Below, one piece after another: positions 1-64,000 of a stretch of 64,000 nucleotides of DNA. The stretch is taken from the NCBI GenBank assembly GCA_024709145.1, contig JANJXG010000043.1:1-64000 (forward strand). The letters are read 5' to 3'. Source of the stretch: Bacteroidales bacterium. Lineage in GTDB: Bacteria; Bacteroidota; Bacteroidia; Bacteroidales; F082. The notes under the pieces were generated by a model. The model ran no database searches and was not told the origin of the DNA. It saw only the letters and a list, made by a program, of their open reading frames with translations. The position numbers were made by a program, and so were the translations under genes. How positions within the stretch are numbered: the first letter of the stretch is position 1; every line of letters starts with the position of its first letter.

Positions 1-1
1 T

Positions 2-466
2 GAACTGGCAGCCAATTATCAGGCTAATTGGGTACCCGAATATGCCAGAAAATACCTGACTGAAAACCCACAACCATATACAATTGCTGATGTGGAAATC
101 ATTGCTGAGAAACAGTTTGAATTGAATCAATTTGAAAAGGCGAAAAATTCGACCATCTGGTTCGCAGACACTGAGATGCTTGTATGTAGTATCTGGACTA
201 AAATTGTATTTGGTAGTGTTCCTGAAAAAATTCAACAGCTGGTGAATCTGCAGCAATTTGATTTTTACCTATTATGCAACATTGATCTGCCCTGGCAGTC
301 CGACCCACTGCGTGAGCATCCACATCGGCGGGAAGAAATCTTTGAACTTTATAAGATGCATCTTTCGGCAAATCAATGGCCATTTGCCGTGATTTCAGGC
401 TTTGGAAAACAACGTATCCAACATGCCATTGCAGGCATCGAGCATCATTTCAATCAAACTCAATGA
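2..466 (+). CDS. NadR-like AAA ATPase / ribosylnicotinamide kinase, C-terminal part (5' partial)
   Basis: The reading frame is open from base 2, so the gene begins outside the window; about 154 residues are visible. The translation has WVPEYARKYL near the start and later DTEMLVCSIWTK and LLCNIDLPWQSDPLREHP, which match the kinase/ATPase half of NadR-type proteins that phosphorylate nicotinamide riboside for NAD salvage. Whether an adenylyltransferase domain precedes it cannot be seen. The TGA stop overlaps the ATG of the glycosyltransferase downstream (ATGA), so the two are probably translated together. Family assignment is by motif resemblance only. Confidence 0.72.
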   Translation, partial: ELAANYQANWVPEYARKYLTENPQPYTIADVEIIAEKQFELNQFEKAKNSTIWFADTEMLVCSIWTKIVFGSVPEKIQQLVNLQQFDFYLLCNIDLPWQSDPLREHPHRREEIFELYKMHLSANQWPFAVISGFGKQRIQHAIAGIEHHFNQTQ

Positions 467-1641
467 AACAGATTCAAAACATATTGTTTCTTGCCCGCTG
501 GTATCCAAATCGTTATGACCCTATGCCCGGTCTTTTTATCCGGCGACATGCTGAAGCACTTTCATTTAAAAGAAATGTAGCTGTAATCTATCCTCATGCT
601 GTATACAAGAGCGGTGCACCACTTTTCGAGCTCAATGTGACCGGAAAGAATCAGCTGACTGAAATTGTTATCTATTACAGATCCTTTCATTCAGGCTTTG
701 GTAAAGTATATAATATTGCAGCATTTTTTCTCGCTATTGGAAAAGGTTTCCGGACGCTTCAAAAACAGGGATTTAAGCCTGATTTTGTACATGTGCATGT
801 TTTGACCCGGCTTGCTTTTGTTGCCTTTTTTCTCAACATCACCAGGCAAATACCCTATGGAATTACAGAACACTGGTCGCGCTACCTGCCATTACGAAAT
901 GAGTTCAATGGTTGGTTAAGACGCAAAACTACCAGAATGCTTGTAAAGAAAAGTGCATTTGTAACAACTGTAACCGAAAACCTTGCTGAAGCCATGAAAA
1001 ATCATGATCTGAAAAATGATCATTATCTGATTTTACCCAATGTGGTTGACATTCAATTATTCAGGCCAATCGAAAAAATTGAAAAATCTGTTTTTACATT
1101 CATCCACATTAGTTGCTTTGAAGATCAGTCAAAAAACATCTCCGGATTGTTGCGCGTTATTTCAAGACTCAGCCTGCAACGAAGCGATTTCAGAGTTATC
1201 ATGGTAGGTGAAGGAATGGATTTACCGTTAATACATGAATTGGCAATACAACTGAATCTTCATCAACCTATCCTAACTTTCAAAGGATTACTTCAGGATC
1301 AGGAACTTGCCAATTCTCTTCAGCAATCTGACTCGCTGATTCTGTTTAGTAATTATGAAAATTTACCCGTTGTCATTCCGGAATCTTTCGCTTGCGGATT
1401 GCCGGTCATAGCCACAAAGGTTGGTGGTATTCCCGAAATTGTTCATCCCTCAAATGGTATTCTCGTCAATCCGGGCGATGAAAATGCATTGCTTCTTGCT
1501 ATGAGTGAGATGATTGACAACTATCAACGCTATCATCAGTCAGATATTCGTGCACAGGTTGTAAAACACAACAGCACGGAGGCAGTTGGTAATTTTCTTG
1601 CTAACCTTTACGACCAATTTATTCCGGAAGACGGAAAGTAA
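463..1641 (+). CDS. Glycosyltransferase family 4 (GT-B fold)
   Basis: A 392-residue protein. The N-terminal half (FLARWYPNRYDPMPGLFIRR) is the acceptor domain typical of GT4 enzymes. The C-terminal half has LPNVVD, then an EX7E-type donor-sugar motif in NLPVVIPESFACGLPVIA and GGIPEIV, near residues 300-330. The likely role is transfer of a sugar from a nucleotide donor onto a lipid- or glycan-linked acceptor in envelope polysaccharide synthesis; the substrate cannot be told. The start at 463 is chosen because it overlaps the previous stop as ATGA and begins directly with the conserved strand; an in-frame upstream extension runs inside the NadR-like gene and is rejected. The 3' end overlaps the convergent stress-protein gene by 23 bases. 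Confidence 0.85.
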   Translation: MKQIQNILFLARWYPNRYDPMPGLFIRRHAEALSFKRNVAVIYPHAVYKSGAPLFELNVTGKNQLTEIVIYYRSFHSGFGKVYNIAAFFLAIGKGFRTLQKQGFKPDFVHVHVLTRLAFVAFFLNITRQIPYGITEHWSRYLPLRNEFNGWLRRKTTRMLVKKSAFVTTVTENLAEAMKNHDLKNDHYLILPNVVDIQLFRPIEKIEKSVFTFIHISCFEDQSKNISGLLRVISRLSLQRSDFRVIMVGEGMDLPLIHELAIQLNLHQPILTFKGLLQDQELANSLQQSDSLILFSNYENLPVVIPESFACGLPVIATKVGGIPEIVHPSNGILVNPGDENALLLAMSEMIDNYQRYHQSDIRAQVVKHNSTEAVGNFLANLYDQFIPEDGK

Positions 1642-2488
1642 GCATGGGAATTCCTAAATGAAAAAAATCGTCCTTGCCGATTTTATCCTTAAAAATGTAG
1701 TCAAGCCACGTTCTTTTGTGGGCAATAAATGCTGCAAGGCTTATCTGATGCTCTTCACAAAAAACTTTCATCGCTTCGCGTGCTGAGCTTGTTCTGATTA
1801 GTTCAAACCTGATTTGTTGCCGTGCTTCTTCATTTTTAAAGGCTTGCCGGAGCTCTTCCATTAACAAGGCAGCTTTTCCATATTGATCGTCAAATACAAA
1901 ATGAACCACATGAATCACCGGTTTGTAAAGCTGCGTCAGTTGAATCAGATGATTTAATATCAACACTTCATATTGGCTGAAATTACAGGCATACATTATC
2001 TGACTGCTTGCGGTCCACTGATAACCTACCGGAATAGCCAGTACAGGAACATTCACTTTTGCCATAATACTCTTGGCAATACTTCCTTCCAGAAATCCCT
2101 TGTGGCCTTTTCCGGATGTCCCCATTAATATCATGTCGGGCTGTTCATTTTCAGTTAGTTGAAGCAGCTCCTGCTCAGGATCACCCCCTTTCAAAATGGT
2201 ATAAATATGAATGTTTTCCAAACCATATTTTTTTATTTCTTCTTCAAGCAGATTTCTTTTTTCTTTCATAAATACTTCTGCCTGTTGCTCCATTTCTGCC
2301 AGCAATTCGCGATTGAAGAATGTATCCGCATCCAGGCCTCCGGGGAAACTGCTGTCGCCCATCAGAATTTGATCCATATAAGCGTGAAAAAGGAGCACCT
2401 CCCCTCCTGTGACTTTCAATAAATCAATGGCATAAGGAAATAACATTTTGTTCTCCTCACTAAAATCTGTTGATAGAATGATCTTCAT
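1619..2488 (-). CDS. Universal stress protein, tandem UspA domains
   Basis: A 289-residue protein with two Usp domains in tandem. The first (about residues 1-155) begins MKIILSTDFSEEN and ends with the ATP-binding glycine motif GTSGKGHKGFLEGSIA, then VPVLAIPV. The second (about 160-289) keeps the fold pattern but its nucleotide loop is degenerate (AHKRTWLDYIF). UspA proteins bind ATP or other small ligands and support survival under stress or energy limitation. It is convergent with the GT4 gene, with overlapping 3' ends. A candidate promoter lies about 35-65 bases upstream. Confidence 0.85.
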   Translation of the reverse strand: MKIILSTDFSEENKMLFPYAIDLLKVTGGEVLLFHAYMDQILMGDSSFPGGLDADTFFNRELLAEMEQQAEVFMKEKRNLLEEEIKKYGLENIHIYTILKGGDPEQELLQLTENEQPDMILMGTSGKGHKGFLEGSIAKSIMAKVNVPVLAIPVGYQWTASSQIMYACNFSQYEVLILNHLIQLTQLYKPVIHVVHFVFDDQYGKAALLMEELRQAFKNEEARQQIRFELIRTSSAREAMKVFCEEHQISLAAFIAHKRTWLDYIFKDKIGKDDFFHLGIPMLTFRLPE

Positions 2489-2520
2489 GGCGTTGTGTTA
2501 GGTTGAAATCTTCAAAGCGG

Positions 2521-2551
2521 TAAAGTTACGAATGCCTTGGCAGGAATGCAA
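2521..2551 (-). promoter_or_regulatory. Candidate Bacteroidota-type promoter of the UspA gene
   Basis: On the minus strand a TTG (2549-2551) is followed after 20 bases by TAACTTTA (2521-2528), one mismatch from the TAnnTTTG -7 consensus. This would give a short leader of about 25-30 bases before the ATG at 2488. Confidence 0.4.
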
Positions 2552-2839
2552 GTTTCTATTCACAAAAGAATATAAATGTTCTTGATCAGATAGTTATCAT
2601 GTTACTTTTCTATTTTTCAATCACTAAACGAAATAGATATGAAGTAGCCAGCATTGGAAAAATCATCTATATGCCAGATATTGTATGCGTTAGAATAAAG
2701 CTATACTGTAATTAGTCTTTCATTGAAAAAATAACCCATGTTGCTGACCTTAGTTTTAAAAATGTCAGGGTTGTAAGAGAAAACCCTCCACTCTTTGTTA
2801 GTAAGTGACTGATAATTATTAAAAAATAGTGTAGGAAAC
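2552..2839. other. AT-rich intergenic region without recognisable gene
   Basis: Together with the flanking promoters this gap between the UspA gene and the 38-codon ORF is about 430 bases. I see no convincing ORF and no RNA gene. A weak inverted repeat (AGGGTT/AACCCT around 2768-2786) is not followed by a T-tract and carries little weight. Confidence 0.5.
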
Positions 2840-2871
2840 TTGCAATGGTTCAGTAAAATCGCTTACTTTTG
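2840..2871 (+). promoter_or_regulatory. Bacteroidota-type promoter
   Basis: TTG at 2840-2842, a 21-base spacer, then TACTTTTG at 2864-2871, a perfect TAnnTTTG -7 box. It points at the small ORF starting at 2918 and gives about 40 bases of leader, which is the main support that the small ORF is expressed. Confidence 0.65.
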
Positions 2872-2917
2872 AACAGTCAATCAATCTTGATTGAAGAATG
2901 TTCTAATACATGCTGTC

Positions 2918-3034
2918 ATGATCGCACTAGTTGTTTTAATTATCTTTTCAGCAATTGGTATAGGCGCGGTTGTACATGCCATTAAAAATGCTCCTTTAAT
3001 CGAGGAGCGCGAAGACAGCACATTCGGTCAATAA
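2918..3034 (+). CDS. 38-residue single-span membrane peptide, unknown function
   Basis: ATG at 2918 to TAA at 3034. The product has one hydrophobic span (MIALVVLIIFSAIGIGAVVH) followed by a charged tail (KNAPLIEEREDSTFGQ). The coding case rests on three things: a good promoter upstream, a strong bidirectional terminator directly downstream, and a protein-like composition (membrane helix plus acidic tail). I do not recognise the family. The layout recalls small accessory subunits such as CcoS-type proteins, but there is no oxidase gene here and no sequence match I can claim. Confidence 0.55.
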   Translation: MIALVVLIIFSAIGIGAVVHAIKNAPLIEEREDSTFGQ

Positions 3035-3062
3035 TGAACGCTGAAAAGAAAGTATGATGGAG

Positions 3063-3098
3063 AAAAAAAAGGCTGAGATATTTCCCAGCCTTTTTTTT
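3063..3098. terminator. Bidirectional intrinsic terminator
   Basis: Eight A, GGCTG (3071-3075), a 10-base loop, CAGCC (3086-3090) and eight T. The 13-bp stem ends in a T-tract on both strands, serving the 38-codon ORF on plus and the SlyD gene on minus. The SlyD stop codon (3097-3099) runs into the A/T tract. Confidence 0.85.
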
Positions 3099-3723
3099 AG
3101 CATTTACAACCACCTCCGTGATGATGATGAGTATGATTATGACCTTCATGGTCTCCGCACACACCACAACCTTCATCTTCGTCATAATGATCGTGCGAAC
3201 CACCACCACAACAGCTGTCGTTGTGACTTCCACAACCACAACCTGAGGCAACCGGATTCAATTCTTCATAAGTCGCTTCGCGAACATTTATAACCTCTCC
3301 CTTTGTATAAAGGCTTTTACCTGCAAGTGGATGGTTAAAATCCATTGAAACAGTCTGTTCGTGGATGGCCAGGATTTTACCATCAAAAGGATTTCCCTCC
3401 CCATCCATCATGGGAATCACACGTCCAACAACCAAGGTATCAGGTTTAATCTCTCCATTAACCATAAATACTGTCTTGGGAATTTCCATCAACAACTCGT
3501 TATTGTAGGTCCCAAATGATTCTTCAGCTGAAAGAGTAAACTCAAATTCATCTCCGGAATGTAAACCTAACAGTTTATCTTCAAAACTTTTGAGCAATCT
3601 TCCGGTGCCAAAAATCATGGTTCTTGGCTGGCTGTATTCAGCTTTCTCAAGAAGCTCTCCTGCTTCATTTTCAACGTGGATGGCGTATGCAATCACGCCT
3701 ACTTTATGCTTTTCAATTACCAT
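3097..3723 (-). CDS. slyD: FKBP-type peptidyl-prolyl isomerase, SlyD-like, with His/Cys-rich metal-binding tail
   Basis: A 208-residue protein. The N-terminal FKBP domain with inserted chaperone flap spans about residues 1-150 (MVIEKHKVGVIAYAIHVEN, then FGTGRLLKSFEDKLLG, and NHPLAGKSL), as in SlyD. The last 50 residues are unusually rich in His, Cys, Gly, Asp and Glu (CGCGSH, CCGGGSH, CGVCGDHEGHNHTHHHH). In E. coli SlyD such a tail binds nickel and other metals for hydrogenase maturation; here it probably binds or buffers metal. No hydrogenase gene is visible. The minus-strand box TATTTTTG at 3769-3776 lies about 45 bases upstream of the ATG. Confidence 0.9.
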   Translation of the reverse strand: MVIEKHKVGVIAYAIHVENEAGELLEKAEYSQPRTMIFGTGRLLKSFEDKLLGLHSGDEFEFTLSAEESFGTYNNELLMEIPKTVFMVNGEIKPDTLVVGRVIPMMDGEGNPFDGKILAIHEQTVSMDFNHPLAGKSLYTKGEVINVREATYEELNPVASGCGCGSHNDSCCGGGSHDHYDEDEGCGVCGDHEGHNHTHHHHGGGCKC

Positions 3724-3768
3724 ATCACAATAAATTATTCAATCTTTAAGTCGGCCTATTAAACGCCA

Positions 3769-3776
3769 CAAAAATA
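3769..3776 (-). promoter_or_regulatory. -7 box of the slyD promoter
   Basis: TATTTTTG on the minus strand matches TAnnTTTG exactly. No clear TTG lies at the -33 distance, so only the -7 element is supported. Confidence 0.5.
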
Positions 3777-3849
3777 ACACAATTATTTTATTTAGAATCA
3801 TTTTAAACTAAACCGTCAACCGAAGTTTAACTATCTTAAAATTCATCGT

Positions 3850-5100
3850 TTAATACTTTGATAAATAAGCTGTCAGGCTTTCCTCCTGCAGTAGTCCAAT
3901 TTTCTTTCGAAGCCTGTATCGTGCCATGTCTACACTTTTTGCATGTTGAAAAGTGATCGAGGCTATCTCCTTACTACTCATATCGAGCCTCAGAAACGCG
4001 CACAATTTGCGTTCGTTGGCTGTAAGATCAGGGTGAGCATGCTGCAAACGGTGGTAAAAATCATGATGTACATCATTGAATCTTTTTTCAAATTCGATCC
4101 AGAAATTCTCGTTCACAGCCAGGCGGTAATTGGCAGCAATACCATCGATCAAAGCATTTGTAGCATGATTCTCTGTGGATTTCAACTTTTCAAGATCTTT
4201 CATCATCCTCTCATTCAATTCGCTGATTTGAATGAGCCGCATGCTAATTCCGGTCAGTGCATTTTTATGTTTAAACAAATCCTCGGTATATTGTTGTTTT
4301 ACTTCAGTAACATCACTGATAACACCGAGTATTCCTTTTATCTGACCTCCCTGACCTGCCAACGGTACCTTGGTTATCTGCACATCATGCCAATCACCAT
4401 TTGCGTATTGAATCCTGTTCTCAAACCTGATATTCTGCTGAAGTCCTTTGATAATCTGCTCATCCTGAAACCGATGGTTAAAAACATCTTCATCAGTAAA
4501 TAATTCATAATAGGTATTCACAGGGTTTAAATTCTTCAAAAAAGCTTCACGGAAAGCATCATTAAAAATTTGTATGGTACCAAAAAGATCGGCACTAAAA
4601 ATCGGATCCGGAATCAAATCGATCAGGTAATTCAAAAATTCATTTGTTTCCTGAATGGTTTGGCCCATTAGTTTGATCTCAATCATGTGATCTGCGAGCA
4701 ACAGCATAGCATTCACTCTGGCCTTCAATTCGATCGGATCGATTGGTTTACGAAGAAAATCAGTAGCTCCGGCATTCAATGCATAACGCAAATGTTCGGA
4801 TGTTACCATCACACCTGTGGCTATAATCACTGGAATATCATTTGTTAATGGATTGGATTTTAATAGTTTGACGAGATCAACCCCATTCAGATCGGGCATA
4901 TCCCAATCAGTAATAATCAATTTTGGCAGCCTGGCTTCGGCTACTTTTGCAGCAATTTTTCCACCATTGGCCTGTAAAAATGAATATTCACTAAATTCAT
5001 CCTGAAGTATCTCAAAGATTGACTGCACCACAACAGGGTCGTCATCAACCACGAGTATTGCATTTTCAAAAGATTTCATCAGTGTTGGTTTTTTTTCCAT
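3850..5100 (-). CDS. Response regulator: receiver, PAS and C-terminal LuxR-like HTH
   Basis: A 416-residue protein. The receiver domain (about 10-135) has the acidic pair VVDDDP, phospho-acceptor Asp in [12 protein letters not shown], and the Lys in [12 protein letters not shown]-like domain follows (about 150-275; [20 protein letters not shown], ending [13 protein letters not shown]). The C-terminus (about 355-416; [20 protein letters not shown] then IA, and [13 protein letters not shown]) is the LuxR/GerE-type DNA-binding helix-turn-helix seen in Bacteroidota regulators. It overlaps the upstream kinase gene by 35 bases, so it is very likely its cognate partner. A later in-frame ATG (5079; MKSFENAIL) is an alternative start. 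Confidence 0.85.
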
Positions 5101-6295
5101 CTGGCGCTTTGATTAGTGCAGTAAGTTCTTTGTATCGTTCATTATCACAATGATATACAGCCTTCTCAACGGCTGACTTCCAAATTGCTTCTGGAGTCCC
5201 TTCCTTTGGCTGAAAGTTTTTAATCACTGCCAGAATTTTACTCAGTTCATACACATCAAAGGTAGGCAGGGATAACAATTCAGGGTATTTAAATCCAAAA
5301 CAGGAGTCATTCAAACGCTCATTTGCACCAAAATCAATCTCAACTACACTCAAACCACTTTTCTGGCCGGTTTCTATCACAGCTGGCAAGCTGAACCAAA
5401 AGCAACACGGGCCTTCAGGTTCACTTCTGACACCAATTTCCCCTTGATGCAAATTGATTGTCATTTTACAGAAAGCAAGACCCAAACCTGTCGATCTGAT
5501 GTCAGTTTTAGTATCTGTTGCATGGTTATATGGTTTAAAAATACCAGATTGCTTTTCCGGTGGAATAAAACTACCCCAATTACAAATTTCAACTAAAAGT
5601 GATTCTTCCTGTGGTTGAACGTTGAGCTGAATCTGTTTTTGAAACCCTGAATGGGTGATTGCATTGACGAGAATATTCTCTAAAACCCTTTTAATAAGCT
5701 CTTTATCAACCCTAACAAAGACGGTATCAGGCGCTGAAATTTCAACAGTTATCGATTTTGCCCCGAGGCTCACAGCCAATTCATCAATAGTTTGCCGGAT
5801 TAGCAAAAGCAAATCTACATCGGAATACAGGAGTTGCAAACTTGCTTCTTCAAACTTACGCAAGTCAAGGATATTCAACACCAATCTGAGCATTTTTTTT
5901 GCATAAGCTTGAATCTTTTCCAACCTTTCCTGATCTGCCAAACCTGAACTTAAGCTGATTACACTGTACAATGAATTCTTCAAATCATGTACGATCATAT
6001 TCGATGTTTCTTGTCTAAAATGCTCATATTCTGTTTTAGGGGTTGGATTACCGGAAAGGCCCTTCGACTGAGGCTGCAATGCCTTCTCTTGTTTGCCTGC
6101 CTTTTCTTTCAAACTGATTATTTCAGTTTCAAGAAGACGTATTTTTCGATTTAACTGCTCAGTCTTAAGGATGTTAATCTGTCGTTGCCGATAGAGGATC
6201 CAACCAAAAGTGCCTCCAAACAGCACAAAACTAATAGCTATCAAAAGCCATTCATGTAGCACAATGTACAAAAAGTTCAGCATGATGCTTATCAT
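5066..6295 (-). CDS. Membrane-anchored sensor histidine kinase
   Basis: A 409-residue protein. One N-terminal transmembrane helix (about 10-35) is followed by a coiled coil (about 35-70), then a HisKA domain with phospho-acceptor His in [12 protein letters not shown], and an ATPase domain with N-box [12 protein letters not shown] and G2 box [10 protein letters not shown]. The G1 box is altered ([10 protein letters not shown]). After the ATPase domain a helical stretch of about 90 residues remains unassigned. There is no extracellular sensor, so input may come through the membrane or the coiled coil. It overlaps the downstream response regulator gene by 35 bases. The start could also be the ATG at 6283. 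Confidence 0.85.
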
Positions 6296-6514
6296 AATCA
6301 GTTGGTGAACCTAAACCGGTAAAAACAACTTACACAATAAAGATCATTCATTCACAACATCTTAGCAATTAAACCATGATAATGAGGTAATGATCTACAC
6401 ATAAAAATACACGATCGGAAGTGGCAGTAGTGTGAGGTATAAAAGCAAAAGTAAACAATCTTAATGATATAACGATCTCTTTTGCGGCCAGCATGTTGTA
6501 GAATAAAAGGTCGA

Positions 6515-7126
6515 TTATTTCACGTTGAAAGCAAGCATGAGTTCATCGCCAATAAAAAGTTCGAAATGATCATTTATTTTCGCCGGGCCGACTCCCTCAG
6601 GTGTACCTGTGAAAATATAATCACCTTTGCGCAGCATCACAAACTGCGAAACATAAGCAATAATTCTGTCGAAACTAAAAATCATATCCCTGCTGTTACC
6701 TCGCTGCCGCCATTCGTTGTTGATTTTCAAGCCAAAATTAATGTCGTTTAGTGAGGCAAATCCTGAAACCGGAACGAATTTACTTACCGGTGCTGAGAAA
6801 TCAAATGCTTTGGCTAGCTCCCAAGGTAAACCTTTTTGTTTACACTCCTGTTGAAGGTCACGGGCTGTGAAATCGATACCTACGCCAATTTCCTGGTAAT
6901 ATTTATGGGCAAATTTCTCAGCTATACTTCGTCCGTTTCGGCTGATTTTGATCACAAGTTCGACTTCATAATGCAGATCATTGGTAAATGGGGGATAAAA
7001 AAAAGGATTGTGAGGAGGGAGCAAGGCTGTATCAGGCTTCATGAAAAACACCGGTTTTGCCGGAACCGGATTATTCAGTTCTTTGGCATGTTCAGCATAA
7101 TTTCTTCCAATACAAATGATTTTCAT
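6515..7126 (-). CDS. Fumarylacetoacetate hydrolase (FAH) family protein
   Basis: A 203-residue protein beginning MKIICIGRNYAEHAKELNNP and containing FMKPDTALLPP, YEVELVIKI (metal-binding Glu pair), GVGIDFTARDLQ, and GDYIFTGTPEGVGP. These are hallmarks of the compact FAH family (acylpyruvase, oxaloacetate decarboxylase/tautomerase and relatives), which cleave or tautomerise beta-diketo acids with a divalent metal. The exact substrate is not predictable. The start at 7126 is chosen over an upstream in-frame ATG (7168) because the family begins at MKIICIGRNY and the longer form would run into the upstream exonuclease gene. Confidence 0.85.
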   Translation of the reverse strand: MKIICIGRNYAEHAKELNNPVPAKPVFFMKPDTALLPPHNPFFYPPFTNDLHYEVELVIKISRNGRSIAEKFAHKYYQEIGVGIDFTARDLQQECKQKGLPWELAKAFDFSAPVSKFVPVSGFASLNDINFGLKINNEWRQRGNSRDMIFSFDRIIAYVSQFVMLRKGDYIFTGTPEGVGPAKINDHFELFIGDELMLAFNVK

Positions 7127-7130
7127 GGCT

Positions 7131-7964
7131 TTACTTTTTAATGTTTTTGATTTGCACCTGTTTTCCAAACATACGGAGTTTAATTGCTGTAATCAATTTT
7201 TTGGTATAGAGCGGGAACTCACCCTTCATCATCCATTCATAGTAGGATGGTTCTTTCTGAAAGACCTCCTCTACAGTTCGGCCCTTGTGCTTGCCAAAGT
7301 TAAACACCTCGACATCTGAGTCGTTGTATACAATCTGACCAGCCAGGTCGGCAAACCGGTGATGGGATGAAAATCGATGTAATGCCTGCATATCATTCAA
7401 TACAGGTTTTGATTTGTTTCCGGCGGCATCTTCATAAATGGTATCCTGATAGCGTTCGATCTGAGCTTTAAGAATTTCGAAAGTAGCATAAGTGTCGGCT
7501 GCTGCTGAATGGGCGTCCTCAAGCTCTTTTTGGCAAAAAAAACGATAGGCTCCTTTCAGTGTTCTGGGTTCCATTTTCATGAAAATGGTTTGAACATCAA
7601 CCAGATTTCTGTTAGAAAGATCGAAAGACACATCACACCTTAGAAACTCTTCCATTAGTAAAGGAATGTCAAACTTAATTGCGTTATAACCCGAAAGGTC
7701 ACAGCCGCTTAAAAAACGACTGATATCATTCGCAACTTCTTTAAATTGGGGCAGATCTTTGACATCTTCATCTTTGATACCATGAAAAACAGTTGACTGT
7801 TCGGGGATTGGCTGCCCTGGATTAACGCGCCATGTTTTCTGCTCTTCTTTGCCATCAGGCATCACTTTGAGAATACTGATCTCAATCAGCCGGTCGGTAG
7901 TGATGTTTAATCCCGTTGTTTCAAGATCGAAAAATGCGATAGGTCGCTTGAGTTGAAGTTGCAT
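7131..7964 (-). CDS. DnaQ/ExoX-type 3'-5' exonuclease
   Basis: A 277-residue protein. The exonuclease domain (about 1-175) has FFDLETTGLN (catalytic Asp-x-Glu), SGYNAIKFDIPLL, and HSAAADTYAT (His and Asp of the DEDDh motif). The C-terminal 80 residues (NFGKHKGRTVEEV, EPSYYEWMMKGEFP) match the ExoX-like C-terminal domain. It probably trims single-stranded or damaged DNA, separate from the replicative proofreading subunit. The ATG at 7964 is preferred because the protein then starts MQLQLKRPIAFFDLETTGL; the longer ORF runs through the upstream terminator hairpin. It is followed after 4 bases by the FAH gene, suggesting one transcript. Confidence 0.85.
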   Translation of the reverse strand: MQLQLKRPIAFFDLETTGLNITTDRLIEISILKVMPDGKEEQKTWRVNPGQPIPEQSTVFHGIKDEDVKDLPQFKEVANDISRFLSGCDLSGYNAIKFDIPLLMEEFLRCDVSFDLSNRNLVDVQTIFMKMEPRTLKGAYRFFCQKELEDAHSAAADTYATFEILKAQIERYQDTIYEDAAGNKSKPVLNDMQALHRFSSHHRFADLAGQIVYNDSDVEVFNFGKHKGRTVEEVFQKEPSYYEWMMKGEFPLYTKKLITAIKLRMFGKQVQIKNIKK

Positions 7965-7967
7965 AAT

Positions 7968-8003
7968 AAAAAAATAAAGGGTTGATGGAATGACCATCAA
8001 CCC
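7968..8003 (-). terminator. Intrinsic terminator after the E2 acyltransferase gene
   Basis: A perfect 10-bp stem GGGTTGATGG/CCATCAACCC with a 5-base loop (7979-8003). On the minus strand it is followed by TTTATTTTTTT. It lies 20 bases beyond the stop of the acyltransferase gene and just before the exonuclease start, separating the two transcripts. Confidence 0.85.
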
Positions 8004-8022
8004 AAGTAAGAATGATTTAATT

Positions 8023-9324
8023 TCAAATAGCCCGTTCAGGGTCGAAACCTTCGAGCAACTCTTTCATTTTTTTCAGAAACATTCCACCCAATGCACCATC
8101 AACCACCCTGTGATCGTATGCAAGAGCCAAAATCATGATGTGCCGGATAGCGATCACATCACCAAACGTGGTTTCAATCACAGCGGGTTGTTTTCTAATG
8201 GCACCAACTGCCAGGATTGCCACCTGTGGCTGATTGATAATGGGTGTTCCGGTGAGACTGTCGAACGAACCAAAATTTGTAATAGTAAACGTACCACCTT
8301 GAATCTCATCCGGTTGAAGTTTGTTGGCCCGGGCACGACCTGCCAAATCATTAACCTTTTTGGTGATGCCTAACAAACTTTTTTCGTCAACATTTTTCAG
8401 GACGGGAACAATCAGATTTCCTGAAGGTAAGGCTGTAGCCATACCGATATTGATGTTTTTTCTTAAGATGATGTTATAGCCATCCACCGAAGCATTGATT
8501 TGCGGGTAAGCCTTGAGAGCCTGTGCCGCTGCTTCAAAGAAAATAGGAGTAAAAGTGATTTTTTCACCTTCTTTCTTCTGGAAGCTATCTTTCACTTTGT
8601 TTCTCCAGTTTACGATGTTTGTGACGTCAACATCGATAAAGGAGGTAACATGTGGACTAACCTGTTTCGACATCACCATGTGATCTGCAATCAGCCTGCG
8701 CATACGGTCCATCTCAACTATCGTATCTCCGCTTTCGGTTGTCACTTTGGGAGCCTCAGCTTTCGCCACCGGTTTTTGAGATTGAACTGCAGCTACTGCG
8801 GGCGCTTGCTGAACGGCTGGTAAAACGTTACCACGCTGTTTAATGTAAGCCAAAATATCTTCTTTTGTTACCCGGCCATCTTTTCCGCTCCCTTTTATTT
8901 GTTGAAGCTCACTGGCTGAAACACCTTCCTCCTTTGCGATACTCTTAACCAATGGTGAATAATATCGTTCGTCAGCCGAAGCCAGAACAATGATTTGTTC
9001 TGCAGGTTTATCAGCGACAAAAGGTACCTCAATGGAAGCTTTTTCGGGTTTAGGTTCCTGAGGAGATTCTGCCACATCTTCACCATCGAGCGAAATGACA
9101 GCGATAGGGGTTCCTACAGCCACCACTTCACCTTCTTCAAATAAACGTTTTATAAGTTTACCTTCAACAGGAGAAGGAATCTCTGAATCAACTTTATCAG
9201 TGGCGATCTCGACCAATGCGTCATCTTCGGAAATCATATCGCCAGGCGACTTTAACCAGCGTGTAATTGTTGCCTCGATGATGCTTTCGCCTAACTTCGG
9301 CATGATAATTTCAAATGTTGCCAT
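8023..9324 (-). CDS. 2-oxo acid dehydrogenase E2 (dihydrolipoamide acyltransferase)
   Basis: A 433-residue protein. The lipoyl domain (about 1-78) carries the lipoylated Lys in EIATDKVDSEIPSP. The peripheral subunit-binding domain (about 120-160) reads YYSPLVKSIAKEEGVSASEL and GSGKDGRVTKEDIL. A Pro/Ala-rich linker follows, then the catalytic acyltransferase domain (about 205-430) ending in DHRVVDGALGG with the active-site His and Asp. It forms the core of a pyruvate, 2-oxoglutarate or branched-chain dehydrogenase complex; which one cannot be decided. E1 and E3 genes are not adjacent, so this is a stand-alone E2 gene. Confidence 0.92.
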   Translation of the reverse strand: MATFEIIMPKLGESIIEATITRWLKSPGDMISEDDALVEIATDKVDSEIPSPVEGKLIKRLFEEGEVVAVGTPIAVISLDGEDVAESPQEPKPEKASIEVPFVADKPAEQIIVLASADERYYSPLVKSIAKEEGVSASELQQIKGSGKDGRVTKEDILAYIKQRGNVLPAVQQAPAVAAVQSQKPVAKAEAPKVTTESGDTIVEMDRMRRLIADHMVMSKQVSPHVTSFIDVDVTNIVNWRNKVKDSFQKKEGEKITFTPIFFEAAAQALKAYPQINASVDGYNIILRKNINIGMATALPSGNLIVPVLKNVDEKSLLGITKKVNDLAGRARANKLQPDEIQGGTFTITNFGSFDSLTGTPIINQPQVAILAVGAIRKQPAVIETTFGDVIAIRHIMILALAYDHRVVDGALGGMFLKKMKELLEGFDPERAI

Positions 9325-9379
9325 AAATTCTATTTTAAGTCATGAATGGTTAAAACTACAATTTGTTCAAACCGGCCTG

Positions 9380-9387
9380 CAAAATTA
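9380..9387 (-). promoter_or_regulatory. -7 box for the E2 acyltransferase gene
   Basis: TAATTTTG on the minus strand is a perfect TAnnTTTG match about 55 bases upstream of the ATG at 9324. No -33 TTG is visible. Confidence 0.45.
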
Positions 9388-9593
9388 CACATAATTTTTT
9401 TCGACTTGTAATGGCTAAACAAAAGAAACTTAAGCAGGCCGAATCATGTGACAGCAATCACATTCCGACTTAAAATACTGCATGGTAGATAGATACAAAG
9501 TGAGACATGAGGCATTTTTCCTGAAATCATGCATATCTTTTACGTTGAAAAGTATAAATCCCTTGCGGGAGGTAACGGCTTTCAAAGTTTTTT

Positions 9594-9601
9594 TATTTTT
9601 G
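9594..9601 (+). promoter_or_regulatory. -7 box for the DUF3276 gene
   Basis: TATTTTTG matches TAnnTTTG and lies 35 bases before the chosen ATG at 9637. Its position argues against a longer ORF start at 9529, which would place the promoter inside the gene. Confidence 0.5.
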
Positions 9602-9636
9602 CTGGAAGAATTTCGACAACACCTAAAACATTTGCC

Positions 9637-9975
9637 ATGGAAATGAGTGATAATCAGGAAAGAAGAGATGGACATTTCTCACGTGCAGTCAGGGCCGGAA
9701 AAAGGACCTATTTTTTTGATGTAAAATCAACACGGGGTGATGAAAAATATTTAACCATCACCGAAAGCAAGAGGAAATTCAGCAATGAACAGGGAAGATT
9801 TTTTTATGAAAAACACAAGTTGTTCCTTTATAAAGAAGACTTTGAGAAATTCTTCAGGGGTTTAAACGAATCCATTCACTTCATCGAAACAGGAGAATTT
9901 CCGGAAGACTATGGACTGGATATCGGTGAAAAAGAAGAACCGACAGACGATATTCGGTTTGAAGACCTGCCCTAA
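9637..9975 (+). CDS. DUF3276 / PUR-alpha-like nucleic-acid-binding protein
   Basis: A 112-residue protein. The central segment RRDGHFSRAVRAGKRTYFFD then VKSTRGDEKYLTITESKRKF is the DUF3276 signature, a Bacteroidota/Spirochaete family with a PUR-alpha-like fold that binds single-stranded DNA or RNA. The tail is acidic (IGEKEEPTDDIRFEDLP). The start at 9637 is used because a promoter box lies at 9594-9601; a second ATG at 9643 is possible. Its cellular role is not established. Confidence 0.85.
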   Translation: MEMSDNQERRDGHFSRAVRAGKRTYFFDVKSTRGDEKYLTITESKRKFSNEQGRFFYEKHKLFLYKEDFEKFFRGLNESIHFIETGEFPEDYGLDIGEKEEPTDDIRFEDLP

Positions 9976-10097
9976 ACTCAATTTCATGCTTCAAAAACAA
10001 GGGATTTAGTCTTTTTTGGCGCACGGCTTTACCCAAAGTTATTGTAAGCATCGGAAAAGTTTGACCAGACCAACGCTGTACAGATGTATAAATGCCT

Positions 10098-10105
10098 TAC
10101 TTTTG
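10098..10105 (+). promoter_or_regulatory. -7 box of the parAB operon
   Basis: TACTTTTG, a perfect TAnnTTTG match, sits 52 bases before the parA ATG. A TTTG at 10060-10063 is too far upstream to serve as -33. Confidence 0.5.
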
Positions 10106-10156
10106 CAACAGCGAGTGAATCATTTTTTCATTATAATATATTGAATATCAAACGAT

Positions 10157-10954
10157 ATGGGTAAAACCATTGCGATAGCAAACCAAAAAGGCGGAGTTGG
10201 CAAGACCACTACAGCCATCAACCTGGCTGCAAGTCTGGCTGTCTTAGAATTTAAAACCCTCCTGATCGATGCCGATCCTCAGGCCAATGCTACTTCCGGG
10301 CTGGGCTTCGACCCAAAAGAAATTGAAAGCAGTATTTATGAGTGCATAATTGAGCATGTTGATCCCAAATCGGTCATCAGAGAATCCTCTACACCCAATC
10401 TATACCTTTTGCCGGCTCACATCGACCTTGTCGGTGCTGAGATCGAAATGATTAACCTGCCTGACAGGGAAAAAATGATGCAGCAGGCCGTAGCAAAAAT
10501 CAAGAATGATTACGATTTTGTTATCATTGACTGTAGCCCGTCACTTGGCTTGATTACCGTGAATGCCCTCACTGCAGCCGATTCGGTTATCGTGCCTGTT
10601 CAGTGTGAGTATTTCGCGCTTGAAGGATTAGGTAAACTTCTGAATACCATCAAAATCGTTCAGGCCCGCCTTAACCCACACCTCGACATCGAAGGTATTC
10701 TGCTTACCATGTTCGATGTCCGCCTCAGGTTATCAAGACAAGTGGTTGACGAGGTAAAGACACATTTTCAGCAAATGGTCTTTGAAACAATTATCAGCCG
10801 CAATACACGTTTAAGTGAAGCACCCAGTTTTGGTGAAACCATTATCATGCATGATGCAACCAGCACCGGTGCTGTGAATTATCTCAACCTTGCCAGAGAA
10901 ATCCTTCAAAAAAACAAGCTTGTGGCCAGCATTAATTTAAACTCAGGAGAATAG
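10157..10954 (+). CDS. parA: Chromosome partitioning ATPase ParA (Soj)
   Basis: A 265-residue protein starting MGKTIAIANQKGGVGKTTTA, which carries the deviant Walker A motif of ParA ATPases. The Walker A' Asp is in LLIDADPQANATSG and Walker B in FVIIDCSPSLGLIT. ATP-dependent dimers bind DNA nonspecifically and are released by ParB, which drives origin segregation. The parB gene follows after 3 bases, and DUF5683, dapB and lepB come next, an order I associate with Bacteroidota chromosomes. Confidence 0.95.
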   Translation: MGKTIAIANQKGGVGKTTTAINLAASLAVLEFKTLLIDADPQANATSGLGFDPKEIESSIYECIIEHVDPKSVIRESSTPNLYLLPAHIDLVGAEIEMINLPDREKMMQQAVAKIKNDYDFVIIDCSPSLGLITVNALTAADSVIVPVQCEYFALEGLGKLLNTIKIVQARLNPHLDIEGILLTMFDVRLRLSRQVVDEVKTHFQQMVFETIISRNTRLSEAPSFGETIIMHDATSTGAVNYLNLAREILQKNKLVASINLNSGE

Positions 10955-10957
10955 AAA

Positions 10958-11857
10958 GTGAGTCAGGACAAGTTTAAAAAACGTGGTTTGGGCCGTGGCC
11001 TTGAAGCCATACTTCAAAGTCCGGATACCGATATCACCTCAGGTGATATCTCGGGCAATTACGTAGCCGGTGCCATCGCAGAAATAGAAGTATCAAAAAT
11101 TGAAGCCAATCCATTTCAGCCCAGAAGTGAGTTCGACGATATGGCACTGCGTGAATTGGCTGCTTCAATCCAGGTTCAGGGTGTGATTCAGCCTGTAACC
11201 GTGCGAAAACTTGGTTATGACAAATACCAGCTCATTTCAGGTGAACGACGCCTCAGAGCTTCAAAAATAGCCGGTCTTACAACCATTCCCGTTTTTATCA
11301 GGGTTGCCAATGACGAGCAAATGCTCGAAATGGCGCTGATCGAAAATATTCACCGAGAAAACCTCAACGCCATTGAGGTAGCTATCTCCTACCAGCGTCT
11401 GATTGATGAATGTCAGCTGACTCAGGAGAAACTCAGCGAACAGGTGGGCAAAAGCAGAACGAGTATCACCAATTACCTCCGGTTGCTGAAACTACCACCC
11501 GAAGTTCAGATCGCTTTGCGTGACGGCCACATTACTATGGGGCATGCCAGAGCAATTATCAACATGGATGAACCCGAACAGCAGTTGCTCGCTCTTCAGC
11601 AAATCATTGACAATGAACTGAATGTAAGACAAGTTGAGGCTTTGGTGAGAAACCTTAATCATCCTGAAACCAAATCAATCAAAAAGGCGACTCAGGCCGT
11701 TCCACCTTTTTTCAAACAGCAATCCAAGCTTCTTTCTGAGCAACTTCAGACAAAAGTTGAAGTGAAAAGGGCTGTCAGTGGCAAGGGTAGCATCGTTATT
11801 GCATTCGACAATGATGCTGATTTCAGCCGGATTCTGACCCAACTTAATCAGCAATAA
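10958..11857 (+). CDS. parB: Chromosome partitioning protein ParB (Spo0J)
   Basis: A 299-residue protein. The N-terminal tail (KKRGLGRGLEAIL) is the ParA-stimulating motif. The CTPase/clamp domain has NPFQPRSEF and LISGERRLRAS (the GERRxR box). The HTH region (about 140-205; LTQEKLSEQVGKSRTSITNY) recognises parS, and the C-terminal part dimerises. The start is GTG at 10958, preceded by AGGAGA; no upstream ATG fits, since parA ends 3 bases earlier. No parS site was recognised in the window. Confidence 0.95.
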   Translation: MSQDKFKKRGLGRGLEAILQSPDTDITSGDISGNYVAGAIAEIEVSKIEANPFQPRSEFDDMALRELAASIQVQGVIQPVTVRKLGYDKYQLISGERRLRASKIAGLTTIPVFIRVANDEQMLEMALIENIHRENLNAIEVAISYQRLIDECQLTQEKLSEQVGKSRTSITNYLRLLKLPPEVQIALRDGHITMGHARAIINMDEPEQQLLALQQIIDNELNVRQVEALVRNLNHPETKSIKKATQAVPPFFKQQSKLLSEQLQTKVEVKRAVSGKGSIVIAFDNDADFSRILTQLNQQ

Positions 11858-11862
11858 TTTAG

Positions 11863-12441
11863 GTGAGGCGTAGCTGGCTGATCGGTTTACTGCTTGTGCT
11901 TCTCATTCCACAGGTGATCCACGCACAAGATGTTGCAAGCCAGGAAAGTATCGCAATCAAGGAAAAGCATTCCCCTCATAAAGCCACCATCTATTCGGCG
12001 GTTCTCCCGGGTCTCGGACAGGCATACAATAAAAAATATTGGAAAATTCCCATTGTGTATGCAGGTTTTGGAACCATCGGCTATTTTGCTATCACCAACC
12101 GTAATGAGTACCGTCTGGCCAAAGACGCGTTTATTTATGTTTCGAATGGCTACGATTATGAAACGGACAATAAATATGTTGGCCGGTACAATGAAACCGA
12201 TCTGATCCAAATCCGCGACTATTATCGCAGGAATACCGAACTGAGTTGGATAATTATGAGTCTTTGGTATATGTTGAATATTGTAGATGCAACAGTGGAT
12301 GCCCATTTTTTTGATTACGACATCAGCGACAACCTCAGTTTGCACCTGTCCCCTGGAATTCAGCACAACGAATCACCCTTTCTAATGCAACCCTATGCTG
12401 TCAGACATCAGACAGCGCTCTCCATTCGAATTACATTTTAA
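11863..12441 (+). CDS. DUF5683 membrane protein
   Basis: A 192-residue protein with an N-terminal signal or membrane segment (SWLIGLLLVLLIPQVIHAQD). The conserved DUF5683 core is YSAVLPGLGQAYNKKYWKIP, then IVYAGFGTIGYFAITNRNEY, and IMSLWYMLNIVDATVDAHFF. The start is GTG at 11863, 5 bases after the parB stop. The function is unknown. The constant place between parB and dapB suggests co-expression rather than a shared pathway. It has two hydrophobic segments after the signal and may be an inner-membrane protein. Confidence 0.8.
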   Translation: MRRSWLIGLLLVLLIPQVIHAQDVASQESIAIKEKHSPHKATIYSAVLPGLGQAYNKKYWKIPIVYAGFGTIGYFAITNRNEYRLAKDAFIYVSNGYDYETDNKYVGRYNETDLIQIRDYYRRNTELSWIIMSLWYMLNIVDATVDAHFFDYDISDNLSLHLSPGIQHNESPFLMQPYAVRHQTALSIRITF

Positions 12442-12450
12442 ACCAATTTC

Positions 12451-13182
12451 ATGAATATTGTTCTCTCCGGTTATGGTCAAATGGGCAGAATGATTGAATC
12501 GGTCTGCCACGAACGCGGACACACAATCAGCTGCTTTTTAAATCAAGCTGCTGATTATGAATCGCAAAAGGAAAAGATTTTGGAGTCGGACCTCCTGATC
12601 GATTTTAGTCAACCAGATTCGGCGATGGATAATATCCGTTTTTGTATGGAAAATCATGTCCCAATAGTTGTGGGAACCACCGGCTGGCATCAACATCTTG
12701 AGGAAGTGAAACGACAATGTGATCTGCATCAGGGCAGTTTATTTTATGCACCGAATTTTTCATTGGGGATGAACATCGTATTCAGGCTCAACAAGCAATT
12801 AGCCAAGATGTTACGAAATACAGATTATTATTTTTCGCTGAAGGAGGTTCATCATACACGCAAACTCGACGCCCCCAGCGGCACGGCAATACACCTTGCG
12901 TCGGATATTATTTCGAATCACAACTCGCTGAAATCATGGCAAATAGATGATTCAAATGACAAGACCATCCTGCCTGTTTTCGTTGAACGGGTAGGTGAAG
13001 TCAATGGCATCCATGAAATATCAGCCCGCTCAGTGGAAGATTTAATTGTGATCCGGCATGAGGCATTCAGTCGCAGAGGTTTTGCGGTGGGAGCCGTTTT
13101 GGCCGCCGAGTATCTTCATGGCAAAAAAGGCATGTATAACATGGAGGATTTACTTATCGAACAAGCTGAACAAGAGGTATAG
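12451..13182 (+). CDS. dapB: 4-hydroxy-tetrahydrodipicolinate reductase
   Basis: A 243-residue protein. The Rossmann nucleotide-binding motif is GYGQMGRM at the N-terminus, and the substrate/catalytic signature HHTRKLDAPSGTA lies near residue 135. The enzyme reduces hydroxy-tetrahydrodipicolinate with NAD(P)H in lysine and diaminopimelate synthesis, hence peptidoglycan. The length is at the short end for the family but usual in Bacteroidota. It lies 9 bases after DUF5683 in the parAB cluster. Confidence 0.93.
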   Translation: MNIVLSGYGQMGRMIESVCHERGHTISCFLNQAADYESQKEKILESDLLIDFSQPDSAMDNIRFCMENHVPIVVGTTGWHQHLEEVKRQCDLHQGSLFYAPNFSLGMNIVFRLNKQLAKMLRNTDYYFSLKEVHHTRKLDAPSGTAIHLASDIISNHNSLKSWQIDDSNDKTILPVFVERVGEVNGIHEISARSVEDLIVIRHEAFSRRGFAVGAVLAAEYLHGKKGMYNMEDLLIEQAEQEV

Positions 13183-13320
13183 GTTGATCTTCCTTTTCTT
13201 TAAAAGTGAATGAGCTAGTCTGATTCTTTATTTGCATCATGCTGATTATGAATTATTAACAATCAAATTCTCTTCGTTTCAAACTATTTCCTAATTTAGC
13301 CGCCCAATAATTATTTTGTT

Positions 13321-14835
13321 ATGCTTCAACTTGTCATCGTTTTGCCATTGCTTTTGACGATTCCTACTATTTTCGCCTGGAAACTTTTCGAAAAAGCAGG
13401 TCAAAAAGGCATTTACACAATCATCCCTTTTTATAATCTTTTTGTTTTGTTGCAGCTCATTAAGAAACCGTGGTGGTGGTACGTCTTTTTGCTTATCCCT
13501 TTCATCAATGTCTTCGTTTACATGCTGATGCTGATCGAGTTTGTAAAAGCTTTTGGTAAAAACGGGCTTGGCGAACACCTTTTTGTTGCGGTGCTGCCTT
13601 TCTTTTATTTGCCCATGCTTTCAGCCGATCCTAAAGCGCATTACAGTGATCCGGATACGATTAAGAAAGTTAAAAAAGGTCCTGTCAGGGAATGGCTTGA
13701 TGCTATCATTTTTGCCGTTGTTGCAGCCACCATTATCCGCACCTTTCTTTTTGAGGCTTATACTATCCCTACTTCGAGTATGGAAAAATCCTTGCTGGTT
13801 GGAGACTTTTTGTTTGTATCCAAAATCAGTTATGGCCCCAGGCTTCCCAATACGCCATTGGCATTCCCCTTCGTCCATCACACGCTGCCCTGGAGCGAAA
13901 CAGCCAAATCGTATGTTGAATGGGTAAAGTGGCCCTATTATCGGTTTGCAGGACTCGGACCTGTCAAACGTAATGATGCTGTGGTTTTCAACTATCCAGC
14001 AGGCGATACCCTAAGCGATAAGTTTCAGAGCAATATCAGTTATTACTCCATGGTTCGCGAAAGCGGGCGCGACAAAGTGCTGTCGGATGAGCGACGCTTT
14101 GGCAAAATAATCGCCCGGCCGGTCGACAAAAGGGAAAACTACATCAAACGTTGTGTAGGACTCCCCGGCGATGTAATACAAATTGTGAATGGTGAATTGC
14201 TCGTAAACGGCCAACCCAATCCTGTTGCCGGAACACTTCAGTTTCGTTACCTAGTGAAAACAGACGGTAGCGGAATAAATCAACGTGTTTTGGATAAATA
14301 TAACATCACCGAAGGGCGCTCGGGCAACAGGGCTGGAGAATATACCTTCTGGATCAGTGAAGATGTTGCTCAGAGTTTGGCAGGACTTTCAGGAATTCAA
14401 TCTGTAACCAAAATAGTTGAAACGACAACAGACTGGAATCCGGATATTTTCCCTAACTCAAACTTATATCCCTGGAATATTGACAATTACGGCCCTATTG
14501 AAGTACCAAAAGCTGGTCAGACGGTTCCAATTAATCTTCAATCCTTGCCCTTTTATGAAAGAATTATTACGGCCTATGAAGGAAACAAGCTGGAAGTAAA
14601 AGGCAATGATATCTACATCAACGGAGCGCCTGCGACATCCTACACCATTAAAATGAACTATTACTGGTTAATGGGTGATAACCGGCACAATTCGGCCGAC
14701 TCCCGTTATTGGGGATTTGTCCCCGACGATCATATTGTTGGTAAAGCGGTGTTTGTTTGGCTTTCACTCGACAAAAACAAATCCCTTTTTGGAGGTAAGA
14801 TAAGATTCGATAAATCAATGCGTTTTGTAAAATAA
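13321..14835 (+). CDS. lepB: Signal peptidase I with N-terminal DUF5684-like membrane domain
   Basis: A 504-residue protein. Residues 1-105 form several transmembrane helices (FYNLFVLLQLIKKPWWWYVF region), as in Bacteroidota LepB proteins. The catalytic core follows: IPTSSMEKSLLVGDFLFVSK with the nucleophilic Ser, then NYIKRCVGLPGDVIQI with the general-base Lys, and MGDNRHNSADSRYWGFVP near the C-terminus. A long insertion (about 300-400) between core boxes is typical of the phylum. It removes signal peptides from exported proteins at the inner membrane. It starts 138 bases after dapB and may have its own promoter, though I cannot identify one. Confidence 0.93.
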   Translation: MLQLVIVLPLLLTIPTIFAWKLFEKAGQKGIYTIIPFYNLFVLLQLIKKPWWWYVFLLIPFINVFVYMLMLIEFVKAFGKNGLGEHLFVAVLPFFYLPMLSADPKAHYSDPDTIKKVKKGPVREWLDAIIFAVVAATIIRTFLFEAYTIPTSSMEKSLLVGDFLFVSKISYGPRLPNTPLAFPFVHHTLPWSETAKSYVEWVKWPYYRFAGLGPVKRNDAVVFNYPAGDTLSDKFQSNISYYSMVRESGRDKVLSDERRFGKIIARPVDKRENYIKRCVGLPGDVIQIVNGELLVNGQPNPVAGTLQFRYLVKTDGSGINQRVLDKYNITEGRSGNRAGEYTFWISEDVAQSLAGLSGIQSVTKIVETTTDWNPDIFPNSNLYPWNIDNYGPIEVPKAGQTVPINLQSLPFYERIITAYEGNKLEVKGNDIYINGAPATSYTIKMNYYWLMGDNRHNSADSRYWGFVPDDHIVGKAVFVWLSLDKNKSLFGGKIRFDKSMRFVK

Positions 14836-14841
14836 ATATCT

Positions 14842-15279
14842 ATGAAAAAAGCGACGATAGAAACAAGCAAAGGCACAATGGTGCTCGAATTGTTCGATGA
14901 TGATGCACCCGGTACGGTTGAGAACTTCATCAAGTTATCCAACTCAGGTTTTTATAATGGTCTTTCATTCCACCGTGTAATACCTGACTTTGTAATCCAG
15001 GGCGGTTGTCCCAAAGGCGATGGTACCGGAGGACCAGGATACAAAATTCCTTGTGAACTCAATGGCAAAAAACAGTATCACGACAGGGGTGTCATTTCCA
15101 TGGCTCATGCCGGAAGAAACACCGGAGGTTCGCAATTTTTTATCTGTCACAGCCGTCGAAACACAGCCCATCTCGACAGAAACCATACAGTATTTGGAAA
15201 GGTGATAGAAAATGTAGAAGTGGTTGATCTGATCAGACAAGGCGACAAAATCGTATCGATTACAATCACCGAAGATTAA
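14842..15279 (+). CDS. Cyclophilin-type peptidyl-prolyl isomerase
   Basis: A 145-residue single-domain cyclophilin without signal peptide, so probably cytoplasmic. Visible motifs are [38 protein letters not shown], and GGSQFFIC. It catalyses cis-trans isomerisation of prolyl bonds. It starts 6 bases after lepB and is probably cotranscribed. A strong terminator follows 21 bases after its stop. Confidence 0.92.
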
Positions 15280-15300
15280 TACTGAATTTATTACTTTATT

Positions 15301-15324
15301 AGCCCGGCAGGTCCGGGCTTTTTT
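15301..15324 (+). terminator. Intrinsic terminator after the lepB-cyclophilin unit
   Basis: A perfect 7-bp GC-rich stem AGCCCGG/CCGGGCT with 5-base loop and six T immediately after (15319-15324). Confidence 0.9.
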
Positions 15325-15379
15325 GTGTCTTCGATTCCAGGGAGTAGGAGATTTTCACCAAAAGATTCACCCAATTTGC

Positions 15380-15387
15380 TACTTTTG
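15380..15387 (+). promoter_or_regulatory. -7 box of the ftsK-lolA-DUF481 operon
   Basis: TACTTTTG, a perfect TAnnTTTG match, lies 20 bases before the ftsK ATG and just after the preceding terminator. No clear TTG at -33. Confidence 0.55.
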
Positions 15388-15407
15388 CAAAGTAATCATC
15401 AGGCCAC

Positions 15408-17936
15408 ATGGCAAAAAGCACAAATAAACTCAGGGCGAATGCATTAAAAGACACGGAGGAGATAGCCGATCCGGTGGTCATTGAAAAAGTAGTTGAGGAA
15501 CCAGCGCCCAAAAAAGCTAAAAAAACGCCCAGGACCCCTGTAAAAAAATGGAACCCCGATGCTCGTTGGATCAAGGCAACAGGTGTTTTCTTCATCCTGA
15601 TGGCAGCTTACCTGATGCTTGCATTCATATCTTTTTACCTGAACTGGTTTAACCAAATAACCGATGATTATTTTTCCGATCTGCCTATTGGCCTGGTGCT
15701 CACCGACACAGGAATGAAAATCAGCAACTGGTCGGGCAATATGGGAGCCTTTCTGTCTCAAATGCTTGTAAAAGACGGCTTCGGCATTGGCGCTGTTTAC
15801 ATCTCTTTTTTGCTTTTCGTTGCAGGTATCCGACTCACCTGGAAGAAAAAACTGATTACCGGATGGGGTGTTTGGAAATATGCCCTCATGAGCCTTGTGT
15901 GGCTACCATTGATGCTGGCCTTCATTTTTCCTTCCGATCCGCTGAATACACTTGGTGGTGTGGTGGGGCTATTCCTGCACCAATATATTGGCGCTGTGCT
16001 AGGAAAAGCAGGTCTTATCATCGCACTGATCTTTATTTTTGTACTCTTCCTGATCTTCACTTTTAGTTTTACTTTCCCTGCATGGAACAAAAAAACCGAT
16101 GATAGATTGGCAAAAAGTCCCTTGGAACCACTGAAAAATGCTACGGATAAATACAATACTGTAGAGTTTGCAGTGGATGAAGAGGAAGAAAATGATGAGC
16201 TTGTTTTTGTTGTATCGAAAAACAATGAAGATCCGAAAAACCGTGTTGTTGAGGATAAGTTTGTTGAGCTTGAGACCGATCTTCCGGAAGAACAACCACC
16301 CATTCCTCCCCTTCCAAAAACCGAAGAGGCTGCACTTGAGCTGAAGGTCAATCCTGTGATCGAAGAAAAAGCGAAAACAAAAGGATCTATCCCCCACCAG
16401 GGTCTCGACACAATTTTCGACCCTACCCTTGATTTGCCGGATTACAAACTACCGCCACTCGATTTGCTTAACCTTTATGGCGACGGCACCATCAATGTTG
16501 ACCGTGCGGAACTGGAAGCAAACAAAAACCGTATCGTTGAAACCCTTGGCAATTATGCTATTGGAATAGAAAAGATCAAGGCAACGATCGGGCCGACTGT
16601 CACACTCTATGAAATTGTCCCCGCTCCGGGAGTACGAATCTCCAGGATTAAAAATCTGGAAGATGACATAGCTCTCAGCCTGTCTGCCATCGGCATACGA
16701 ATCATTGCACCCATTCCCGGAAAAGGAACAGTTGGTATCGAAGTCCCGAACCTGAAACCTGAAATTGTTTCCATGCGTTCTATTTTAGGTTCAGAACGTT
16801 TCAGGTCGAGCCACTACGAGCTGCCATTTGGGATTGGAAAGACAATCGCAAACGAAAGTTTCGTTGCTGACCTCACCAAAATGCCGCACATCCTGATGGC
16901 AGGTGCCACAGGTCAGGGAAAATCTGTTGGCCTTAATGCCATCATCACTTCCCTGCTCTACAGCAAACATCCAGCGGAGCTTAAACTCGTTATGGTTGAC
17001 CCAAAGAAAGTGGAACTCAGTTTATTCAGCCGCATCGAAAGGCATTATCTCGCTAAATTACCCGACTCAGAAGAAGCGATCATCACGGATACACGGAAAG
17101 TGGTTCGCACACTCAATTCGCTAAGTATCGAAATGGATAACCGCTATGAGTTACTCAAAGATGCTCAGGTGAGAAACATTAAAGAATACAACGAAAAGTT
17201 CAAGGCCAGGAAACTCAACCCAATGGGTGGTCACCGATTCCTTCCATACATCGTTTTGGTTGTCGACGAATTTGCCGACCTCATTATGACTGCCGGAAAA
17301 GAAGTTGAAGGCCCGATTACCCGTCTTGCCCAGCTTGCACGCGCGGTTGGAATACACCTAATCATTGCAACCCAACGACCCTCGGTCAATATAATTACTG
17401 GTACCATAAAGGCTAACTTTCCTGCCAGGATTGCTTTCCGGGTGATTTCAAGAATCGACTCAAGAACAATACTCGACTCGGGTGGAGCTGACCAACTCGT
17501 GGGAAGGGGTGATATGCTCCTTTCGACAGGCAATGACCTCATCAGATTGCAGTGCGCTTTTATAGACACTCCAGAAGTTGAAAAACTGACTGAATACATC
17601 GGTTCACAGCGTGCTTATCCCGATGCCTATCACCTGCCCGAATACGCAGACGAGCAGGACGAAGTTGCAGCCGTTTTCGACGCATCGGAACGTGATGAGC
17701 TTTTTGAAGATGCCGCCCGAATTATCGTTCAAAACCAACAGGGGTCAACCTCTCTGTTGCAGCGAAAGCTGAAACTTGGTTATAACAGAGCCGGCAGAAT
17801 CATTGATCAGCTCGAGGCTGCCGGTATCGTCGGTCCATTTGAAGGATCAAAGGCCCGGGAAGTAAAAGTTGGAAACGAAATGGCTTTGGAACAATTTTTG
17901 AAAGATCTGGATGCGAAAAATCATTATAACTCATGA
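15408..17936 (+). CDS. ftsK: DNA translocase FtsK/SpoIIIE
   Basis: An 842-residue protein. The N-terminal 220 residues contain about four transmembrane helices that anchor it at the septum. An acidic linker (about 240-330) follows. The motor domain has Walker A GATGQGKSVG and Walker B IVLVVDEFADLI. The C-terminal winged-helix gamma domain (LLQRKLKLGYNRAGRIIDQL) reads polar KOPS-type sequences. It pumps chromosome ends apart and supports dimer resolution during division. The ATG of lolA overlaps its stop (ATGA), so ftsK, lolA and the DUF481 gene form one unit. Confidence 0.95.
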   Translation: MAKSTNKLRANALKDTEEIADPVVIEKVVEEPAPKKAKKTPRTPVKKWNPDARWIKATGVFFILMAAYLMLAFISFYLNWFNQITDDYFSDLPIGLVLTDTGMKISNWSGNMGAFLSQMLVKDGFGIGAVYISFLLFVAGIRLTWKKKLITGWGVWKYALMSLVWLPLMLAFIFPSDPLNTLGGVVGLFLHQYIGAVLGKAGLIIALIFIFVLFLIFTFSFTFPAWNKKTDDRLAKSPLEPLKNATDKYNTVEFAVDEEEENDELVFVVSKNNEDPKNRVVEDKFVELETDLPEEQPPIPPLPKTEEAALELKVNPVIEEKAKTKGSIPHQGLDTIFDPTLDLPDYKLPPLDLLNLYGDGTINVDRAELEANKNRIVETLGNYAIGIEKIKATIGPTVTLYEIVPAPGVRISRIKNLEDDIALSLSAIGIRIIAPIPGKGTVGIEVPNLKPEIVSMRSILGSERFRSSHYELPFGIGKTIANESFVADLTKMPHILMAGATGQGKSVGLNAIITSLLYSKHPAELKLVMVDPKKVELSLFSRIERHYLAKLPDSEEAIITDTRKVVRTLNSLSIEMDNRYELLKDAQVRNIKEYNEKFKARKLNPMGGHRFLPYIVLVVDEFADLIMTAGKEVEGPITRLAQLARAVGIHLIIATQRPSVNIITGTIKANFPARIAFRVISRIDSRTILDSGGADQLVGRGDMLLSTGNDLIRLQCAFIDTPEVEKLTEYIGSQRAYPDAYHLPEYADEQDEVAAVFDASERDELFEDAARIIVQNQQGSTSLLQRKLKLGYNRAGRIIDQLEAAGIVGPFEGSKAREVKVGNEMALEQFLKDLDAKNHYNS

Positions 17937-18568
17937 AAAAAATCCCACTCACACTCACTCTCCTTGGCCTGCTGGCCTTCACTTCTTTTGCCCAAAACAC
18001 CGCCGATGACCTGATAAAAAAGGTTGTTGACAAAACAAAATCTTATAAGAACCTGAAAATTGACTTCGTTTACACCATGCTCAATGAAAAAGCAGGCATC
18101 AATGAGTCAAAATCGGGACTTCTTTACCTCAATGATGATGCCTACAAAATTACCCTGGAAGGACAATTGGTCATTTCTGATGGTAAAACAGTGTGGACAT
18201 ATCTGGAAGATTCCAACGAAGTGATGGTCAGCAACGCCGGTGACGGTGAAGAAGCTATTACACCAAGTACCATGCTTACATCTTACTACAAAGACTACAA
18301 ATCAAGTTTTATTAACGACAAAGCCAATGCTGCCAAAGGACTCAAGACCATTGAACTAAAGCCGTCGGCGGGTAAAAAATTCTCAAAAATGCAGCTCGGA
18401 ATCCACGAAGCAAAACTTCAGCTCGTGAACCTGGCCATTTTTGATAATGGAGGAAATGTATTTATTTACGACCTTAGCAAGATGACGCCCGACAACAAAC
18501 TGACCCCCGATTTCTTTCAATTCGACGCAAAGAAATACCCTGGTGTTGAGGTGGTTGACATGAGATGA
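17933..18568 (+). CDS. lolA: LolA-like outer-membrane lipoprotein carrier protein
   Basis: A 211-residue protein with a Sec signal peptide (MKKIPLTLTLLGLLAFTSFA). The mature part has the LolA-fold pattern: TKSYKNLKIDFVYTM, SGLLYLNDDAYKITLEGQLV, ISDGKTVWTYLEDSNEVMV. It would carry lipoproteins across the periplasm; the many SusD and surface lipoproteins in this genome need such a carrier. It overlaps ftsK and the DUF481 gene by 4 bases at each end. Bacteroidota LolA sequences diverge from E. coli, so the call is by pattern. Confidence 0.85.
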   Translation: MKKIPLTLTLLGLLAFTSFAQNTADDLIKKVVDKTKSYKNLKIDFVYTMLNEKAGINESKSGLLYLNDDAYKITLEGQLVISDGKTVWTYLEDSNEVMVSNAGDGEEAITPSTMLTSYYKDYKSSFINDKANAAKGLKTIELKPSAGKKFSKMQLGIHEAKLQLVNLAIFDNGGNVFIYDLSKMTPDNKLTPDFFQFDAKKYPGVEVVDMR

Positions 18569-19344
18569 AACGCCTGCTGCTTATCATACCGGGAATCCTC
18601 TTCTTCCTTTATTCCCAAAGTCAGATCAATACAGAGCGATATTACCAGGACTCAAACAAAGCAGGTTTTATTTTTAACAACTCGCTTGGCTTCAATTTTT
18701 CAAGAGGAAACACCAATGATCTTGAACTGATCGAGAATTTTCGCGTTGATTATAAAGGAAGTAGCAGAGATTATCTGCTCATTATCGAATATGAATTCAA
18801 ATCAAAAGAAAAAAGTAAAACTTCCAACAACGGCTTTATTCACTTGAGAGCAATTCAAAAGCTTCCCAATCAGGACTTTCTCCTCGCCGAAGCATACTCT
18901 CAGTTTCAGTTCGATCAATTTATTCTCCTAAGCAGCAGATATCTGGCTGGTGGTGGTCTTCGGCTAAATCCACTGGCATCAATCGACACCTCCAATCATC
19001 CGGCAAAAAACCTTAAAGCCTTTTTGGGTACAGGATTTTTCTACGAATTGGAACACTATGATGTTGAAAATAATCCTACAAAACATACTGTGAGGTGGTC
19101 AAGCTACCTTTCTTTGATTTATGCACCAGCAAAACACCTGAGCCTCAATATTGTGAATTACATTCAGCCTGCCATCAATCACTTTGAAAACTACCGCTAC
19201 ACACTCAATCTTAATATGAGTACACTCATAACCAATAAATTATTTTATGACATTCAACTTTCCTTTATCCATCGCTCGATTCCTGTTGGAGGTAAAAAAC
19301 CGGATGATCTGGAAATAAAAAACACATTCAGAATCAAGTTTTGA
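18565..19344 (+). CDS. DUF481-family outer-membrane beta-barrel protein
   Basis: A 259-residue protein with signal peptide (MKRLLLIIPGILFFLYSQSQ). The rest has alternating hydrophobic strands rich in Tyr, Phe and Asn (FIFNNSLGFNFSRGNTNDLE, LSSRYLAGGGLRLNPLA) and ends in Phe (NTFRIKF), as outer-membrane barrels do. It resembles DUF481/YdiY-like proteins. Function unknown. Its start overlaps the lolA stop by 4 bases. Confidence 0.75.
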   Translation: MKRLLLIIPGILFFLYSQSQINTERYYQDSNKAGFIFNNSLGFNFSRGNTNDLELIENFRVDYKGSSRDYLLIIEYEFKSKEKSKTSNNGFIHLRAIQKLPNQDFLLAEAYSQFQFDQFILLSSRYLAGGGLRLNPLASIDTSNHPAKNLKAFLGTGFFYELEHYDVENNPTKHTVRWSSYLSLIYAPAKHLSLNIVNYIQPAINHFENYRYTLNLNMSTLITNKLFYDIQLSFIHRSIPVGGKKPDDLEIKNTFRIKF

Positions 19345-19370
19345 TTGACAAGAGATAAAACACCAATCCT

Positions 19371-20069
19371 ATGCAAAAAAACGAAAGTAAAACATCCATT
19401 AAAAACTGGGCCGACGACGATAAGCCGCGGGAAAAGATGATTCTTAAAGGAAAGGGATCCTTAAGCGATGCCGAGCTGATCGCCATTTTAATTGGTTCAG
19501 GTAGTAACGAGGAATCAGCCGTTGAACTGGCAAGACGCATTTTGCGCAGCTGCGAAGGCAACCTCGTTGAGCTTTCGCGCCTTAGCCTGAACCAGTTAAT
19601 GAAATTTAAGGGTATCGGCGCTGCTAAGGCAGTGAGCATTATAGCCGCACTCGAGCTTGGCAAACGCCGAAGGTCAGCAGAGGCCCGTGAAAGGCAACTT
19701 ATCAGAACCAGCAATGACGCTTTTGAGCTATTTTACGTTCATGCAGTGGATCAACCTTATGAAAAGTTTTGGGTAATGATGCTCGATCAGGCAAATAAGG
19801 TAATATCGATCGCTGAAGTAAGCGAGGGAGGGATGACAGGCACCGTGGCTGATCCAAAGAAAATTTTTAAGATCGCCCTTGAAAGCAATGCCTGTAACAT
19901 TATTGTTTGTCATAACCATCCCTCCGGGCAACTGAAGCCAAGCGAAGCCGATATGGCTATCACCAATAAACTGAAACGATCAGGCGAGGCCCTTGATGTG
20001 AGGCTTCTTGATCATCTCATTATTGGAAATGATAGTTTTTTCAGTTTTGCTGATGAGGGGATGCTATAA
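19371..20069 (+). CDS. radC: RadC family JAB/MPN-domain protein
   Basis: A 232-residue protein. An N-terminal UPF0758 segment (KPREKMILKGKGSLSDAELI) and helix-hairpin-helix (LMKFKGIGAAKAVSI) precede the JAMM metalloprotease-like domain (about 110-232) with CHNHPSGQLKPSEAD, the zinc-binding His-x-His and Asp. Despite the RadC name, a repair role is not well supported in the literature; the biochemical function remains unclear. It lies 26 bases after the DUF481 gene and may be read from the same operon. Confidence 0.9.
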   Translation: MQKNESKTSIKNWADDDKPREKMILKGKGSLSDAELIAILIGSGSNEESAVELARRILRSCEGNLVELSRLSLNQLMKFKGIGAAKAVSIIAALELGKRRRSAEARERQLIRTSNDAFELFYVHAVDQPYEKFWVMMLDQANKVISIAEVSEGGMTGTVADPKKIFKIALESNACNIIVCHNHPSGQLKPSEADMAITNKLKRSGEALDVRLLDHLIIGNDSFFSFADEGML

Positions 20070-20165
20070 GGTTCATCCGTTAAAGAAATTAATTAATTGG
20101 TAAGTTGAAAGTTCCTTGCCAGGCAGAATGAATTGATTGCTAAAGAAATATTCGATCAAAAACAC

Positions 20166-20195
20166 TTGCAGATTGAAAAAAAACCACTACTTTTG
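20166..20195 (+). promoter_or_regulatory. Promoter of the rpsF-rpsR-rplI operon
   Basis: TTG at 20166-20168, a 19-base spacer, then TACTTTTG at 20188-20195. Both elements match the Bacteroidota consensus. The leader to the rpsF ATG is about 40 bases. Confidence 0.8.
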
Positions 20196-20239
20196 CACTC
20201 CATTTTGTAAATCATTATCGTAAATTTAAATTATTAATT

Positions 20240-20596
20240 ATGAACCAGTACGAAACCGTTTTCATTGTAACTCCCGTTTTGTCTGAAGAACAGATGAAGG
20301 AAGCGGTAAAAAAGTATCAGGACTACCTGAGAGACAATGGTGCTGACATCGTTCACGAAGAGCACTGGGGCATGCGAAAGCTCGCCTATCCTATTCAAAA
20401 AAAGTCAACAGGATTCTATCACCTCATTGAATACAGAGCTGATGGTACCCTGATTGCTGACGTTGAAACACAGCTCAAACGCGATGAGCGCATCATTCGA
20501 TTTTTAACCGTCAAACTCGATAAACATGCTGTTGCATACAACGAGAAAAAGCGCAAAAAATCAAAAGATGCTGCCACCGAAAAAAGTGAAGCCTAA
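20240..20596 (+). CDS. rpsF: 30S ribosomal protein S6
   Basis: A 118-residue protein starting [20 protein letters not shown], with [20 protein letters not shown] and [10 protein letters not shown], which are S6 signatures. The tail is basic ([17 protein letters not shown]). S6 binds the central domain of 16S rRNA with S18, encoded 35 bases downstream. It is the first gene of a three-gene ribosomal operon with a clear promoter. Confidence 0.97.
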
Positions 20597-20631
20597 GCTT
20601 CAGAATCAGTAACCATTTAAAAGATTAAACA

Positions 20632-20901
20632 ATGGCACAAGGAAGTACAGAAATTAAATATTTGACCCCGATAGCAGTTGACACAAAAAAGAAAAAATAC
20701 TGCAGGTTCAAAAAAAATCGCATCAAATACATCGACTATAAGGATGCAGATTTTCTGTTGAAGTTTGTAAATGAGCAGGGCAAGTTATTGCCAAGACGCA
20801 TTACCGGAACTTCAACCAAGTTTCAAAAAAAGGTAGCACAGGCTGTTAAGAGAGCGCGTCATCTCTCATTAATGCCTTATGTAGCAGATTTATTAAAATA
20901 A
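20632..20901 (+). CDS. rpsR: 30S ribosomal protein S18
   Basis: An 89-residue protein with [20 protein letters not shown] and [20 protein letters not shown], then [12 protein letters not shown], diagnostic of S18. It forms a heterodimer with S6 on the 30S platform. Confidence 0.97.
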
Positions 20902-20916
20902 AGGAGGAGCGTAAAC

Positions 20917-21366
20917 ATGGAAGTCATTCTTAAACAAGACGTAAACAATTTGGGTTTCACCCACGATATCGTCGCAGTAAAAGATGGTTACGCACGTAAT
21001 TATCTCATCCCTAAGGGTTTGGCTATTATCGCCAATGAAACGAACAGGAAAATTCTTGCCGAGCTGAAAAAACAGCAGGCTTTCAAAGCTGATAAGATTA
21101 AAGGTGAAGCGCTCACGATTGCCAAAGCACTCGAAGGTCTTAGCCTTCGCATTGCTGCCAAAGCAGGCGCTTCAGGAAAAATCTTCGGATCAGTTAATTC
21201 GGTTCAGATAGCCAATGCCATCAAGGAGGCCAGAAACATTGAAATCGACCGCAAGAAGATTCACCTCAACGAAGAGTCAATCAAAGAGCTCGGCAATTAC
21301 AAAGCAAAAGTTAAGTTACATAAAGAAGTTCAATTTGAAATTGATTTCGAAGTATTTGCTGAATAA
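20917..21366 (+). CDS. rplI: 50S ribosomal protein L9
   Basis: A 149-residue protein: MEVILKQDVNNLGFTHDIVA and VKDGYARNYLIPKGLA form the N-terminal rRNA-binding domain, a long helix follows, and the C-terminal domain has GKIFGSVNSVQIANAI. An unusually strong Shine-Dalgarno sequence (AAAGGAGGAG, 20901-20910) precedes the ATG; most genes in this window lack one. Confidence 0.97.
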   Translation: MEVILKQDVNNLGFTHDIVAVKDGYARNYLIPKGLAIIANETNRKILAELKKQQAFKADKIKGEALTIAKALEGLSLRIAAKAGASGKIFGSVNSVQIANAIKEARNIEIDRKKIHLNEESIKELGNYKAKVKLHKEVQFEIDFEVFAE

Positions 21367-21385
21367 ATGTCAAAAAAACGTATTT

Positions 21386-21419
21386 TTAAACCTGATTTCA
21401 CCTGAAATCAGGTTTTTTT
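21386..21419 (+). terminator. Intrinsic terminator of the ribosomal operon
   Basis: Stem AAACCTGATTTC/GAAATCAGGTTT with a 4-base loop, followed by seven T (21413-21419). The T-tract ends exactly where the ATG of the next gene begins (21420), leaving that gene no independent leader. Confidence 0.8.
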
Positions 21420-22190
21420 ATGCTGTCAAAAAATAGGATTAAATTCATTAGGAGTCTGAACATCAATAAGTTCAGGTACGATAATAAAGCCTTTGTGGTT
21501 GAAGGGTTCAAATCTATCCACGAACTCATGCACAGCAATCTCACCATCGAAATGCTTTATCTGACTGTTGAAGCAAATGAAATTTTTCGAACAGCACGAT
21601 CAGGTTTAAAAACCGAAATAATCACCGGGAAAGCCATGAAGCAAATCAGCCAAATGCCAACACCACCTGGTATTCTGGCAATTGTTGCCATGCCTGATAC
21701 AAGCATCGATCCAGCTACCCTGAGAGGTCAGCTATCACTAGTGTTGGATGGCATCAGCGATCCGGGTAATCTGGGAACGATCATCCGCACTGCCGACTGG
21801 TTTGGAATAAGAAATATCATTTGCAGTGAAGATACTGTTGACCCTTTTCATCCCAAAGTTGTTCAGTCGACCATGGGCTCATTATTTCGTGTTCAAATCA
21901 CGAATACTTCTCTTGATACTTTTTTAAGCAAGTCATCTTCGTTTGGGTTGGCGATCTACGGTGCGGTATTGGACGGCCAGAGTATTTATCAGGAAAACCT
22001 TCAAACCAGCTCCTCACTTATCGTTATCGGCAGTGAATCGCACGGAATCAGACCGGCTGTTTTACCTTTTATCGAACGTCCGCTTACGATACCACTTCCT
22101 ACCACCAAAACAACTTCCGGTAATCCTGAATCATTGAATGCCTCCATTGCAGCAGCCATCATCATGGCCGAATTCAGGCGACCAGTCTGA
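21420..22190 (+). CDS. TrmH/SpoU-family RNA 2'-O-methyltransferase
   Basis: A 256-residue protein. The N-terminal substrate-binding domain starts MLSKNRIKFIRSLNINKFRY and FVVEGFKSIHELM. The SPOUT domain has the three knot motifs ISDPGNLGTIIRTADWFGI, VIGSESHGIR and IPLPTTKTTSGNPESLNASI. It methylates ribose 2'-OH in rRNA or tRNA using S-adenosylmethionine. The start is fixed by the family N-terminus. It directly abuts the terminator hairpin of the ribosomal operon, so expression may depend on readthrough. Confidence 0.92.
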   Translation: MLSKNRIKFIRSLNINKFRYDNKAFVVEGFKSIHELMHSNLTIEMLYLTVEANEIFRTARSGLKTEIITGKAMKQISQMPTPPGILAIVAMPDTSIDPATLRGQLSLVLDGISDPGNLGTIIRTADWFGIRNIICSEDTVDPFHPKVVQSTMGSLFRVQITNTSLDTFLSKSSSFGLAIYGAVLDGQSIYQENLQTSSSLIVIGSESHGIRPAVLPFIERPLTIPLPTTKTTSGNPESLNASIAAAIIMAEFRRPV

Positions 22191-22267
22191 GTCAGAGATA
22201 ATCATACATCAAGCAAATTCTTAACAAATTTTATCTCCCAAGTAAACAGTTCAAGCTGACAAAATCC

Positions 22268-22275
22268 TATTTTTG
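22268..22275 (+). promoter_or_regulatory. -7 box for the NqrM-like gene
   Basis: TATTTTTG is a perfect TAnnTTTG match ending 12 bases before the ATG at 22288. Its position rules out the longer TTG start at 22273, which would lie inside the promoter. No clear -33 element. Confidence 0.5.
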
Positions 22276-22287
22276 CAAAAAAAAGAT

Positions 22288-22494
22288 ATGTTTCTCAAGC
22301 TTATTATACTCAGCATCCTTATCGTTGGTATCGCGATGGCAGGCTTTGCCATTAAAATGTTCTTTTTGAAAAACGGAGAATTCAAAAAACAATGTAGCAG
22401 TACTGCACCCAACGGGCAAAAAATTGGATGTGCCTGTGGCGGTGGTGAAGGCAGCTGCGAAAGAAAAACCAGTGAGGCAAGCCACACTCATTGA
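22288..22494 (+). CDS. Small Cys-rich membrane protein, NqrM-like (Na+-NQR maturation)
   Basis: A 68-residue protein: one transmembrane helix (MFLKLIILSILIVGIAMAGF) then a cytoplasmic-type tail with four cysteines arranged C-x11-C-x-C-x6-C (QCSSTAPNGQKIGCACGGGE, then GSCERK). This resembles NqrM (DUF539), a small membrane protein with four Cys needed for iron-centre assembly in the Vibrio Na+-NQR. The call is strengthened by position: the gene ends 8 bases from the 3' end of apbE, which follows nqrABCDEF. Bacteroidota versions diverge from Vibrio, so this is an inference from pattern and context. Confidence 0.7.
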   Translation: MFLKLIILSILIVGIAMAGFAIKMFFLKNGEFKKQCSSTAPNGQKIGCACGGGEGSCERKTSEASHTH

Positions 22495-22502
22495 GGCGGT
22501 TT

Positions 22503-23510
22503 CTATTCGGCTACCATCAGCTTTTTCATGCCCTCGGTCGCAAAAGTTTCGTAGGTATGGTTTTCTGACCAATAAATAAAAAAGGCATCTACATCCGGAA
22601 GCTGTTCAAGCAATTGTTTCGATTCCTCGAGTCCCATCACTAAAAATGCTGTTGCCAATGCATCAGCAAGGGCCGCACTTTTTGCTTTCACTGTCACACT
22701 GAGCAAGTTGTGATCAACAGGATAACCAGTCTTCGGACTAATGGCATGCGAATACCGTTTACCATCCTTCTCAAAATACTTTCGGTAACTTCCTGAAGTT
22801 GCCAGTCCTTCATTTTCAAGGGTTAATACCTCTTGGATACTCCTGTCGTCGGTACTTTTCTCTGATGGCTTTTCGATTCCCACACGCCAGGCAGAACCAT
22901 CGGGTTTTTTGTTTCTCGCAACTATTTCGCCTCCAACATCAATCAAAAAGTGTTTGACACCTTTTGAATCCAGGAAATCAGCGATCAAATCAACCGTATA
23001 GCCCTGTGCAACAGCATTGAAATCGAAACGCATTCCAATCTGGTCGAATTTAATGTTGCCTCCTGCCAGATGTACCTTACGGAAGTCAACAAGTTTTCTA
23101 AGGCTATCAACCTGCAAGGAAGTCATTTCAATTCTGTTTTTGCGATGAAAACCCCATGCCTGAGCAAGCGGACCAATCGTAAAATCGAAATATCCGTTTG
23201 TCAGTACACTTACCTCCTTAGATATGATAAAGTTAGCCTTAAAAATTGAATCCAGCACCACAGTGGAATCTCCGGCATTCACCCTCGAAATAATAGAATT
23301 GTCGATCCAAAGTGACACTGACTCATCCACCGCCTTGAGCAAAGAGTCGATGTTGGATTGGAAATTACGTTGCTGCCCATCGAAATAGGTTATCGCATAA
23401 TAGGTTCCCTGCGCCTCTCCTGCCAGATTAAACCGTTGTAGGTCTTTCACTGGTTTGCAGGAAACGAACATCAGCAAAAACAAGACAGGAGGTAGGATAG
23501 TTTTTTTCAT
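22503..23510 (-). CDS. apbE: FAD:protein FMN transferase ApbE
   Basis: A 335-residue lipoprotein (signal LPPVLFLLMFVSCKPVK, lipobox Cys). Motifs are GTYYAITYF, DFNAVAQGYTVDLIADFL, FLIDVGGEIVARNKKPDG, and HAISPKTGYPVDHNLLSVTV with metal- and FAD-binding residues. ApbE splits FAD and attaches FMN through a phosphoester bond to Thr in the Dxx(S/T)GAT motifs of NqrB and NqrC. Both targets are encoded just upstream in the same direction. A terminator separates it from nqrF, and a -7 box within the terminator T-tract may give it its own promoter. Confidence 0.93.
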   Translation of the reverse strand: MKKTILPPVLFLLMFVSCKPVKDLQRFNLAGEAQGTYYAITYFDGQQRNFQSNIDSLLKAVDESVSLWIDNSIISRVNAGDSTVVLDSIFKANFIISKEVSVLTNGYFDFTIGPLAQAWGFHRKNRIEMTSLQVDSLRKLVDFRKVHLAGGNIKFDQIGMRFDFNAVAQGYTVDLIADFLDSKGVKHFLIDVGGEIVARNKKPDGSAWRVGIEKPSEKSTDDRSIQEVLTLENEGLATSGSYRKYFEKDGKRYSHAISPKTGYPVDHNLLSVTVKAKSAALADALATAFLVMGLEESKQLLEQLPDVDAFFIYWSENHTYETFATEGMKKLMVAE

Positions 23511-23529
23511 TTGCCTGTTATGAAGGTTG

Positions 23530-23537
23530 CAAAAATA
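23530..23537 (-). promoter_or_regulatory. Candidate -7 box of apbE inside the nqr terminator T-tract
   Basis: Minus-strand TATTTTTG matches TAnnTTTG and lies 20 bases before the apbE ATG. It is also part of the T-rich tail after the nqr terminator stem. No -33 TTG is seen. Confidence 0.4.
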
Positions 23538-23563
23538 GAAAAATCGGCTGTAGCAGCCGATTT
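23532..23563 (-). terminator. Intrinsic terminator after nqrF
   Basis: Stem AAATCGGCTG/CAGCCGATTT with a 3-base loop (23541-23563). On the minus strand it is followed by TTCTATTTTT. It lies about 30 bases beyond the nqrF stop. Confidence 0.8.
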
Positions 23564-23593
23564 TTCTTTACCGCTTTTGCAAAGCAGCCAGGA

Positions 23594-24856
23594 TTATCCC
23601 CCGAAATCATCAAACGCAATCATTTCTTTTGGCACGCCGAGTTCGTCGAGCATTTTAAAGATGGCAGCGTTCATCATAGGTGGTCCGCAAAGGTAGTATT
23701 CAATTTCTTCAGGTTCAGCATGTTGTTTGAGGTAGTTATCGAGAATTACCTGATGTATAAACCCGGTGTAACCTTTCCAGTTGTCCTCAGGTTTTGGTTC
23801 GGATAAGGCCACATTGAATTTGAAGTTCGGAAAATTCTTTTCAATATCCTCAAAGTCATCCATATAGAATAACTCCCTAACTGAGCGTCCGCCATACCAA
23901 AAAGTCGTTTTACGGTCAGTTTTTTCGGTGTGGAACAGATGGAATAAGTGAGATCTCATCGGAGCCATTCCGGCGCCACCACCGATAAACATCATTTCGC
24001 GACGGGTAGGCTTAATGTGAAATTCGCCATAAGGCCCTGAAACCATCACCTTATCACCAGGTTTTCGGCTGAAGATATAGGAAGAACATACACCGGGATT
24101 CACATTCAAAAAGCCGTTTGTTTTACGGTCCCATGGTGGAGTCGCGATGCGTATATTGAGCATAACGATATTCCCCTCGGCAGGATGATTGGCCATCGAA
24201 TAGGCTCTAAACTGTTCTTCGGTGTTCTTCATCTTCAGATCCCACATCTTGAACTTATCCCATTCTTCGCGGTATTCGTCTTCCACTTCAATGTCCTTGC
24301 CAAAGTCGACCTCCAGCTTAGGCACGTCAATTTGAATGTAACCACCTGATTGAAAATCAAGACGCTCACCCTCAGGTAATTTTACAACAAATTCCTTGAT
24401 AAAAGTTGCGACGTTCTTATTCGAAACCACTTCGCATTCCCATTTCTTGATGCCAAAAACTTCAGCAGGTACGCCAATGTTCATATTTTCACGCACTTTA
24501 ACCTGGCACCCCAGTCTCCAGTGGTTTTGCTGCTCCTTTCTTGAGAAATATCCCTTTTCAGTCGGGAGGATGCTTCCGCCTCCTTCAAAAACCTGGCACC
24601 GGCACATGGCACAGGTTCCGCCACCGCCGCAAGCTGAAGGGAGGAAAATCTTGTTGGTAGAAAGTGTAGAGAGCAGCGAAGAACCCGGATCAACTTCCAA
24701 TTCTTTTTCGCCATTGATTGTAATCTTAACTTTACCTTGGGGCGAAAGCTTCATCTTGGCATAGAGAAGGATACCGACAAGGAGTAGGATCATAACCAAA
24801 AAGAAGACGATACTTATCAGTACCACCGTTCCTGTTCCTGTTGCTAATAGAGTCAT
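23594..24856 (-). CDS. nqrF: Na+-translocating NADH:quinone reductase subunit F
   Basis: A 420-residue protein. An N-terminal transmembrane helix (VVLISIVFFLVMILLLVGIL) is followed by a 2Fe-2S ferredoxin domain with CGGGGTCAMCRC and a fourth Cys in LGCQVKV. The FAD domain has RAYSMANHPAEGN, and the NADH-binding part has MFIGGGAGMAPMRSHLFHL and YYLCGPPMMNAA. NqrF takes hydride from NADH and passes electrons to the 2Fe-2S cluster. It is the last gene of nqrABCDEF, 31 bases after nqrE. Confidence 0.96.
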   Translation of the reverse strand: MTLLATGTGTVVLISIVFFLVMILLLVGILLYAKMKLSPQGKVKITINGEKELEVDPGSSLLSTLSTNKIFLPSACGGGGTCAMCRCQVFEGGGSILPTEKGYFSRKEQQNHWRLGCQVKVRENMNIGVPAEVFGIKKWECEVVSNKNVATFIKEFVVKLPEGERLDFQSGGYIQIDVPKLEVDFGKDIEVEDEYREEWDKFKMWDLKMKNTEEQFRAYSMANHPAEGNIVMLNIRIATPPWDRKTNGFLNVNPGVCSSYIFSRKPGDKVMVSGPYGEFHIKPTRREMMFIGGGAGMAPMRSHLFHLFHTEKTDRKTTFWYGGRSVRELFYMDDFEDIEKNFPNFKFNVALSEPKPEDNWKGYTGFIHQVILDNYLKQHAEPEEIEYYLCGPPMMNAAIFKMLDELGVPKEMIAFDDFGG

Positions 24857-24887
24857 TTTTACTAATGATTTTAATTTTTATCCTTCT

Positions 24888-25505
24888 CTATAATTTAATT
24901 CCGAGAAAGCTCATAAAGGCAATGCCCATGAGTCCGGTAATAATGAAGGTTATTCCAAGACCTCTCAGGGGAGCCGGAACATTTGAATAACGAATTTTCT
25001 CGCGAATGGCTGCAATACCAACAATGGCTAAAAGCCAGCCGATTCCCGATCCGATTCCAAAAGCAGTGGCTTGTCCCAGTGTTTGATATTCCCGTTCCTG
25101 CATAAAGAGCGATCCGCCAAGGATGGCACAATTTACTGCAATCAATGGAAGAAAAATACCCAGGGATGAATAAAGTGAGGGACTAAATTTCTCAACAATC
25201 ATCTCAACAAGCTGAACCATAGAGGCAATGATAGCTATAAAAAGAATGAAGCTGAGAAAGCTCAGGTCAACATCAGCAAACCCGGCATCAAGCCATGCCA
25301 GTGCACCAGGTTTAAGAATGTATTCATTGAGAAGGTAGTCAACAGGGACGGTAATGCCTAATACAAAAATTACAGCAAGACCAAGACCTGCAGAGGTCTG
25401 CACTGTTTTTGATACTGCCAGGTAAGAACACATACCCAGAAAGTATGCAAAAATCATGTTATCGATAAAGATCGACTTGACGAATATGTTAAATATCTCT
25501 TGCAT
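24888..25505 (-). CDS. nqrE: Na+-translocating NADH:quinone reductase subunit E
   Basis: A 205-residue protein with six predicted membrane helices. FAYFLGMCSYLAVSK and LIAVNCAILGGSLF carry the two cysteines that, with those of NqrD, hold the iron centre in the middle of the membrane. Paralogous to NqrD in inverted topology. Confidence 0.95.
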   Translation of the reverse strand: MQEIFNIFVKSIFIDNMIFAYFLGMCSYLAVSKTVQTSAGLGLAVIFVLGITVPVDYLLNEYILKPGALAWLDAGFADVDLSFLSFILFIAIIASMVQLVEMIVEKFSPSLYSSLGIFLPLIAVNCAILGGSLFMQEREYQTLGQATAFGIGSGIGWLLAIVGIAAIREKIRYSNVPAPLRGLGITFIITGLMGIAFMSFLGIKL

Positions 25506-25522
25506 TTTCTTGATGTTTTGGA

Positions 25523-26176
25523 CTATTCTTCAATTAGCTGAGGATTTCTTGAGCGCTGAATCCAGATGATGATTCCTATCAAAATCAGAGCCATCGGAGG
25601 CAGAATCATAAATCCGTTGTTCTTGTATCCAAGTTCATAAAATGATTGCGGAATGAGGTGAAAACCCCAAATGGTGCCACTGCCAAATAGCTCGCGTATA
25701 AATGCAACCATCAGCAAGATCATCCCGTAACCAAAACCATTGCCTAACCCATCGAGAAATGACGGCCAGGGCTTGTTACTCATGGCATAAGCCTCGAGCC
25801 TTCCCATCAGGATGCAGTTGGTAATAATCAGACCAACGAATACTGAAAGCTGTTTACTCACGTCATAGACGAAAGCCTTCAAAAATTGATCGACAACAAT
25901 AACCAGCAAAGCAATTACAACTAATTGCACGATGATGCGGATTCGTGGTGGAATTCCATTTCTAAGCACAGAAATAATCAGGTTAGAAAAGGCAGTAACA
26001 ATGGTTACAGAAACAGCCATAACAAAGGCTGGTTTCATTTTGGCCGTAACGGCCAGTGCAGAGCAAATACCCAAAACCTGAACCGTAATTGGGTTGTTAA
26101 GATTCAGGGGACTCGTAAGGAGTTTAATATTCTTGGGCGAAAATAAGGGTTCTTTTTCCTGATTTGAAGCACTCAT
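25523..26176 (-). CDS. nqrD: Na+-translocating NADH:quinone reductase subunit D
   Basis: A 217-residue integral membrane protein. VQVLGICSALAVTAKMKPAF and VGLIITNCILMGRLEAYAMS contain the conserved cysteines of the NqrD/NqrE iron site. Its ATG is 2 bases from the nqrC stop, so the two are tightly coupled. Confidence 0.95.
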   Translation of the reverse strand: MSASNQEKEPLFSPKNIKLLTSPLNLNNPITVQVLGICSALAVTAKMKPAFVMAVSVTIVTAFSNLIISVLRNGIPPRIRIIVQLVVIALLVIVVDQFLKAFVYDVSKQLSVFVGLIITNCILMGRLEAYAMSNKPWPSFLDGLGNGFGYGMILLMVAFIRELFGSGTIWGFHLIPQSFYELGYKNNGFMILPPMALILIGIIIWIQRSRNPQLIEE

Positions 26177-26178
26177 AA

Positions 26179-26916
26179 TTATCCTTGTTTTTTGATAAAC
26201 GGTTCATAACTTTCCAGAACATTTTTTAGCATGCCACCAACACCGTTACTTGTTATTGTTCCACCTGAAATGGCATCAACCAAATGTGGCTGCAATTCAA
26301 CAGGTTGATTTACCAATCCACCTTTTACAACTCCTACAGAAACAAATTTGCCTTGTTCATCAAAAATAGTTTTACCAGGAAATTGATCTGTAAAAATGGG
26401 GGTTTCGATCTCAGCACCTAATCCGGGGGTTTCTGACTTATGTCCAAAAGTAACCCCTACAACTGTTTTGAAATCATCTTTTAGGGCGATGTTACCCCAG
26501 ATTGGGCCCCAGAGACCAACACCCCGCAATGGAATAATAAAAACCTTATGACCATCTTTCTGAACCACATACATGGCCAGTTCAAATGGCTTTCCGACAG
26601 ATTTTTTATATAACTCCTCCTTCAGGTTGAGCTTAAACGCTTTTGAGTTTTCTTTGCCATCGGCGGTATAATCGTCCACCACATTGCCTTCAGCATCAAT
26701 CACCATCATATTGGTGATGTTTTTATTGAAAAGTTCGATGGCATTTTTGGCATCTACTCCTTCAAAACCGGCAGAGGCCAGGATGCTCTGCATTTTGTCT
26801 ACGGCATCATTTCTGTCCTGAAAAGGCTTCAGCACAAGCGCCGTTGTTGAGAGGATGGCAGCCACCAAAATGACGAGAATGGCTGCATACCTGAAAATAT
26901 ATCCGTTACTGTACAT
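26179..26916 (-). CDS. nqrC: Na+-translocating NADH:quinone reductase subunit C
   Basis: A 245-residue protein. One N-terminal membrane helix (YAAILVILVAAILSTTALVL) is followed by a periplasmic flavodomain with GVGLWGPIWGNIALKDDFKT, GHKSETPGLGAEI and the ApbE target DAISGGTITSNGV, in which the Thr of SGGT should carry FMN. It relays electrons between the membrane iron site and NqrB. Confidence 0.95.
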   Translation of the reverse strand: MYSNGYIFRYAAILVILVAAILSTTALVLKPFQDRNDAVDKMQSILASAGFEGVDAKNAIELFNKNITNMMVIDAEGNVVDDYTADGKENSKAFKLNLKEELYKKSVGKPFELAMYVVQKDGHKVFIIPLRGVGLWGPIWGNIALKDDFKTVVGVTFGHKSETPGLGAEIETPIFTDQFPGKTIFDEQGKFVSVGVVKGGLVNQPVELQPHLVDAISGGTITSNGVGGMLKNVLESYEPFIKKQG

Positions 26917-26937
26917 ATCTTTAAATGTTTAGTTGAT

Positions 26938-28086
26938 CTAAGCTTTGACAGCTACTTTGGCACGTTTTAGTCGTCTTTTGATGTTGGATTCAACCACATA
27001 GTGATCGATGAGCGGTGCAAAAACATTCATCAATAGGATTGCAAGCATCATGCCTTCAGGATAAGCAGGATTAAAGACCCGGATCAAAACGGCAATCATA
27101 CCTATAAGGAGCCCGTAAATAATTTTCCCTCTGGCAGTTTGAGAGGCCGAAACAGGGTCAGTAGCCATATAAACCGCGCCAAAAGCAAAACCTCCCATTA
27201 CCAGGTGCTGATAAGCCGGAATATTCATATAAGCATTGGCACCCCAAAGATTGAAGAGCCATCCCATAAGCATTCCGCCGGCAAAAACTGAGGCCATGAT
27301 TCGGGCACTGCCAATTCCTGTTGCGATTAATACCAAAGCACCCAATAAAATAGCTAGTGTGGAAGTTTCACCGATACTTCCGGGAATCACACCTATGAAC
27401 ATATCCCAGACCGATGGTACTTTGTCTGTTTCCATGACCAAAAGATGTCCGAGTGGTGTGGCTCCAGAGTAGGCATCAGCTTTTTCGGCAATCCAAACCT
27501 TATCTCCCGACATCTCCGCCGGGTAAGCAAAGAAGAGGAAAGCGCGTGCAGTGAGAGCAGGATTCAGAATGTTCATGCCGGTTCCACCAAACACCTCTTT
27601 ACCAATGATTACAGCGAAAGCAGTTGCAATAGCAACCATCCAAAGCGGAACATCCGGTGGCATAACCATCGGGATGAGCATCCCGGAAACCAAGAAACCT
27701 TCGTTGACTTCGTGGCCGCGGGATTGGGCAAAAGCAAACTCGATACCCAGACCTACAACATAGGAGACAACGATAACAGGCAGCACTTTCAGCAAGCCAA
27801 AACCAAACATGGGCCAAAAATCATAGTCCATCCCGTGAGACAGATAGTGTTGGTAGCCAACATTCCAGATACCAAAAATCAAGGGGAAAATCAAAGCGAT
27901 AACCACGATAATCATTGTACGTTTCATATCGATCGCATCACGGATGTGGGCACCATTACTGGTGGTTTTGTCAGGAACAAACAAAAACGTTTCAAAGGCA
28001 TCGAAAGTAGAATGTAGTTTTTCAAAACGACCTCCCTTTTCGAACTGTGGTTTTTGTTTATCTAAAAAATCCCTTAAGAACTTCAT
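26938..28086 (-). CDS. nqrB: Na+-translocating NADH:quinone reductase subunit B
   Basis: A 382-residue protein with about ten membrane helices. The covalent FMN motif is DAYSGATPLG. GTGMNILNPALTARAFLFFA and GGFAFGAVYMATDPVSASQT are family signatures. NqrB forms the main Na+ path, binds riboflavin and one FMN, and contacts quinone. The length is close to usual. Confidence 0.95.
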   Translation of the reverse strand: MKFLRDFLDKQKPQFEKGGRFEKLHSTFDAFETFLFVPDKTTSNGAHIRDAIDMKRTMIIVVIALIFPLIFGIWNVGYQHYLSHGMDYDFWPMFGFGLLKVLPVIVVSYVVGLGIEFAFAQSRGHEVNEGFLVSGMLIPMVMPPDVPLWMVAIATAFAVIIGKEVFGGTGMNILNPALTARAFLFFAYPAEMSGDKVWIAEKADAYSGATPLGHLLVMETDKVPSVWDMFIGVIPGSIGETSTLAILLGALVLIATGIGSARIMASVFAGGMLMGWLFNLWGANAYMNIPAYQHLVMGGFAFGAVYMATDPVSASQTARGKIIYGLLIGMIAVLIRVFNPAYPEGMMLAILLMNVFAPLIDHYVVESNIKRRLKRAKVAVKA

Positions 28087-28113
28087 TTTTCTAAAGTATT
28101 GATTAAATATCTG

Positions 28114-29463
28114 TTAACTCATTTCTTTACGCATCAGATCAAGGCCTTTTCTAACCAGTACCTGAATATCCGTTTTGGAGGTGTCAATCACTTCACAAAG
28201 CGCAAAATCTTCTTCATCGACCTCATAAATACCAAGATTTTCCATCAGATCGATGTCCTCTACAATAATAGCTTTCAACAGCTGCATCGGGTAGATGTCG
28301 AAGGGGAAAACTTTTTCAAACTGACCTGTCATTACAAGAGCCCTGTGGCCTCCATGCATATTGGTGTCAAGTTTGTACTTTTTATTCCTGAAAAGGAATG
28401 AAGGGAATGACCGGCTGATGCTGAATTTATCGAAACCAGGAACCGCCCAGCCCAAGAATTCATGGTAATTTCCTTCCTTGATCACAGTCACCTGTGTGTG
28501 GTAAAAACCGATGTAGCCATCGAGGTCAATTTTAGTACCCGTCAGCACATTGCCGCTCACAAACCGTTTCTCAACTGCGGTAAGCTGTGACTTTACCATG
28601 TTTTCGAGTCTTGCACCCACAAAAGTTCTGTAATAAACCGGATTAAGTACTTCAGGACCAGTAAGCGCGATGACTCTGGTAGCATTATAAATTCCTGATT
28701 TGAATAACCTTCCAATGACAAGGACATCTTGAGGGTATAAATACCAAACAACTTCGCCTTTGTTAATGGGATCGATTTTATTGATTTGAACCCCGACATT
28801 GCCGGCAGGATGCGGCCCGGCAAAGTGATTTACCTGAACACCTTTGGCAGCAGTAAATGCCTGTGAAGGAGTTGACTGAGCATCAACATTCACATGAACT
28901 TTTCCCTTTGTTAGTGCAATCAAAACATCCAGCCCTTTTTGGAAAATGTCCTCTTGTCCCTGAACGATAAGGTTGTTATCGGGAGCCAAAGGGGAAGTGT
29001 CGAATGTGGAAATAAAAATGGCTTTGGGTAGGTCAGCCGGATTGGCAATGACAGAATAAGGTCTTTGACGAATGAAAGGCCACACTCCGCTTTGTAATAG
29101 TTTGTCAACAATCTCTTCACGTTTCATTTTGGAGGGATCGCCTGCGCCGAAGTTCACGGCGGCAAATTTGCCGTCGGATTCAATCCTTACTTCAAGCAAA
29201 ACACGTTTGGCACCCCTTTTGATCTCACTGACTTTCCCGCTAACAGGTGATGTGAAAATGATGTTATCGCGGTATTTATCCACAAAAAGTGGCGTACCTG
29301 CCTGTACTTCATCTCCTTCTTTTACCAGTAATTTTGGAAAAACACCAATGAAATCGGTGGGTTTAATGGCAAACTGATCTGTCGAAAGTTCCTTAATAGT
29401 TTTTTCGGCCTCGCCTACCAAATTGATATTCAAGCCCTTCTTAATTCTAATAACGTTTGACAT
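28114..29463 (-). CDS. nqrA: Na+-translocating NADH:quinone reductase subunit A
   Basis: A 449-residue soluble subunit starting MSNVIRIKKGLNINLVGEAE. The N-terminal part is a lipoyl-like/RnfC-type sandwich fold (LVKEGDEVQAGTPLFVDKYR), with NHFAGPHPAGNVGVQINKID later. NqrA sits on the cytoplasmic side near the quinone site. The ATG at 29463 matches the family N-terminus; the in-frame ATG 72 bases upstream adds an unrelated tail. A minus-strand TTTCTTTG near 29500 is an imperfect -7 box. This is the first gene of the operon. Confidence 0.95.
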   Translation of the reverse strand: MSNVIRIKKGLNINLVGEAEKTIKELSTDQFAIKPTDFIGVFPKLLVKEGDEVQAGTPLFVDKYRDNIIFTSPVSGKVSEIKRGAKRVLLEVRIESDGKFAAVNFGAGDPSKMKREEIVDKLLQSGVWPFIRQRPYSVIANPADLPKAIFISTFDTSPLAPDNNLIVQGQEDIFQKGLDVLIALTKGKVHVNVDAQSTPSQAFTAAKGVQVNHFAGPHPAGNVGVQINKIDPINKGEVVWYLYPQDVLVIGRLFKSGIYNATRVIALTGPEVLNPVYYRTFVGARLENMVKSQLTAVEKRFVSGNVLTGTKIDLDGYIGFYHTQVTVIKEGNYHEFLGWAVPGFDKFSISRSFPSFLFRNKKYKLDTNMHGGHRALVMTGQFEKVFPFDIYPMQLLKAIIVEDIDLMENLGIYEVDEEDFALCEVIDTSKTDIQVLVRKGLDLMRKEMS

Positions 29464-29577
29464 ATCTACCTTGATAAATATTTTAATATTATGCAAAGAA
29501 ACGAATTTACTTTTGTTGAAATCAAAGCAAATCAAGAAAAAACTCGCTTTTTTTCAAGCGAATGCATCAATGAAACG

Positions 29578-29609
29578 TTTGATATAAATCAATGAATAGG
29601 CTATCTTTG
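29578..29609 (+). promoter_or_regulatory. Promoter of the T9SS plug-family gene
   Basis: TTTG at 29578-29581, a 20-base spacer, then TATCTTTG at 29602-29609, both perfect. The leader to the ATG at 29656 is about 40 bases. Confidence 0.8.
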
Positions 29610-29655
29610 TCAACAGAAAACCAGAATCGATAACTCCAAATGATCCTCTCTCAGA

Positions 29656-30960
29656 ATGATTAAACTTTTTCAAGCTAAACCTGCCATACACCTCTACCAG
29701 TTATTGGTGTTTTTAATGTTAACTATTCCCTACCATAGTTTTTCTCAGGAGTCGTTTGTTTACAACGATTTAACCTATAAAGGAGATGTTCAAACAGTGC
29801 TGATGCACCCTGCTGACGACCCACTTGGCAGACCGATCATGTTGCTTGGCACTGAAAACTCATTGATACTTTCGTTTGACGTGCTCGGCGATATGGCATA
29901 CACCTATCATTATACACTGATACATTGCAGTTGGGATTGGAAACCCAGCGACCTTCAACCAACTTTTTATCTTGAAGGCTACACAGAAGACCAAATCAAT
30001 GATTACCGTTTTTCGCTTAACACCTTAACACCATATATCCATTATACACTGAAGTTTCCCACAGCCTATCTGAAACCCAAAATCTCCGGAAATTATCTAC
30101 TCGTTGTTTATGAGAATGAATATTCGCCGGCCAACATCCTGTTCAGCAGAAGGCTTTATGTTGTTGACCATCAAGTGAGTATTAAGGCATCAATCCCACA
30201 GCACAACCGTGACCCGAAATACAGTAATACCCATCAGCAAGTTGACGTGGAAGTGGCAGTTCCAGCTTATCTGGGCAATATCCCAGCCCGTTCGTTTCAA
30301 CTTTGTATTCAGCAAAACGGACGCAAAGACAACATGGTGAGTGGGTTACAGCCAAGTCAAACCTACACTGATAAAATTGTTTATGAATACTTCAACGAAA
30401 CCTTGTTTGAAGGAGGAAATCAATGGCGGGATTTGGACTTGAAAAGTTATAAATACCAATCAGAACGCATTCAGCGGATTATTCAGGGAACCGACTATTA
30501 CTCTGTAAAACTTTGGGAGGACGAGCGTCGTCACCGAAGAACCTATGTATCTGAAAAAGACATTCAAGGGAAAAAGCTGATTCAGGCCAGACAAGATCAG
30601 GATACTGACATTGAAGGCGATTATGCCTGGGTAGATTTTTTTCTGGCTTATGAAGCCCCCCTCACGCATGGCGAAATGCATCTTCTGGGTGCCATCAACG
30701 ATTGGAATGTTGACAAAAACAGTAGGATGAAATACAATTACCAAGCTAAAGGCTACGAGATTTCGAAATTCCTGAAACAAGGATATTACAATTACCAGTA
30801 TGGAATCAGAGAAAACGGCACACAAAAAGCAGAAACTGAACTCGTTGAAGGCAGCCACTGGGAGTCACAACACGAGTACTTTATTTGTTTGTATTTTCGT
30901 AAGCCGGGGTCAATTCATGATTTACTCATCGGAACCCTTTTCATAAATTCTCATGAATGA
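29656..30960 (+). CDS. DUF5103 / type IX secretion system plug-family protein
   Basis: A 434-residue secreted protein; the signal peptide ends near HSFSQE. Conserved stretches are DPLGRPIMLLGTENSLILSF, YHYTLIHCSWDWKPSDLQPT, and LTPYIHYTLKFPTAYLKPKI, matching DUF5103. A family member was found plugging the periplasmic side of the SprA translocon in Flavobacterium johnsoniae, so this one is named a T9SS plug-domain protein. No other T9SS genes are nearby. A monocistronic unit is suggested by its own promoter and by flanking gaps. Confidence 0.8.
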   Translation: MIKLFQAKPAIHLYQLLVFLMLTIPYHSFSQESFVYNDLTYKGDVQTVLMHPADDPLGRPIMLLGTENSLILSFDVLGDMAYTYHYTLIHCSWDWKPSDLQPTFYLEGYTEDQINDYRFSLNTLTPYIHYTLKFPTAYLKPKISGNYLLVVYENEYSPANILFSRRLYVVDHQVSIKASIPQHNRDPKYSNTHQQVDVEVAVPAYLGNIPARSFQLCIQQNGRKDNMVSGLQPSQTYTDKIVYEYFNETLFEGGNQWRDLDLKSYKYQSERIQRIIQGTDYYSVKLWEDERRHRRTYVSEKDIQGKKLIQARQDQDTDIEGDYAWVDFFLAYEAPLTHGEMHLLGAINDWNVDKNSRMKYNYQAKGYEISKFLKQGYYNYQYGIRENGTQKAETELVEGSHWESQHEYFICLYFRKPGSIHDLLIGTLFINSHE

Positions 30961-31072
30961 AATTTATTCCTGAAATTGGAAAAAATTACTACGGTCTTTT
31001 AATGTAATATATTATCTGTCAGTTAACTAACTCATGGCATAAATTTTGAAATTCTTTTAGAAACAAGAAATC

Positions 31073-33097
31073 ATGAAAAAGATATTTTACTTTGCCCTTT
31101 TGGCAATGGTTTCATTTGCCGGGTGCCATAAACCAATTTCTCCCGACGAGCCGGAGACCAACTCAAAAATGGACTTGCTACAGGTTCCCGAGAGTTTTAA
31201 CTGGTCGACCACCAAATCGGTTTCCATCAAAATTTCGGCTCTCGACAACCTCGATCAACCCATCAGCGGGGCAAAGTTTTTTGTATTCACCAAAGATCCT
31301 GAATTGGGCGGTACGCTGATCTTAAGTGGAATCACCAATCAGCTTGGGATTTACCAGATAGTTTATCAGGTGCCAGCTTATTACACTTCCTTATATATTT
31401 CAACCACTTACGTCGGATTGCCCTCCGACAGAACAATAGAGTTAAATACACCGGTCATAGAAACCATTTTTGGAGGCAGCTCTTCAGTAGTGCCTGTTAA
31501 AGACGTATTAATTCCTTCGGCTACCAATGCGGTATATAAGTTTTTGGGAACCTATACCAGTCAGGGTGTTCCGAACTACCTAGAACCAGAAAACGAACCT
31601 ATTTCGGCCAGTTTTCTAGATGACATCAACAATTCACTACCTGAACGGATTTCCTTGCCTGTTTCTCATCCTGAGTATTTCAGTGATGTATATGATCATA
31701 ACATTAAACTACTGGAAACCTGTGATGTATGGGTTACATTTGTAACCGAAGGAGCCGGTTACCGTAACGTTCTTGGTTTTTACACCTACCCGACAGACAA
31801 TCCTCCGCAAACACCGGCCGAAATCGACAGCATCACAATCATTTATCCAAATGCATCAATGCAGGGAAGCGGTGGTGGTCTTAAACCTGGAAATAAAGTG
31901 AAAATCGGACGCTTTGAAGCCAACACAACAATTGCCTGGGCGCTTATAGCAGATGGATGGAACGGAAGTCAGGTTACCAACGGTCGATGGATTGTCTATT
32001 CGACCAAAGCACTCAATCAAATCAGTAACACAAGCCTCAACCAGCATACTGTTTTGCTGCGTGACCCGGGAAGACAAAGATTTTTGCTTGGCATTGAAGA
32101 CATCAAACGCAATCAATCGGGTTGCGATCATGATTTTAACGACGCCGTCTTTTTTGTAACAGCCAATCCAGTGCAGGCTGTTGACCCAACTGATTTACCT
32201 GTCATTGACTACACCGGCGAAGATGCTGACGGCGATGGCGTTCCCGATCAATTTGATGATTATCCGGATGACACTGAAAAAGCCTTTAACAATTATTTCT
32301 TCAATCAAGGCGATTTTGGGACTCTGGCATTCGAAGATCTTTGGCCTTATAAAGGCGACTATGACTTCAACGATGCTGTGATTGATTATAATTTTAACCA
32401 GATTACCAACGGTAGCAATGAGGTAACCGAAATAAGGGCAACATTTGTTTTGCGTGCACATGGCGCCTATTATCACAATGGTTTCGGGTTTGAAATACCT
32501 ATTACGCCATCCATGGTTTCGTCGGTTGAAGGCATCAGGATAACAGATAGTTACATTAATCTCCTTGCAAATCAAACTGAAGCAGGACAGACTAATGCAA
32601 CTATCATCGTTTGGGACGATTCCTACGAAATTTTACCACCTCAAGGCAGCAGCATCGGCGCTAACACTACCCCGGATGTACCGTTTATCGTCCCTGATAC
32701 ACTGGAAATAATCATCCGTTTAAATCAGTCTGTAGCGTTGAGTGAGGTTGGCATCCCACCCTACAATCCATTTATTATTGTCGACCGGCAACGAGAAATC
32801 GAGGTACACCTGCCCGATCATGCACCCACAGCTCTTGCAAACCCTTTGCTCCTTGGAACAGGACATGACAACAGCATCCCATCTGATGGCCGGTATTATA
32901 AAACTTCAAACAATCTTCCCTGGGCCATCAATATCATTGAAAAGCTGGAATATCCGATCGAAAAAACTGAAATACCAGAGGCACATCTCAAATTTTCTGA
33001 GTGGGCCGAAAGTGGCGGAGCTGTATTTAATGATTGGTACAAAGCAACAGAAGGTTATCGAAATGACGAAAAGATTTATCATCCCGTAAATCGTTGA
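31073..33097 (+). CDS. LruC-domain surface lipoprotein
   Basis: A 674-residue lipoprotein with lipobox in MVSFAGCHKPIS. After an N-terminal beta-rich region, two related motifs occur: SGCDHDFNDAVFFVTA (about residue 350) and KGDYDFNDAVIDYNFNQI (about 430). Between them is a thrombospondin-type-3-like Asp-rich stretch, DADGDGVPDQFDDYPDD, likely to bind calcium. The C-terminal half matches the LruC/DUF4842 pattern. Such proteins are probably on the cell surface; the function is unknown. It stands alone, with no clear promoter. Confidence 0.75.
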   Translation: MKKIFYFALLAMVSFAGCHKPISPDEPETNSKMDLLQVPESFNWSTTKSVSIKISALDNLDQPISGAKFFVFTKDPELGGTLILSGITNQLGIYQIVYQVPAYYTSLYISTTYVGLPSDRTIELNTPVIETIFGGSSSVVPVKDVLIPSATNAVYKFLGTYTSQGVPNYLEPENEPISASFLDDINNSLPERISLPVSHPEYFSDVYDHNIKLLETCDVWVTFVTEGAGYRNVLGFYTYPTDNPPQTPAEIDSITIIYPNASMQGSGGGLKPGNKVKIGRFEANTTIAWALIADGWNGSQVTNGRWIVYSTKALNQISNTSLNQHTVLLRDPGRQRFLLGIEDIKRNQSGCDHDFNDAVFFVTANPVQAVDPTDLPVIDYTGEDADGDGVPDQFDDYPDDTEKAFNNYFFNQGDFGTLAFEDLWPYKGDYDFNDAVIDYNFNQITNGSNEVTEIRATFVLRAHGAYYHNGFGFEIPITPSMVSSVEGIRITDSYINLLANQTEAGQTNATIIVWDDSYEILPPQGSSIGANTTPDVPFIVPDTLEIIIRLNQSVALSEVGIPPYNPFIIVDRQREIEVHLPDHAPTALANPLLLGTGHDNSIPSDGRYYKTSNNLPWAINIIEKLEYPIEKTEIPEAHLKFSEWAESGGAVFNDWYKATEGYRNDEKIYHPVNR

Positions 33098-33203
33098 TTG
33101 AATTCGATTTAGCACTACCTTTTCCACATTCCGACTGATCATTCGACGGATTGATTCAAATTTCAGAACACAGATGACTGAAGCTGCCGTAGGCAGAAAA
33201 GAT

Positions 33204-33211
33204 TACCTTTG
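33204..33211 (+). promoter_or_regulatory. -7 box of priA
   Basis: TACCTTTG matches TAnnTTTG and lies 15 bases before the ATG at 33227. It overlaps the TTG at 33209 that would otherwise be the longest ORF start. Confidence 0.5.
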
Positions 33212-33226
33212 CCGGTTGTGAAACCC

Positions 33227-35728
33227 ATGGAAGAAACTGAAAGAATCACCCTCTTTGCTGATGTCATTGTACCCTTGCCGGTACCAGCCTTCTTTACTTA
33301 CCGGGTTCCTTATGAAATGAATAAGGAAATTGTTCCCGGCCTGAGAGCCATTGTTCAGTTTGGCAAAAAAAAGGTGTATGCAGCCATCGTCAGGGAAATT
33401 CATCAAAATATTCCAGCCAACCACAGCCCGAAATACATTTTGGGATTGCTTGACGAAAAACCTGTTGTTGGTGAAAAGCAGTTGAGATTTTGGGATTGGA
33501 TTGCACAATACTATATGTGTCATCCCGGTGAGGTGATGGCAGCTGCTCTGCCCGGTGCACTCAAACTGGCAAGTGAGTCCAGGATCAGTTTGCATGAAGG
33601 GTTTCGGTTTGACAGTCATGCTTTGACAGACAATGAGTTTTTGATCACCGAAGCGCTTGGCATTCAGCCACAATTAAGCCTTACTGAAGTGACTCAAATC
33701 GTTGGATTTCAGAAAGTCATGCCATTGATTAAAACCATGATGGATAAAAATATTATTGTCATGGAAGAGGAGATGCACGAAAAATTTAAAGCGAAAACAG
33801 AGCGTATTGCCACCATTAATGAGCTTTACAAGGATGAAAAATTGTTAAGTGAACTGATGGATCGTTTGTCGAAAAAAGCATACAAACAACTTGAAATCCT
33901 GTTGGTTTACCTCCGCGGAACCCGTTTTCCTCAGCAAGATGCAATTCCTTTCCCAATAAACTTGTTGTTGGAACAATCGGGGGCAACAGCTGCTCAATTT
34001 AAAACCCTGGTTCAGAAAAATGTATTTGCCGTTTCGGAGCGTATTGTGAGCAGATTACCCAATTATGCAGCAAGCCAAAATCCGGATCAGATACAACTTA
34101 CTGATCACCAGATTACTGCCTTTAACGAGATCAAACAGCAATTCGAACAAAAGGATGTAGTCCTCTTGCATGGAGTCACTTCGAGTGGAAAGACCGAGCT
34201 TTACATTAAACTAATTGCCGAGAACCTTCGTCAAGGTAAACAAGTGTTGTATCTCCTTCCTGAAATTGCATTAACAACTCAAATCATTGAGCGTTTAAAA
34301 ACCTATTTTGGAAACAAAGTAGGTGTATATCATTCGAGATACAATGCCAACGAAAAGGTTGAGGTCTGGAATAAAGTATTGTCATTTAGTCAATCAGAAA
34401 ATAACGACCATCAGATTATCCTGGGGCCAAGATCGGCATTATTTTTACCTTTCAGCAAACTGGGACTGATTATTATTGATGAGGAGCATGATAGCTCATT
34501 CAAGCAATATGAGCCTGCCCCGAGGTATCAAGCCAGGGACATGGCCATCGTTTTGGCAGGTATGTTTGGCTCGAAGGTACTGTTGGGATCTGCAACACCC
34601 TCATTTGAAAGTTATTACAACGCTCAAACTGATAAGTACGGATTGGTTGTGATGACAAAGCGTTATGGTGATATCCGGATGCCGGAAATTTCCATCGTTA
34701 ACATGCGTGAGGAAAAGAAAAGAAAAACCCTTCAATCTCATTTCAGTTCCGTATTAATGAAAGAAATGAAAACAGCGCTCTCTGCAGGCGAGCAGGTTAT
34801 TCTCTTCCAAAACCGAAGGGGATTTTCACTCAGGCTCGAATGCGATCAGTGTAATTGGATACCACAATGCAAAAATTGCGATGTAAGCCTGATTTACCAT
34901 AAAAAACAAAACATGCTCCGCTGTCATTACTGTGGTTACGCCAACGTTATTCCTGAAAGTTGTCCGGATTGCGGCAGCACTGCCATAAAAATGCATGGTT
35001 TCGGCACCGAGAAGGTTGAGGAAGAATTAGGATTGCTGATTACGGACAAACAAATCGCCCGGCTTGATCTCGATACGACCCGAAGTAAATTTGCATTTCA
35101 GGAAATTTTTGAAGCTTTTGCCTCAAGAAAAACGCAGATTCTTGTTGGCACCCAAATGGTTACCAAAGGCCTCGACTTTGACAATGTGAGCGTTGTGGGG
35201 GTGTTAAATGCCGACAACATGCTGTCATATCCGGATTTCAGGGCCTTTGAGCGCAGCTTCCAACTTATGGCACAAGTTAGTGGAAGAGCCGGAAGAAAAC
35301 ACAAACAAGGCAAGGTTATCATTCAAACCTTCCAACCCAAGCATCAGATGATGGGCTATGTCATCAACAACGATTATGAAAGGCTTTTTTATCAGCAGAT
35401 GCCGGAACGAAAGAAATTTCATTACCCACCCTATTTCAGACTGATACACATTCAATTGTTGCACCGCGACAACAACCTAGTCAATCTGGCTGCATTCGAC
35501 CTGGCTAAAATGCTTCGGGCCAATCCGGCCTATGAGTTACTTGGACCGGAGTACCCCATCGTTTCCAGAATTAAAACACTGTATATAAAGCAGATCATCA
35601 TTAAATATCCCAAGAATCCCCAGGTCGGTCAAATAAAAAAATTTATTGCTGAAAAAATTAACACTTTGCTTACCAATGTTCAATATAAATCCTTGCGGGT
35701 TCACCTGGATGTTGATCCTCAATCTTAA
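33227..35728 (+). CDS. priA: Primosomal replication restart helicase PriA
   Basis: An 833-residue protein. The N-terminal 3'-DNA-binding domain (ADVIVPLPVPAFFTYRVP) is followed by helicase motifs: Walker A HGVTSSGKTELYI, Walker B LIIIDEEHDSSFKQYE, GSATPSFES. A zinc-binding cluster has CDQCNWIPQCKNCDV and CHYCGYANVIPESCPDCG (eight Cys). The C-terminal helicase lobe has VGTQMVTKGLDFDNVSVVGV and QVSGRAGR. It reloads the replisome at stalled forks. The start at 33227 is preferred because the -7 box overlaps the longer alternative. Confidence 0.95.
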   Translation: MEETERITLFADVIVPLPVPAFFTYRVPYEMNKEIVPGLRAIVQFGKKKVYAAIVREIHQNIPANHSPKYILGLLDEKPVVGEKQLRFWDWIAQYYMCHPGEVMAAALPGALKLASESRISLHEGFRFDSHALTDNEFLITEALGIQPQLSLTEVTQIVGFQKVMPLIKTMMDKNIIVMEEEMHEKFKAKTERIATINELYKDEKLLSELMDRLSKKAYKQLEILLVYLRGTRFPQQDAIPFPINLLLEQSGATAAQFKTLVQKNVFAVSERIVSRLPNYAASQNPDQIQLTDHQITAFNEIKQQFEQKDVVLLHGVTSSGKTELYIKLIAENLRQGKQVLYLLPEIALTTQIIERLKTYFGNKVGVYHSRYNANEKVEVWNKVLSFSQSENNDHQIILGPRSALFLPFSKLGLIIIDEEHDSSFKQYEPAPRYQARDMAIVLAGMFGSKVLLGSATPSFESYYNAQTDKYGLVVMTKRYGDIRMPEISIVNMREEKKRKTLQSHFSSVLMKEMKTALSAGEQVILFQNRRGFSLRLECDQCNWIPQCKNCDVSLIYHKKQNMLRCHYCGYANVIPESCPDCGSTAIKMHGFGTEKVEEELGLLITDKQIARLDLDTTRSKFAFQEIFEAFASRKTQILVGTQMVTKGLDFDNVSVVGVLNADNMLSYPDFRAFERSFQLMAQVSGRAGRKHKQGKVIIQTFQPKHQMMGYVINNDYERLFYQQMPERKKFHYPPYFRLIHIQLLHRDNNLVNLAAFDLAKMLRANPAYELLGPEYPIVSRIKTLYIKQIIIKYPKNPQVGQIKKFIAEKINTLLTNVQYKSLRVHLDVDPQS

Positions 35729-35824
35729 CAAAATAAGCATACCGGGAATGAAGTGAAAGCCGGCTATGTTAAATGCACACTGAACAAAAGAATCATCAAA
35801 TTGTCTTAATACAAAATCTTACTT

Positions 35825-38263
35825 ATGCGTTTTATCCTTCTCATGCTGGCTTTTTCAATCTTTCAGCCGGCTTCCATCGCCGAAAATAAACTACCCTCCG
35901 ATGCCGACGGAGGAGTTAAAGGCAAAGTCATTGACAAGTCAACCAATCAAACACTTGAATATGCCACGGTGATGGTCTATAATCAGACTGATTCAAGCTT
36001 TGTTGCCGGTTCAATTTCCGGCAAATCAGGTGAGTTTGACATCAAACTGAAACCCGGAAACTATTATGTCACTGTTCAGTTTATTGCCTATAAACCAATC
36101 ACAATCAGCAACATTGAAGTTGAAAAAGGAAATCGGATCCGGGACCTTGGCGAGCTTTTTGTCCTTCCCGACAGTGAATTGCTGGAAGAGGTTGAAGTAG
36201 TAGCGGAGCGAACAACCGTAGAAATGAGTCTGGACAAGAGAGTGATCAACATTGGAAAAGATATGACCTCCAAAGCAGGTAATGCCATTGAGGTACTTGA
36301 AAATATTCCCTCGGTTACGGTAGATGTTGAAGGCAATGTGAGTCTGCGTGGTGACGATGGCGTAAGGATTTTAATTGACGGAAAAGTTTCCGGCCTTGCA
36401 GGAATCAGCAGCCGGGATGCATTGAGGTCGATCCAGAGTGATATGATTGAGCGAATCGAAATCGTAACAAACCCATCGGTTCGGTATGATGCTGAAGGAA
36501 CATCAGGTATTATTAACATCATCCTAAAAAAAGACCGCCGCAAAGGATTTAATGGTTCCATCGATGTATCAGCGGGTTATCCCTGGCAAGCAGGTTTGGG
36601 CATTAATACAAATTATCGGTTCAGTAAAGTAAACCTCTTTGCCAACTACAGCCTTAATTACCGCGAAAACGTTGGCGGTGGCACAGCATACCGCGAAATC
36701 TACAATGCAACCACTCTTATTACGGATCAGGAAAATGAACGTGTCAGAAGAGGCTTGAGTAATACAGTCAGGGTTGGTGCAGAGTATTTTCTAAACCCTA
36801 AGAACACCTTGACTTTCAGTCTCATGTATCGTCTTCAGAATCAGAACAATACAGCAACAATCACCTACAATGATTTCCTTACCGCAGGCGTTCTTGAGAA
36901 CCAAAGCCAACGTGTGGAAGAACAAATTGAGAAAGAGCCCAACCTGCAATATGCCCTAGATTACAGAAAACAGTTCAAGAAAAAAGATCAGCTTTTGACT
37001 GCCAGCGTCCAATACTTCAACAATTCCGAAGATGCTACTTCCGACATCACTGAAAGGGTGCTTTTTGCTCCTGAATTCCCTTATGCTGACCCCATCTTTC
37101 AGCAAACATCCAATGATGAGAAGGAAGCCAACCTACAGGCTCAGGCAGATTATTTCCATCCATTCGGTGGCAAAGCCAAGCTGGAAACAGGAATCAAACT
37201 TCAGTTAAGAGAGATTGCCAACGATTATCAGGTTCTGGATCAGGATAGTCTGGGCCAATTGGTGATTAATACCGACTTTACCAATCATTTCGATTATGAA
37301 GAAAAAATCCTGGCAGCCTATGCACAGTTTGGCAATGAAAGCGGCCGTTTTTCGTACCTTCTTGGTTTACGGGCCGAGTATTCCGACATCAGGACATTGC
37401 TGCGTGAGACCAATGAGGACAATAGCCAAACATATCCCGATTTTTTCCCATCAGCGCATTTGAATTACAAACTTTCGGAAAGCGATCAACTCCAGCTAAG
37501 TTACAGCCGTCGTATCCGCCGGCCCGGATTCTGGCAGCTTAATCCTTTCCGCACTTTCTCCGATAACCGAAATATATGGTCAGGGAACCCAAACCTCAGA
37601 CCGGTTTATACCCATTCGATGGAGGGCGGCTATCTTCATTTCTGGAAAAATGCAAACATCAATCTGAATGCCTATTACCGCCACAGTACGGATGTGTTTC
37701 AACGCATTGAACGGGTAAACGAAGAAGGAATATCGATCTCCAGACCCGAAAACTTTGCCTCTAACGATTCATACGGACTTGAGCTGATCGGGATGGCTAC
37801 GGTTAACAAATGGTTTAACATCAACGGAAATGTAAATTTCTTCCGGTCAATGACCGAAGGAGATGCTTACGGTATACGCTATGAAACCGACAATTACTCC
37901 TGGACCTCACGTGTCGCAGGCAAGTTTACCATAGCCAAGGGTTTTGATTCGCAGCTGGCATTTAATTATCAGGGCAAGATGGATACACCGCAGGGAAGCA
38001 GACTTCCTTCATGGACCCTGGACCTTGGTATAGCCAAAGACATCATGAAAAACAAAGCTACCCTGACCCTTAATGTCAGAGATTTGTTCAATACCCGCAG
38101 TCACGCATTTGAGACTTTCGGCGAAAATTTCTATTCTAAAAATGATTTCAGGTGGAGCTCCACAACTGTAACATTAAACTTCAACTACAGGATTAATCAG
38201 CAGAAAAAACGCACACCCGAGCGAAGGATGGAAGGCGGTGAAGAAGGTATGATGGAATTTTAA
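35825..38263 (+). CDS. TonB-dependent receptor-type outer-membrane protein (CarboxypepD_reg plus OMP_b-brl family)
   Basis: An 812-residue protein with signal peptide (RFILLMLAFSIFQPASIAEN). A carboxypeptidase-regulatory-like domain (about 30-115; GVKGKVIDKSTNQTLEYATV) and a plug domain (about 130-230; VLENIPSVTVDVEGNVSLRG, DAEGTSGIINIILKKD) precede a beta-barrel of the OMP_b-brl type (Tyr/Phe/Asn strands to NLNFNYRI). Unlike SusC there is no SusD partner. The ligand is unknown. A Glu/Arg-rich tail (RRMEGGEEGMMEF) follows the final strand, which is unusual for a barrel. Confidence 0.85.
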   Translation: MRFILLMLAFSIFQPASIAENKLPSDADGGVKGKVIDKSTNQTLEYATVMVYNQTDSSFVAGSISGKSGEFDIKLKPGNYYVTVQFIAYKPITISNIEVEKGNRIRDLGELFVLPDSELLEEVEVVAERTTVEMSLDKRVINIGKDMTSKAGNAIEVLENIPSVTVDVEGNVSLRGDDGVRILIDGKVSGLAGISSRDALRSIQSDMIERIEIVTNPSVRYDAEGTSGIINIILKKDRRKGFNGSIDVSAGYPWQAGLGINTNYRFSKVNLFANYSLNYRENVGGGTAYREIYNATTLITDQENERVRRGLSNTVRVGAEYFLNPKNTLTFSLMYRLQNQNNTATITYNDFLTAGVLENQSQRVEEQIEKEPNLQYALDYRKQFKKKDQLLTASVQYFNNSEDATSDITERVLFAPEFPYADPIFQQTSNDEKEANLQAQADYFHPFGGKAKLETGIKLQLREIANDYQVLDQDSLGQLVINTDFTNHFDYEEKILAAYAQFGNESGRFSYLLGLRAEYSDIRTLLRETNEDNSQTYPDFFPSAHLNYKLSESDQLQLSYSRRIRRPGFWQLNPFRTFSDNRNIWSGNPNLRPVYTHSMEGGYLHFWKNANINLNAYYRHSTDVFQRIERVNEEGISISRPENFASNDSYGLELIGMATVNKWFNINGNVNFFRSMTEGDAYGIRYETDNYSWTSRVAGKFTIAKGFDSQLAFNYQGKMDTPQGSRLPSWTLDLGIAKDIMKNKATLTLNVRDLFNTRSHAFETFGENFYSKNDFRWSSTTVTLNFNYRINQQKKRTPERRMEGGEEGMMEF

Positions 38264-38410
38264 GCAACGAACACCGACAGCAGTTATTTATCAGCAATGT
38301 CATTAGTCATTCTACAGATATGGATCTGAAGCCTTTGCAATGACCGCTGAATGAGAATATGCCACATGACCTGCTGAAAAAGCATTGAAGACCTCTTTTG
38401 ATTCTTCCAT

Positions 38411-38457
38411 AGTAACAAGGAGTTGCAAATAAATTTTCCAACTCCTTGTTACTTTTT
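38411..38457 (+). terminator. Long perfect hairpin with T-tract
   Basis: A perfect 15-bp stem AGTAACAAGGAGTTG (38411-38425) / CAACTCCTTGTTACT (38439-38453) with a 13-base loop and five T. It is probably the terminator of the receptor gene, although it lies 148 bases beyond the stop. The intervening sequence has no gene I can support. Confidence 0.7.
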
Positions 38458-38484
38458 GTAATAATATCCTGATCATACCAAAAC

Positions 38485-38514
38485 AGAAAAGCCCCACCTT
38501 TTTGAGGAGGGGCT
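38485..38514 (-). terminator. Intrinsic terminator of rpsT
   Basis: On the minus strand AAGCCCCTCC pairs with GGTGGGGCTT with one mismatch (38489-38514), followed by TTTTCTGTTTT. It lies about 20 bases after the rpsT stop. Confidence 0.8.
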
Positions 38515-38534
38515 TACACATTCTGTTAAATATG

Positions 38535-38789
38535 TTACGACAGCTTAGCTGCGAACTTCACAGTTTTTGATTTCAGGTTTCCAGCCTTGTTTTTGTGAAT
38601 GATATTGCGCTTGGCCAGTTTGTCGATCATGGAATGCAACTTTGGGAGGATTGCTTCAGCTTCAGCCTTTTCGGTCAGGCTTCTGAATTTTTTCAACGCA
38701 TTACGCATGGTTTTGGCATAATAGCGGTTGTGCAACCTCTTGGTGTTGCTCTGACGAATTCTCTTGATGGACGATTTGTGATTTGCCAT
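38535..38789 (-). CDS. rpsT: 30S ribosomal protein S20
   Basis: An 84-residue basic protein: [20 protein letters not shown], then [20 protein letters not shown] and [19 protein letters not shown]20 binds helix regions of 16S rRNA at the bottom of the 30S subunit. It is monocistronic, with a clear promoter and terminator. Confidence 0.97.
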
Positions 38790-38828
38790 TTTCTTCTTTA
38801 CTTAGTATTCTGAATCAATTTCGGGCTG

Positions 38829-38858
38829 CAAAAGTAAGAAAATTTATCTTATAACAAA
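38829..38858 (-). promoter_or_regulatory. Promoter of rpsT
   Basis: Minus-strand TTTG (38855-38858), an 18-base spacer, then TACTTTTG (38829-38836). Both elements are perfect. The leader is about 35-40 bases. Confidence 0.75.
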
Positions 38859-38938
38859 ACCCGTTAGCATATTTTTTTCTATTTTTCTCTGTCAGCCAGT
38901 AATCAAGCCGCAATTATCCATTCTAAACATAGGCTTTA

Positions 38939-40252
38939 TCAATTATTACTACCACCGGATCTATCTGTTATTACGAGTTCGGCGGTCATTTCCAACTCTT
39001 TTCCCTGATGAAGACCAGTGAGGATAACCTCGGCAAACTGATTTCGCTTCAGGTTTTTCGCTTTAATTCTGATGGGAATATAACTCTCACCATAACCTCT
39101 GGCAACACCATCGTTACCGATCCTTTCGATGAGCAGACGCTGTGTTTTTCCGATCATAGCTGAATAGTAAGCCGCCTTATTCGCTTCAGAAATCTTACGA
39201 ATCACTTCACTGCGATGGTTCTTGACCTTTTCGCTCAGTTGATCCGGCATACGTTCGGCGCGCGTCCCTGACCTTACCGAATACTTAAATGTGTGAATAT
39301 GACTGAAGTTCAATTCTTTGGCTAGATTTGTTGTGGCTTCAAACTCAGCCTCAGTTTCTCCCGGAAAACCCACGATAATATCCGTTGTAAGGTTGAAATC
39401 GGGATACAGTTCCCGCAATTTGAGTGCCATTTGCCTGAACTGCCTGGCTGTGTACATGCGACGCATTCGTAAGAGAATACTTTCGGCGCCACTCTGCAAA
39501 CAAAGATGTAGGTGAGGTGTAAGTTTCGGATGGGAGAAAAGCTCAAAAAATCTTTCGGTAAAACCATCCGGCTCGATGGATGAAATGCGGAGCCTGAAAT
39601 CGCCCGGCAGGTTCAGGATGCCCTCAATCAACTGCTCAAAATTGGTTCCGTTGTCGTCATAACGCCCGATATTCACACCTGTAAGCACAACCTCCTTGAA
39701 GCCATGTTCAACCACTTCAGCGATGTTGCGGTAAATTTCCGCAGCAGGTCGGCTGGCAGCTCTTCCGCGAACCTTGGGGATAATACAAAAGGTGCAAAAG
39801 TTATCGCAACCATCCTGTATCTTGATCATGCTGCGGGTATGAAAAGTCTTGTAGGCAGCTTCATAACTAAATACATCGTGATCAAAGCCTTCAGGATCTG
39901 CCACTTCACCGCGGAAATGCTTTTCAACCAAACCAAAGATGGATGTTTTTCTTTCGTTGTCGACCACAAAATTGATGGCTTTTGATTCGAGCAGCGACTC
40001 TTTGTAATTGTTGGCCATGCATCCTGTAACAACGACAACGGCCTGCTGGTTTTGCCTGCGGGCCTGATTGATGGTTTGACGCGATTTCTGATCGCTTTGA
40101 TTCGTCACAGTGCAGGTGTTCACCACATAGATGTCGGCTGGCTGACTGAAATCGACAATTTCGTAGCTGCCTGAATGAAAGCGCGAGGCGAGGGCATCGG
40201 TCTCATATTGATTGAGCCTGCATCCAAGTGTTTTAAATGCGATCTTTTTCAT
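38939..40252 (-). CDS. mtaB: tRNA t6A37 methylthiotransferase MtaB
   Basis: A 437-residue protein beginning MKKIAFKTLGCRLNQYETDA, the MtaB form of the UPF0004 domain. Three cysteines sit in LGC, NTCTVT and TGCMA. The radical-SAM motif is CDNFCTFCIIP (Cx3Cx2C), and a C-terminal TRAM-like domain ends the protein. It adds a methylthio group to N6-threonylcarbamoyladenosine at position 37 of tRNA. It overlaps the upstream methylthiotransferase gene by 4 bases. Confidence 0.92.
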   Translation of the reverse strand: MKKIAFKTLGCRLNQYETDALASRFHSGSYEIVDFSQPADIYVVNTCTVTNQSDQKSRQTINQARRQNQQAVVVVTGCMANNYKESLLESKAINFVVDNERKTSIFGLVEKHFRGEVADPEGFDHDVFSYEAAYKTFHTRSMIKIQDGCDNFCTFCIIPKVRGRAASRPAAEIYRNIAEVVEHGFKEVVLTGVNIGRYDDNGTNFEQLIEGILNLPGDFRLRISSIEPDGFTERFFELFSHPKLTPHLHLCLQSGAESILLRMRRMYTARQFRQMALKLRELYPDFNLTTDIIVGFPGETEAEFEATTNLAKELNFSHIHTFKYSVRSGTRAERMPDQLSEKVKNHRSEVIRKISEANKAAYYSAMIGKTQRLLIERIGNDGVARGYGESYIPIRIKAKNLKRNQFAEVILTGLHQGKELEMTAELVITDRSGGSNN

Positions 40253-41697
40253 GGATTAACAGCGATCTTTTGACTGTTCAGGCAAAGCGCTTCGAGCGAC
40301 AGTGGTCTTGCTGACTTGATTTCAACCTCAACAAAACTGCCGATCAGTTGGCTATCATCGCTTGCAAACCGGATTACAAGTTTTCCTTCGGTGAGAGCCG
40401 ACAGGTAACCTTGTTTCCTGTCAAAGCCCCTGACCAAAACACGCATCTTCTTACCTATCAAAGATTTATTGTATTCATGGCTATGTTTCATCAACTCATC
40501 TGTGAGCAGATGATAGCGGTTTTTTTTCGTTTCTTTGGGTACATCATCGGCCCATCGCGAGCTGGCTGCACCCGGTCTGACGCTGTATTGAGCAATGTAA
40601 GCCATATTGTACTTAAACTCTTCCATAGCTTTGCGGGTTTGCTCAAACTGCTCGTCGGTTTCACCTGTAAACCCTACGATGATGTCGGTGAACAACGTGG
40701 CTTCCGGGATTAAATCTCTGATTGTGGATACGATCTGGCGGTATTTGTCCATCGCATGCTTGCGGTTCATGCGCATCAACACGCCGTCATCGCCCGATTG
40801 CAGGGGAAGATGAATCTGTTTGGCAAGTACAGGATATGCGGCAATCACTTCAATCACTTCATTGGTCATGTCCCGTGGATGCGGAGACGTGAAATAAACC
40901 CAAAAATCACTTCCGGATGATTTGCCAAACTCACCAATACGGCGCAATAATTCAGGAAAACTGACCTCCTCACCTTTGCGGTCGAGCCCATAAGAATTCA
41001 CATTCTGACCGAGTAAAGTAATGGATTTGAAACCTTTATTGACCAATTGTTTTAATTCTTCAAGAATTTCGGCGGAAGGGCGCGACACCTCTCTACCCCT
41101 GGTATAAGGTACGGCACAGAAGGTACAAAATTTGTCACATCCATTCTGAATCGGTATAAAGGCCTCAAAACCTGAAGTGTAGGTTGGCTCTACATGCCAA
41201 AACCCGTCAATTCCGGAAGCCGGGTTCATTTTGATACCGGTTTTGGTTGTGACAAGAGGTTGAATAGGTTTAAGGAGCGACGAAGAGTCTTCTGCTTCAA
41301 CGGCTTGCTGAGGCAAAACATCATCATCAGTTTGCTGCATCAGCGAGGAGGGTGTCACCACACCATATTGCCTGATCATAGCAGGCAGGTCAGGCAATTC
41401 GCTCATCGGAAACACCAGATCGAAAAGTTTCAGAAACTTCTCCTGATCAGCGGGGAGTATGCAACCCGAAACAAAGGTAAGCAGGCTTTTGCGGTTTTTC
41501 ATTTTGTTCCACATGGCAATGCGTGAATACACTTTGTCGATTGCTTTCTGTCGAACGGAACAGGCAATGATGCCTAGCACGGATGCCTCGGCTTCATCAT
41601 CGGTAGAAGTGAAACCCATCTGATGCATTACCGTTCTAACCCGCTCTGTATCAGATAGATTCATCTGACAGCCCAAAGATATAATATGATATTTCAT
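40249..41697 (-). CDS. MiaB-like radical SAM methylthiotransferase (divergent)
   Basis: A 482-residue protein. The UPF0004 domain is MKYHIISLGCQMNLSDTERV with Cys residues in LGC, IIACSVRQKA and SGCIL, which bind the auxiliary 4Fe-4S cluster. The radical-SAM triad is CDKFCTFCAVPYTRGREVSR, and a TRAM domain closes the protein. It is closest to MiaB (2-methylthio on i6A37), but ISLGCQMN and ACSVRQ differ from the common forms, and a low-complexity insertion of roughly 45 residues (about 110-155; MQQTDDDVLPQQAVEAEDSS) lies between domains. It may be MiaB or a MiaB-like paralogue. Its stop overlaps the mtaB start. Confidence 0.8.
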   Translation of the reverse strand: MKYHIISLGCQMNLSDTERVRTVMHQMGFTSTDDEAEASVLGIIACSVRQKAIDKVYSRIAMWNKMKNRKSLLTFVSGCILPADQEKFLKLFDLVFPMSELPDLPAMIRQYGVVTPSSLMQQTDDDVLPQQAVEAEDSSSLLKPIQPLVTTKTGIKMNPASGIDGFWHVEPTYTSGFEAFIPIQNGCDKFCTFCAVPYTRGREVSRPSAEILEELKQLVNKGFKSITLLGQNVNSYGLDRKGEEVSFPELLRRIGEFGKSSGSDFWVYFTSPHPRDMTNEVIEVIAAYPVLAKQIHLPLQSGDDGVLMRMNRKHAMDKYRQIVSTIRDLIPEATLFTDIIVGFTGETDEQFEQTRKAMEEFKYNMAYIAQYSVRPGAASSRWADDVPKETKKNRYHLLTDELMKHSHEYNKSLIGKKMRVLVRGFDRKQGYLSALTEGKLVIRFASDDSQLIGSFVEVEIKSARPLSLEALCLNSQKIAVNP

Positions 41698-41717
41698 AAG
41701 AAATTCACTGGAATGGA

Positions 41718-42374
41718 TTAAAAATAAACTTCTGCATGAACCTGTTCGGCAGGCACGCCCTGAAGCTCAAGAATTTCAAAAACTTCATGAATCATATTGA
41801 AATTTCCACAGAGGTAGCAATGCGTATCCGGTGAAACAGGATTGGCGCGAAGATAATCGGTTACCCTTCCGCTAAAATCGCCTCCATCACCGGATGAGGT
41901 GCAGAGTATGTGCCTTTTCTTTGGATAGTCATTCCTTTCGTAAGCTTCTTCTGCATAACGAACACCATGAAGTAAAGTATAATTGAGTTGTGAGTATGAT
42001 CGTGAAAAGCAATGAAAGGGCGCGATGCCACTACCGGTGGCCACAAACAGAAATTTACCTGTATTGACAATTTCCGGGTCAATCGTAAAAAAACCCAGTG
42101 GTCCTTCTATCTGAACTTTCTCCCCAGGTTTTAATTTTTTCAGCTGCTTGCTTACCAGGCCTTCGTCGACTTCCTTGATAAGTACTTCAAAAAAATCATC
42201 CTGCTCGCCACTATAAACAGAATATTCACGGTTGTGAATACTCCCTGCTTTTCCCAGAAGCAAATGCTGTCCGGCTTTGAAAGGCAGGCCACGTCTGGTC
42301 ATCCGCAGCACATAGGCTGTTGGCGTAAGCAGTCTGACAGAGATCAGCTCATGTATATTATCGAATTGTTTCAA
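41718..42374 (-). CDS. Ferredoxin-NADP reductase-like FAD/NAD(P)-binding oxidoreductase
   Basis: A 218-residue protein. The FAD domain has GQHLLLGKAGSIHNREYSVY and EGPLGFFTIDPEIV; the NAD(P) domain has FLFVATGSGIAPFHCFSRSY and HCYLCGNFNMIHEVFEIL. It lacks its own iron-sulfur domain, so it probably exchanges electrons with a ferredoxin or flavodoxin. It is the first gene of a unit with the two methylthiotransferases (20-base gap, then overlap). Radical-SAM enzymes need low-potential electrons, so a supporting role is plausible but not shown. Confidence 0.85.
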   Translation of the reverse strand: MKQFDNIHELISVRLLTPTAYVLRMTRRGLPFKAGQHLLLGKAGSIHNREYSVYSGEQDDFFEVLIKEVDEGLVSKQLKKLKPGEKVQIEGPLGFFTIDPEIVNTGKFLFVATGSGIAPFHCFSRSYSQLNYTLLHGVRYAEEAYERNDYPKKRHILCTSSGDGGDFSGRVTDYLRANPVSPDTHCYLCGNFNMIHEVFEILELQGVPAEQVHAEVYF

Positions 42375-42433
42375 AATTTACCTTGTTAAAACGTTGATAG
42401 AGTTGGATTTAGTTAAATTATCAAAATGGGCTG

Positions 42434-42441
42434 CAAAAATA
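42434..42441 (-). promoter_or_regulatory. -7 box of the reductase-methylthiotransferase unit
   Basis: Minus-strand TATTTTTG matches TAnnTTTG, 60 bases before the ATG at 42374. No clear -33 element. Confidence 0.5.
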
Positions 42442-42508
42442 AGCAAAAATCCGACACCCGATTTTTAAGAACAATTCAAAATCAACAAAGTTTTGTACAT
42501 TTACCGTT

Positions 42509-42527
42509 CAAACGATTCGATCGTTTG
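42509..42527. repeat. Inverted repeat upstream of the GTPase operon
   Basis: CAAACGA-TTCGA-TCGTTTG, a perfect 7-bp inverted repeat, ends 11 bases before the first ATG of the five-gene operon. It could be an operator or a leader hairpin covering the ribosome-binding region. A near -7 box, TACATTTA (42496-42503), lies just upstream. Confidence 0.45.
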
Positions 42528-42538
42528 CTTAAAACACC

Positions 42539-43045
42539 ATGAAGATGACAGAGGGAGCAGAAAATATTTCCAGAATCAGGGATATCCTGATCGGCAACAA
42601 CCTGAATGAGTTTGAAAAGCGTATGGAAAAAGCTGAAATCGCCGCACGTCAGTCGGTTGAATCAGTGGAATCGCAGTTAAACCGGCAGCTTTCCGATCTC
42701 CGGTTGCAGCTTGAAGATCTGCGGCAACAGTTTCAGATCATGCTGCAAAAGGAAAAGGAGGGTTTGCAGGATTCGCTGAACCGACAGCGTGAGGAACTCG
42801 TTTTAGTACATCAGAAAATCGAACAGCTCCGATCAGAATTTGAAGAATCGTTGCGGGAAACCAGGCAATGGATGGCTGAAAAATCAGAGTCGCTGCATCA
42901 GGAGCAGCTTACCCAGCTTCAGGAATACAAAAAAACAGTGGCTGAAGCCATTGCAGGTGTTCAACAAAGTAAAGCCGACCGGCATGCCCTTGCTGTCATG
43001 TTTTCGGAACTTGCTGTTCAGCTGGCCGAAAAAAAAGAAGGTTGA
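42539..43045 (+). CDS. Coiled-coil protein, first gene of the GTPase operon
   Basis: A 168-residue hydrophilic protein without signal peptide or membrane helix. From about residue 20 to 155 it is almost entirely heptad-rich and full of Glu, Gln, Leu and Arg (SQLNRQLSDLRLQLEDLRQQ, REELVLVHQKIEQLRSEFEE), so a long parallel coiled coil is expected. I do not recognise a family. The gene is 15-25 bases upstream of the OmpA-like protein gene and probably cotranscribed. It may act as a cytoplasmic scaffold or effector for the GTPase or the membrane protein; that is inference from context. A second ATG at 42545 is possible. Confidence 0.75.
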   Translation: MKMTEGAENISRIRDILIGNNLNEFEKRMEKAEIAARQSVESVESQLNRQLSDLRLQLEDLRQQFQIMLQKEKEGLQDSLNRQREELVLVHQKIEQLRSEFEESLRETRQWMAEKSESLHQEQLTQLQEYKKTVAEAIAGVQQSKADRHALAVMFSELAVQLAEKKEG

Positions 43046-43069
43046 ACGCAATAAGCAGCAGTGAAAAAA

Positions 43070-44797
43070 ATGGAAAAAGCAACTCCACAAGACCCTGAGC
43101 AACTGGCTGAAGCAGCCAGACTCAATGAGCTGCGCAGGTTATTGATCGGCCTGAGCCAGGAAGAATTGCGCCGTTTGCAACTTCTGTTAAGCGACCCTCA
43201 TGAATTTGCTGAAGAATTAAGCCAGCTGCTCCCTTATGCCATCAGAAAGATGATAGAAAAGGGTGAAATTACCGTTGACAATCTGCTGCCTTTCGTGGAG
43301 GATGCGATGCACAAAAGCATCCAAAAAAATCCGCAAAGACTTGCCGATATTCTTTTCCCAGTGATGGGTCCAGCCATCCGGAAAGCAGTTTCAGAAGACC
43401 TGAAACGCATGATTGCAGCCATCAATGCTTCACTGGAAAGCGGGTTGTCGCCAAAAACACTGAAATGGCGTTTGCAAGCTATGACAAGTAAACGCAGTTT
43501 TGCCGAGATCGTCCTGGCCAATAGTTATGTATATCATGTTAGTCATGTGTTTCTCATTCACCGTGAAACAGGTCTTCTGCTTCATGAAGAGCAAGCAGCC
43601 GAAAGCAAATCACTCGAAGCCGACCTTATTTCATCTATGCTGACCGCCATCAGGGATTTTGCACAAGACTCCTTTAAACAGGCCACGCCTGGTTCACTCG
43701 ATGAGATTCAGGTTGGCGAACTCAAAATTCTCGTCGAACAAGGCCCTTTTGCAGTTTTGGCTGCCATCATCGAGGGTCAGCCACCGGCTGATTACCGTCT
43801 TACCCTGATGGAGACCATCGAAGCGGTGCATTATAACCATGTTGTAGACCTGGAAAAATTCAATGGCGACACAACAGTTTTCAGGCATACAGCAAAATTT
43901 TTGCAACAATGTCTCATCAAAGCCAAAAAAACAAGTACAAGCAAGCCTCCTTATTTGCTGATGGCATTTCTTTTTCTTGGCATGGCAGGTTTAGGTTATT
44001 TTTTAGTACAAAGATACCAACATACCAAACTGTTGAAGAGTTTTGCCAACGCTCTTGAATCTCAGGCCGGCTATCATCTGACAAATTCTGATGTGAAAGG
44101 CCGAACAATATATATCAGTGGTTTAAAAGATCCACTGGCTGCGGGTCCCGACTCAATTCGCGAGGCGATGAATATCGAAAACCGTAGTTTGGAGATGCAT
44201 TTTGACGCCTATGTTTCTGCAGATCCCGCAATACTTTTAAAAAGAGCCAGGGTATTTTTGAACCCTCCTTCCGGAGTAAATCTTTCACTCTCAGGACAGA
44301 CTTTGATTGTTTCAGGAAAAGCGGACGCGGCATGGGTTCAGCAACTCGGGCAATTAACTGCATTGCCTGATGGCATTCAGGCTGTTGATGATACTGGCTT
44401 GAATCAGCTGGCTTCGGATCTGACCTGGATTATTCCAGCCATCGAAGAAAAAAGCTTTGGTTTTGATGTCAATGTCATCAAGCTCGACAATCAGCAGCAA
44501 ATTGTATTTGATTCCCTGGTACGTGCAGCTTTAGAACTCGAGAATTACAATCAAATTTATAATAAAACATTAGCCATATACGTCAGGTCCTACACGAAGC
44601 GAAGTAACAATGCCCTGGCCAATGAAAAAGTTGCAAGGCAAAGAGCTGAAGAATTCATCAGCTTGCTTGAGAGGTCCGGTGTAAAAAAGGACTTGTTAAA
44701 ATCCCAGGTTTTATTTGCAGAAGACCTCAACGAAAATGTATCTTTGCGCACCGTGCATTTTGCTGTTTTCGATAAAAACCAATCCGGGAATGATTAA
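43070..44797 (+). CDS. Transmembrane protein of a cyanobacterial-type OmpA-like family
   Basis: About 575 residues. The cytoplasmic part (1-290) has ADILFPVMGPAIRKAVSEDL, LKWRLQAM, SFAEIVLANSYVYHV and VFLIHRETGLLLHE, then an alpha/beta segment (ELKILVEQGPFAVLAAIIEG) that looks like a roadblock/longin-type sensor. One transmembrane helix follows (about 298-316; PYLLMAFLFLGMAGLGYFLV). The distal part has YISGLKDPLAAGP, ARVFLNPPSGVNLSLSGQ (BON-like) and a C-terminal OmpA-like segment (NNALANEKVARQRAEEFISL). I recall this whole order from cyanobacterial and proteobacterial OmpA-family proteins, often next to small GTPases. The usual peptidoglycan-binding Asp is not evident. An in-frame GTG at 43061 is an alternative start. 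The stop overlaps the GTPase ATG. Confidence 0.8.
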   Translation: MEKATPQDPEQLAEAARLNELRRLLIGLSQEELRRLQLLLSDPHEFAEELSQLLPYAIRKMIEKGEITVDNLLPFVEDAMHKSIQKNPQRLADILFPVMGPAIRKAVSEDLKRMIAAINASLESGLSPKTLKWRLQAMTSKRSFAEIVLANSYVYHVSHVFLIHRETGLLLHEEQAAESKSLEADLISSMLTAIRDFAQDSFKQATPGSLDEIQVGELKILVEQGPFAVLAAIIEGQPPADYRLTLMETIEAVHYNHVVDLEKFNGDTTVFRHTAKFLQQCLIKAKKTSTSKPPYLLMAFLFLGMAGLGYFLVQRYQHTKLLKSFANALESQAGYHLTNSDVKGRTIYISGLKDPLAAGPDSIREAMNIENRSLEMHFDAYVSADPAILLKRARVFLNPPSGVNLSLSGQTLIVSGKADAAWVQQLGQLTALPDGIQAVDDTGLNQLASDLTWIIPAIEEKSFGFDVNVIKLDNQQQIVFDSLVRAALELENYNQIYNKTLAIYVRSYTKRSNNALANEKVARQRAEEFISLLERSGVKKDLLKSQVLFAEDLNENVSLRTVHFAVFDKNQSGND

Positions 44798-45284
44798 GAA
44801 AAAAATTGCGATGTTAGGCGCATTTGCTGTCGGCAAAACCAGTCTTGTGCAGCAATATGTAAACAGTATTTTTTCTGAAAAATACCAGACAACGATTGGG
44901 GTTAAAATTGACCAGAAGCAATTGATCATTGATGGCCAGGATATTACCTTAATGCTTTGGGACCTTTATGGTGATGACGATTTCATGAAAATGAAACCCA
45001 CCTACCTGATAGGTGCCTCAGGCTATTTGCTCGTTGCTGACGGAACGAGAAGCGAAACGATTGATGTAGCAATTCAGCTGCAGGCAATGGCTGCCGCCAC
45101 AACAAACAACGCCCCTTTTATCCTCCTGATCAACAAAAGCGATTTGGATGAAACCTGGGAGATAGCACCTGAAACCTTGCTTCGCCTGCAGCAAAGGGGC
45201 TGGCAGGTATTGCTCACCAGTGCAAAAAAAGACCTGATGGTGGATGAAGCGTTTGAGAAACTTGCCAAAATGATGCTGGCCTGA
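44790..45284 (+). CDS. Ras-like small GTPase with altered switch II
   Basis: A 164-residue single-domain protein. G1 is GAFAVGKTSLV, G2 Thr lies in KYQTTIGVKI, G3 is WDLYGDDDF, G4 NKSD and G5 TSAK. Overall it looks like a bacterial Rab/Ras-like GTPase with no lipidation tail. In eukaryotic Ras/Rab the G3 reads WDTAGQE; here the catalytic Gln position is Asp, so hydrolysis should be slow or depend on a partner. The start ATG overlaps the end of the OmpA-like gene by 8 bases, which signals translational coupling. A longer ORF reaching 44715 reads through the upstream gene and is rejected. Confidence 0.9.
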   Translation: MIKKKIAMLGAFAVGKTSLVQQYVNSIFSEKYQTTIGVKIDQKQLIIDGQDITLMLWDLYGDDDFMKMKPTYLIGASGYLLVADGTRSETIDVAIQLQAMAAATTNNAPFILLINKSDLDETWEIAPETLLRLQQRGWQVLLTSAKKDLMVDEAFEKLAKMMLA

Positions 45285-45295
45285 AAGTAAGTGCA

Positions 45296-46846
45296 ATGCA
45301 ACATATTAAAAATCAAGCCGGACTAAAGGAATTGTCGCCCGCTGTTGTGCGGTACATTCTGCATGAAATCCCACCCTATATTGGATTGGTTGTCATACAC
45401 ACCGATGAATCAGGTGTTATTTTAAACTGGTTCGGTCCACTTGAAAAGTATTTCAGCATCCCGCCTGTGAAAGGCAGCAGCATCGATGATTTCGATGGGA
45501 TTTTTATCGGCATGGTCCCACCACTAATTAATCCCATGGTGATTTCCCATGTAAGGATCACGGCCTCAATTTATGTCGAAATCCATATCATTACCGACGA
45601 CAACAACCATAACTGGATTTTTCTGGTAGATCAAACAAGGCAGGTAGAAATAATTCATCCGTTTATACAGCTTTATAACGAAGAGAAACTTCAAAAAGCC
45701 AACGACCTCAGTCAATCTGCTGCCAAAGGCACGCTATCGGCCTTGTACCTGTTGGATTATATGAGCTTCGAAAAATCGGATAAAGGCTATCGTCAGCTTG
45801 GATTAAGCCCCGGCTGGTACTCCGATTTAAAATCAGCACTTGTTTTACGGGGCAAATATGTTGAATTGACCGAGACCTTCCCCTATCTCGAAGTTTTTCA
45901 GTACGAAATCGCCGACTTATGGCAAAGCGAACCTGACGGGAAGCAGGTGAGCGGTATTTGGGAAGAGGATCTTCGCAATGGAGGAAAGCTTTACCTTCAA
46001 GCCCTTGCACTGAGATATGATAAGAGAAATTACCTGTTGATAAAACCATTGAGTAAAGATTCAGAAATGAACGAAGGCTTTATTCAAAAAGCCAGGGAGC
46101 AAAAACTTACGCTCGATCAATTGGCCACAACAGAAAAGAAACTGAAACAGCTCCTGGGTTTTAAGGATCAGTTTGTTTCGATTATTTCACATGATTTGCG
46201 TTCACCGATCGGCGCAGTCATCGGTTTGAGCGAGCTATTGCTGACAGATGATGATTTGGCAAAAAAGATCAACCCTTCTCAGCAGGAGCTCCTGGTTGAC
46301 ATTAAAAATGAGATGCTGCGGCTGTTAGATTACAATGATAAGTTGTTTCAGTGGTCGAACCTGGAACTGGGTAATTTCAAGATCATTAAAACAAAGATCA
46401 AGGCTCAAAATCTGGCAACTTTTGTCGAAAAGATGCAATCTGCCAAGCTCAGGCAGAAAAACATTACCTTTCAAACTTTCACTCACCCTGACTTTAGTCT
46501 CGAAGGAGATGAAACCTTACTGGGTCAGGCCCTGAATAATCTTGTCGGTAATTCAGTGAAATTCACGCCTGAAAATGGTGTTATCAGCCTTCATTTCAAG
46601 CATTTAAACGAGCAAAGCGAGATTTGGGTCAGTGATACCGGTATTGGGATGGACAAAGAAACCAGTCAAAGGCTTTTTACAAGCTTCACCCGTAAAACCA
46701 CACCGGGAACCTATGGTGAAAAAGGCACAGGCTTGGGTCTTGGAATTGTTAAAAAGATTCTCGATGCCCACGGTTTCGGTGTTTTTGTGGATTCTGAACC
46801 GGGAAAAGGCAGCACATTTCGAATCAAACTTGCAACTGAGCTTTAA
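45296..46846 (+). CDS. Soluble PAS-type sensor histidine kinase of the GTPase operon
   Basis: A 516-residue protein without membrane helices. The N-terminal 130 residues look like a PAS-type domain (IGLVVIHTDESGVILNWFGP, IHIITDDNNHNWIFLVDQ), and a second sensor-like segment spans about 150-260. A short coiled coil leads into HisKA with VSIISHDLRSPIGAVIGLSE, and the ATPase domain has LGQALNNLVGNSVKFTPENG, VSDTGIGMDKE and GTGLGLGIVKKI, all intact. It lies 11 bases after the GTPase gene. No response regulator is in the operon, so its target must be elsewhere or it may report on the GTPase/membrane complex. Confidence 0.87.
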   Translation: MQHIKNQAGLKELSPAVVRYILHEIPPYIGLVVIHTDESGVILNWFGPLEKYFSIPPVKGSSIDDFDGIFIGMVPPLINPMVISHVRITASIYVEIHIITDDNNHNWIFLVDQTRQVEIIHPFIQLYNEEKLQKANDLSQSAAKGTLSALYLLDYMSFEKSDKGYRQLGLSPGWYSDLKSALVLRGKYVELTETFPYLEVFQYEIADLWQSEPDGKQVSGIWEEDLRNGGKLYLQALALRYDKRNYLLIKPLSKDSEMNEGFIQKAREQKLTLDQLATTEKKLKQLLGFKDQFVSIISHDLRSPIGAVIGLSELLLTDDDLAKKINPSQQELLVDIKNEMLRLLDYNDKLFQWSNLELGNFKIIKTKIKAQNLATFVEKMQSAKLRQKNITFQTFTHPDFSLEGDETLLGQALNNLVGNSVKFTPENGVISLHFKHLNEQSEIWVSDTGIGMDKETSQRLFTSFTRKTTPGTYGEKGTGLGLGIVKKILDAHGFGVFVDSEPGKGSTFRIKLATEL

Positions 46847-46883
46847 ACAATCCCAACGCATATATCGAAAAACCTTCCAAACC

Positions 46884-48785
46884 ATGAACAATACGCGTTA
46901 TTTCATCACAGCCATCGTTTTGTTACTTTTCAGTGAATTCGCACTGGCTCAGACTACTACCCTCAATTACAAACAAAAGGGTAAAACCACCTATCAGCTT
47001 GAGATTTACCTTTCTGACGAGAAAAGCAATCCAATTGCAACTGCCAGTCAGTTTCTTGCATCAGATAAGGTATTTTTTACACTCAAGCCCAATGCACAGA
47101 GTGAGCGGGAATATTTCAAAGAAAGTGACCTGGAAGACGAATTAGCAGGTCTGGCATTGTACCAGTCTGAGAAAATTGAATCCATTGCAGCGCCGATGGC
47201 ACTTTTGGAAAACAAAAAAATCACAAGACTTATTTTGAGCTATCCAAAAAGTGCTGTTAAATTATGGGAACCCTTTGTGTTCAAAGTTCGTGAATTTTCG
47301 GCAGATCCCATCAAGTTAGAAGAGTCATATTTTGATGATTATATATTTTATCAAGAGCAGATGCAGTTGCAAAACACCCTGGAAAAAGAGGGTAAATATG
47401 TTGAACTGCTCGATCTTTCCTTTGAATTGATTCAAAAAGCTGATTCGTCTTTGTTTTTTAAACGGTTTTCATTTTACGAAACGATGACCCAGACCTACCC
47501 CATGAAAGCCATTACATCCGGTATCGAAACACTGATGAAAGAATATGCAGCGGCAGAGGAAAGCCTGCACAAATCGTGGTCGCGTGCCGATTTGAAAAAG
47601 TTGGATGACTTAACGATGAAAACAGAAGAGTTTTTAAGCCATGCAGGCATTTTCATCACACTGAAACCAAAAAGTATCGAAGCACAAAAAGTCATCAACG
47701 CCACCCGCCAAACATTGGCAGAGAAACAAGCCCTCAATTTTCAACAGTTCGCTGCAAAAAAAACACATATAATTGAAAACGGAAGTTTTGACCAGTATCA
47801 ATACCGCCTCTTCATCGATTTAATTTACAAGGCAATTCTCCAAAACAGCGGTTTTGTTTCAGTTAAACAAAACCTCAGCCTCGACAAGCCAATGGATGTC
47901 AAAGATGCGGAGAACCTGGAAGCCACAGGCTGGAAAACAAGTTTTGAGGATATGCTGTTTGTATTGAAATACCAGCAATCGTTGCATGATACCAATGTGT
48001 TTTTCACTGAAACGGTAGTCAATAACCTTCAGAATCAGCTGGCAAACCAAAGTAAACCATACTATGAAATCATACTGGCGGCCAACAGCGCTGTCAAAGG
48101 AACCGAAATTTTCATGGAACTGATGAATCAGGCCATCGACAAATGCCCGGTTGCTGAAGAATTGAGTCAGATGGAATTACTTAAACTAACCTATTCCCTG
48201 ACCGAGGAAGAGATGCCCGGCAGTATCGCCGGCAACCTGAACTCAGGAATCAAAAAGATGCAGGAAAGCAAATGGAAAGAAGCTGATTTCAGCTTCGAAC
48301 TTGCCATCAGGCAATTCAGTCAGTTTGCGCCAGCCTGGTATTACCTGGGTTATTGCGAGATGAAACTTGGCGAAGTTTTTTCGGCACAATCCCGGATTGA
48401 TCAGGCACTTTTGCTTAATCCACACTACCTTACCCCAAAATTATTCTCGTTTGGTATTTTGAAAGAACAGGGAGATTATGCAAAAATTTTGCTCTTGTCG
48501 AAAGAATCTCTGGCAATTCAAAATTCTTATCTTATTAACCTTTGGAAAGCAGAGGCACATCTGTTTCTCAAGCAGTACAACGAGGCAATTGAAAGCATTC
48601 AACAAGGTTGCTTAATCCAGAATCCAAATCACGAAAGCGCCTACTTCCTTCTCGGAGACATTTATGCTGCCATGAAAAAATTTGATCTGGCAAGGGAAGC
48701 ATATTTGAAAACGCAGCAAATCAATCCATTTGAATCGAATCTTTTCAACCAAAAGATGAGCACTCTTCCAGTAATTAAACCCTGA
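46884..48785 (+). CDS. Exported TPR-repeat protein, last gene of the GTPase operon
   Basis: A 633-residue protein with a Sec signal peptide (YFITAIVLLLFSEFALAQTT). No lipobox is visible. The middle is mostly helical and not recognised. The C-terminal part (about 450-630) contains tetratricopeptide repeats: FAPAWYYLGYCEMKLGEVFS, SRIDQALLLNPHYLTP, SAYFLLGDIYAAMKKFDLAR, EAYLKTQQINPFES. It is expected in the periplasm or outer membrane, where TPRs could bind the distal part of the OmpA-like protein. It starts 37 bases after the kinase gene. The longer in-frame ORF starting at 46632 lies within the kinase gene and is not used. Confidence 0.78.
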   Translation: MNNTRYFITAIVLLLFSEFALAQTTTLNYKQKGKTTYQLEIYLSDEKSNPIATASQFLASDKVFFTLKPNAQSEREYFKESDLEDELAGLALYQSEKIESIAAPMALLENKKITRLILSYPKSAVKLWEPFVFKVREFSADPIKLEESYFDDYIFYQEQMQLQNTLEKEGKYVELLDLSFELIQKADSSLFFKRFSFYETMTQTYPMKAITSGIETLMKEYAAAEESLHKSWSRADLKKLDDLTMKTEEFLSHAGIFITLKPKSIEAQKVINATRQTLAEKQALNFQQFAAKKTHIIENGSFDQYQYRLFIDLIYKAILQNSGFVSVKQNLSLDKPMDVKDAENLEATGWKTSFEDMLFVLKYQQSLHDTNVFFTETVVNNLQNQLANQSKPYYEIILAANSAVKGTEIFMELMNQAIDKCPVAEELSQMELLKLTYSLTEEEMPGSIAGNLNSGIKKMQESKWKEADFSFELAIRQFSQFAPAWYYLGYCEMKLGEVFSAQSRIDQALLLNPHYLTPKLFSFGILKEQGDYAKILLLSKESLAIQNSYLINLWKAEAHLFLKQYNEAIESIQQGCLIQNPNHESAYFLLGDIYAAMKKFDLAREAYLKTQQINPFESNLFNQKMSTLPVIKP

Positions 48786-49051
48786 AATCAGGTTTAATTG
48801 CTATCCACTTTTGCCACCATAATGGTAAAAATTCCGGTTCAAGGTCACGCAGCTGACACCTGACAATTTATGCAGCTTGTTAATTGATCTGTCCGGTCGG
48901 AAGAATTAAAACATTGTTTACAGCCATTTTATCCAATCTTTACAAATAAGTTGTGCAACAAATGCATTTGATAAATGCTTTACTAAAACATGAGTTGTAG
49001 CCATTAATATGATGTATATTATTGATATATAACTATTTATTGTTGTGTTGT
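48786..49051. other. Intergenic region upstream of the PUL, no gene seen
   Basis: The whole gap between the TPR gene and susC is 397 bases and becomes very AT-rich after about 48960. The first 265 bases contain only weak inverted repeats (TTTTGCCA/TGGTAAAA around 48809-48830). The downstream part holds the direct repeats and promoter listed separately. Confidence 0.5.
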
Positions 49052-49097
49052 AGTATAGTTGATGAGGTACATATGAAGCATCGAAGTAAAGTTGATG
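49052..49097 (+). repeat. Tandem 13-bp direct repeat with 33-bp period, candidate activator site
   Basis: AGTATAGTTGATG (49052-49064) and AGTAAAGTTGATG (49085-49097) agree at 12 of 13 positions and are offset by exactly 33 bp, about three helical turns, so they face the same side of the DNA. The second copy ends 10 bp before the TTTG of the candidate susC promoter. This layout fits a dimeric activator bound just upstream of RNA polymerase. Confidence 0.6.
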
Positions 49098-49107
49098 TAC
49101 GTTTTTT

Positions 49108-49140
49108 TTTGTTAACGGTTTTGATATATCATTAATATTG
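49108..49140 (+). promoter_or_regulatory. Candidate promoter of the first susC operon
   Basis: TTTG at 49108-49111, a 21-base spacer, then TAATATTG at 49133-49140, one mismatch from TAnnTTTG. The leader to the ATG would be about 35 bases. The imperfect -7 box fits an activator-dependent promoter. Confidence 0.5.
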
Positions 49141-49182
49141 CCTTAGCATTTTCAAACCTAAACGCAACACAAACTAAGAAGT

Positions 49183-52100
49183 ATGAAAAGAACTACCTTC
49201 ATGTTATTGATGCTGCTGCTTCCAGCCGGGATACTGTTTTCTCAAACAGCTGTCAAGGGGAAAGTAACAGACAAAACTACGGGTGAAACCTTACCCGGTG
49301 CCAGCATTATGGTCGTTGGAACGACGATCGGAACCGTGAGTGATTTCGATGGAAATTACACCCTTCAACTCGAACCCGGCGAAAAGACCTTACAGGTTAA
49401 ATTCGTTGGTTTTCAGTCTGCCACGCGCACTGTTGTTTTAGCTAATAATCAAACTTTACCTATTGACTGGGCACTAGAACCAAATGTGAACGAGTTGGAA
49501 GAATTCGTCGTTGTTGGTTACGGCGTACAACAAAAGAGCGTTGTAACCGGTGCCATTTCGGGTGTTAAATCCAAAGACCTGGAAAATAAACCCATCAGCA
49601 GGCTAGAGCATGCTTTGCAAGGCCGCACTTCCGGAGTAACGATCGCTGCCAGCTCGGGAGCTCCCGGAGCAGGTGCTACCGTGCGCGTGAGAGGAACAAC
49701 GAATTTCAACTACAGTGATCCGCTTTATGTGGTGGATGGTACACCTGTTGATGTAGGTGGAATTGACTACCTTAACCCGTCTGATATCGAGTCAATAGAA
49801 CTATTGAAAGATGCTGCGTCTGCTGCCATTTATGGTACACGTGCTGCCAATGGCGTTATCATCGTTACAACCAAAAAAGGATCAGCAGGAAGCATGCGTG
49901 TGAACTACCACACCTATTTTGGCACCCAAAGTCCGGCAAAAAAACTCGACCTCCTGAATGCGACAGAATATGCAACCATACGCAATGAGATGCTTGTTAA
50001 CAGTGGTGGTCAGCCATTATATCCCAATCCGGAACAATTTGGTGAAGGCACCGACTGGCAGGATGTAATTTTCAATAAAAATGCCATGGTGCAAAACCAT
50101 GAATTCAGCGTCAATGGCGGTAATGATCGCTCAACATATTACCTGTCTCTTGGGTATTTCAACCAGGAAGGAATCGTGGCAACAGACATCTCGAACTATA
50201 AGAGACTGAATCTGAGACTGAATACGACACATAAAGTGAACGAATGGCTAAGACTTGGGAATAACTTTGGCTACAGTCATATAAAAAGTAAGGGATCACT
50301 CAATACAAACAGTGAATTCGGCGGGCCACTCTCATCAGCCATTAACCTTGATCCAATAACCCCCTTATATTTTACCGATCCACTAATCGATGCTCTACCC
50401 TTATATAACAATGATACCGCCCCGGCTGTGAGGGATGATAATGGCGTGCTTTACGGCATATCAAGCCAAGTGGCGCAAGAAATGAGCAATCCGCTTGCTT
50501 ATATTAAAACTCGTTTGGGAAATTATGGCTGGAGCGACAATTTTGTCGGCAATTTGTTTGCTGAAATTGAACCCATCAAGGGATTGAAGTTTAAATCAGA
50601 CCTTGGAACAAAGCTTGCATTCTGGGGAGATGAAAATTTCACCCCTCTTTTCTACTTAAATGCAGCAACATCAAATTCCAAAACATCCTATTCCCGAAGC
50701 AATTCACAGAGCTTGATGTGGAACTGGGAAAATACAGTGTCCTACAGTAAAAAAGTTGGTGTGCATGATTTCAGTGCTTTGATCGGAGCTACTGCATACG
50801 TTCAAAACAGCCGTGGCATAAGTGCTACTTACAAAGAGCTTCCCGCCAGTACCTTTGAGGAAGCATCCATGAATTACAACATTCCTGATGCCAATAAAAT
50901 AGGAGGCGGATGGGAAAGTCCGGACCATAAAATCGCTTCAATCTTTGGACGTGTGAATTATAATTACGACCAAAAATACCTGTTCACCGGTATCTTACGC
51001 CGCGACGGTTCATCCCGTTTTGGTACCAATAAAAAGTTTGGTTATTTTCCTTCAGTTTCAGTGGGTTGGGTAGTTTCCAGGGAAGCTTTCTTTCCGGAAG
51101 TTGATTGGTTCAATTTCTTAAAAATCAGAGGTTCCTATGGAGTTACAGGGAATGATAATATTGGTGATTTTCGTTATTTACCTACTATTGGAGGCGGCAG
51201 AAACTATACCTTTAATTACGATGGTTTACAAATAGGTTACAGTCCGAATGCCCCAGCCAATCCCGACCTTGAATGGGAACAAACCAGCCAGTCGAATATT
51301 GGTTTTGAAGCTACTTTTTTCAATGATTTCAGGGTAACTTTTGATCTTTATGACAAAAGCACTACCGGAATGCTTCAACCCATTCAATTGCCTGCTTACA
51401 CAGGTGCCGACGACCCCACAGGCAACGTTGCCTCTATGACCAATAAAGGTGTCGAACTTGAACTTTCATACCGTTTCAGAGTTTCCGATATTGAATTTGA
51501 TATCAAAGCGAATGGATCGTATTTACAGAATGAAGTGACCTTCATCAGTAATGGTGTAGAATATTTGAATGGGGCATCGTTCCACAACAGCGGTTATGAA
51601 ATCAGCCGATTGATGGTTGGCGAACCCATTGGTGTGTTCTATGGCTTCGATGTGTTAGGTGTCTTCCAGTCAAACGGTGACATTCAGAACTATGTGGACG
51701 CCGAAGGCAACATGATTCAGCCCAATGCAAAGCCTGGCGATTTTAAATATGCTGACCTTAATGGTGACGGTGCAATCACGAGCGATGACCGCAAACCAAT
51801 CGGCGATCCAACTCCAAACCTCAGTTATGGTTTAACCGTGTCTGCTGCCTGGAAAGGCTTCGACCTGATGATCTTTGCACAGGGTGTTGCAGGAAATGAT
51901 ATCTACAATGGATTGCGCCGCCTGGATATTGCAGGTGCAAACTGGACAACTGCAGTCCTGGATCGCTGGACTGGAGTTGGCACCTCGAACACTTTTCCAC
52001 GTGTAGTACAAGGATCGCCCAATTTTACAAACCCTTCCACTTTCCACCTCAGCAACGGCTCCTATCTACGCCTCAAAACCATGCAGTTGGGATATAATTT

Positions 52101-52287
52101 ACCGAAAAACATGATTCAAAAAATTGGCATCAATAACCTGAGAATCTATGTGGGAGCCAACAATTTGCTTACTTTCACCAAATACGACGGATTTGACCCT
52201 GAAATCGGTGGCAGCAGCTATGGCATAGACCGCGGTTATTATCCTCAAGCCAGAACCTTTATGGCAGGCGTTAATGTTGGTATTTAA
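49183..52287 (+). CDS. SusC/RagA-type TonB-dependent outer-membrane transporter (first pair)
   Basis: A 1034-residue protein with a signal peptide (LLMLLLPAGILFSQ). A carboxypeptidase-regulatory-like domain (about 22-105; VKGKVTDKTTGETLPGASIM) leads to the SusC hallmark EEFVVVGYGVQQKS, then the plug domain (RVRGTTNFNYSDPLYVVDGT, SIELLKDAASAAIYGTRAAN) and a 22-strand barrel. No STN signalling domain is present, so it is not a classic ECF-signalling receptor. It imports oligosaccharides with the SusD lipoprotein encoded 19 bases downstream. Confidence 0.95.
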   Translation: MKRTTFMLLMLLLPAGILFSQTAVKGKVTDKTTGETLPGASIMVVGTTIGTVSDFDGNYTLQLEPGEKTLQVKFVGFQSATRTVVLANNQTLPIDWALEPNVNELEEFVVVGYGVQQKSVVTGAISGVKSKDLENKPISRLEHALQGRTSGVTIAASSGAPGAGATVRVRGTTNFNYSDPLYVVDGTPVDVGGIDYLNPSDIESIELLKDAASAAIYGTRAANGVIIVTTKKGSAGSMRVNYHTYFGTQSPAKKLDLLNATEYATIRNEMLVNSGGQPLYPNPEQFGEGTDWQDVIFNKNAMVQNHEFSVNGGNDRSTYYLSLGYFNQEGIVATDISNYKRLNLRLNTTHKVNEWLRLGNNFGYSHIKSKGSLNTNSEFGGPLSSAINLDPITPLYFTDPLIDALPLYNNDTAPAVRDDNGVLYGISSQVAQEMSNPLAYIKTRLGNYGWSDNFVGNLFAEIEPIKGLKFKSDLGTKLAFWGDENFTPLFYLNAATSNSKTSYSRSNSQSLMWNWENTVSYSKKVGVHDFSALIGATAYVQNSRGISATYKELPASTFEEASMNYNIPDANKIGGGWESPDHKIASIFGRVNYNYDQKYLFTGILRRDGSSRFGTNKKFGYFPSVSVGWVVSREAFFPEVDWFNFLKIRGSYGVTGNDNIGDFRYLPTIGGGRNYTFNYDGLQIGYSPNAPANPDLEWEQTSQSNIGFEATFFNDFRVTFDLYDKSTTGMLQPIQLPAYTGADDPTGNVASMTNKGVELELSYRFRVSDIEFDIKANGSYLQNEVTFISNGVEYLNGASFHNSGYEISRLMVGEPIGVFYGFDVLGVFQSNGDIQNYVDAEGNMIQPNAKPGDFKYADLNGDGAITSDDRKPIGDPTPNLSYGLTVSAAWKGFDLMIFAQGVAGNDIYNGLRRLDIAGANWTTAVLDRWTGVGTSNTFPRVVQGSPNFTNPSTFHLSNGSYLRLKTMQLGYNLPKNMIQKIGINNLRIYVGANNLLTFTKYDGFDPEIGGSSYGIDRGYYPQARTFMAGVNVGI

Positions 52288-52306
52288 TTTTAAAAACGAA
52301 ATCAAT

Positions 52307-53791
52307 ATGAAAACGATAAAATTCACTTTTTTGATCATTGTTGCGGTCATTGCTTTGAGTGCTTGCAACAAGGAGTGGTTGGAAACTAAGCCAAAAGGAA
52401 CAACTCTTGAAGGCAACTATTACAAAAACGCCGATGAATTGTTTGCCGGGCTTGTGGCAGCTTATGACCCGCTTGGATGGGAAGTTGTGAGCGACTACTC
52501 AAGCAAAGTGGGCTATCTCAACACAGCCTCTGACGAATGTTGGGCCGGTGGCGGAGGTTACGCTGACCGCGCCACCTGGGAAGCATGGAATAGTTATACC
52601 CTGGATCCCGCTGTGGGTCCGCAAACCGACTTTTGGAACAGAAGCTTTGCGGGTATATACAGAGTTAATGTATTAATCAGTAAAATCGACGGCCCCAAAA
52701 TGGATGAGGCACTGCGTTCGCGTTTCCTTGCTGAGGCTCAATTTTTGCGTGCCTATTATTACTTCGATCTGGTACGACTTTTTAAAAATGTCCCTTTAAT
52801 CACTGAGCCTATCTCTCCAACCGATGTATTCAATATTGAACAAGCCGCACCTGAGGCTGTCTGGGCTCAGATTGAAGCCGATCTCAATGCAGCCATCCCC
52901 AATCTGCCGGTAACAGTTCCTGCTGATGAAAATGGACGCGTTACAAAAGGTGCTGCACAGGCTACGTTGGGAAAAGTGATCCTCACTCAGAACAACGAAG
53001 GCCGCATGCTCGAAGCAGCCAACTTGTTTGAGGCTGTTCATCAATCCGGAGTGTATGCCCTGCTCGACAATTACGGACAGATTTTCCGCCCTGACAATAA
53101 ATTCAACGCCGAATCAATCTTCGAAATCACACATACCTCAGCGGCTGTAGGTTATTGGGGTCCATGGCCACCGGCTGGTGAAGGACATATTTTCACTCAA
53201 TTCTGTGGCCCCCGTGCCTATACTGGCCCAACCTATCAGGCAGGATGGGGCTTTAATCCCATTATTCCTGAAACTGTAAATTTACTTAAAGGCGATCCGC
53301 GCTATGCCTCAACTGTTGCCAACATAGACAGTCTCGAACAGGCAGGTGTTGCAACCTACGAAAAAGGTTACCAAAACACCGGCTATTTCATACAGAAATA
53401 CGCTCCTTTGAAAGAGTTCTTTGGCCTTGGTGTTGGTGAACCGGTGCTTGAATGGCCAACGAACTACATCGAAATCCGTCTTGCAGATGTTTATCTGCTG
53501 GCAGCAGAAGCTTTTCTGCGCGGAGGTGATGCCGGAAAATCGCAATTCTATTTTGACCTTGTCAGAGCAAGGGTTGGCCTGAACCCACTGCCTGCCACTC
53601 TCGATAACATCTATATGGAGCGCAGGCTTGAACTTGCCACCGAAGGTCATCGCTGGTTCGATCTTATTCGTACCGGAAAAGCAGCTTCAGCATTGGCATT
53701 CAAAGGTTTTGTAGCCGGAAAACATGAAATCCTGCCCATACCCTTAGCCGAGTTGAATGGAACAAAACTAAAACAGAACCCTAACTATTAA
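52307..53791 (+). CDS. SusD/RagB-type surface glycan-binding lipoprotein (first pair)
   Basis: A 494-residue lipoprotein (lipobox in VIALSACNKEWLET). SusD-family motifs include RSRFLAEAQFLRAYYYFDLV and RLFKNVPLITEP, TKGAAQATLGKVILTQNN, IRLADVYLLAAEAFLRGG and ERRLELATEGHRWFDLIRTG. It forms a lid on SusC and binds the target glycan. The start at 52307 gives a correct signal peptide; a longer in-frame start at 52274 does not. Confidence 0.95.
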   Translation: MKTIKFTFLIIVAVIALSACNKEWLETKPKGTTLEGNYYKNADELFAGLVAAYDPLGWEVVSDYSSKVGYLNTASDECWAGGGGYADRATWEAWNSYTLDPAVGPQTDFWNRSFAGIYRVNVLISKIDGPKMDEALRSRFLAEAQFLRAYYYFDLVRLFKNVPLITEPISPTDVFNIEQAAPEAVWAQIEADLNAAIPNLPVTVPADENGRVTKGAAQATLGKVILTQNNEGRMLEAANLFEAVHQSGVYALLDNYGQIFRPDNKFNAESIFEITHTSAAVGYWGPWPPAGEGHIFTQFCGPRAYTGPTYQAGWGFNPIIPETVNLLKGDPRYASTVANIDSLEQAGVATYEKGYQNTGYFIQKYAPLKEFFGLGVGEPVLEWPTNYIEIRLADVYLLAAEAFLRGGDAGKSQFYFDLVRARVGLNPLPATLDNIYMERRLELATEGHRWFDLIRTGKAASALAFKGFVAGKHEILPIPLAELNGTKLKQNPNY

Positions 53792-53831
53792 CATTTTTCA
53801 TAGCACAGTTTTTTTGCGGTTAGTGAGTAGA

Positions 53832-53867
53832 GAGGGCCGTTGTTGCTGGCGGCCCCTCCTTTTTTTT
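53832..53867 (+). terminator. Hairpin between susD and the glycoside hydrolase genes
   Basis: Stem GGGCCG (53834-53839) / CGGCCC (53850-53855) with a 10-base loop, then CTCC and eight T. It lies 40 bases after the susD stop and 13 bases before the GH16 ATG. It may act as a partial terminator, giving more SusCD than enzyme mRNA. Confidence 0.65.
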
Positions 53868-53879
53868 AAATCGGTTATC

Positions 53880-54728
53880 ATGAAAAAAATCCTCTCCCTT
53901 TTCATTCTGCTTCTGAGCGTCAACTTATGGATCTATTCAACAGATGATGGTGTTAAAAAACCCGGCATCCTGCCCGATCCACCGCAGGATCAGGGATGGA
54001 CTTTCGAAAACACACCCTTTTGGTCTGATGAGTTTGACTATCAGGGCTTGCCCGATCCTGCCCGCTGGGGCTATGACATCGGAGGCCATGGCTGGGGCAA
54101 CAACGAACTGCAGTATTACACTGACAGAATTGAGAACGCTGCTGTTGGTAATGGCGTCCTGACAATAACCGCAATCAAAGAACCTTTTGAAGGAAAAAAT
54201 TATACTTCCACACGTCTTGTCAGCAAATTCAAAGGAGACTTATTGTATGGCAGGGTTGAAGTCAGCGCAAAAATCCCCGCCGGACGTGGAACCTGGCCTG
54301 CAATCTGGATGCTCCCCACCGATTGGGAATATGGCGGGTGGCCGGCTTCGGGTGAAATCGATATCATGGAACACGTGGGATATGACCTGAATAAAATTCA
54401 CATCAGCACCCACAGTGAGGCTTATTACTGGCGAATCGGAACACAGCGAACAGCTACAAAAGTAATCGAAAATGCCACCACTGAATTCCACCTATACCGT
54501 ATCGACTGGACTCCCTACGCCATCAGGGGTTACATTGATGATGTCCATATCTTTACAAGTGTCAATGAAGGAACAGGTTACAAAGCCTGGCCATTTGACA
54601 AACGGTTTCATCTCATCCTCAATGTAGCTGTCGGGGGTGACTGGGGCGGTCAACAAGGAATTGATGAGAGCATCTTCCCAGCCGCCATGGAAATTGATTA
54701 TGTCCGCTTTTTTAAAATGATACCCTGA
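53880..54728 (+). CDS. GH16 family endo-beta-glucanase (laminarinase-type)
   Basis: A 282-residue protein with signal peptide (MKKILSLFILLLSVNLWIYS) and no lipobox, so periplasmic or secreted. The single GH16 domain (about 40-280) has PFWSDEFDYQG, WGYDIGGHGWGNNELQYYT, ARGTWPAIWML-type sequence (GRGTWPAIWMLPTDW), and the catalytic GEIDIMEHVG with the two Glu. The lack of loops typical of agarases and carrageenases suggests a beta-1,3(4)-glucanase that cuts laminarin. It is 13 bases after the hairpin and 8 bases before the next GH16 gene. Confidence 0.9.
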   Translation: MKKILSLFILLLSVNLWIYSTDDGVKKPGILPDPPQDQGWTFENTPFWSDEFDYQGLPDPARWGYDIGGHGWGNNELQYYTDRIENAAVGNGVLTITAIKEPFEGKNYTSTRLVSKFKGDLLYGRVEVSAKIPAGRGTWPAIWMLPTDWEYGGWPASGEIDIMEHVGYDLNKIHISTHSEAYYWRIGTQRTATKVIENATTEFHLYRIDWTPYAIRGYIDDVHIFTSVNEGTGYKAWPFDKRFHLILNVAVGGDWGGQQGIDESIFPAAMEIDYVRFFKMIP

Positions 54729-54736
54729 AAACTCCC

Positions 54737-56275
54737 ATGAACAAACGTACAAAGCTTATCTCACTGATGCTCATTTTCCTGATGATTGGAACACTGGGCA
54801 GCATGCCTGCATGTAAGAAAACGGAAAAAGACCCGCCAAAACTAACCTTTGATGCCAACCTGAGCCTCGAAGAGGGCACAGCAATTCAACAGTTTGCCGT
54901 ATTGAAAGTTACTTTAAGCAGCGATTTTGATCAGACGGTTACCATGTTGTACCAAACCACCGATGGTACAGCCAAGGCTGGTGAAGATTATGTGGCTGTG
55001 GCTGAAGGACAATTGGTTTTTCAGAGCGGTGAAACCACCAAAGAAATCAGCATCCCGATCATTCAGGATGCCCTCCATGAAGCTGATGAAGACTTCAGCC
55101 TGATCGTGACCAAAGTTACCAATGCCTCACTGGGTCAGAGCCAATGTAAAATTACCCTGGTCAATGACGACGCTTTTGTTCCTGAAATCATTCTTCCCGA
55201 ACGTGTCAGGGTGAGTGAAGGGCAAGCTACCACCACAGTGAAAGCCTCACTACGTATATCGGGAGTTACAACGAACACAGTAAGCCTGAAGTGGAGCACA
55301 GTTGATGGTACAGCCATTGCCGGCGAAGACTATGTGGCGGTTGCCGATCAGGTTTTGACCTTTGAACCAGGTGAAATCCAAAAACAATTTACTGTAGAAA
55401 TCATGCAGGATGATGTAATGGAACTCGACGACGCTTTCTATATTCACATCTCCGATGTTCAAAATGCCACCTTTGTCCCTTCGGAAATTCCCATCATCAT
55501 CAATAACGACGACGGCTACACCCTGGGGCAGCTTGACGATGGCCCGGTATCACCCGAATCATATCCCCGTTTCGATCTTATCTGGAGTGATGAGTTTGAC
55601 GGCACTGCAATAAACACACAAAACTGGGGCTATAATACCGGCGCAGGCGGCTGGGGCAACAGCGAATTGCAGACCTACACCTCTTCTGCTGTCAATTCTT
55701 TTGTGCAGGATGGAAAACTCAACATCGTGGCAACCAAATTGTACAACGCCTATTATTCCGCAAGGCTTTTGAGTCAAAATAAAAAAACCTTCACTTATGG
55801 CCGAATCGACATCAGGGCTAAGATGCCCATCGGAAAAGGTATCTGGCCTGCCTTATGGATGCTCGGAAACAATATTTCCCAGGTTAGCTGGCCCCGTTGT
55901 GGTGAAATTGACATCATGGAATTTCTTGGACACGTGCCAAAAGAAGTACACGGTACAGTCCACTACTATAATGGCGGGCACCGTTACACCGGCGGACATT
56001 ACAATTTGACCGGAGCGGAAGGTTTTAATGATAAATTCCATGTTTTTACCATAATGTGGGATGAATTTGGCATCAAATGGTATGTTGATTATCAAAAGTA
56101 TTATGAGATAGAAGACACCGATATTCAGTTTGAAGCCTTTAAATTGCCGCAGTTTTTCATCATGAATGTTGCTGTAGGTGGTGTTTGGCCGGGCTATCCG
56201 GATGAAACAACAACCTTCCCACAAACCATGCAGGTTGATTATGTACGCGTTTTTCAATATCCCGCATCCAAATAA
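54737..56275 (+). CDS. GH16 endo-beta-glucanase lipoprotein with two Calx-beta domains
   Basis: A 512-residue protein with lipobox in GSMPACKKTEK, so probably surface-tethered. Two Calx-beta-like domains follow (about 37-145 and 150-255; repeated DGTAxAGEDYVAVA and VNDDA/INNDDG ends), then a GH16 catalytic domain (about 275-510) with LIWSDEFDG, WGYNTGAGGWGNSELQTYT, GKGIWPALWMLG and GEIDIMEFLGH. The Calx-beta domains likely bind calcium and act as spacers. It would make the first cuts in laminarin at the cell surface, with the periplasmic GH16 and GH3 finishing the job. Confidence 0.9.
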   Translation: MNKRTKLISLMLIFLMIGTLGSMPACKKTEKDPPKLTFDANLSLEEGTAIQQFAVLKVTLSSDFDQTVTMLYQTTDGTAKAGEDYVAVAEGQLVFQSGETTKEISIPIIQDALHEADEDFSLIVTKVTNASLGQSQCKITLVNDDAFVPEIILPERVRVSEGQATTTVKASLRISGVTTNTVSLKWSTVDGTAIAGEDYVAVADQVLTFEPGEIQKQFTVEIMQDDVMELDDAFYIHISDVQNATFVPSEIPIIINNDDGYTLGQLDDGPVSPESYPRFDLIWSDEFDGTAINTQNWGYNTGAGGWGNSELQTYTSSAVNSFVQDGKLNIVATKLYNAYYSARLLSQNKKTFTYGRIDIRAKMPIGKGIWPALWMLGNNISQVSWPRCGEIDIMEFLGHVPKEVHGTVHYYNGGHRYTGGHYNLTGAEGFNDKFHVFTIMWDEFGIKWYVDYQKYYEIEDTDIQFEAFKLPQFFIMNVAVGGVWPGYPDETTTFPQTMQVDYVRVFQYPASK

Positions 56276-56296
56276 TCGACCCATGTCAGGATTGAA

Positions 56297-58639
56297 ATGA
56301 AACCAATCATGTTCAAACATCTAATTATCCTTTTGCTTATGATATCTTTTTTGGTTTCGTGCAAACCAAAAAAATCATCAGTATCTGTTTCCGCTGAATC
56401 AGATATAGATCAACGGGTTGCAGCTTTGGTTGAGGCCATGACCCTCGAAGAAAAAGTGGGTCAGATGACACAGGTGACCATCGATGTACTGACCAAAGGT
56501 GACAATCCGTTTTCGAGTTGGGAGCCTGTTGAGCTTGATCCGGAAACGATGAAGAAAGCCTTTGAGCACTATCAGATCGGGTCGGTACTCAACACAGCCA
56601 ACAATAAGGCCAGACCAACAAGCGAGTGGAATGAGATGATAGGTTCAATACAAGATTATGCGCTCGCGAACAGCCGGTTGAAAATTCCTGTTTTATATGG
56701 TCTGGATATGATTCACGGAGCAAGCTATGTGGCTGGTGCAACTCTTTTCCCGCAGCAAATCGGAATGGCAGCAACCTGGAATCCAGGTTTGTTGATAAAG
56801 GCAGGAGAAATCACAGCCTATGAAACACGAGCTGCCGGTGTAGCCTGGACCTTTTCGCCCGTGCTTGACCTGGGTGTCGACCCCCGCTGGCCCCGTCAAT
56901 GGGAAACTTTTGGAGAAGACCCTTACCTTGCCTCCACCATGGGACAGCACCTGATCAAAGGTCTTCACGGTGAAAAAAACGATCCCTCCGACCCTCATCA
57001 CATCGCCGCCTGCCTGAAGCATTATCTTGGTTATTCGCAAACTTTGAGTGGAAAAGACCGTTCGCCTGCCTGGCTTCCGGAAACACAGCTTCGTGAATAC
57101 CACCTGCCCGCTTTCAAAGCCGGGCTTGATGCCGGTGCATTAACCGTAATGATCAATTCAGGTGAAATCAACGGCTTGCCTGTTCATGCGAATAAGGCAC
57201 TCATCACTGATCTCCTCAAAACCGAACTTGGCTTCAAGGGTTTTGCATTGTCCGACTGGTCCGACATCGAATACCTGCATACCAGACATAAAATTGCTGC
57301 CTCCCACAAGGAAGCAGTCAAAATAGCCATCAATGCCGGCATTGATATGTCAATGGTTCCGTATAATTTCGATTTTGCTGACTATTTAATCCAATTGGTC
57401 AAAGAGGGGGAAGTTTCGATTGAGCGGATCAACGACGCAGTGAGCAGAATTCTGCGTGTAAAAATGCAATTAGGCCTGTTTGAAAAACCTAAAACTTTCA
57501 GGAAAGATTATCCTGAATTTGCTTCGGCAGCTTTCGCTGATGCCGCCCGCAAAACTGCTGAGGAATCAATCACACTGTTGAAAAACAGCAACCAAACACT
57601 GCCTTTGGCAAAAAGCCTCAGGATTTTGGTTGGAGGACCTGCTGCCAACAGCATGCGGCCGCTCAACGGTGGGTGGAGCTACAGCTGGCAGGGTAACCTG
57701 GTGGATGAGTTTGCCGGTGATTTCGACACCTTTTATGAGGCTATCAAAGCCAAAGCAGCTAATCCTGAAAACGTAAGTCTCTATGAAGGAGTAAGATATG
57801 ATCAAAAAGCCGACTTCAAGGCTGAACTTCTTGACGACCTGAATCTTTTTGCAACCAAAGCTCAGGCAGCCGATGTCATCGTTTTGTGCCTGGGGGAAAA
57901 CAGCTACACTGAAAAACCCGGCGATCTTGAAGATCTTTACCTCAGCGAAAACCAGCAGCTTCTGGTCGAAACTGCCTATAAATCCGGTAAAGCTGTCATC
58001 ATGGTGCTTGCAGGCGGCAGACCCCGCATCATCAGTAAGGTGGAACCTATGGCCAAAGCCATTATACAGACCTACCTGCCAGGCAATTATGGCGGTCTTG
58101 CCCTTGCCTCGATCCTCTTTGGCGATGTTAACCCATCAGGTAAGCTGCCATACACTTATCCAAGATACCCCAACAGTCTCGAACCCTATTACCTCAAGCA
58201 TGCCGAACAGCTTGAAATTGCCGGCTCACCCACCGGAGCTCAATACAACCCTCAGTTCCATTTTGGGTTTGGTCTAAGTTATTCTACTTTTGAATACCTC
58301 TCATTAAAAACTGATAAAACAAATTACAAAGCATCAGAAACAATCAAAATCACCGTAGAAATTCGCAATAACTCCAGTTTCGACGGCAAAGAAACTGTCC
58401 AGATTTACAGTGCGGATCATTATGCCTCGTTGACCCCCAGTGTGAAAAGGCTCAGAGCATTTCACAAAATCCTACTGAAAGCTGAAGAAAAACAGCAAGT
58501 TACGTTTGAGATTCCCGTCAGGGATCTGGCCTTCACTGGTCTTAATAACAAGAAAATAGTTGAAAAAGGCGATTTTTCCTTGATTGCAGGTAAATTTAAT
58601 ACAATAATTCATGTAGAAAACGATTTGGAATTTCAATAA
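56297..58639 (+). CDS. GH3 family beta-glucosidase lipoprotein
   Basis: A 780-residue protein with lipobox in ISFLVSCKPKK. The GH3 N-domain has VPVL-type and MIHGASYVAGATLFPQQIGM signatures (LYGLDMIHGASYVAGATLF), TFGEDPYLAS, KHYLGYSQ, and the nucleophile Asp in FALSDWSD. The C-domain (TAEESITLLKNSN; KPGDLEDLYLS) supplies the acid/base region, and a fibronectin III-like domain ends it (KETVQIYSADHYASLTPSVK). It releases glucose from short beta-glucan oligomers. The start may be at 56309 (MFKHLIILLL) instead. Confidence 0.93.
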   Translation: MKPIMFKHLIILLLMISFLVSCKPKKSSVSVSAESDIDQRVAALVEAMTLEEKVGQMTQVTIDVLTKGDNPFSSWEPVELDPETMKKAFEHYQIGSVLNTANNKARPTSEWNEMIGSIQDYALANSRLKIPVLYGLDMIHGASYVAGATLFPQQIGMAATWNPGLLIKAGEITAYETRAAGVAWTFSPVLDLGVDPRWPRQWETFGEDPYLASTMGQHLIKGLHGEKNDPSDPHHIAACLKHYLGYSQTLSGKDRSPAWLPETQLREYHLPAFKAGLDAGALTVMINSGEINGLPVHANKALITDLLKTELGFKGFALSDWSDIEYLHTRHKIAASHKEAVKIAINAGIDMSMVPYNFDFADYLIQLVKEGEVSIERINDAVSRILRVKMQLGLFEKPKTFRKDYPEFASAAFADAARKTAEESITLLKNSNQTLPLAKSLRILVGGPAANSMRPLNGGWSYSWQGNLVDEFAGDFDTFYEAIKAKAANPENVSLYEGVRYDQKADFKAELLDDLNLFATKAQAADVIVLCLGENSYTEKPGDLEDLYLSENQQLLVETAYKSGKAVIMVLAGGRPRIISKVEPMAKAIIQTYLPGNYGGLALASILFGDVNPSGKLPYTYPRYPNSLEPYYLKHAEQLEIAGSPTGAQYNPQFHFGFGLSYSTFEYLSLKTDKTNYKASETIKITVEIRNNSSFDGKETVQIYSADHYASLTPSVKRLRAFHKILLKAEEKQQVTFEIPVRDLAFTGLNNKKIVEKGDFSLIAGKFNTIIHVENDLEFQ

Positions 58640-58653
58640 TGTTATTACCTTTG
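58624..58653 (+). promoter_or_regulatory. Promoter of the PKD-domain lipoprotein gene
   Basis: TTTG at 58624-58627, an 18-base spacer, then TACCTTTG at 58646-58653. The TTTG is inside the end of the GH3 gene. The leader of about 80 bases is very AT-rich and contains TTAAC five times. Confidence 0.65.
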
Positions 58654-58737
58654 ATACATAGTTTCTTAACAATACATTAACGTTAAAACAAATATTAACT
58701 TAACATTCACTTAATTATTAACCACAAAAATTCAATC

Positions 58738-60525
58738 ATGAAAAAAACACTTAGAATCAGCCTGGCACTGCTGTTAACTGTGCTGCTCGTTCCTTTTACT
58801 TCATGTAAAAAGGATGATCCGGAACCGGATGTAATTGCCAGCTTCACTTTTGCTGTTGACGCTACCGATTACAAAAAAGTGACCTTCACCAATGAATCAC
58901 AAAACTTCTCTGCATTGTCCTGGAACTTTGGTGACAACTCAGCCGTGTCAACCGAAACAAATCCGGTACATACCTATGCTGCAATCGGCGAGTACACTGT
59001 AACTTTGACTGCAACTTCAGAAAAAGGTACTTACACCGACGTTTTCACCGCAAAAGTTACAATTGCTGACCCAAATCAGATGCTGACCATGCTTGTTGGC
59101 GAAACCAGCAAAACCTGGAAACTGCTCCGCAATGTTTCTACAGGTCGTTATCCACTTGAAGTTGGTCCGATCGACCGCTCAACCATTTGGTGGGCTGTTG
59201 GTTTGAACAACGACGAACTGGCACTGCGTCCATGTATGCTCAACGATGAATGGACATTCTCACGCGATGGAAAAATGTCGTTCGACGATAAAGGTGACTA
59301 TTGGGCTGAAGGAAGCATTTACCCTGACGATGCTGACGATATGTGCGCAGCATCTACAACTATGATCAATGCTGATGGTGCTGACGTTTCAGCATGGTCA
59401 AGCGGAGAGCATACTTTCGAACTGACTCCCGGCGATGCTCCCAAGCTTAAAGTTATCGGCACCGGTGCATACCTTGGTCTGTCAAAAGTCGGTACCGACC
59501 TTGAGTATATGGTACCACAACCAAATGTTACCTACAACCTCATTAAGCTTCATGATGGTCCGACTGATACCCTGATCGTTGAAGTTGAATACAAATTTGC
59601 AGCGTCTGACCCAGGCCCTGGCGGATACTGGAGATTTGTTCTTGTTCATTATGACAATCCTGCTGATGAGCCACCAATTCCAGGTAACCAGCCTGCTGCT
59701 AACTTCAGCTACACTGTTGACGGACGTACCGTAACCTTTACAAATACTTCTTCCTATTCAACAGCTTATTCATGGAATTTTGGCGATGGCGCTACTTCAA
59801 CTGAAGAAAATCCCGTTCATACTTATGCAACTGACGGCAACTTCACCGTTGTTCTGACAGCTACCAACGACCTTGGAACCAGCACAAAGAGTGTTGACAT
59901 CCTGTTGTCATCAGCTGTATTAACTGACGAAGTACTGCAAGGTGGCCCATGGAAAATCCGTGTTGCTCCCAACTCAATTTATGTTGGACCAGGCATGGGT
60001 GACCCGTCATGGTGGCAGACTCCGGTTGGATTCCTCGATGGCTCAGCTGTTGGAACAACCGATGACTGGTCATGTATGGTTGACGACGAGTTCACCTTTG
60101 TTGCCGGTGGTACATTCACCTACGACACCAAAGGTTCGACCCGCAACGACGGTTACTTTGGCGGAACCAACGGCTGCATCACCGATGCTGAAATCGCAGC
60201 AAGCGGCGAAAACGGAGCCAAGTTCGGCAGCGCCCTTGGTGCTGATGCACACACCTACACCTTCACCCCTGCCACTGCTGAATCACGCGCGATCATCGAG
60301 CTGACCAACAGTGCCACAAGGGCTGCCTTCATCGGCTTCATGAAAGGCTATTATGGTGGTGAAAATACCAATAACGCCAACCCACCAAACGGTGGAAACG
60401 CTGTAAACCGTTATGAAGTAATGGGTTACACCAACGACGGAACTGTTGAAACCCTCATCGTTACTGTTGACATTTCTGGCGATCATTCAGGAACTGCTTC
60501 CTGGACGATGGTCATGGTCAGATGA
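58738..60525 (+). CDS. Duplicated PKD-domain surface glycan-binding lipoprotein
   Basis: A 595-residue lipoprotein (lipobox in VPFTSCKKDDPEPD). It is built of two similar units. Each has a PKD domain (about 35-110: SWNFGDNSAVSTETNPVHTY; about 320-395: SWNFGDGATSTEENPVHTY) followed by a Trp-, Asp- and Gly-rich module (about 115-310 and 395-595) with WW near the start, a conserved MLNDEWTF/MVDDEFTF strand and a Cys-containing loop. In laminarin loci of marine Bacteroidota, PKD-bearing lipoproteins bind the glucan at the surface; that role is inferred here. It has its own promoter and terminator. Confidence 0.8.
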   Translation: MKKTLRISLALLLTVLLVPFTSCKKDDPEPDVIASFTFAVDATDYKKVTFTNESQNFSALSWNFGDNSAVSTETNPVHTYAAIGEYTVTLTATSEKGTYTDVFTAKVTIADPNQMLTMLVGETSKTWKLLRNVSTGRYPLEVGPIDRSTIWWAVGLNNDELALRPCMLNDEWTFSRDGKMSFDDKGDYWAEGSIYPDDADDMCAASTTMINADGADVSAWSSGEHTFELTPGDAPKLKVIGTGAYLGLSKVGTDLEYMVPQPNVTYNLIKLHDGPTDTLIVEVEYKFAASDPGPGGYWRFVLVHYDNPADEPPIPGNQPAANFSYTVDGRTVTFTNTSSYSTAYSWNFGDGATSTEENPVHTYATDGNFTVVLTATNDLGTSTKSVDILLSSAVLTDEVLQGGPWKIRVAPNSIYVGPGMGDPSWWQTPVGFLDGSAVGTTDDWSCMVDDEFTFVAGGTFTYDTKGSTRNDGYFGGTNGCITDAEIAASGENGAKFGSALGADAHTYTFTPATAESRAIIELTNSATRAAFIGFMKGYYGGENTNNANPPNGGNAVNRYEVMGYTNDGTVETLIVTVDISGDHSGTASWTMVMVR

Positions 60526-60541
60526 TAATCGATTTTTAAGG

Positions 60542-60577
60542 AAGCCAGGGACAGGCTTTAGCCTTCCCTGGCTTTTT
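60542..60577 (+). terminator. Intrinsic terminator after the PKD lipoprotein gene
   Basis: A perfect 10-bp stem AAGCCAGGGA (60542-60551) / TCCCTGGCTT (60565-60574) with a 13-base loop, then five T in total. The loop itself can fold into AGGCT/AGCCT. It separates the PKD gene from the second susC. Confidence 0.85.
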
Positions 60578-60609
60578 GCTGCTTAATAGTGAACTATATT
60601 AATTGAAAA

Positions 60610-63546
60610 ATGAAACAATTAAACGCATTTTTAACCACATTAATCGTCCTGCTACTGACCTTCAGCTTTTCTGCTCACGCTCAAAGCCGTAAAGTTTCCG
60701 GGACCGTCAAAGACATTACCGGAAGCCCTTTGCCTGGGGTTAACGTTCAGCTGGTAAATACACTTGTTGGGACGACCACCGACCTCGACGGTAAATATGA
60801 AATCACACTCATCAATGAATCCATCAGGTTTTCCTATGTCGGATTTGTCGATCAGGTGGTGAATCCTGCCGGCAAATCGGTTATCGACATCACCCTCGAA
60901 GAGGATATTGAAGTGTTGAACGAAGTGGTGGTAGTAGGATATGGCACCCAGAAGAAAAAAGACCTTACAACAGCTGTAGCCGTGGTGGATGAGAAAGCAC
61001 TCAAAGACCGGCCACTTATCTCCGCTGCTGAAGGCTTACAGGGCAAAGCCGCAGGCGTACAGGTGATTCAGCCCTCAGGAAAACCCGGTGCTGCCCTTGC
61101 CGTTCGAGTTCGTGGAACAACTTCGGCCATCGCAGGAAATGAACCACTTTATGTGGTCGACGGATTTCCGACAACAGACATCAGGGGCATCAATCCGCAG
61201 GATATCGTGAGCATGAGCGTTCTTAAAGATGCTTCATCCTCAGCTATCTACGGGGCAAGAGCTGCCAACGGTGTGGTAATCATCACCACCCGGCGCGGGG
61301 AAGAAAACCAGTCATCTATCCGCTACAATGCCTTCTATGGCCTTTCAAATATCCGCCGAACCATCGACGTGCTTAACACAAAGCAATACCGCAGCCTGAT
61401 GGAAGACATCATCCCCGGCGGTCTCGATCCTTCACAAACAGCCTTCAACGACTGGCAGGAACAGGTGTTCGGCACCGGAAGCACACAGTCGCATCAATTG
61501 TCAGTCTCGGGTGGCAATAACAAAATGAAGCATTTTGTTTCGGTTTCCTATCTAAGCGATCAGGGTATTGTGAAACCTGCCCGCTTCGACCGTATTTCAT
61601 CCCGATTTAACATCGACAATGAAGTAAACAGTTGGCTGAAAGTATCTACCAGCCTTAACCTAATGAATCTCAACACGAAAGATACACCTGATAATGCCAG
61701 TTCGGGTCGTGGTGGTGTGATCATGAGCGCCCTCAACACCCCGCCATTTCTCAATGTGTATAAAAAAGACGGCAGTGGCTGGTATGATCCGAATCCATTT
61801 CAACCCTCATGGGAAAACCCCATAGCCTATATGGAGGGCCCTGACCAGCAATCGATCGACAATCAAATCTTCGGAACGATTTCTGCCGATATCAAATTAC
61901 TGAAGAATCTTGTCTTCAAGTCAAATGCCGGTTTTGATATTTATACGCATCAGTGGGATTACTATCTTGACCCGGTAAGGACTAATTACGGTCGTAACCT
62001 CAATGGAATTGGTCGTTCGGATAAACAGCATTCGATGACTTATCTGTGGGAAAATACCCTAACCTACAAGAACTCTTATGGTCTGCACAACCTCAGTGCC
62101 ATGGGTGGAAGCAGTATTCAGCAAAACACCTGGCATCAGACCTACATCGAAGGATCTGACTTCCCGGCAGATGTGACTGTTACTACTATCAATGCGGCCA
62201 ATGACGTAACCGGAAGCACCTATCAGACACAATGGGCCATTGCATCATTCTTTGGGCAGGCTGCTTATGATTACAACAGCAAATATTACCTCACGATGAC
62301 TGCACGCTATGACGGCTCATCCAAACTTGCCAATCCATGGGGCTTCATGCCTTCATTTTCTGCCGGTTGGAGAATTTCGTCGGAAGAGTTTATGAAGGAT
62401 ATCAGCTTTATCAATGACCTGAAACTTCGCGGCGGCTGGGGTAAAAACGGCAATCAGGAAGGCATCCCCAATTATGCCCGCTATGGTTTGGTTAACTACT
62501 ACCGCACCGAAACTACCAATCCCCTGTCAGGTCCTTCTGCTGTACAGGTAAGCTATGGCAATCCTGATTTGCGCTGGGAGACCACCTCTCAAACAAATAT
62601 CGGTTTCGACCTCAGCATGCTTAACTATCGTGTTACCGTGAACTTTGACGCCTACATGAAAAAAACAAATGATGTGCTGCTTAATGTGCAACTTTCGAGT
62701 TCATTGCCGATTACCACCATCATGACTAACGCCGGAAAAACGGAAAATAAAGGGATTGAATTCAATATCAATACAGTAAATATTGATAAAAGCTGGCGTT
62801 GGACTACCGATTTCAATATGTCGTTCAACAAAAACACTGTTACTGACCTCACCTACACCGATGTTTACTATTTTGGGAGGATTTACAGTAACAACCAGGA
62901 TGTTTCAATCCTTAAAAAAGGACTCCCCCTGGGTAGTTTCTTTGGTTATGTTGCCGATGGCGTTGATCCCGAGACAGGTAACCTTACCTACAAAGATGTC
63001 AACAACAATGGCATTTTTGATACCGGCGACCGCACCGTGATTGGTAATCCGCAACCAGATTTCGTTTTTGGTCTGACAAACACCTTTGCATACAAGAAAT
63101 TCGATTTGAATTTCTTCATCCAGGGAAGCTATGGCAACGACATTTACAATGCCACCCGCATCGACCTCGAAGGAATGTTCGACAGCAAAAACCAGTCAGT
63201 TGCTGTGCTTGACCGCTGGCAACAGCCAGGTGATCTAACCGATATCCCAAAAGCCGGAAATATCAACAATGTTCGCAATTCATCCCGCTTTGTTGAAGAT
63301 GGTTCGTATGTCAGGTTGAAATCCATCACACTGTCCTACAGGATTTTGGATAAAAACTCCAAGTTCAGGTTCATCAAAGATCTTTCCGTATATGTGACTG
63401 GCCGAAACCTGATTACCCTCACCAATTACAGTGGTTTTGATCCTGAAGTGAATGCTTTTGGTGTGAGTGCCGTTGAACAAGGCATCGATTATGGAACCTA
63501 TCCACAGTCGCGCTCGGTTGTTTTGGGATTAAACGTTGAATTTTAA
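60610..63546 (+). CDS. SusC/RagA-type TonB-dependent outer-membrane transporter (second pair)
   Basis: A 978-residue protein with signal peptide (LIVLLLTFSFSAHAQS), a carboxypeptidase-regulatory-like domain (VSGTVKDITGSPLPGVNVQL), the NEVVVVGYGTQKKKD hallmark, and a plug with RVRGTTSAIAGNEPLYVVDG and SVLKDASSSAIYGARAANGV. The barrel ends in SRSVVLGLNVEF. Its plug and barrel differ clearly from those of the first SusC, so the two are not a recent duplication. It lies 33 bases after a terminator; no promoter box is clear in that short gap. Confidence 0.95.
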   Translation: MKQLNAFLTTLIVLLLTFSFSAHAQSRKVSGTVKDITGSPLPGVNVQLVNTLVGTTTDLDGKYEITLINESIRFSYVGFVDQVVNPAGKSVIDITLEEDIEVLNEVVVVGYGTQKKKDLTTAVAVVDEKALKDRPLISAAEGLQGKAAGVQVIQPSGKPGAALAVRVRGTTSAIAGNEPLYVVDGFPTTDIRGINPQDIVSMSVLKDASSSAIYGARAANGVVIITTRRGEENQSSIRYNAFYGLSNIRRTIDVLNTKQYRSLMEDIIPGGLDPSQTAFNDWQEQVFGTGSTQSHQLSVSGGNNKMKHFVSVSYLSDQGIVKPARFDRISSRFNIDNEVNSWLKVSTSLNLMNLNTKDTPDNASSGRGGVIMSALNTPPFLNVYKKDGSGWYDPNPFQPSWENPIAYMEGPDQQSIDNQIFGTISADIKLLKNLVFKSNAGFDIYTHQWDYYLDPVRTNYGRNLNGIGRSDKQHSMTYLWENTLTYKNSYGLHNLSAMGGSSIQQNTWHQTYIEGSDFPADVTVTTINAANDVTGSTYQTQWAIASFFGQAAYDYNSKYYLTMTARYDGSSKLANPWGFMPSFSAGWRISSEEFMKDISFINDLKLRGGWGKNGNQEGIPNYARYGLVNYYRTETTNPLSGPSAVQVSYGNPDLRWETTSQTNIGFDLSMLNYRVTVNFDAYMKKTNDVLLNVQLSSSLPITTIMTNAGKTENKGIEFNINTVNIDKSWRWTTDFNMSFNKNTVTDLTYTDVYYFGRIYSNNQDVSILKKGLPLGSFFGYVADGVDPETGNLTYKDVNNNGIFDTGDRTVIGNPQPDFVFGLTNTFAYKKFDLNFFIQGSYGNDIYNATRIDLEGMFDSKNQSVAVLDRWQQPGDLTDIPKAGNINNVRNSSRFVEDGSYVRLKSITLSYRILDKNSKFRFIKDLSVYVTGRNLITLTNYSGFDPEVNAFGVSAVEQGIDYGTYPQSRSVVLGLNVEF

Positions 63547-63558
63547 AAGCTCAGGACC

Positions 63559-64000
63559 ATGAAAAAAATACTTTATATCTTACTTTTTGTTGCAGCTGGC
63601 TTGCAGAGCTGTGATAAATACCTTGATCTTAAACCGATATCGCAAGGAATTGCCATTGAAAACCTGGTTTCAGATTCGTTGCTTTACAAAAATGCCTCAG
63701 AGCTTGAAGCTGCTTTGTCGGGTGTTTACAGCGATTTTCGCAATGAATACTTCGAACTCGATTATTTTGTCAATGGCGATGCCCAGTCCGACGATGCCTA
63801 TGCCGGCGCCGACAACCCTGCCAACTTCCAGATTGATGAGTACACCATCGATGCTACCAATACCAATGTGAGCCGCGACTGGCAATACCTTTACGGCACA
63901 ATTGGAAAAGCCAATGCTGTATTCAACAATACGGATGCCACTCCCGAAGTAGATCCTGCACGCAAACTGCAGATCAAAGCCGAGGCAGCCTGGATCAGAG
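63559..64000 (+). CDS. SusD/RagB-type lipoprotein (second pair), 3' partial
   Basis: ATG at 63559, 12 bases after the second susC. About 147 residues are visible before the window ends. It begins with a lipoprotein signal (MKKILYILLFVAAGLQSC) followed by DKYLDLKP, the classic SusD start. Later LYKNASELEAALSGVYSDFR and WQYLYGTIGKANAVFNN fit the TPR-containing core. Confidence 0.9.
   Translation, partial: MKKILYILLFVAAGLQSCDKYLDLKPISQGIAIENLVSDSLLYKNASELEAALSGVYSDFRNEYFELDYFVNGDAQSDDAYAGADNPANFQIDEYTIDATNTNVSRDWQYLYGTIGKANAVFNNTDATPEVDPARKLQIKAEAAWIR

What the first reader, a model, noticed from the sequence alone, without database searches (positions are those of the whole stretch)
43070..44797. 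OmpA-like protein has a sensor-like cytoplasmic half and an apparently degenerate peptidoglycan-binding site
Seen: a long N-terminal region before one transmembrane helix, with an alpha/beta segment (about 150-265) whose pattern (VFLIHRETGLLL, ELKILVEQGPFAVLAAIIEG) resembles roadblock/longin folds, and a C-terminal OmpA-like end where the usual Asp before NxxLSxxRA is not evident. Inference: the membrane protein is itself the GTPase partner, and its outer part may bind something other than peptidoglycan.
Basis: inference. Interest (0 to 1): 0.55.

Follow-up and report, generated by a model that had tools for sequence, protein, structure and literature searches.

The report
Membrane longin partner of bacterial GTPase
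A bacterial membrane protein carries, on its predicted inner side, a domain shaped like the longin/roadblock domains that work with Rab- and Ras-type switches in our own cells, sits next to such a switch gene in most of the loci examined, and on its outer side has lost one key residue of the usual cell-wall grip.

Summary
The finding holds up. Window 43070-44797 encodes a 575-aa single-pass membrane protein in a four-gene cassette (coiled coil, this protein, Ras-like GTPase, histidine kinase). The cassette is published as the predicted Group 1 Rup system (PMC4316618), where this protein's inner half is a 'domain of unknown function'. An AlphaFold model gives aa 153-287 a longin fold (best Z 13.3; the 50 listed PDB matches are all longin, roadblock, adaptor/coatomer or TRAPP-type by title). 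Profile comparison also links it to bacterial roadblock proteins. The GTPase is directly downstream in 87 of 101 loci, and both proteins occur in the same 14 of 395 genomes of the phylum. The OmpA-C fold is kept; the ligand Asp is Lys here and absent in 30 of 30 clade members, while 58 of 65 loci outside the clade keep it; ligand Asn and Arg remain in the clade. 'Binds something other than peptidoglycan' is undecided. Most likely this is a membrane-anchored, envelope-coupled platform (probably an exchange factor) for the GTPase.

The parts
42539..43045 (+). coiled-coil protein (168 aa) whose N-terminus (ENISRIRDILIGNNLNEFEKRMEK) resembles the N-terminus of the longin/OmpA-like protein
   Evidence: ORF; only weak, coiled-coil-type matches; motif
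43070..44797 (+). longin-TM-(BON-like)-OmpA-C-like membrane protein, 575 aa (GTG start 43061 possible)
43118..43195 (+). N-terminal motif RLNELRRLLIGLSQEELRRLQLLLSD (aa 17-42), shared in pattern with the coiled-coil protein
43526..43930 (+). longin/roadblock-fold domain, aa 153-287
   Evidence: model mca6ae4c49cd9; fold searches; profile comparison
43952..44008 (+). single transmembrane segment, aa 295-313
   Evidence: Kyte-Doolittle 2.05
44027..44401 (+). predicted periplasmic linker domain, aa 320-444, BON-like (tentative)
   Evidence: model m41eacd859eba; Foldseek matches to Rv0899, BonA, OsmY; hardly tested
44402..44779 (+). OmpA-C-like domain, aa 445-570
44597..44599 (+). K510, at the position of the canonical DAP-binding Asp; N518 at 44621-44623 and R525 at 44642-44644 are retained
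   Evidence: PorE ligands in passages of PMC7192894
44790..45284 (+). Ras-like (Rup Group 1 type) GTPase; its ATG overlaps the end of the membrane-protein gene by 8 nt; G3 motif WDLYGD, no Gln
   Evidence: Pfam Ras E 2.9e-29
45296..46846 (+). histidine kinase (HisKA, HATPase_c) with a long N-terminal region; predicted output of the cassette

Best explanation
The protein is a transmembrane platform for the Ras-like GTPase encoded directly after it. Its cytoplasmic longin-fold domain binds the GTPase, most likely as a dimer, and most likely promotes nucleotide exchange. Its single helix and periplasmic BON-like/OmpA-C-like part tie the complex to the cell envelope and pass on its state. The loaded GTPase then acts on the kinase encoded after it, together with the coiled-coil protein. 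Shown here: the cassette, its conservation, the predicted longin fold, the co-occurrence and the altered Asp. Inferred: membrane topology, GTPase binding, dimerisation, exchange activity, signalling across the membrane, and action on the kinase.
For: Fold: VIA Z 13.3 to the Sec22b longin domain (2nut_C, 122 residues, 2.4 A), 12.7 VAMP7 longin, 12.6 human CPLANE chain C (12.4 in the Fuzzy-Inturned entry), 10.5 MglB (3t1s, 104 residues, 2.5 A); by title the 50 listed rows, out of 1000 preselected chains, are all longin, roadblock, adaptor/coatomer or TRAPP-type (family of the adaptor, coatomer and TRAPP chains recalled). The aligned range of the best longin rows reaches model 275-282, past the last helix (262-272), whereas MglB rows end at 254-256, so longin is nearer than roadblock. 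Foldseek has 25 matches at E <= 0.001, of the same kinds by title. Profile comparison with roadblock proteins of the same phylum: score 32.2, against 100 column shuffles with mean 11.8 and maximum 20.0, reversed alignment 21.2. The GTPase is directly downstream on the same strand in 87 of 101 loci gathered by the membrane protein. In 395 genomes of the phylum the two occur in the same 14, including three with the GTPase on another contig. The window genome has no Robl_LC7 match, and its only strong Ras match is this GTPase. L082 and L083 keep only the longin half, and L128 ends in a hydrophobic segment; all three sit before the GTPase. The best PDB matches of the GTPase by sequence are Rab23 and then Rab7/Ypt7, whose exchange factors Fuzzy-Inturned and Mon1-Ccz1 are longin proteins (abstract of PMC6864590) and are among the fold matches.
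Against: No complex could be modelled; binding and exchange are inferred. The N-half model is moderate (mean pLDDT 72.6, pTM 0.46) and low, 49-68, over the domain's first helix, loop and short third strand. Whole-model TM-scores are low (0.2-0.35 by query length), since the domain is half the model, and several of the 25 Foldseek rows have rmsd above 10 A. Exchange, GTP-hydrolysis help and plain recruitment cannot be told apart. The only invariant columns of A3 are L14, P90, M183, A186 and A224: none is of catalytic type. The PDB sequence search with the domain profile gave at best E 0.083, and no longin or roadblock family is among the 21 Pfam families listed for 18 members at E up to 10. The invariant Gln reported for the output protein's N-terminus is only 53 of 71 at the best column of my quick alignment. 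The 14 genomes are not independent cases (11 genera).
Confidence: 0.68

Rival explanations
1. The longin domain is a GTPase-activating or hydrolysis-stimulating partner, as MglB is for MglA, making up for the missing G3 Gln.
For: MglB is a fold match and bacterial roadblock proteins are profile relatives. The GTPases lack the G3 Gln in 94 of 95 loci, so help in trans is expected.
Against: No invariant Arg, Gln or Asn in the aligned inner half. PMC4316618 points to a Gln in the output protein instead (section read). A passage says roadblock/longin dimers act mainly as exchange factors and occasionally as activators (PMC10933270).
Confidence: 0.2
2. The longin domain is a passive receptor (effector) that holds the GTPase at the membrane; exchange and hydrolysis are set by the kinase and the coiled coil.
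For: Some roadblock/longin proteins mainly scaffold (recalled: Ragulator). An output protein directly follows the GTPase in 71 loci.
Against: No direct evidence either way; the near one-to-one pairing fits a regulator at least as well.
Confidence: 0.25
3. The OmpA-like end no longer binds peptidoglycan and has taken a different ligand in this clade (compatible with the best explanation, not an alternative to it).
For: Asp replaced in 30 of 30 clade members, with Lys in the window; the non-Asp state clusters on the tree (5 changes against a shuffled mean of 30.4); four other OmpA domains of the same genome keep the Asp.
Against: Asn and Arg kept in 30 of 30; fold intact; in PorE the DAP carboxylate is held by Arg and backbone amides, and its amino group also by Asn (passage), so weaker peptidoglycan binding remains possible.
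Confidence: 0.3
4. Ordinary OmpA-family envelope protein, chance neighbour of a GTPase.
For: Pfam sees only OmpA, below its cut-off.
Against: 87 of 101 adjacency, identical set of 14 genomes, longin fold.
Confidence: 0.02

Closest known systems
Group 1 Rup system (Wuichet and Sogaard-Andersen, PMC4316618)
   Same: Same four genes: coiled coil, 'unknown domain'-TM-OmpA protein, Ras-like GTPase without G3 Gln, histidine kinase or other output (sections 16-18 read)
   Different: [quoted passage not shown] Here the domain has the longin/roadblock fold, and the OmpA end has lost its Asp in the window's clade.
Longin-domain exchange factors of Rab7/Rab23 (Mon1-Ccz1, Fuzzy-Inturned)
   Same: Longin fold paired with a GTPase whose best PDB sequence matches are Rab23 and Rab7/Ypt7
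   Different: Single longin domain, bacterial, fused through a transmembrane helix to an OmpA-like part; activity untested; partner genes adjacent
MglB/roadblock partners of MglA, and conservon CvnB
   Same: Roadblock/longin superfamily protein encoded next to a bacterial Ras-like GTPase (and, in conservons, a histidine kinase)
   Different: Not a Pfam Robl_LC7 match; nearer to longin than to MglB in fold (Z 13.3 against 10.5); membrane-spanning; GTPase of the Rup, not the MglA, kind by its G3 motif and neighbours
OmpA C-terminal domain proteins (Capnocytophaga OmpA, PorE, Pal, Rv0899)
   Same: OmpA-C fold; Asn and Arg ligands as in PorE
   Different: Asp replaced by Lys in the window and by Ser/Asn/Thr/Leu in its clade; Pfam score below cut-off

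Membership tests
Group 1 Rup system | Ras-like small GTPase lacking the G3 Gln | tested here: met
   Pfam Ras E 2.9e-29; WDLYGD in the window; Gln in 1 of 95 other loci
Group 1 Rup system | neighbours: coiled coil, unknown domain-TM-OmpA, signalling output module | tested here: met
   in the 18 loci of relatives GTPase and kinase 18 of 18, coiled coil by blastp 11 of 18
Group 1 Rup system | invariant Gln in the N-terminal region of the output protein | tested here: inconclusive
   best candidate Q264, 53 of 71 in a quick alignment
Group 1 Rup system | place in the published Rup tree | not tested
   reference sequences not fetched
longin/roadblock superfamily | two strands, helix, three strands, then C-terminal helices around a five-stranded sheet (recalled) | tested here: met
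   predicted model only, with low confidence in the first helix and third strand:
longin/roadblock superfamily | sequence relation to known members | tested here: inconclusive
   HHalign against bacterial roadblock proteins above 100 of 100 shuffles (probability 62-77), but Pfam and the PDB sequence search (E 0.083) do not reach significance
longin/roadblock superfamily | dimer that binds a small GTPase | not testable with these tools
   only single chains can be modelled
Robl_LC7/MglB (PF03259) | match to the family profile | tested here: not met
   no match of the protein and none in the window genome
OmpA C-terminal peptidoglycan-binding domain (PF00691) | OmpA-C fold | tested here: met
   Z 12.0 to Capnocytophaga OmpA, 109 residues, 2.9 A
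OmpA C-terminal peptidoglycan-binding domain (PF00691) | curated score cut-off | tested here: not met
   19.5 against 27.2 bits
OmpA C-terminal peptidoglycan-binding domain (PF00691) | ligand Asp | tested here: not met
   K510; non-Asp in 30 of 30 of the clade
OmpA C-terminal peptidoglycan-binding domain (PF00691) | ligand Asn and Arg | tested here: met
   N518 and R525; 30 of 30 each in the clade
OmpA C-terminal peptidoglycan-binding domain (PF00691) | binds peptidoglycan | not testable with these tools
   needs a binding assay

The most novel reading that the evidence does not exclude
Bacteria of many phyla hold a transmembrane longin-domain exchange factor that lets a signal from the envelope set the nucleotide state of a Rab-like GTPase, which then drives a kinase. 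This would be a bacterial receptor-to-small-GTPase switch and a counterpart of the eukaryotic Rab/longin-GEF pair. In the window's clade the outer part has moved from canonical peptidoglycan to another cue.
Probability: 0.33. Interest if true: 0.85.

Novelty: new variant of a known kind. Interest (0 to 1): 0.62.

Why it matters
The 2014 survey left Rup GTPases without an identified regulator; reading the unknown domain as longin/roadblock-type gives a direct candidate and an assay. It also places a longin-fold domain next to a Rab-like GTPase across several bacterial phyla, which bears on where the Rab-longin pairing of eukaryotes and Asgard archaea came from; [quoted passage not shown] The clade-wide loss of the OmpA Asp asks what the system senses.

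Tried and rejected
I considered a PAS/GAF reading of the domain: no such row is among the 50 listed, but absence from that list is no proof. I considered 'degenerate and dead' for the OmpA end: rejected because fold, Asn and Arg are kept. A first column-shuffle control of the shared N-terminal motif had one misread value (129.3); I repeated it with a corrected parser. I considered a coevolution test of the interface and did not run it: too few pairs. A crude regex sorting of output types left 28 of 72 proteins unclassed and I do not use it.

Literature: 10 searches listed no paper that I recognised, from titles and abstract starts, as describing a bacterial longin-OmpA protein; this covers only the held open-access library, only the listed rows, and I did not open most of them. 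Papers seen: PMC4316618 abstract, outline and sections 16-18; passages of PMC7192894, PMC12108004, PMC10933270 and PMC4917890; abstract and outline of PMC6864590; all others only as search listings. Levine 2013 (PMC3747258) is not held.

Rows dropped before counts: 11 loci that repeat genomes already fetched (L084-L089, L092, L095, L096, L102, L103), by equal contig lengths. For the Asp column, nine rows lack the stretch: L037 and L101 (N-terminal pieces of split genes; their C-terminal pieces were counted, the one for L037 taken from its duplicate L095), and L082, L083, L109, L126, L128, L142, L147. Alignment at that site is poor in L159 and L160.

Full report
What is there. The reading frame at 43070-44797 (GTG possible at 43061) is the second of four genes on the + strand: coiled-coil protein 42539-43045, this protein, Ras-like GTPase 44790-45284 (its ATG overlaps the preceding gene by 8 nt), histidine kinase 45296-46846. 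Pfam sees only a sub-threshold OmpA match in the protein (19.5 against 27.2 bits). The window's genome holds one match. 19 of 61 searched genomes have a match, the own one included, among them all 9 of the genus. In the 18 loci fetched around these matches the GTPase and the kinase follow in 18 (the kinase cut by the contig end in two), and blastp finds the coiled coil in 11.

This cassette is published as the predicted Group 1 Rup system. Wuichet and Sogaard-Andersen (PMC4316618; [quoted passage not shown] The window's GTPase has WDLYGD; only 1 of 95 GTPases in the other unique loci has Gln at that position, 80 have Glu or Asp.

The inner half. I aligned 33 sequences, the window included, and modelled aa 8-290 (mean pLDDT 72.6, pTM 0.46). 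Residues 153-287 form two strands, a helix, three strands and two helices. Confidence is 80-88 in eight of thirteen ten-residue blocks of the domain, but 49-68 over its first helix, the following loop and the short third strand. Foldseek gives 25 PDB matches at E <= 0.001, which by title are clathrin-adaptor, coatomer, Mon1-Ccz1, Fuzzy-Inturned/CPLANE, TRAPP, Rag/GATOR-Ragulator and MglB entries; TM-scores by query length are only 0.2-0.35, the domain being half of the model, and several rows have rmsd above 10 A. VIA gives Z 13.3 with Sec22b (122 residues, 2.4 A), 12.7 VAMP7, 12.6 CPLANE chain C (12.4 in the Fuzzy-Inturned entry) and 10.5 MglB (104 residues, 2.5 A); the 50 rows listed, out of 1000 preselected chains, are all of this superfamily by title and recall. 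The aligned range runs past the last helix in the best longin rows and stops before it in the MglB rows. [quoted passage not shown] By sequence, HHalign of 102 rows with a roadblock alignment from the same phylum scores 32.2 (probability 62, E 7.5e-5 for one comparison); 100 column shuffles give mean 11.8 and maximum 20.0, the reversed alignment 21.2. A 14-row alignment scores 35.3 (probability 77), against 16.0 and 14.2 for two unrelated alignments. Against this, no such family is among the 21 Pfam families listed for 18 members, and the PDB sequence search gives only a weak Asgard roadblock hit, E 0.083.

Association with the GTPase. Of 101 unique loci besides the window, all gathered by the membrane protein (18, 14, 69), 87 have the GTPase directly downstream on the same strand (-60 to +120 nt); in 2 it follows the second piece of a split membrane-protein gene; in 6 it lies 298-1761 nt away on the other strand; in 6 it is not in the held stretch. 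Of these last six, L130 and L142 end at contig ends, L074-L076 belong to genomes with the GTPase on another contig, and L109 has no GTPase-profile match in its 6.6 kb. In 395 genomes of the phylum a proper match to the longin half (E <= 1.6e-27; the next match is 9.8e-6, so this line was drawn after seeing the gap) occurs in 14, and the GTPase (E <= 1e-20) in 14, the same genomes, the window's included. The other 19 genomes have weak matches only, 18 within the OmpA-like end and one at profile positions 258-357. The 14 genomes fall in 11 genera, so they are not 14 independent cases. The window genome has no Robl_LC7 match. Its five other Ras-profile matches, all over Pfam's cut-off, are much weaker (E 1.4e-7 to 1.1e-4 against 7.6e-29) and lie in open frames of 401-1088 aa.

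What can be dispensed with. L082 (280 aa) and L083 (283 aa) keep the longin half without an OmpA part; L083 has no hydrophobic segment, and the 1.71 stretch of L082 at residue 210 falls, I judge, in the domain's strands. L128 (Dehalococcoidia) is 336 aa and ends in a strongly hydrophobic segment. All three have the GTPase downstream. L109, L126 and L147 also end before the OmpA-C site. I read this as the longin-GTPase pair being the core and the periplasmic part an input.

The outer half. aa 320-575 modelled at pLDDT 92.4 (pTM 0.54). aa 445-570 are an OmpA-C fold (Z 12.0 to Capnocytophaga OmpA, 109 residues, 2.9 A). The stretch before it resembles BON-like domains (Rv0899, BonA and OsmY among the matches), tentatively. 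In PorE the side chains that bind the peptidoglycan fragment are Asp576, Asn584 and Arg591 (passage of PMC7192894); the same spacing gives K510, N518 and R525 here. In the window's clade the Asp is absent in 30 of 30 (21 Ser, 6 Asn, 1 Thr, 1 Lys, 1 Leu), while Asn and Arg are present in 30 of 30. Outside it, 58 of 65 loci with the stretch have Asp: 50 of 53 public-contig loci (13 of them near-identical Variovorax-type rows) and 8 of 12 other loci of the same phylum. Arg is in all 95 (the site is poorly aligned in L159 and L160). On a quick tree of the inner half (102 rows, 37 of 99 inner branches open) the non-Asp state needs 5 changes (shuffled mean 30.4); the window's 30 rows form one branch with support 99, and their sister L108, a MAG titled Bacteroidales, has Asp. 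Four other OmpA domains of the same genome keep the Asp, so this is not a genome-wide change. Whether peptidoglycan binding is lost, weakened or replaced is open.

A further observation. The coiled-coil protein and the membrane protein share an N-terminal pattern (xIRDILFG... and xLRxLLxG...). A common pattern fits 74 of 97 upstream proteins (chosen only as the longest ORF of 100-330 aa ending near the membrane-protein start) and 73 of 102 membrane proteins, against shuffled means of 0.8 and 1.6; a stricter one, modelled on the coiled coil, fits 70 of 97 but only 9 of 102. Profile comparison scores 21.3 (probability 33) against 100 shuffles with mean 8.7 and maximum 15.0. It could be a shared docking or pairing helix; this is inference. 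The sections of PMC4316618 that I read do not mention it.

Mechanism. Best reading: a membrane-anchored longin platform, probably an exchange factor, that couples the envelope to the GTPase and through it to the kinase. Exchange is favoured because longin complexes act as exchange factors for Rab7-subfamily GTPases (abstract of PMC6864590), because roadblock/longin dimers act mainly so (passage), and because no arginine or glutamine is invariant in the aligned inner half. An activator role or a pure receptor role is not excluded. The output module varies: histidine kinase in the window, GAF-kinase in L106 and PAS-sigma54 activator in L079.

Novelty. The cassette is known as a prediction; the identity of its unknown domain as longin-type, the pairing statistics, the Asp history and the shared N-terminal motif are new as far as the searches named under Tried and rejected can tell. 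The rank is new variant of a known kind.

Noticed in passing
window 42539-43045 and 43118-43195: The coiled-coil protein and the membrane protein share an N-terminal motif (IRDILFG / LRxLLxG followed by an amphipathic stretch) in most loci examined; possible common docking element.
   Followed up: partly
L037:4956-6688 (same locus as L095), L101:5314-7050: The membrane-protein gene is in two adjacent reading frames in two genomes, broken some 70-80 residues after the membrane helix; real split or assembly error not decided.
   Followed up: no
L082:5872-6711, L083:5884-6732, L128:5944-6954: Longin half without OmpA part: apparently soluble (L082, L083) or ending in a hydrophobic segment in a Dehalococcoidia MAG (L128), still next to the GTPase.
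   Followed up: partly
L071, L072, L073, L077: Four same-phylum loci outside the window's clade have the GTPase on the opposite strand and also lack the OmpA Asp.
   Followed up: no
L107: A locus from a MAG titled Klebsiella pneumoniae groups with a Chloracidobacterium locus on the tree (support 87); the title is probably wrong.
   Followed up: no
L159:5971-8406, L160:573-3008: 811-aa relatives in Mariprofundaceae/Ghiorsea with repeated linker units and a strongly diverged OmpA end.
   Followed up: no
L079:7059-8810: The output gene of this cassette is a PAS-sigma54 activator, an output type not named in the sections of PMC4316618 that I read.
   Followed up: no
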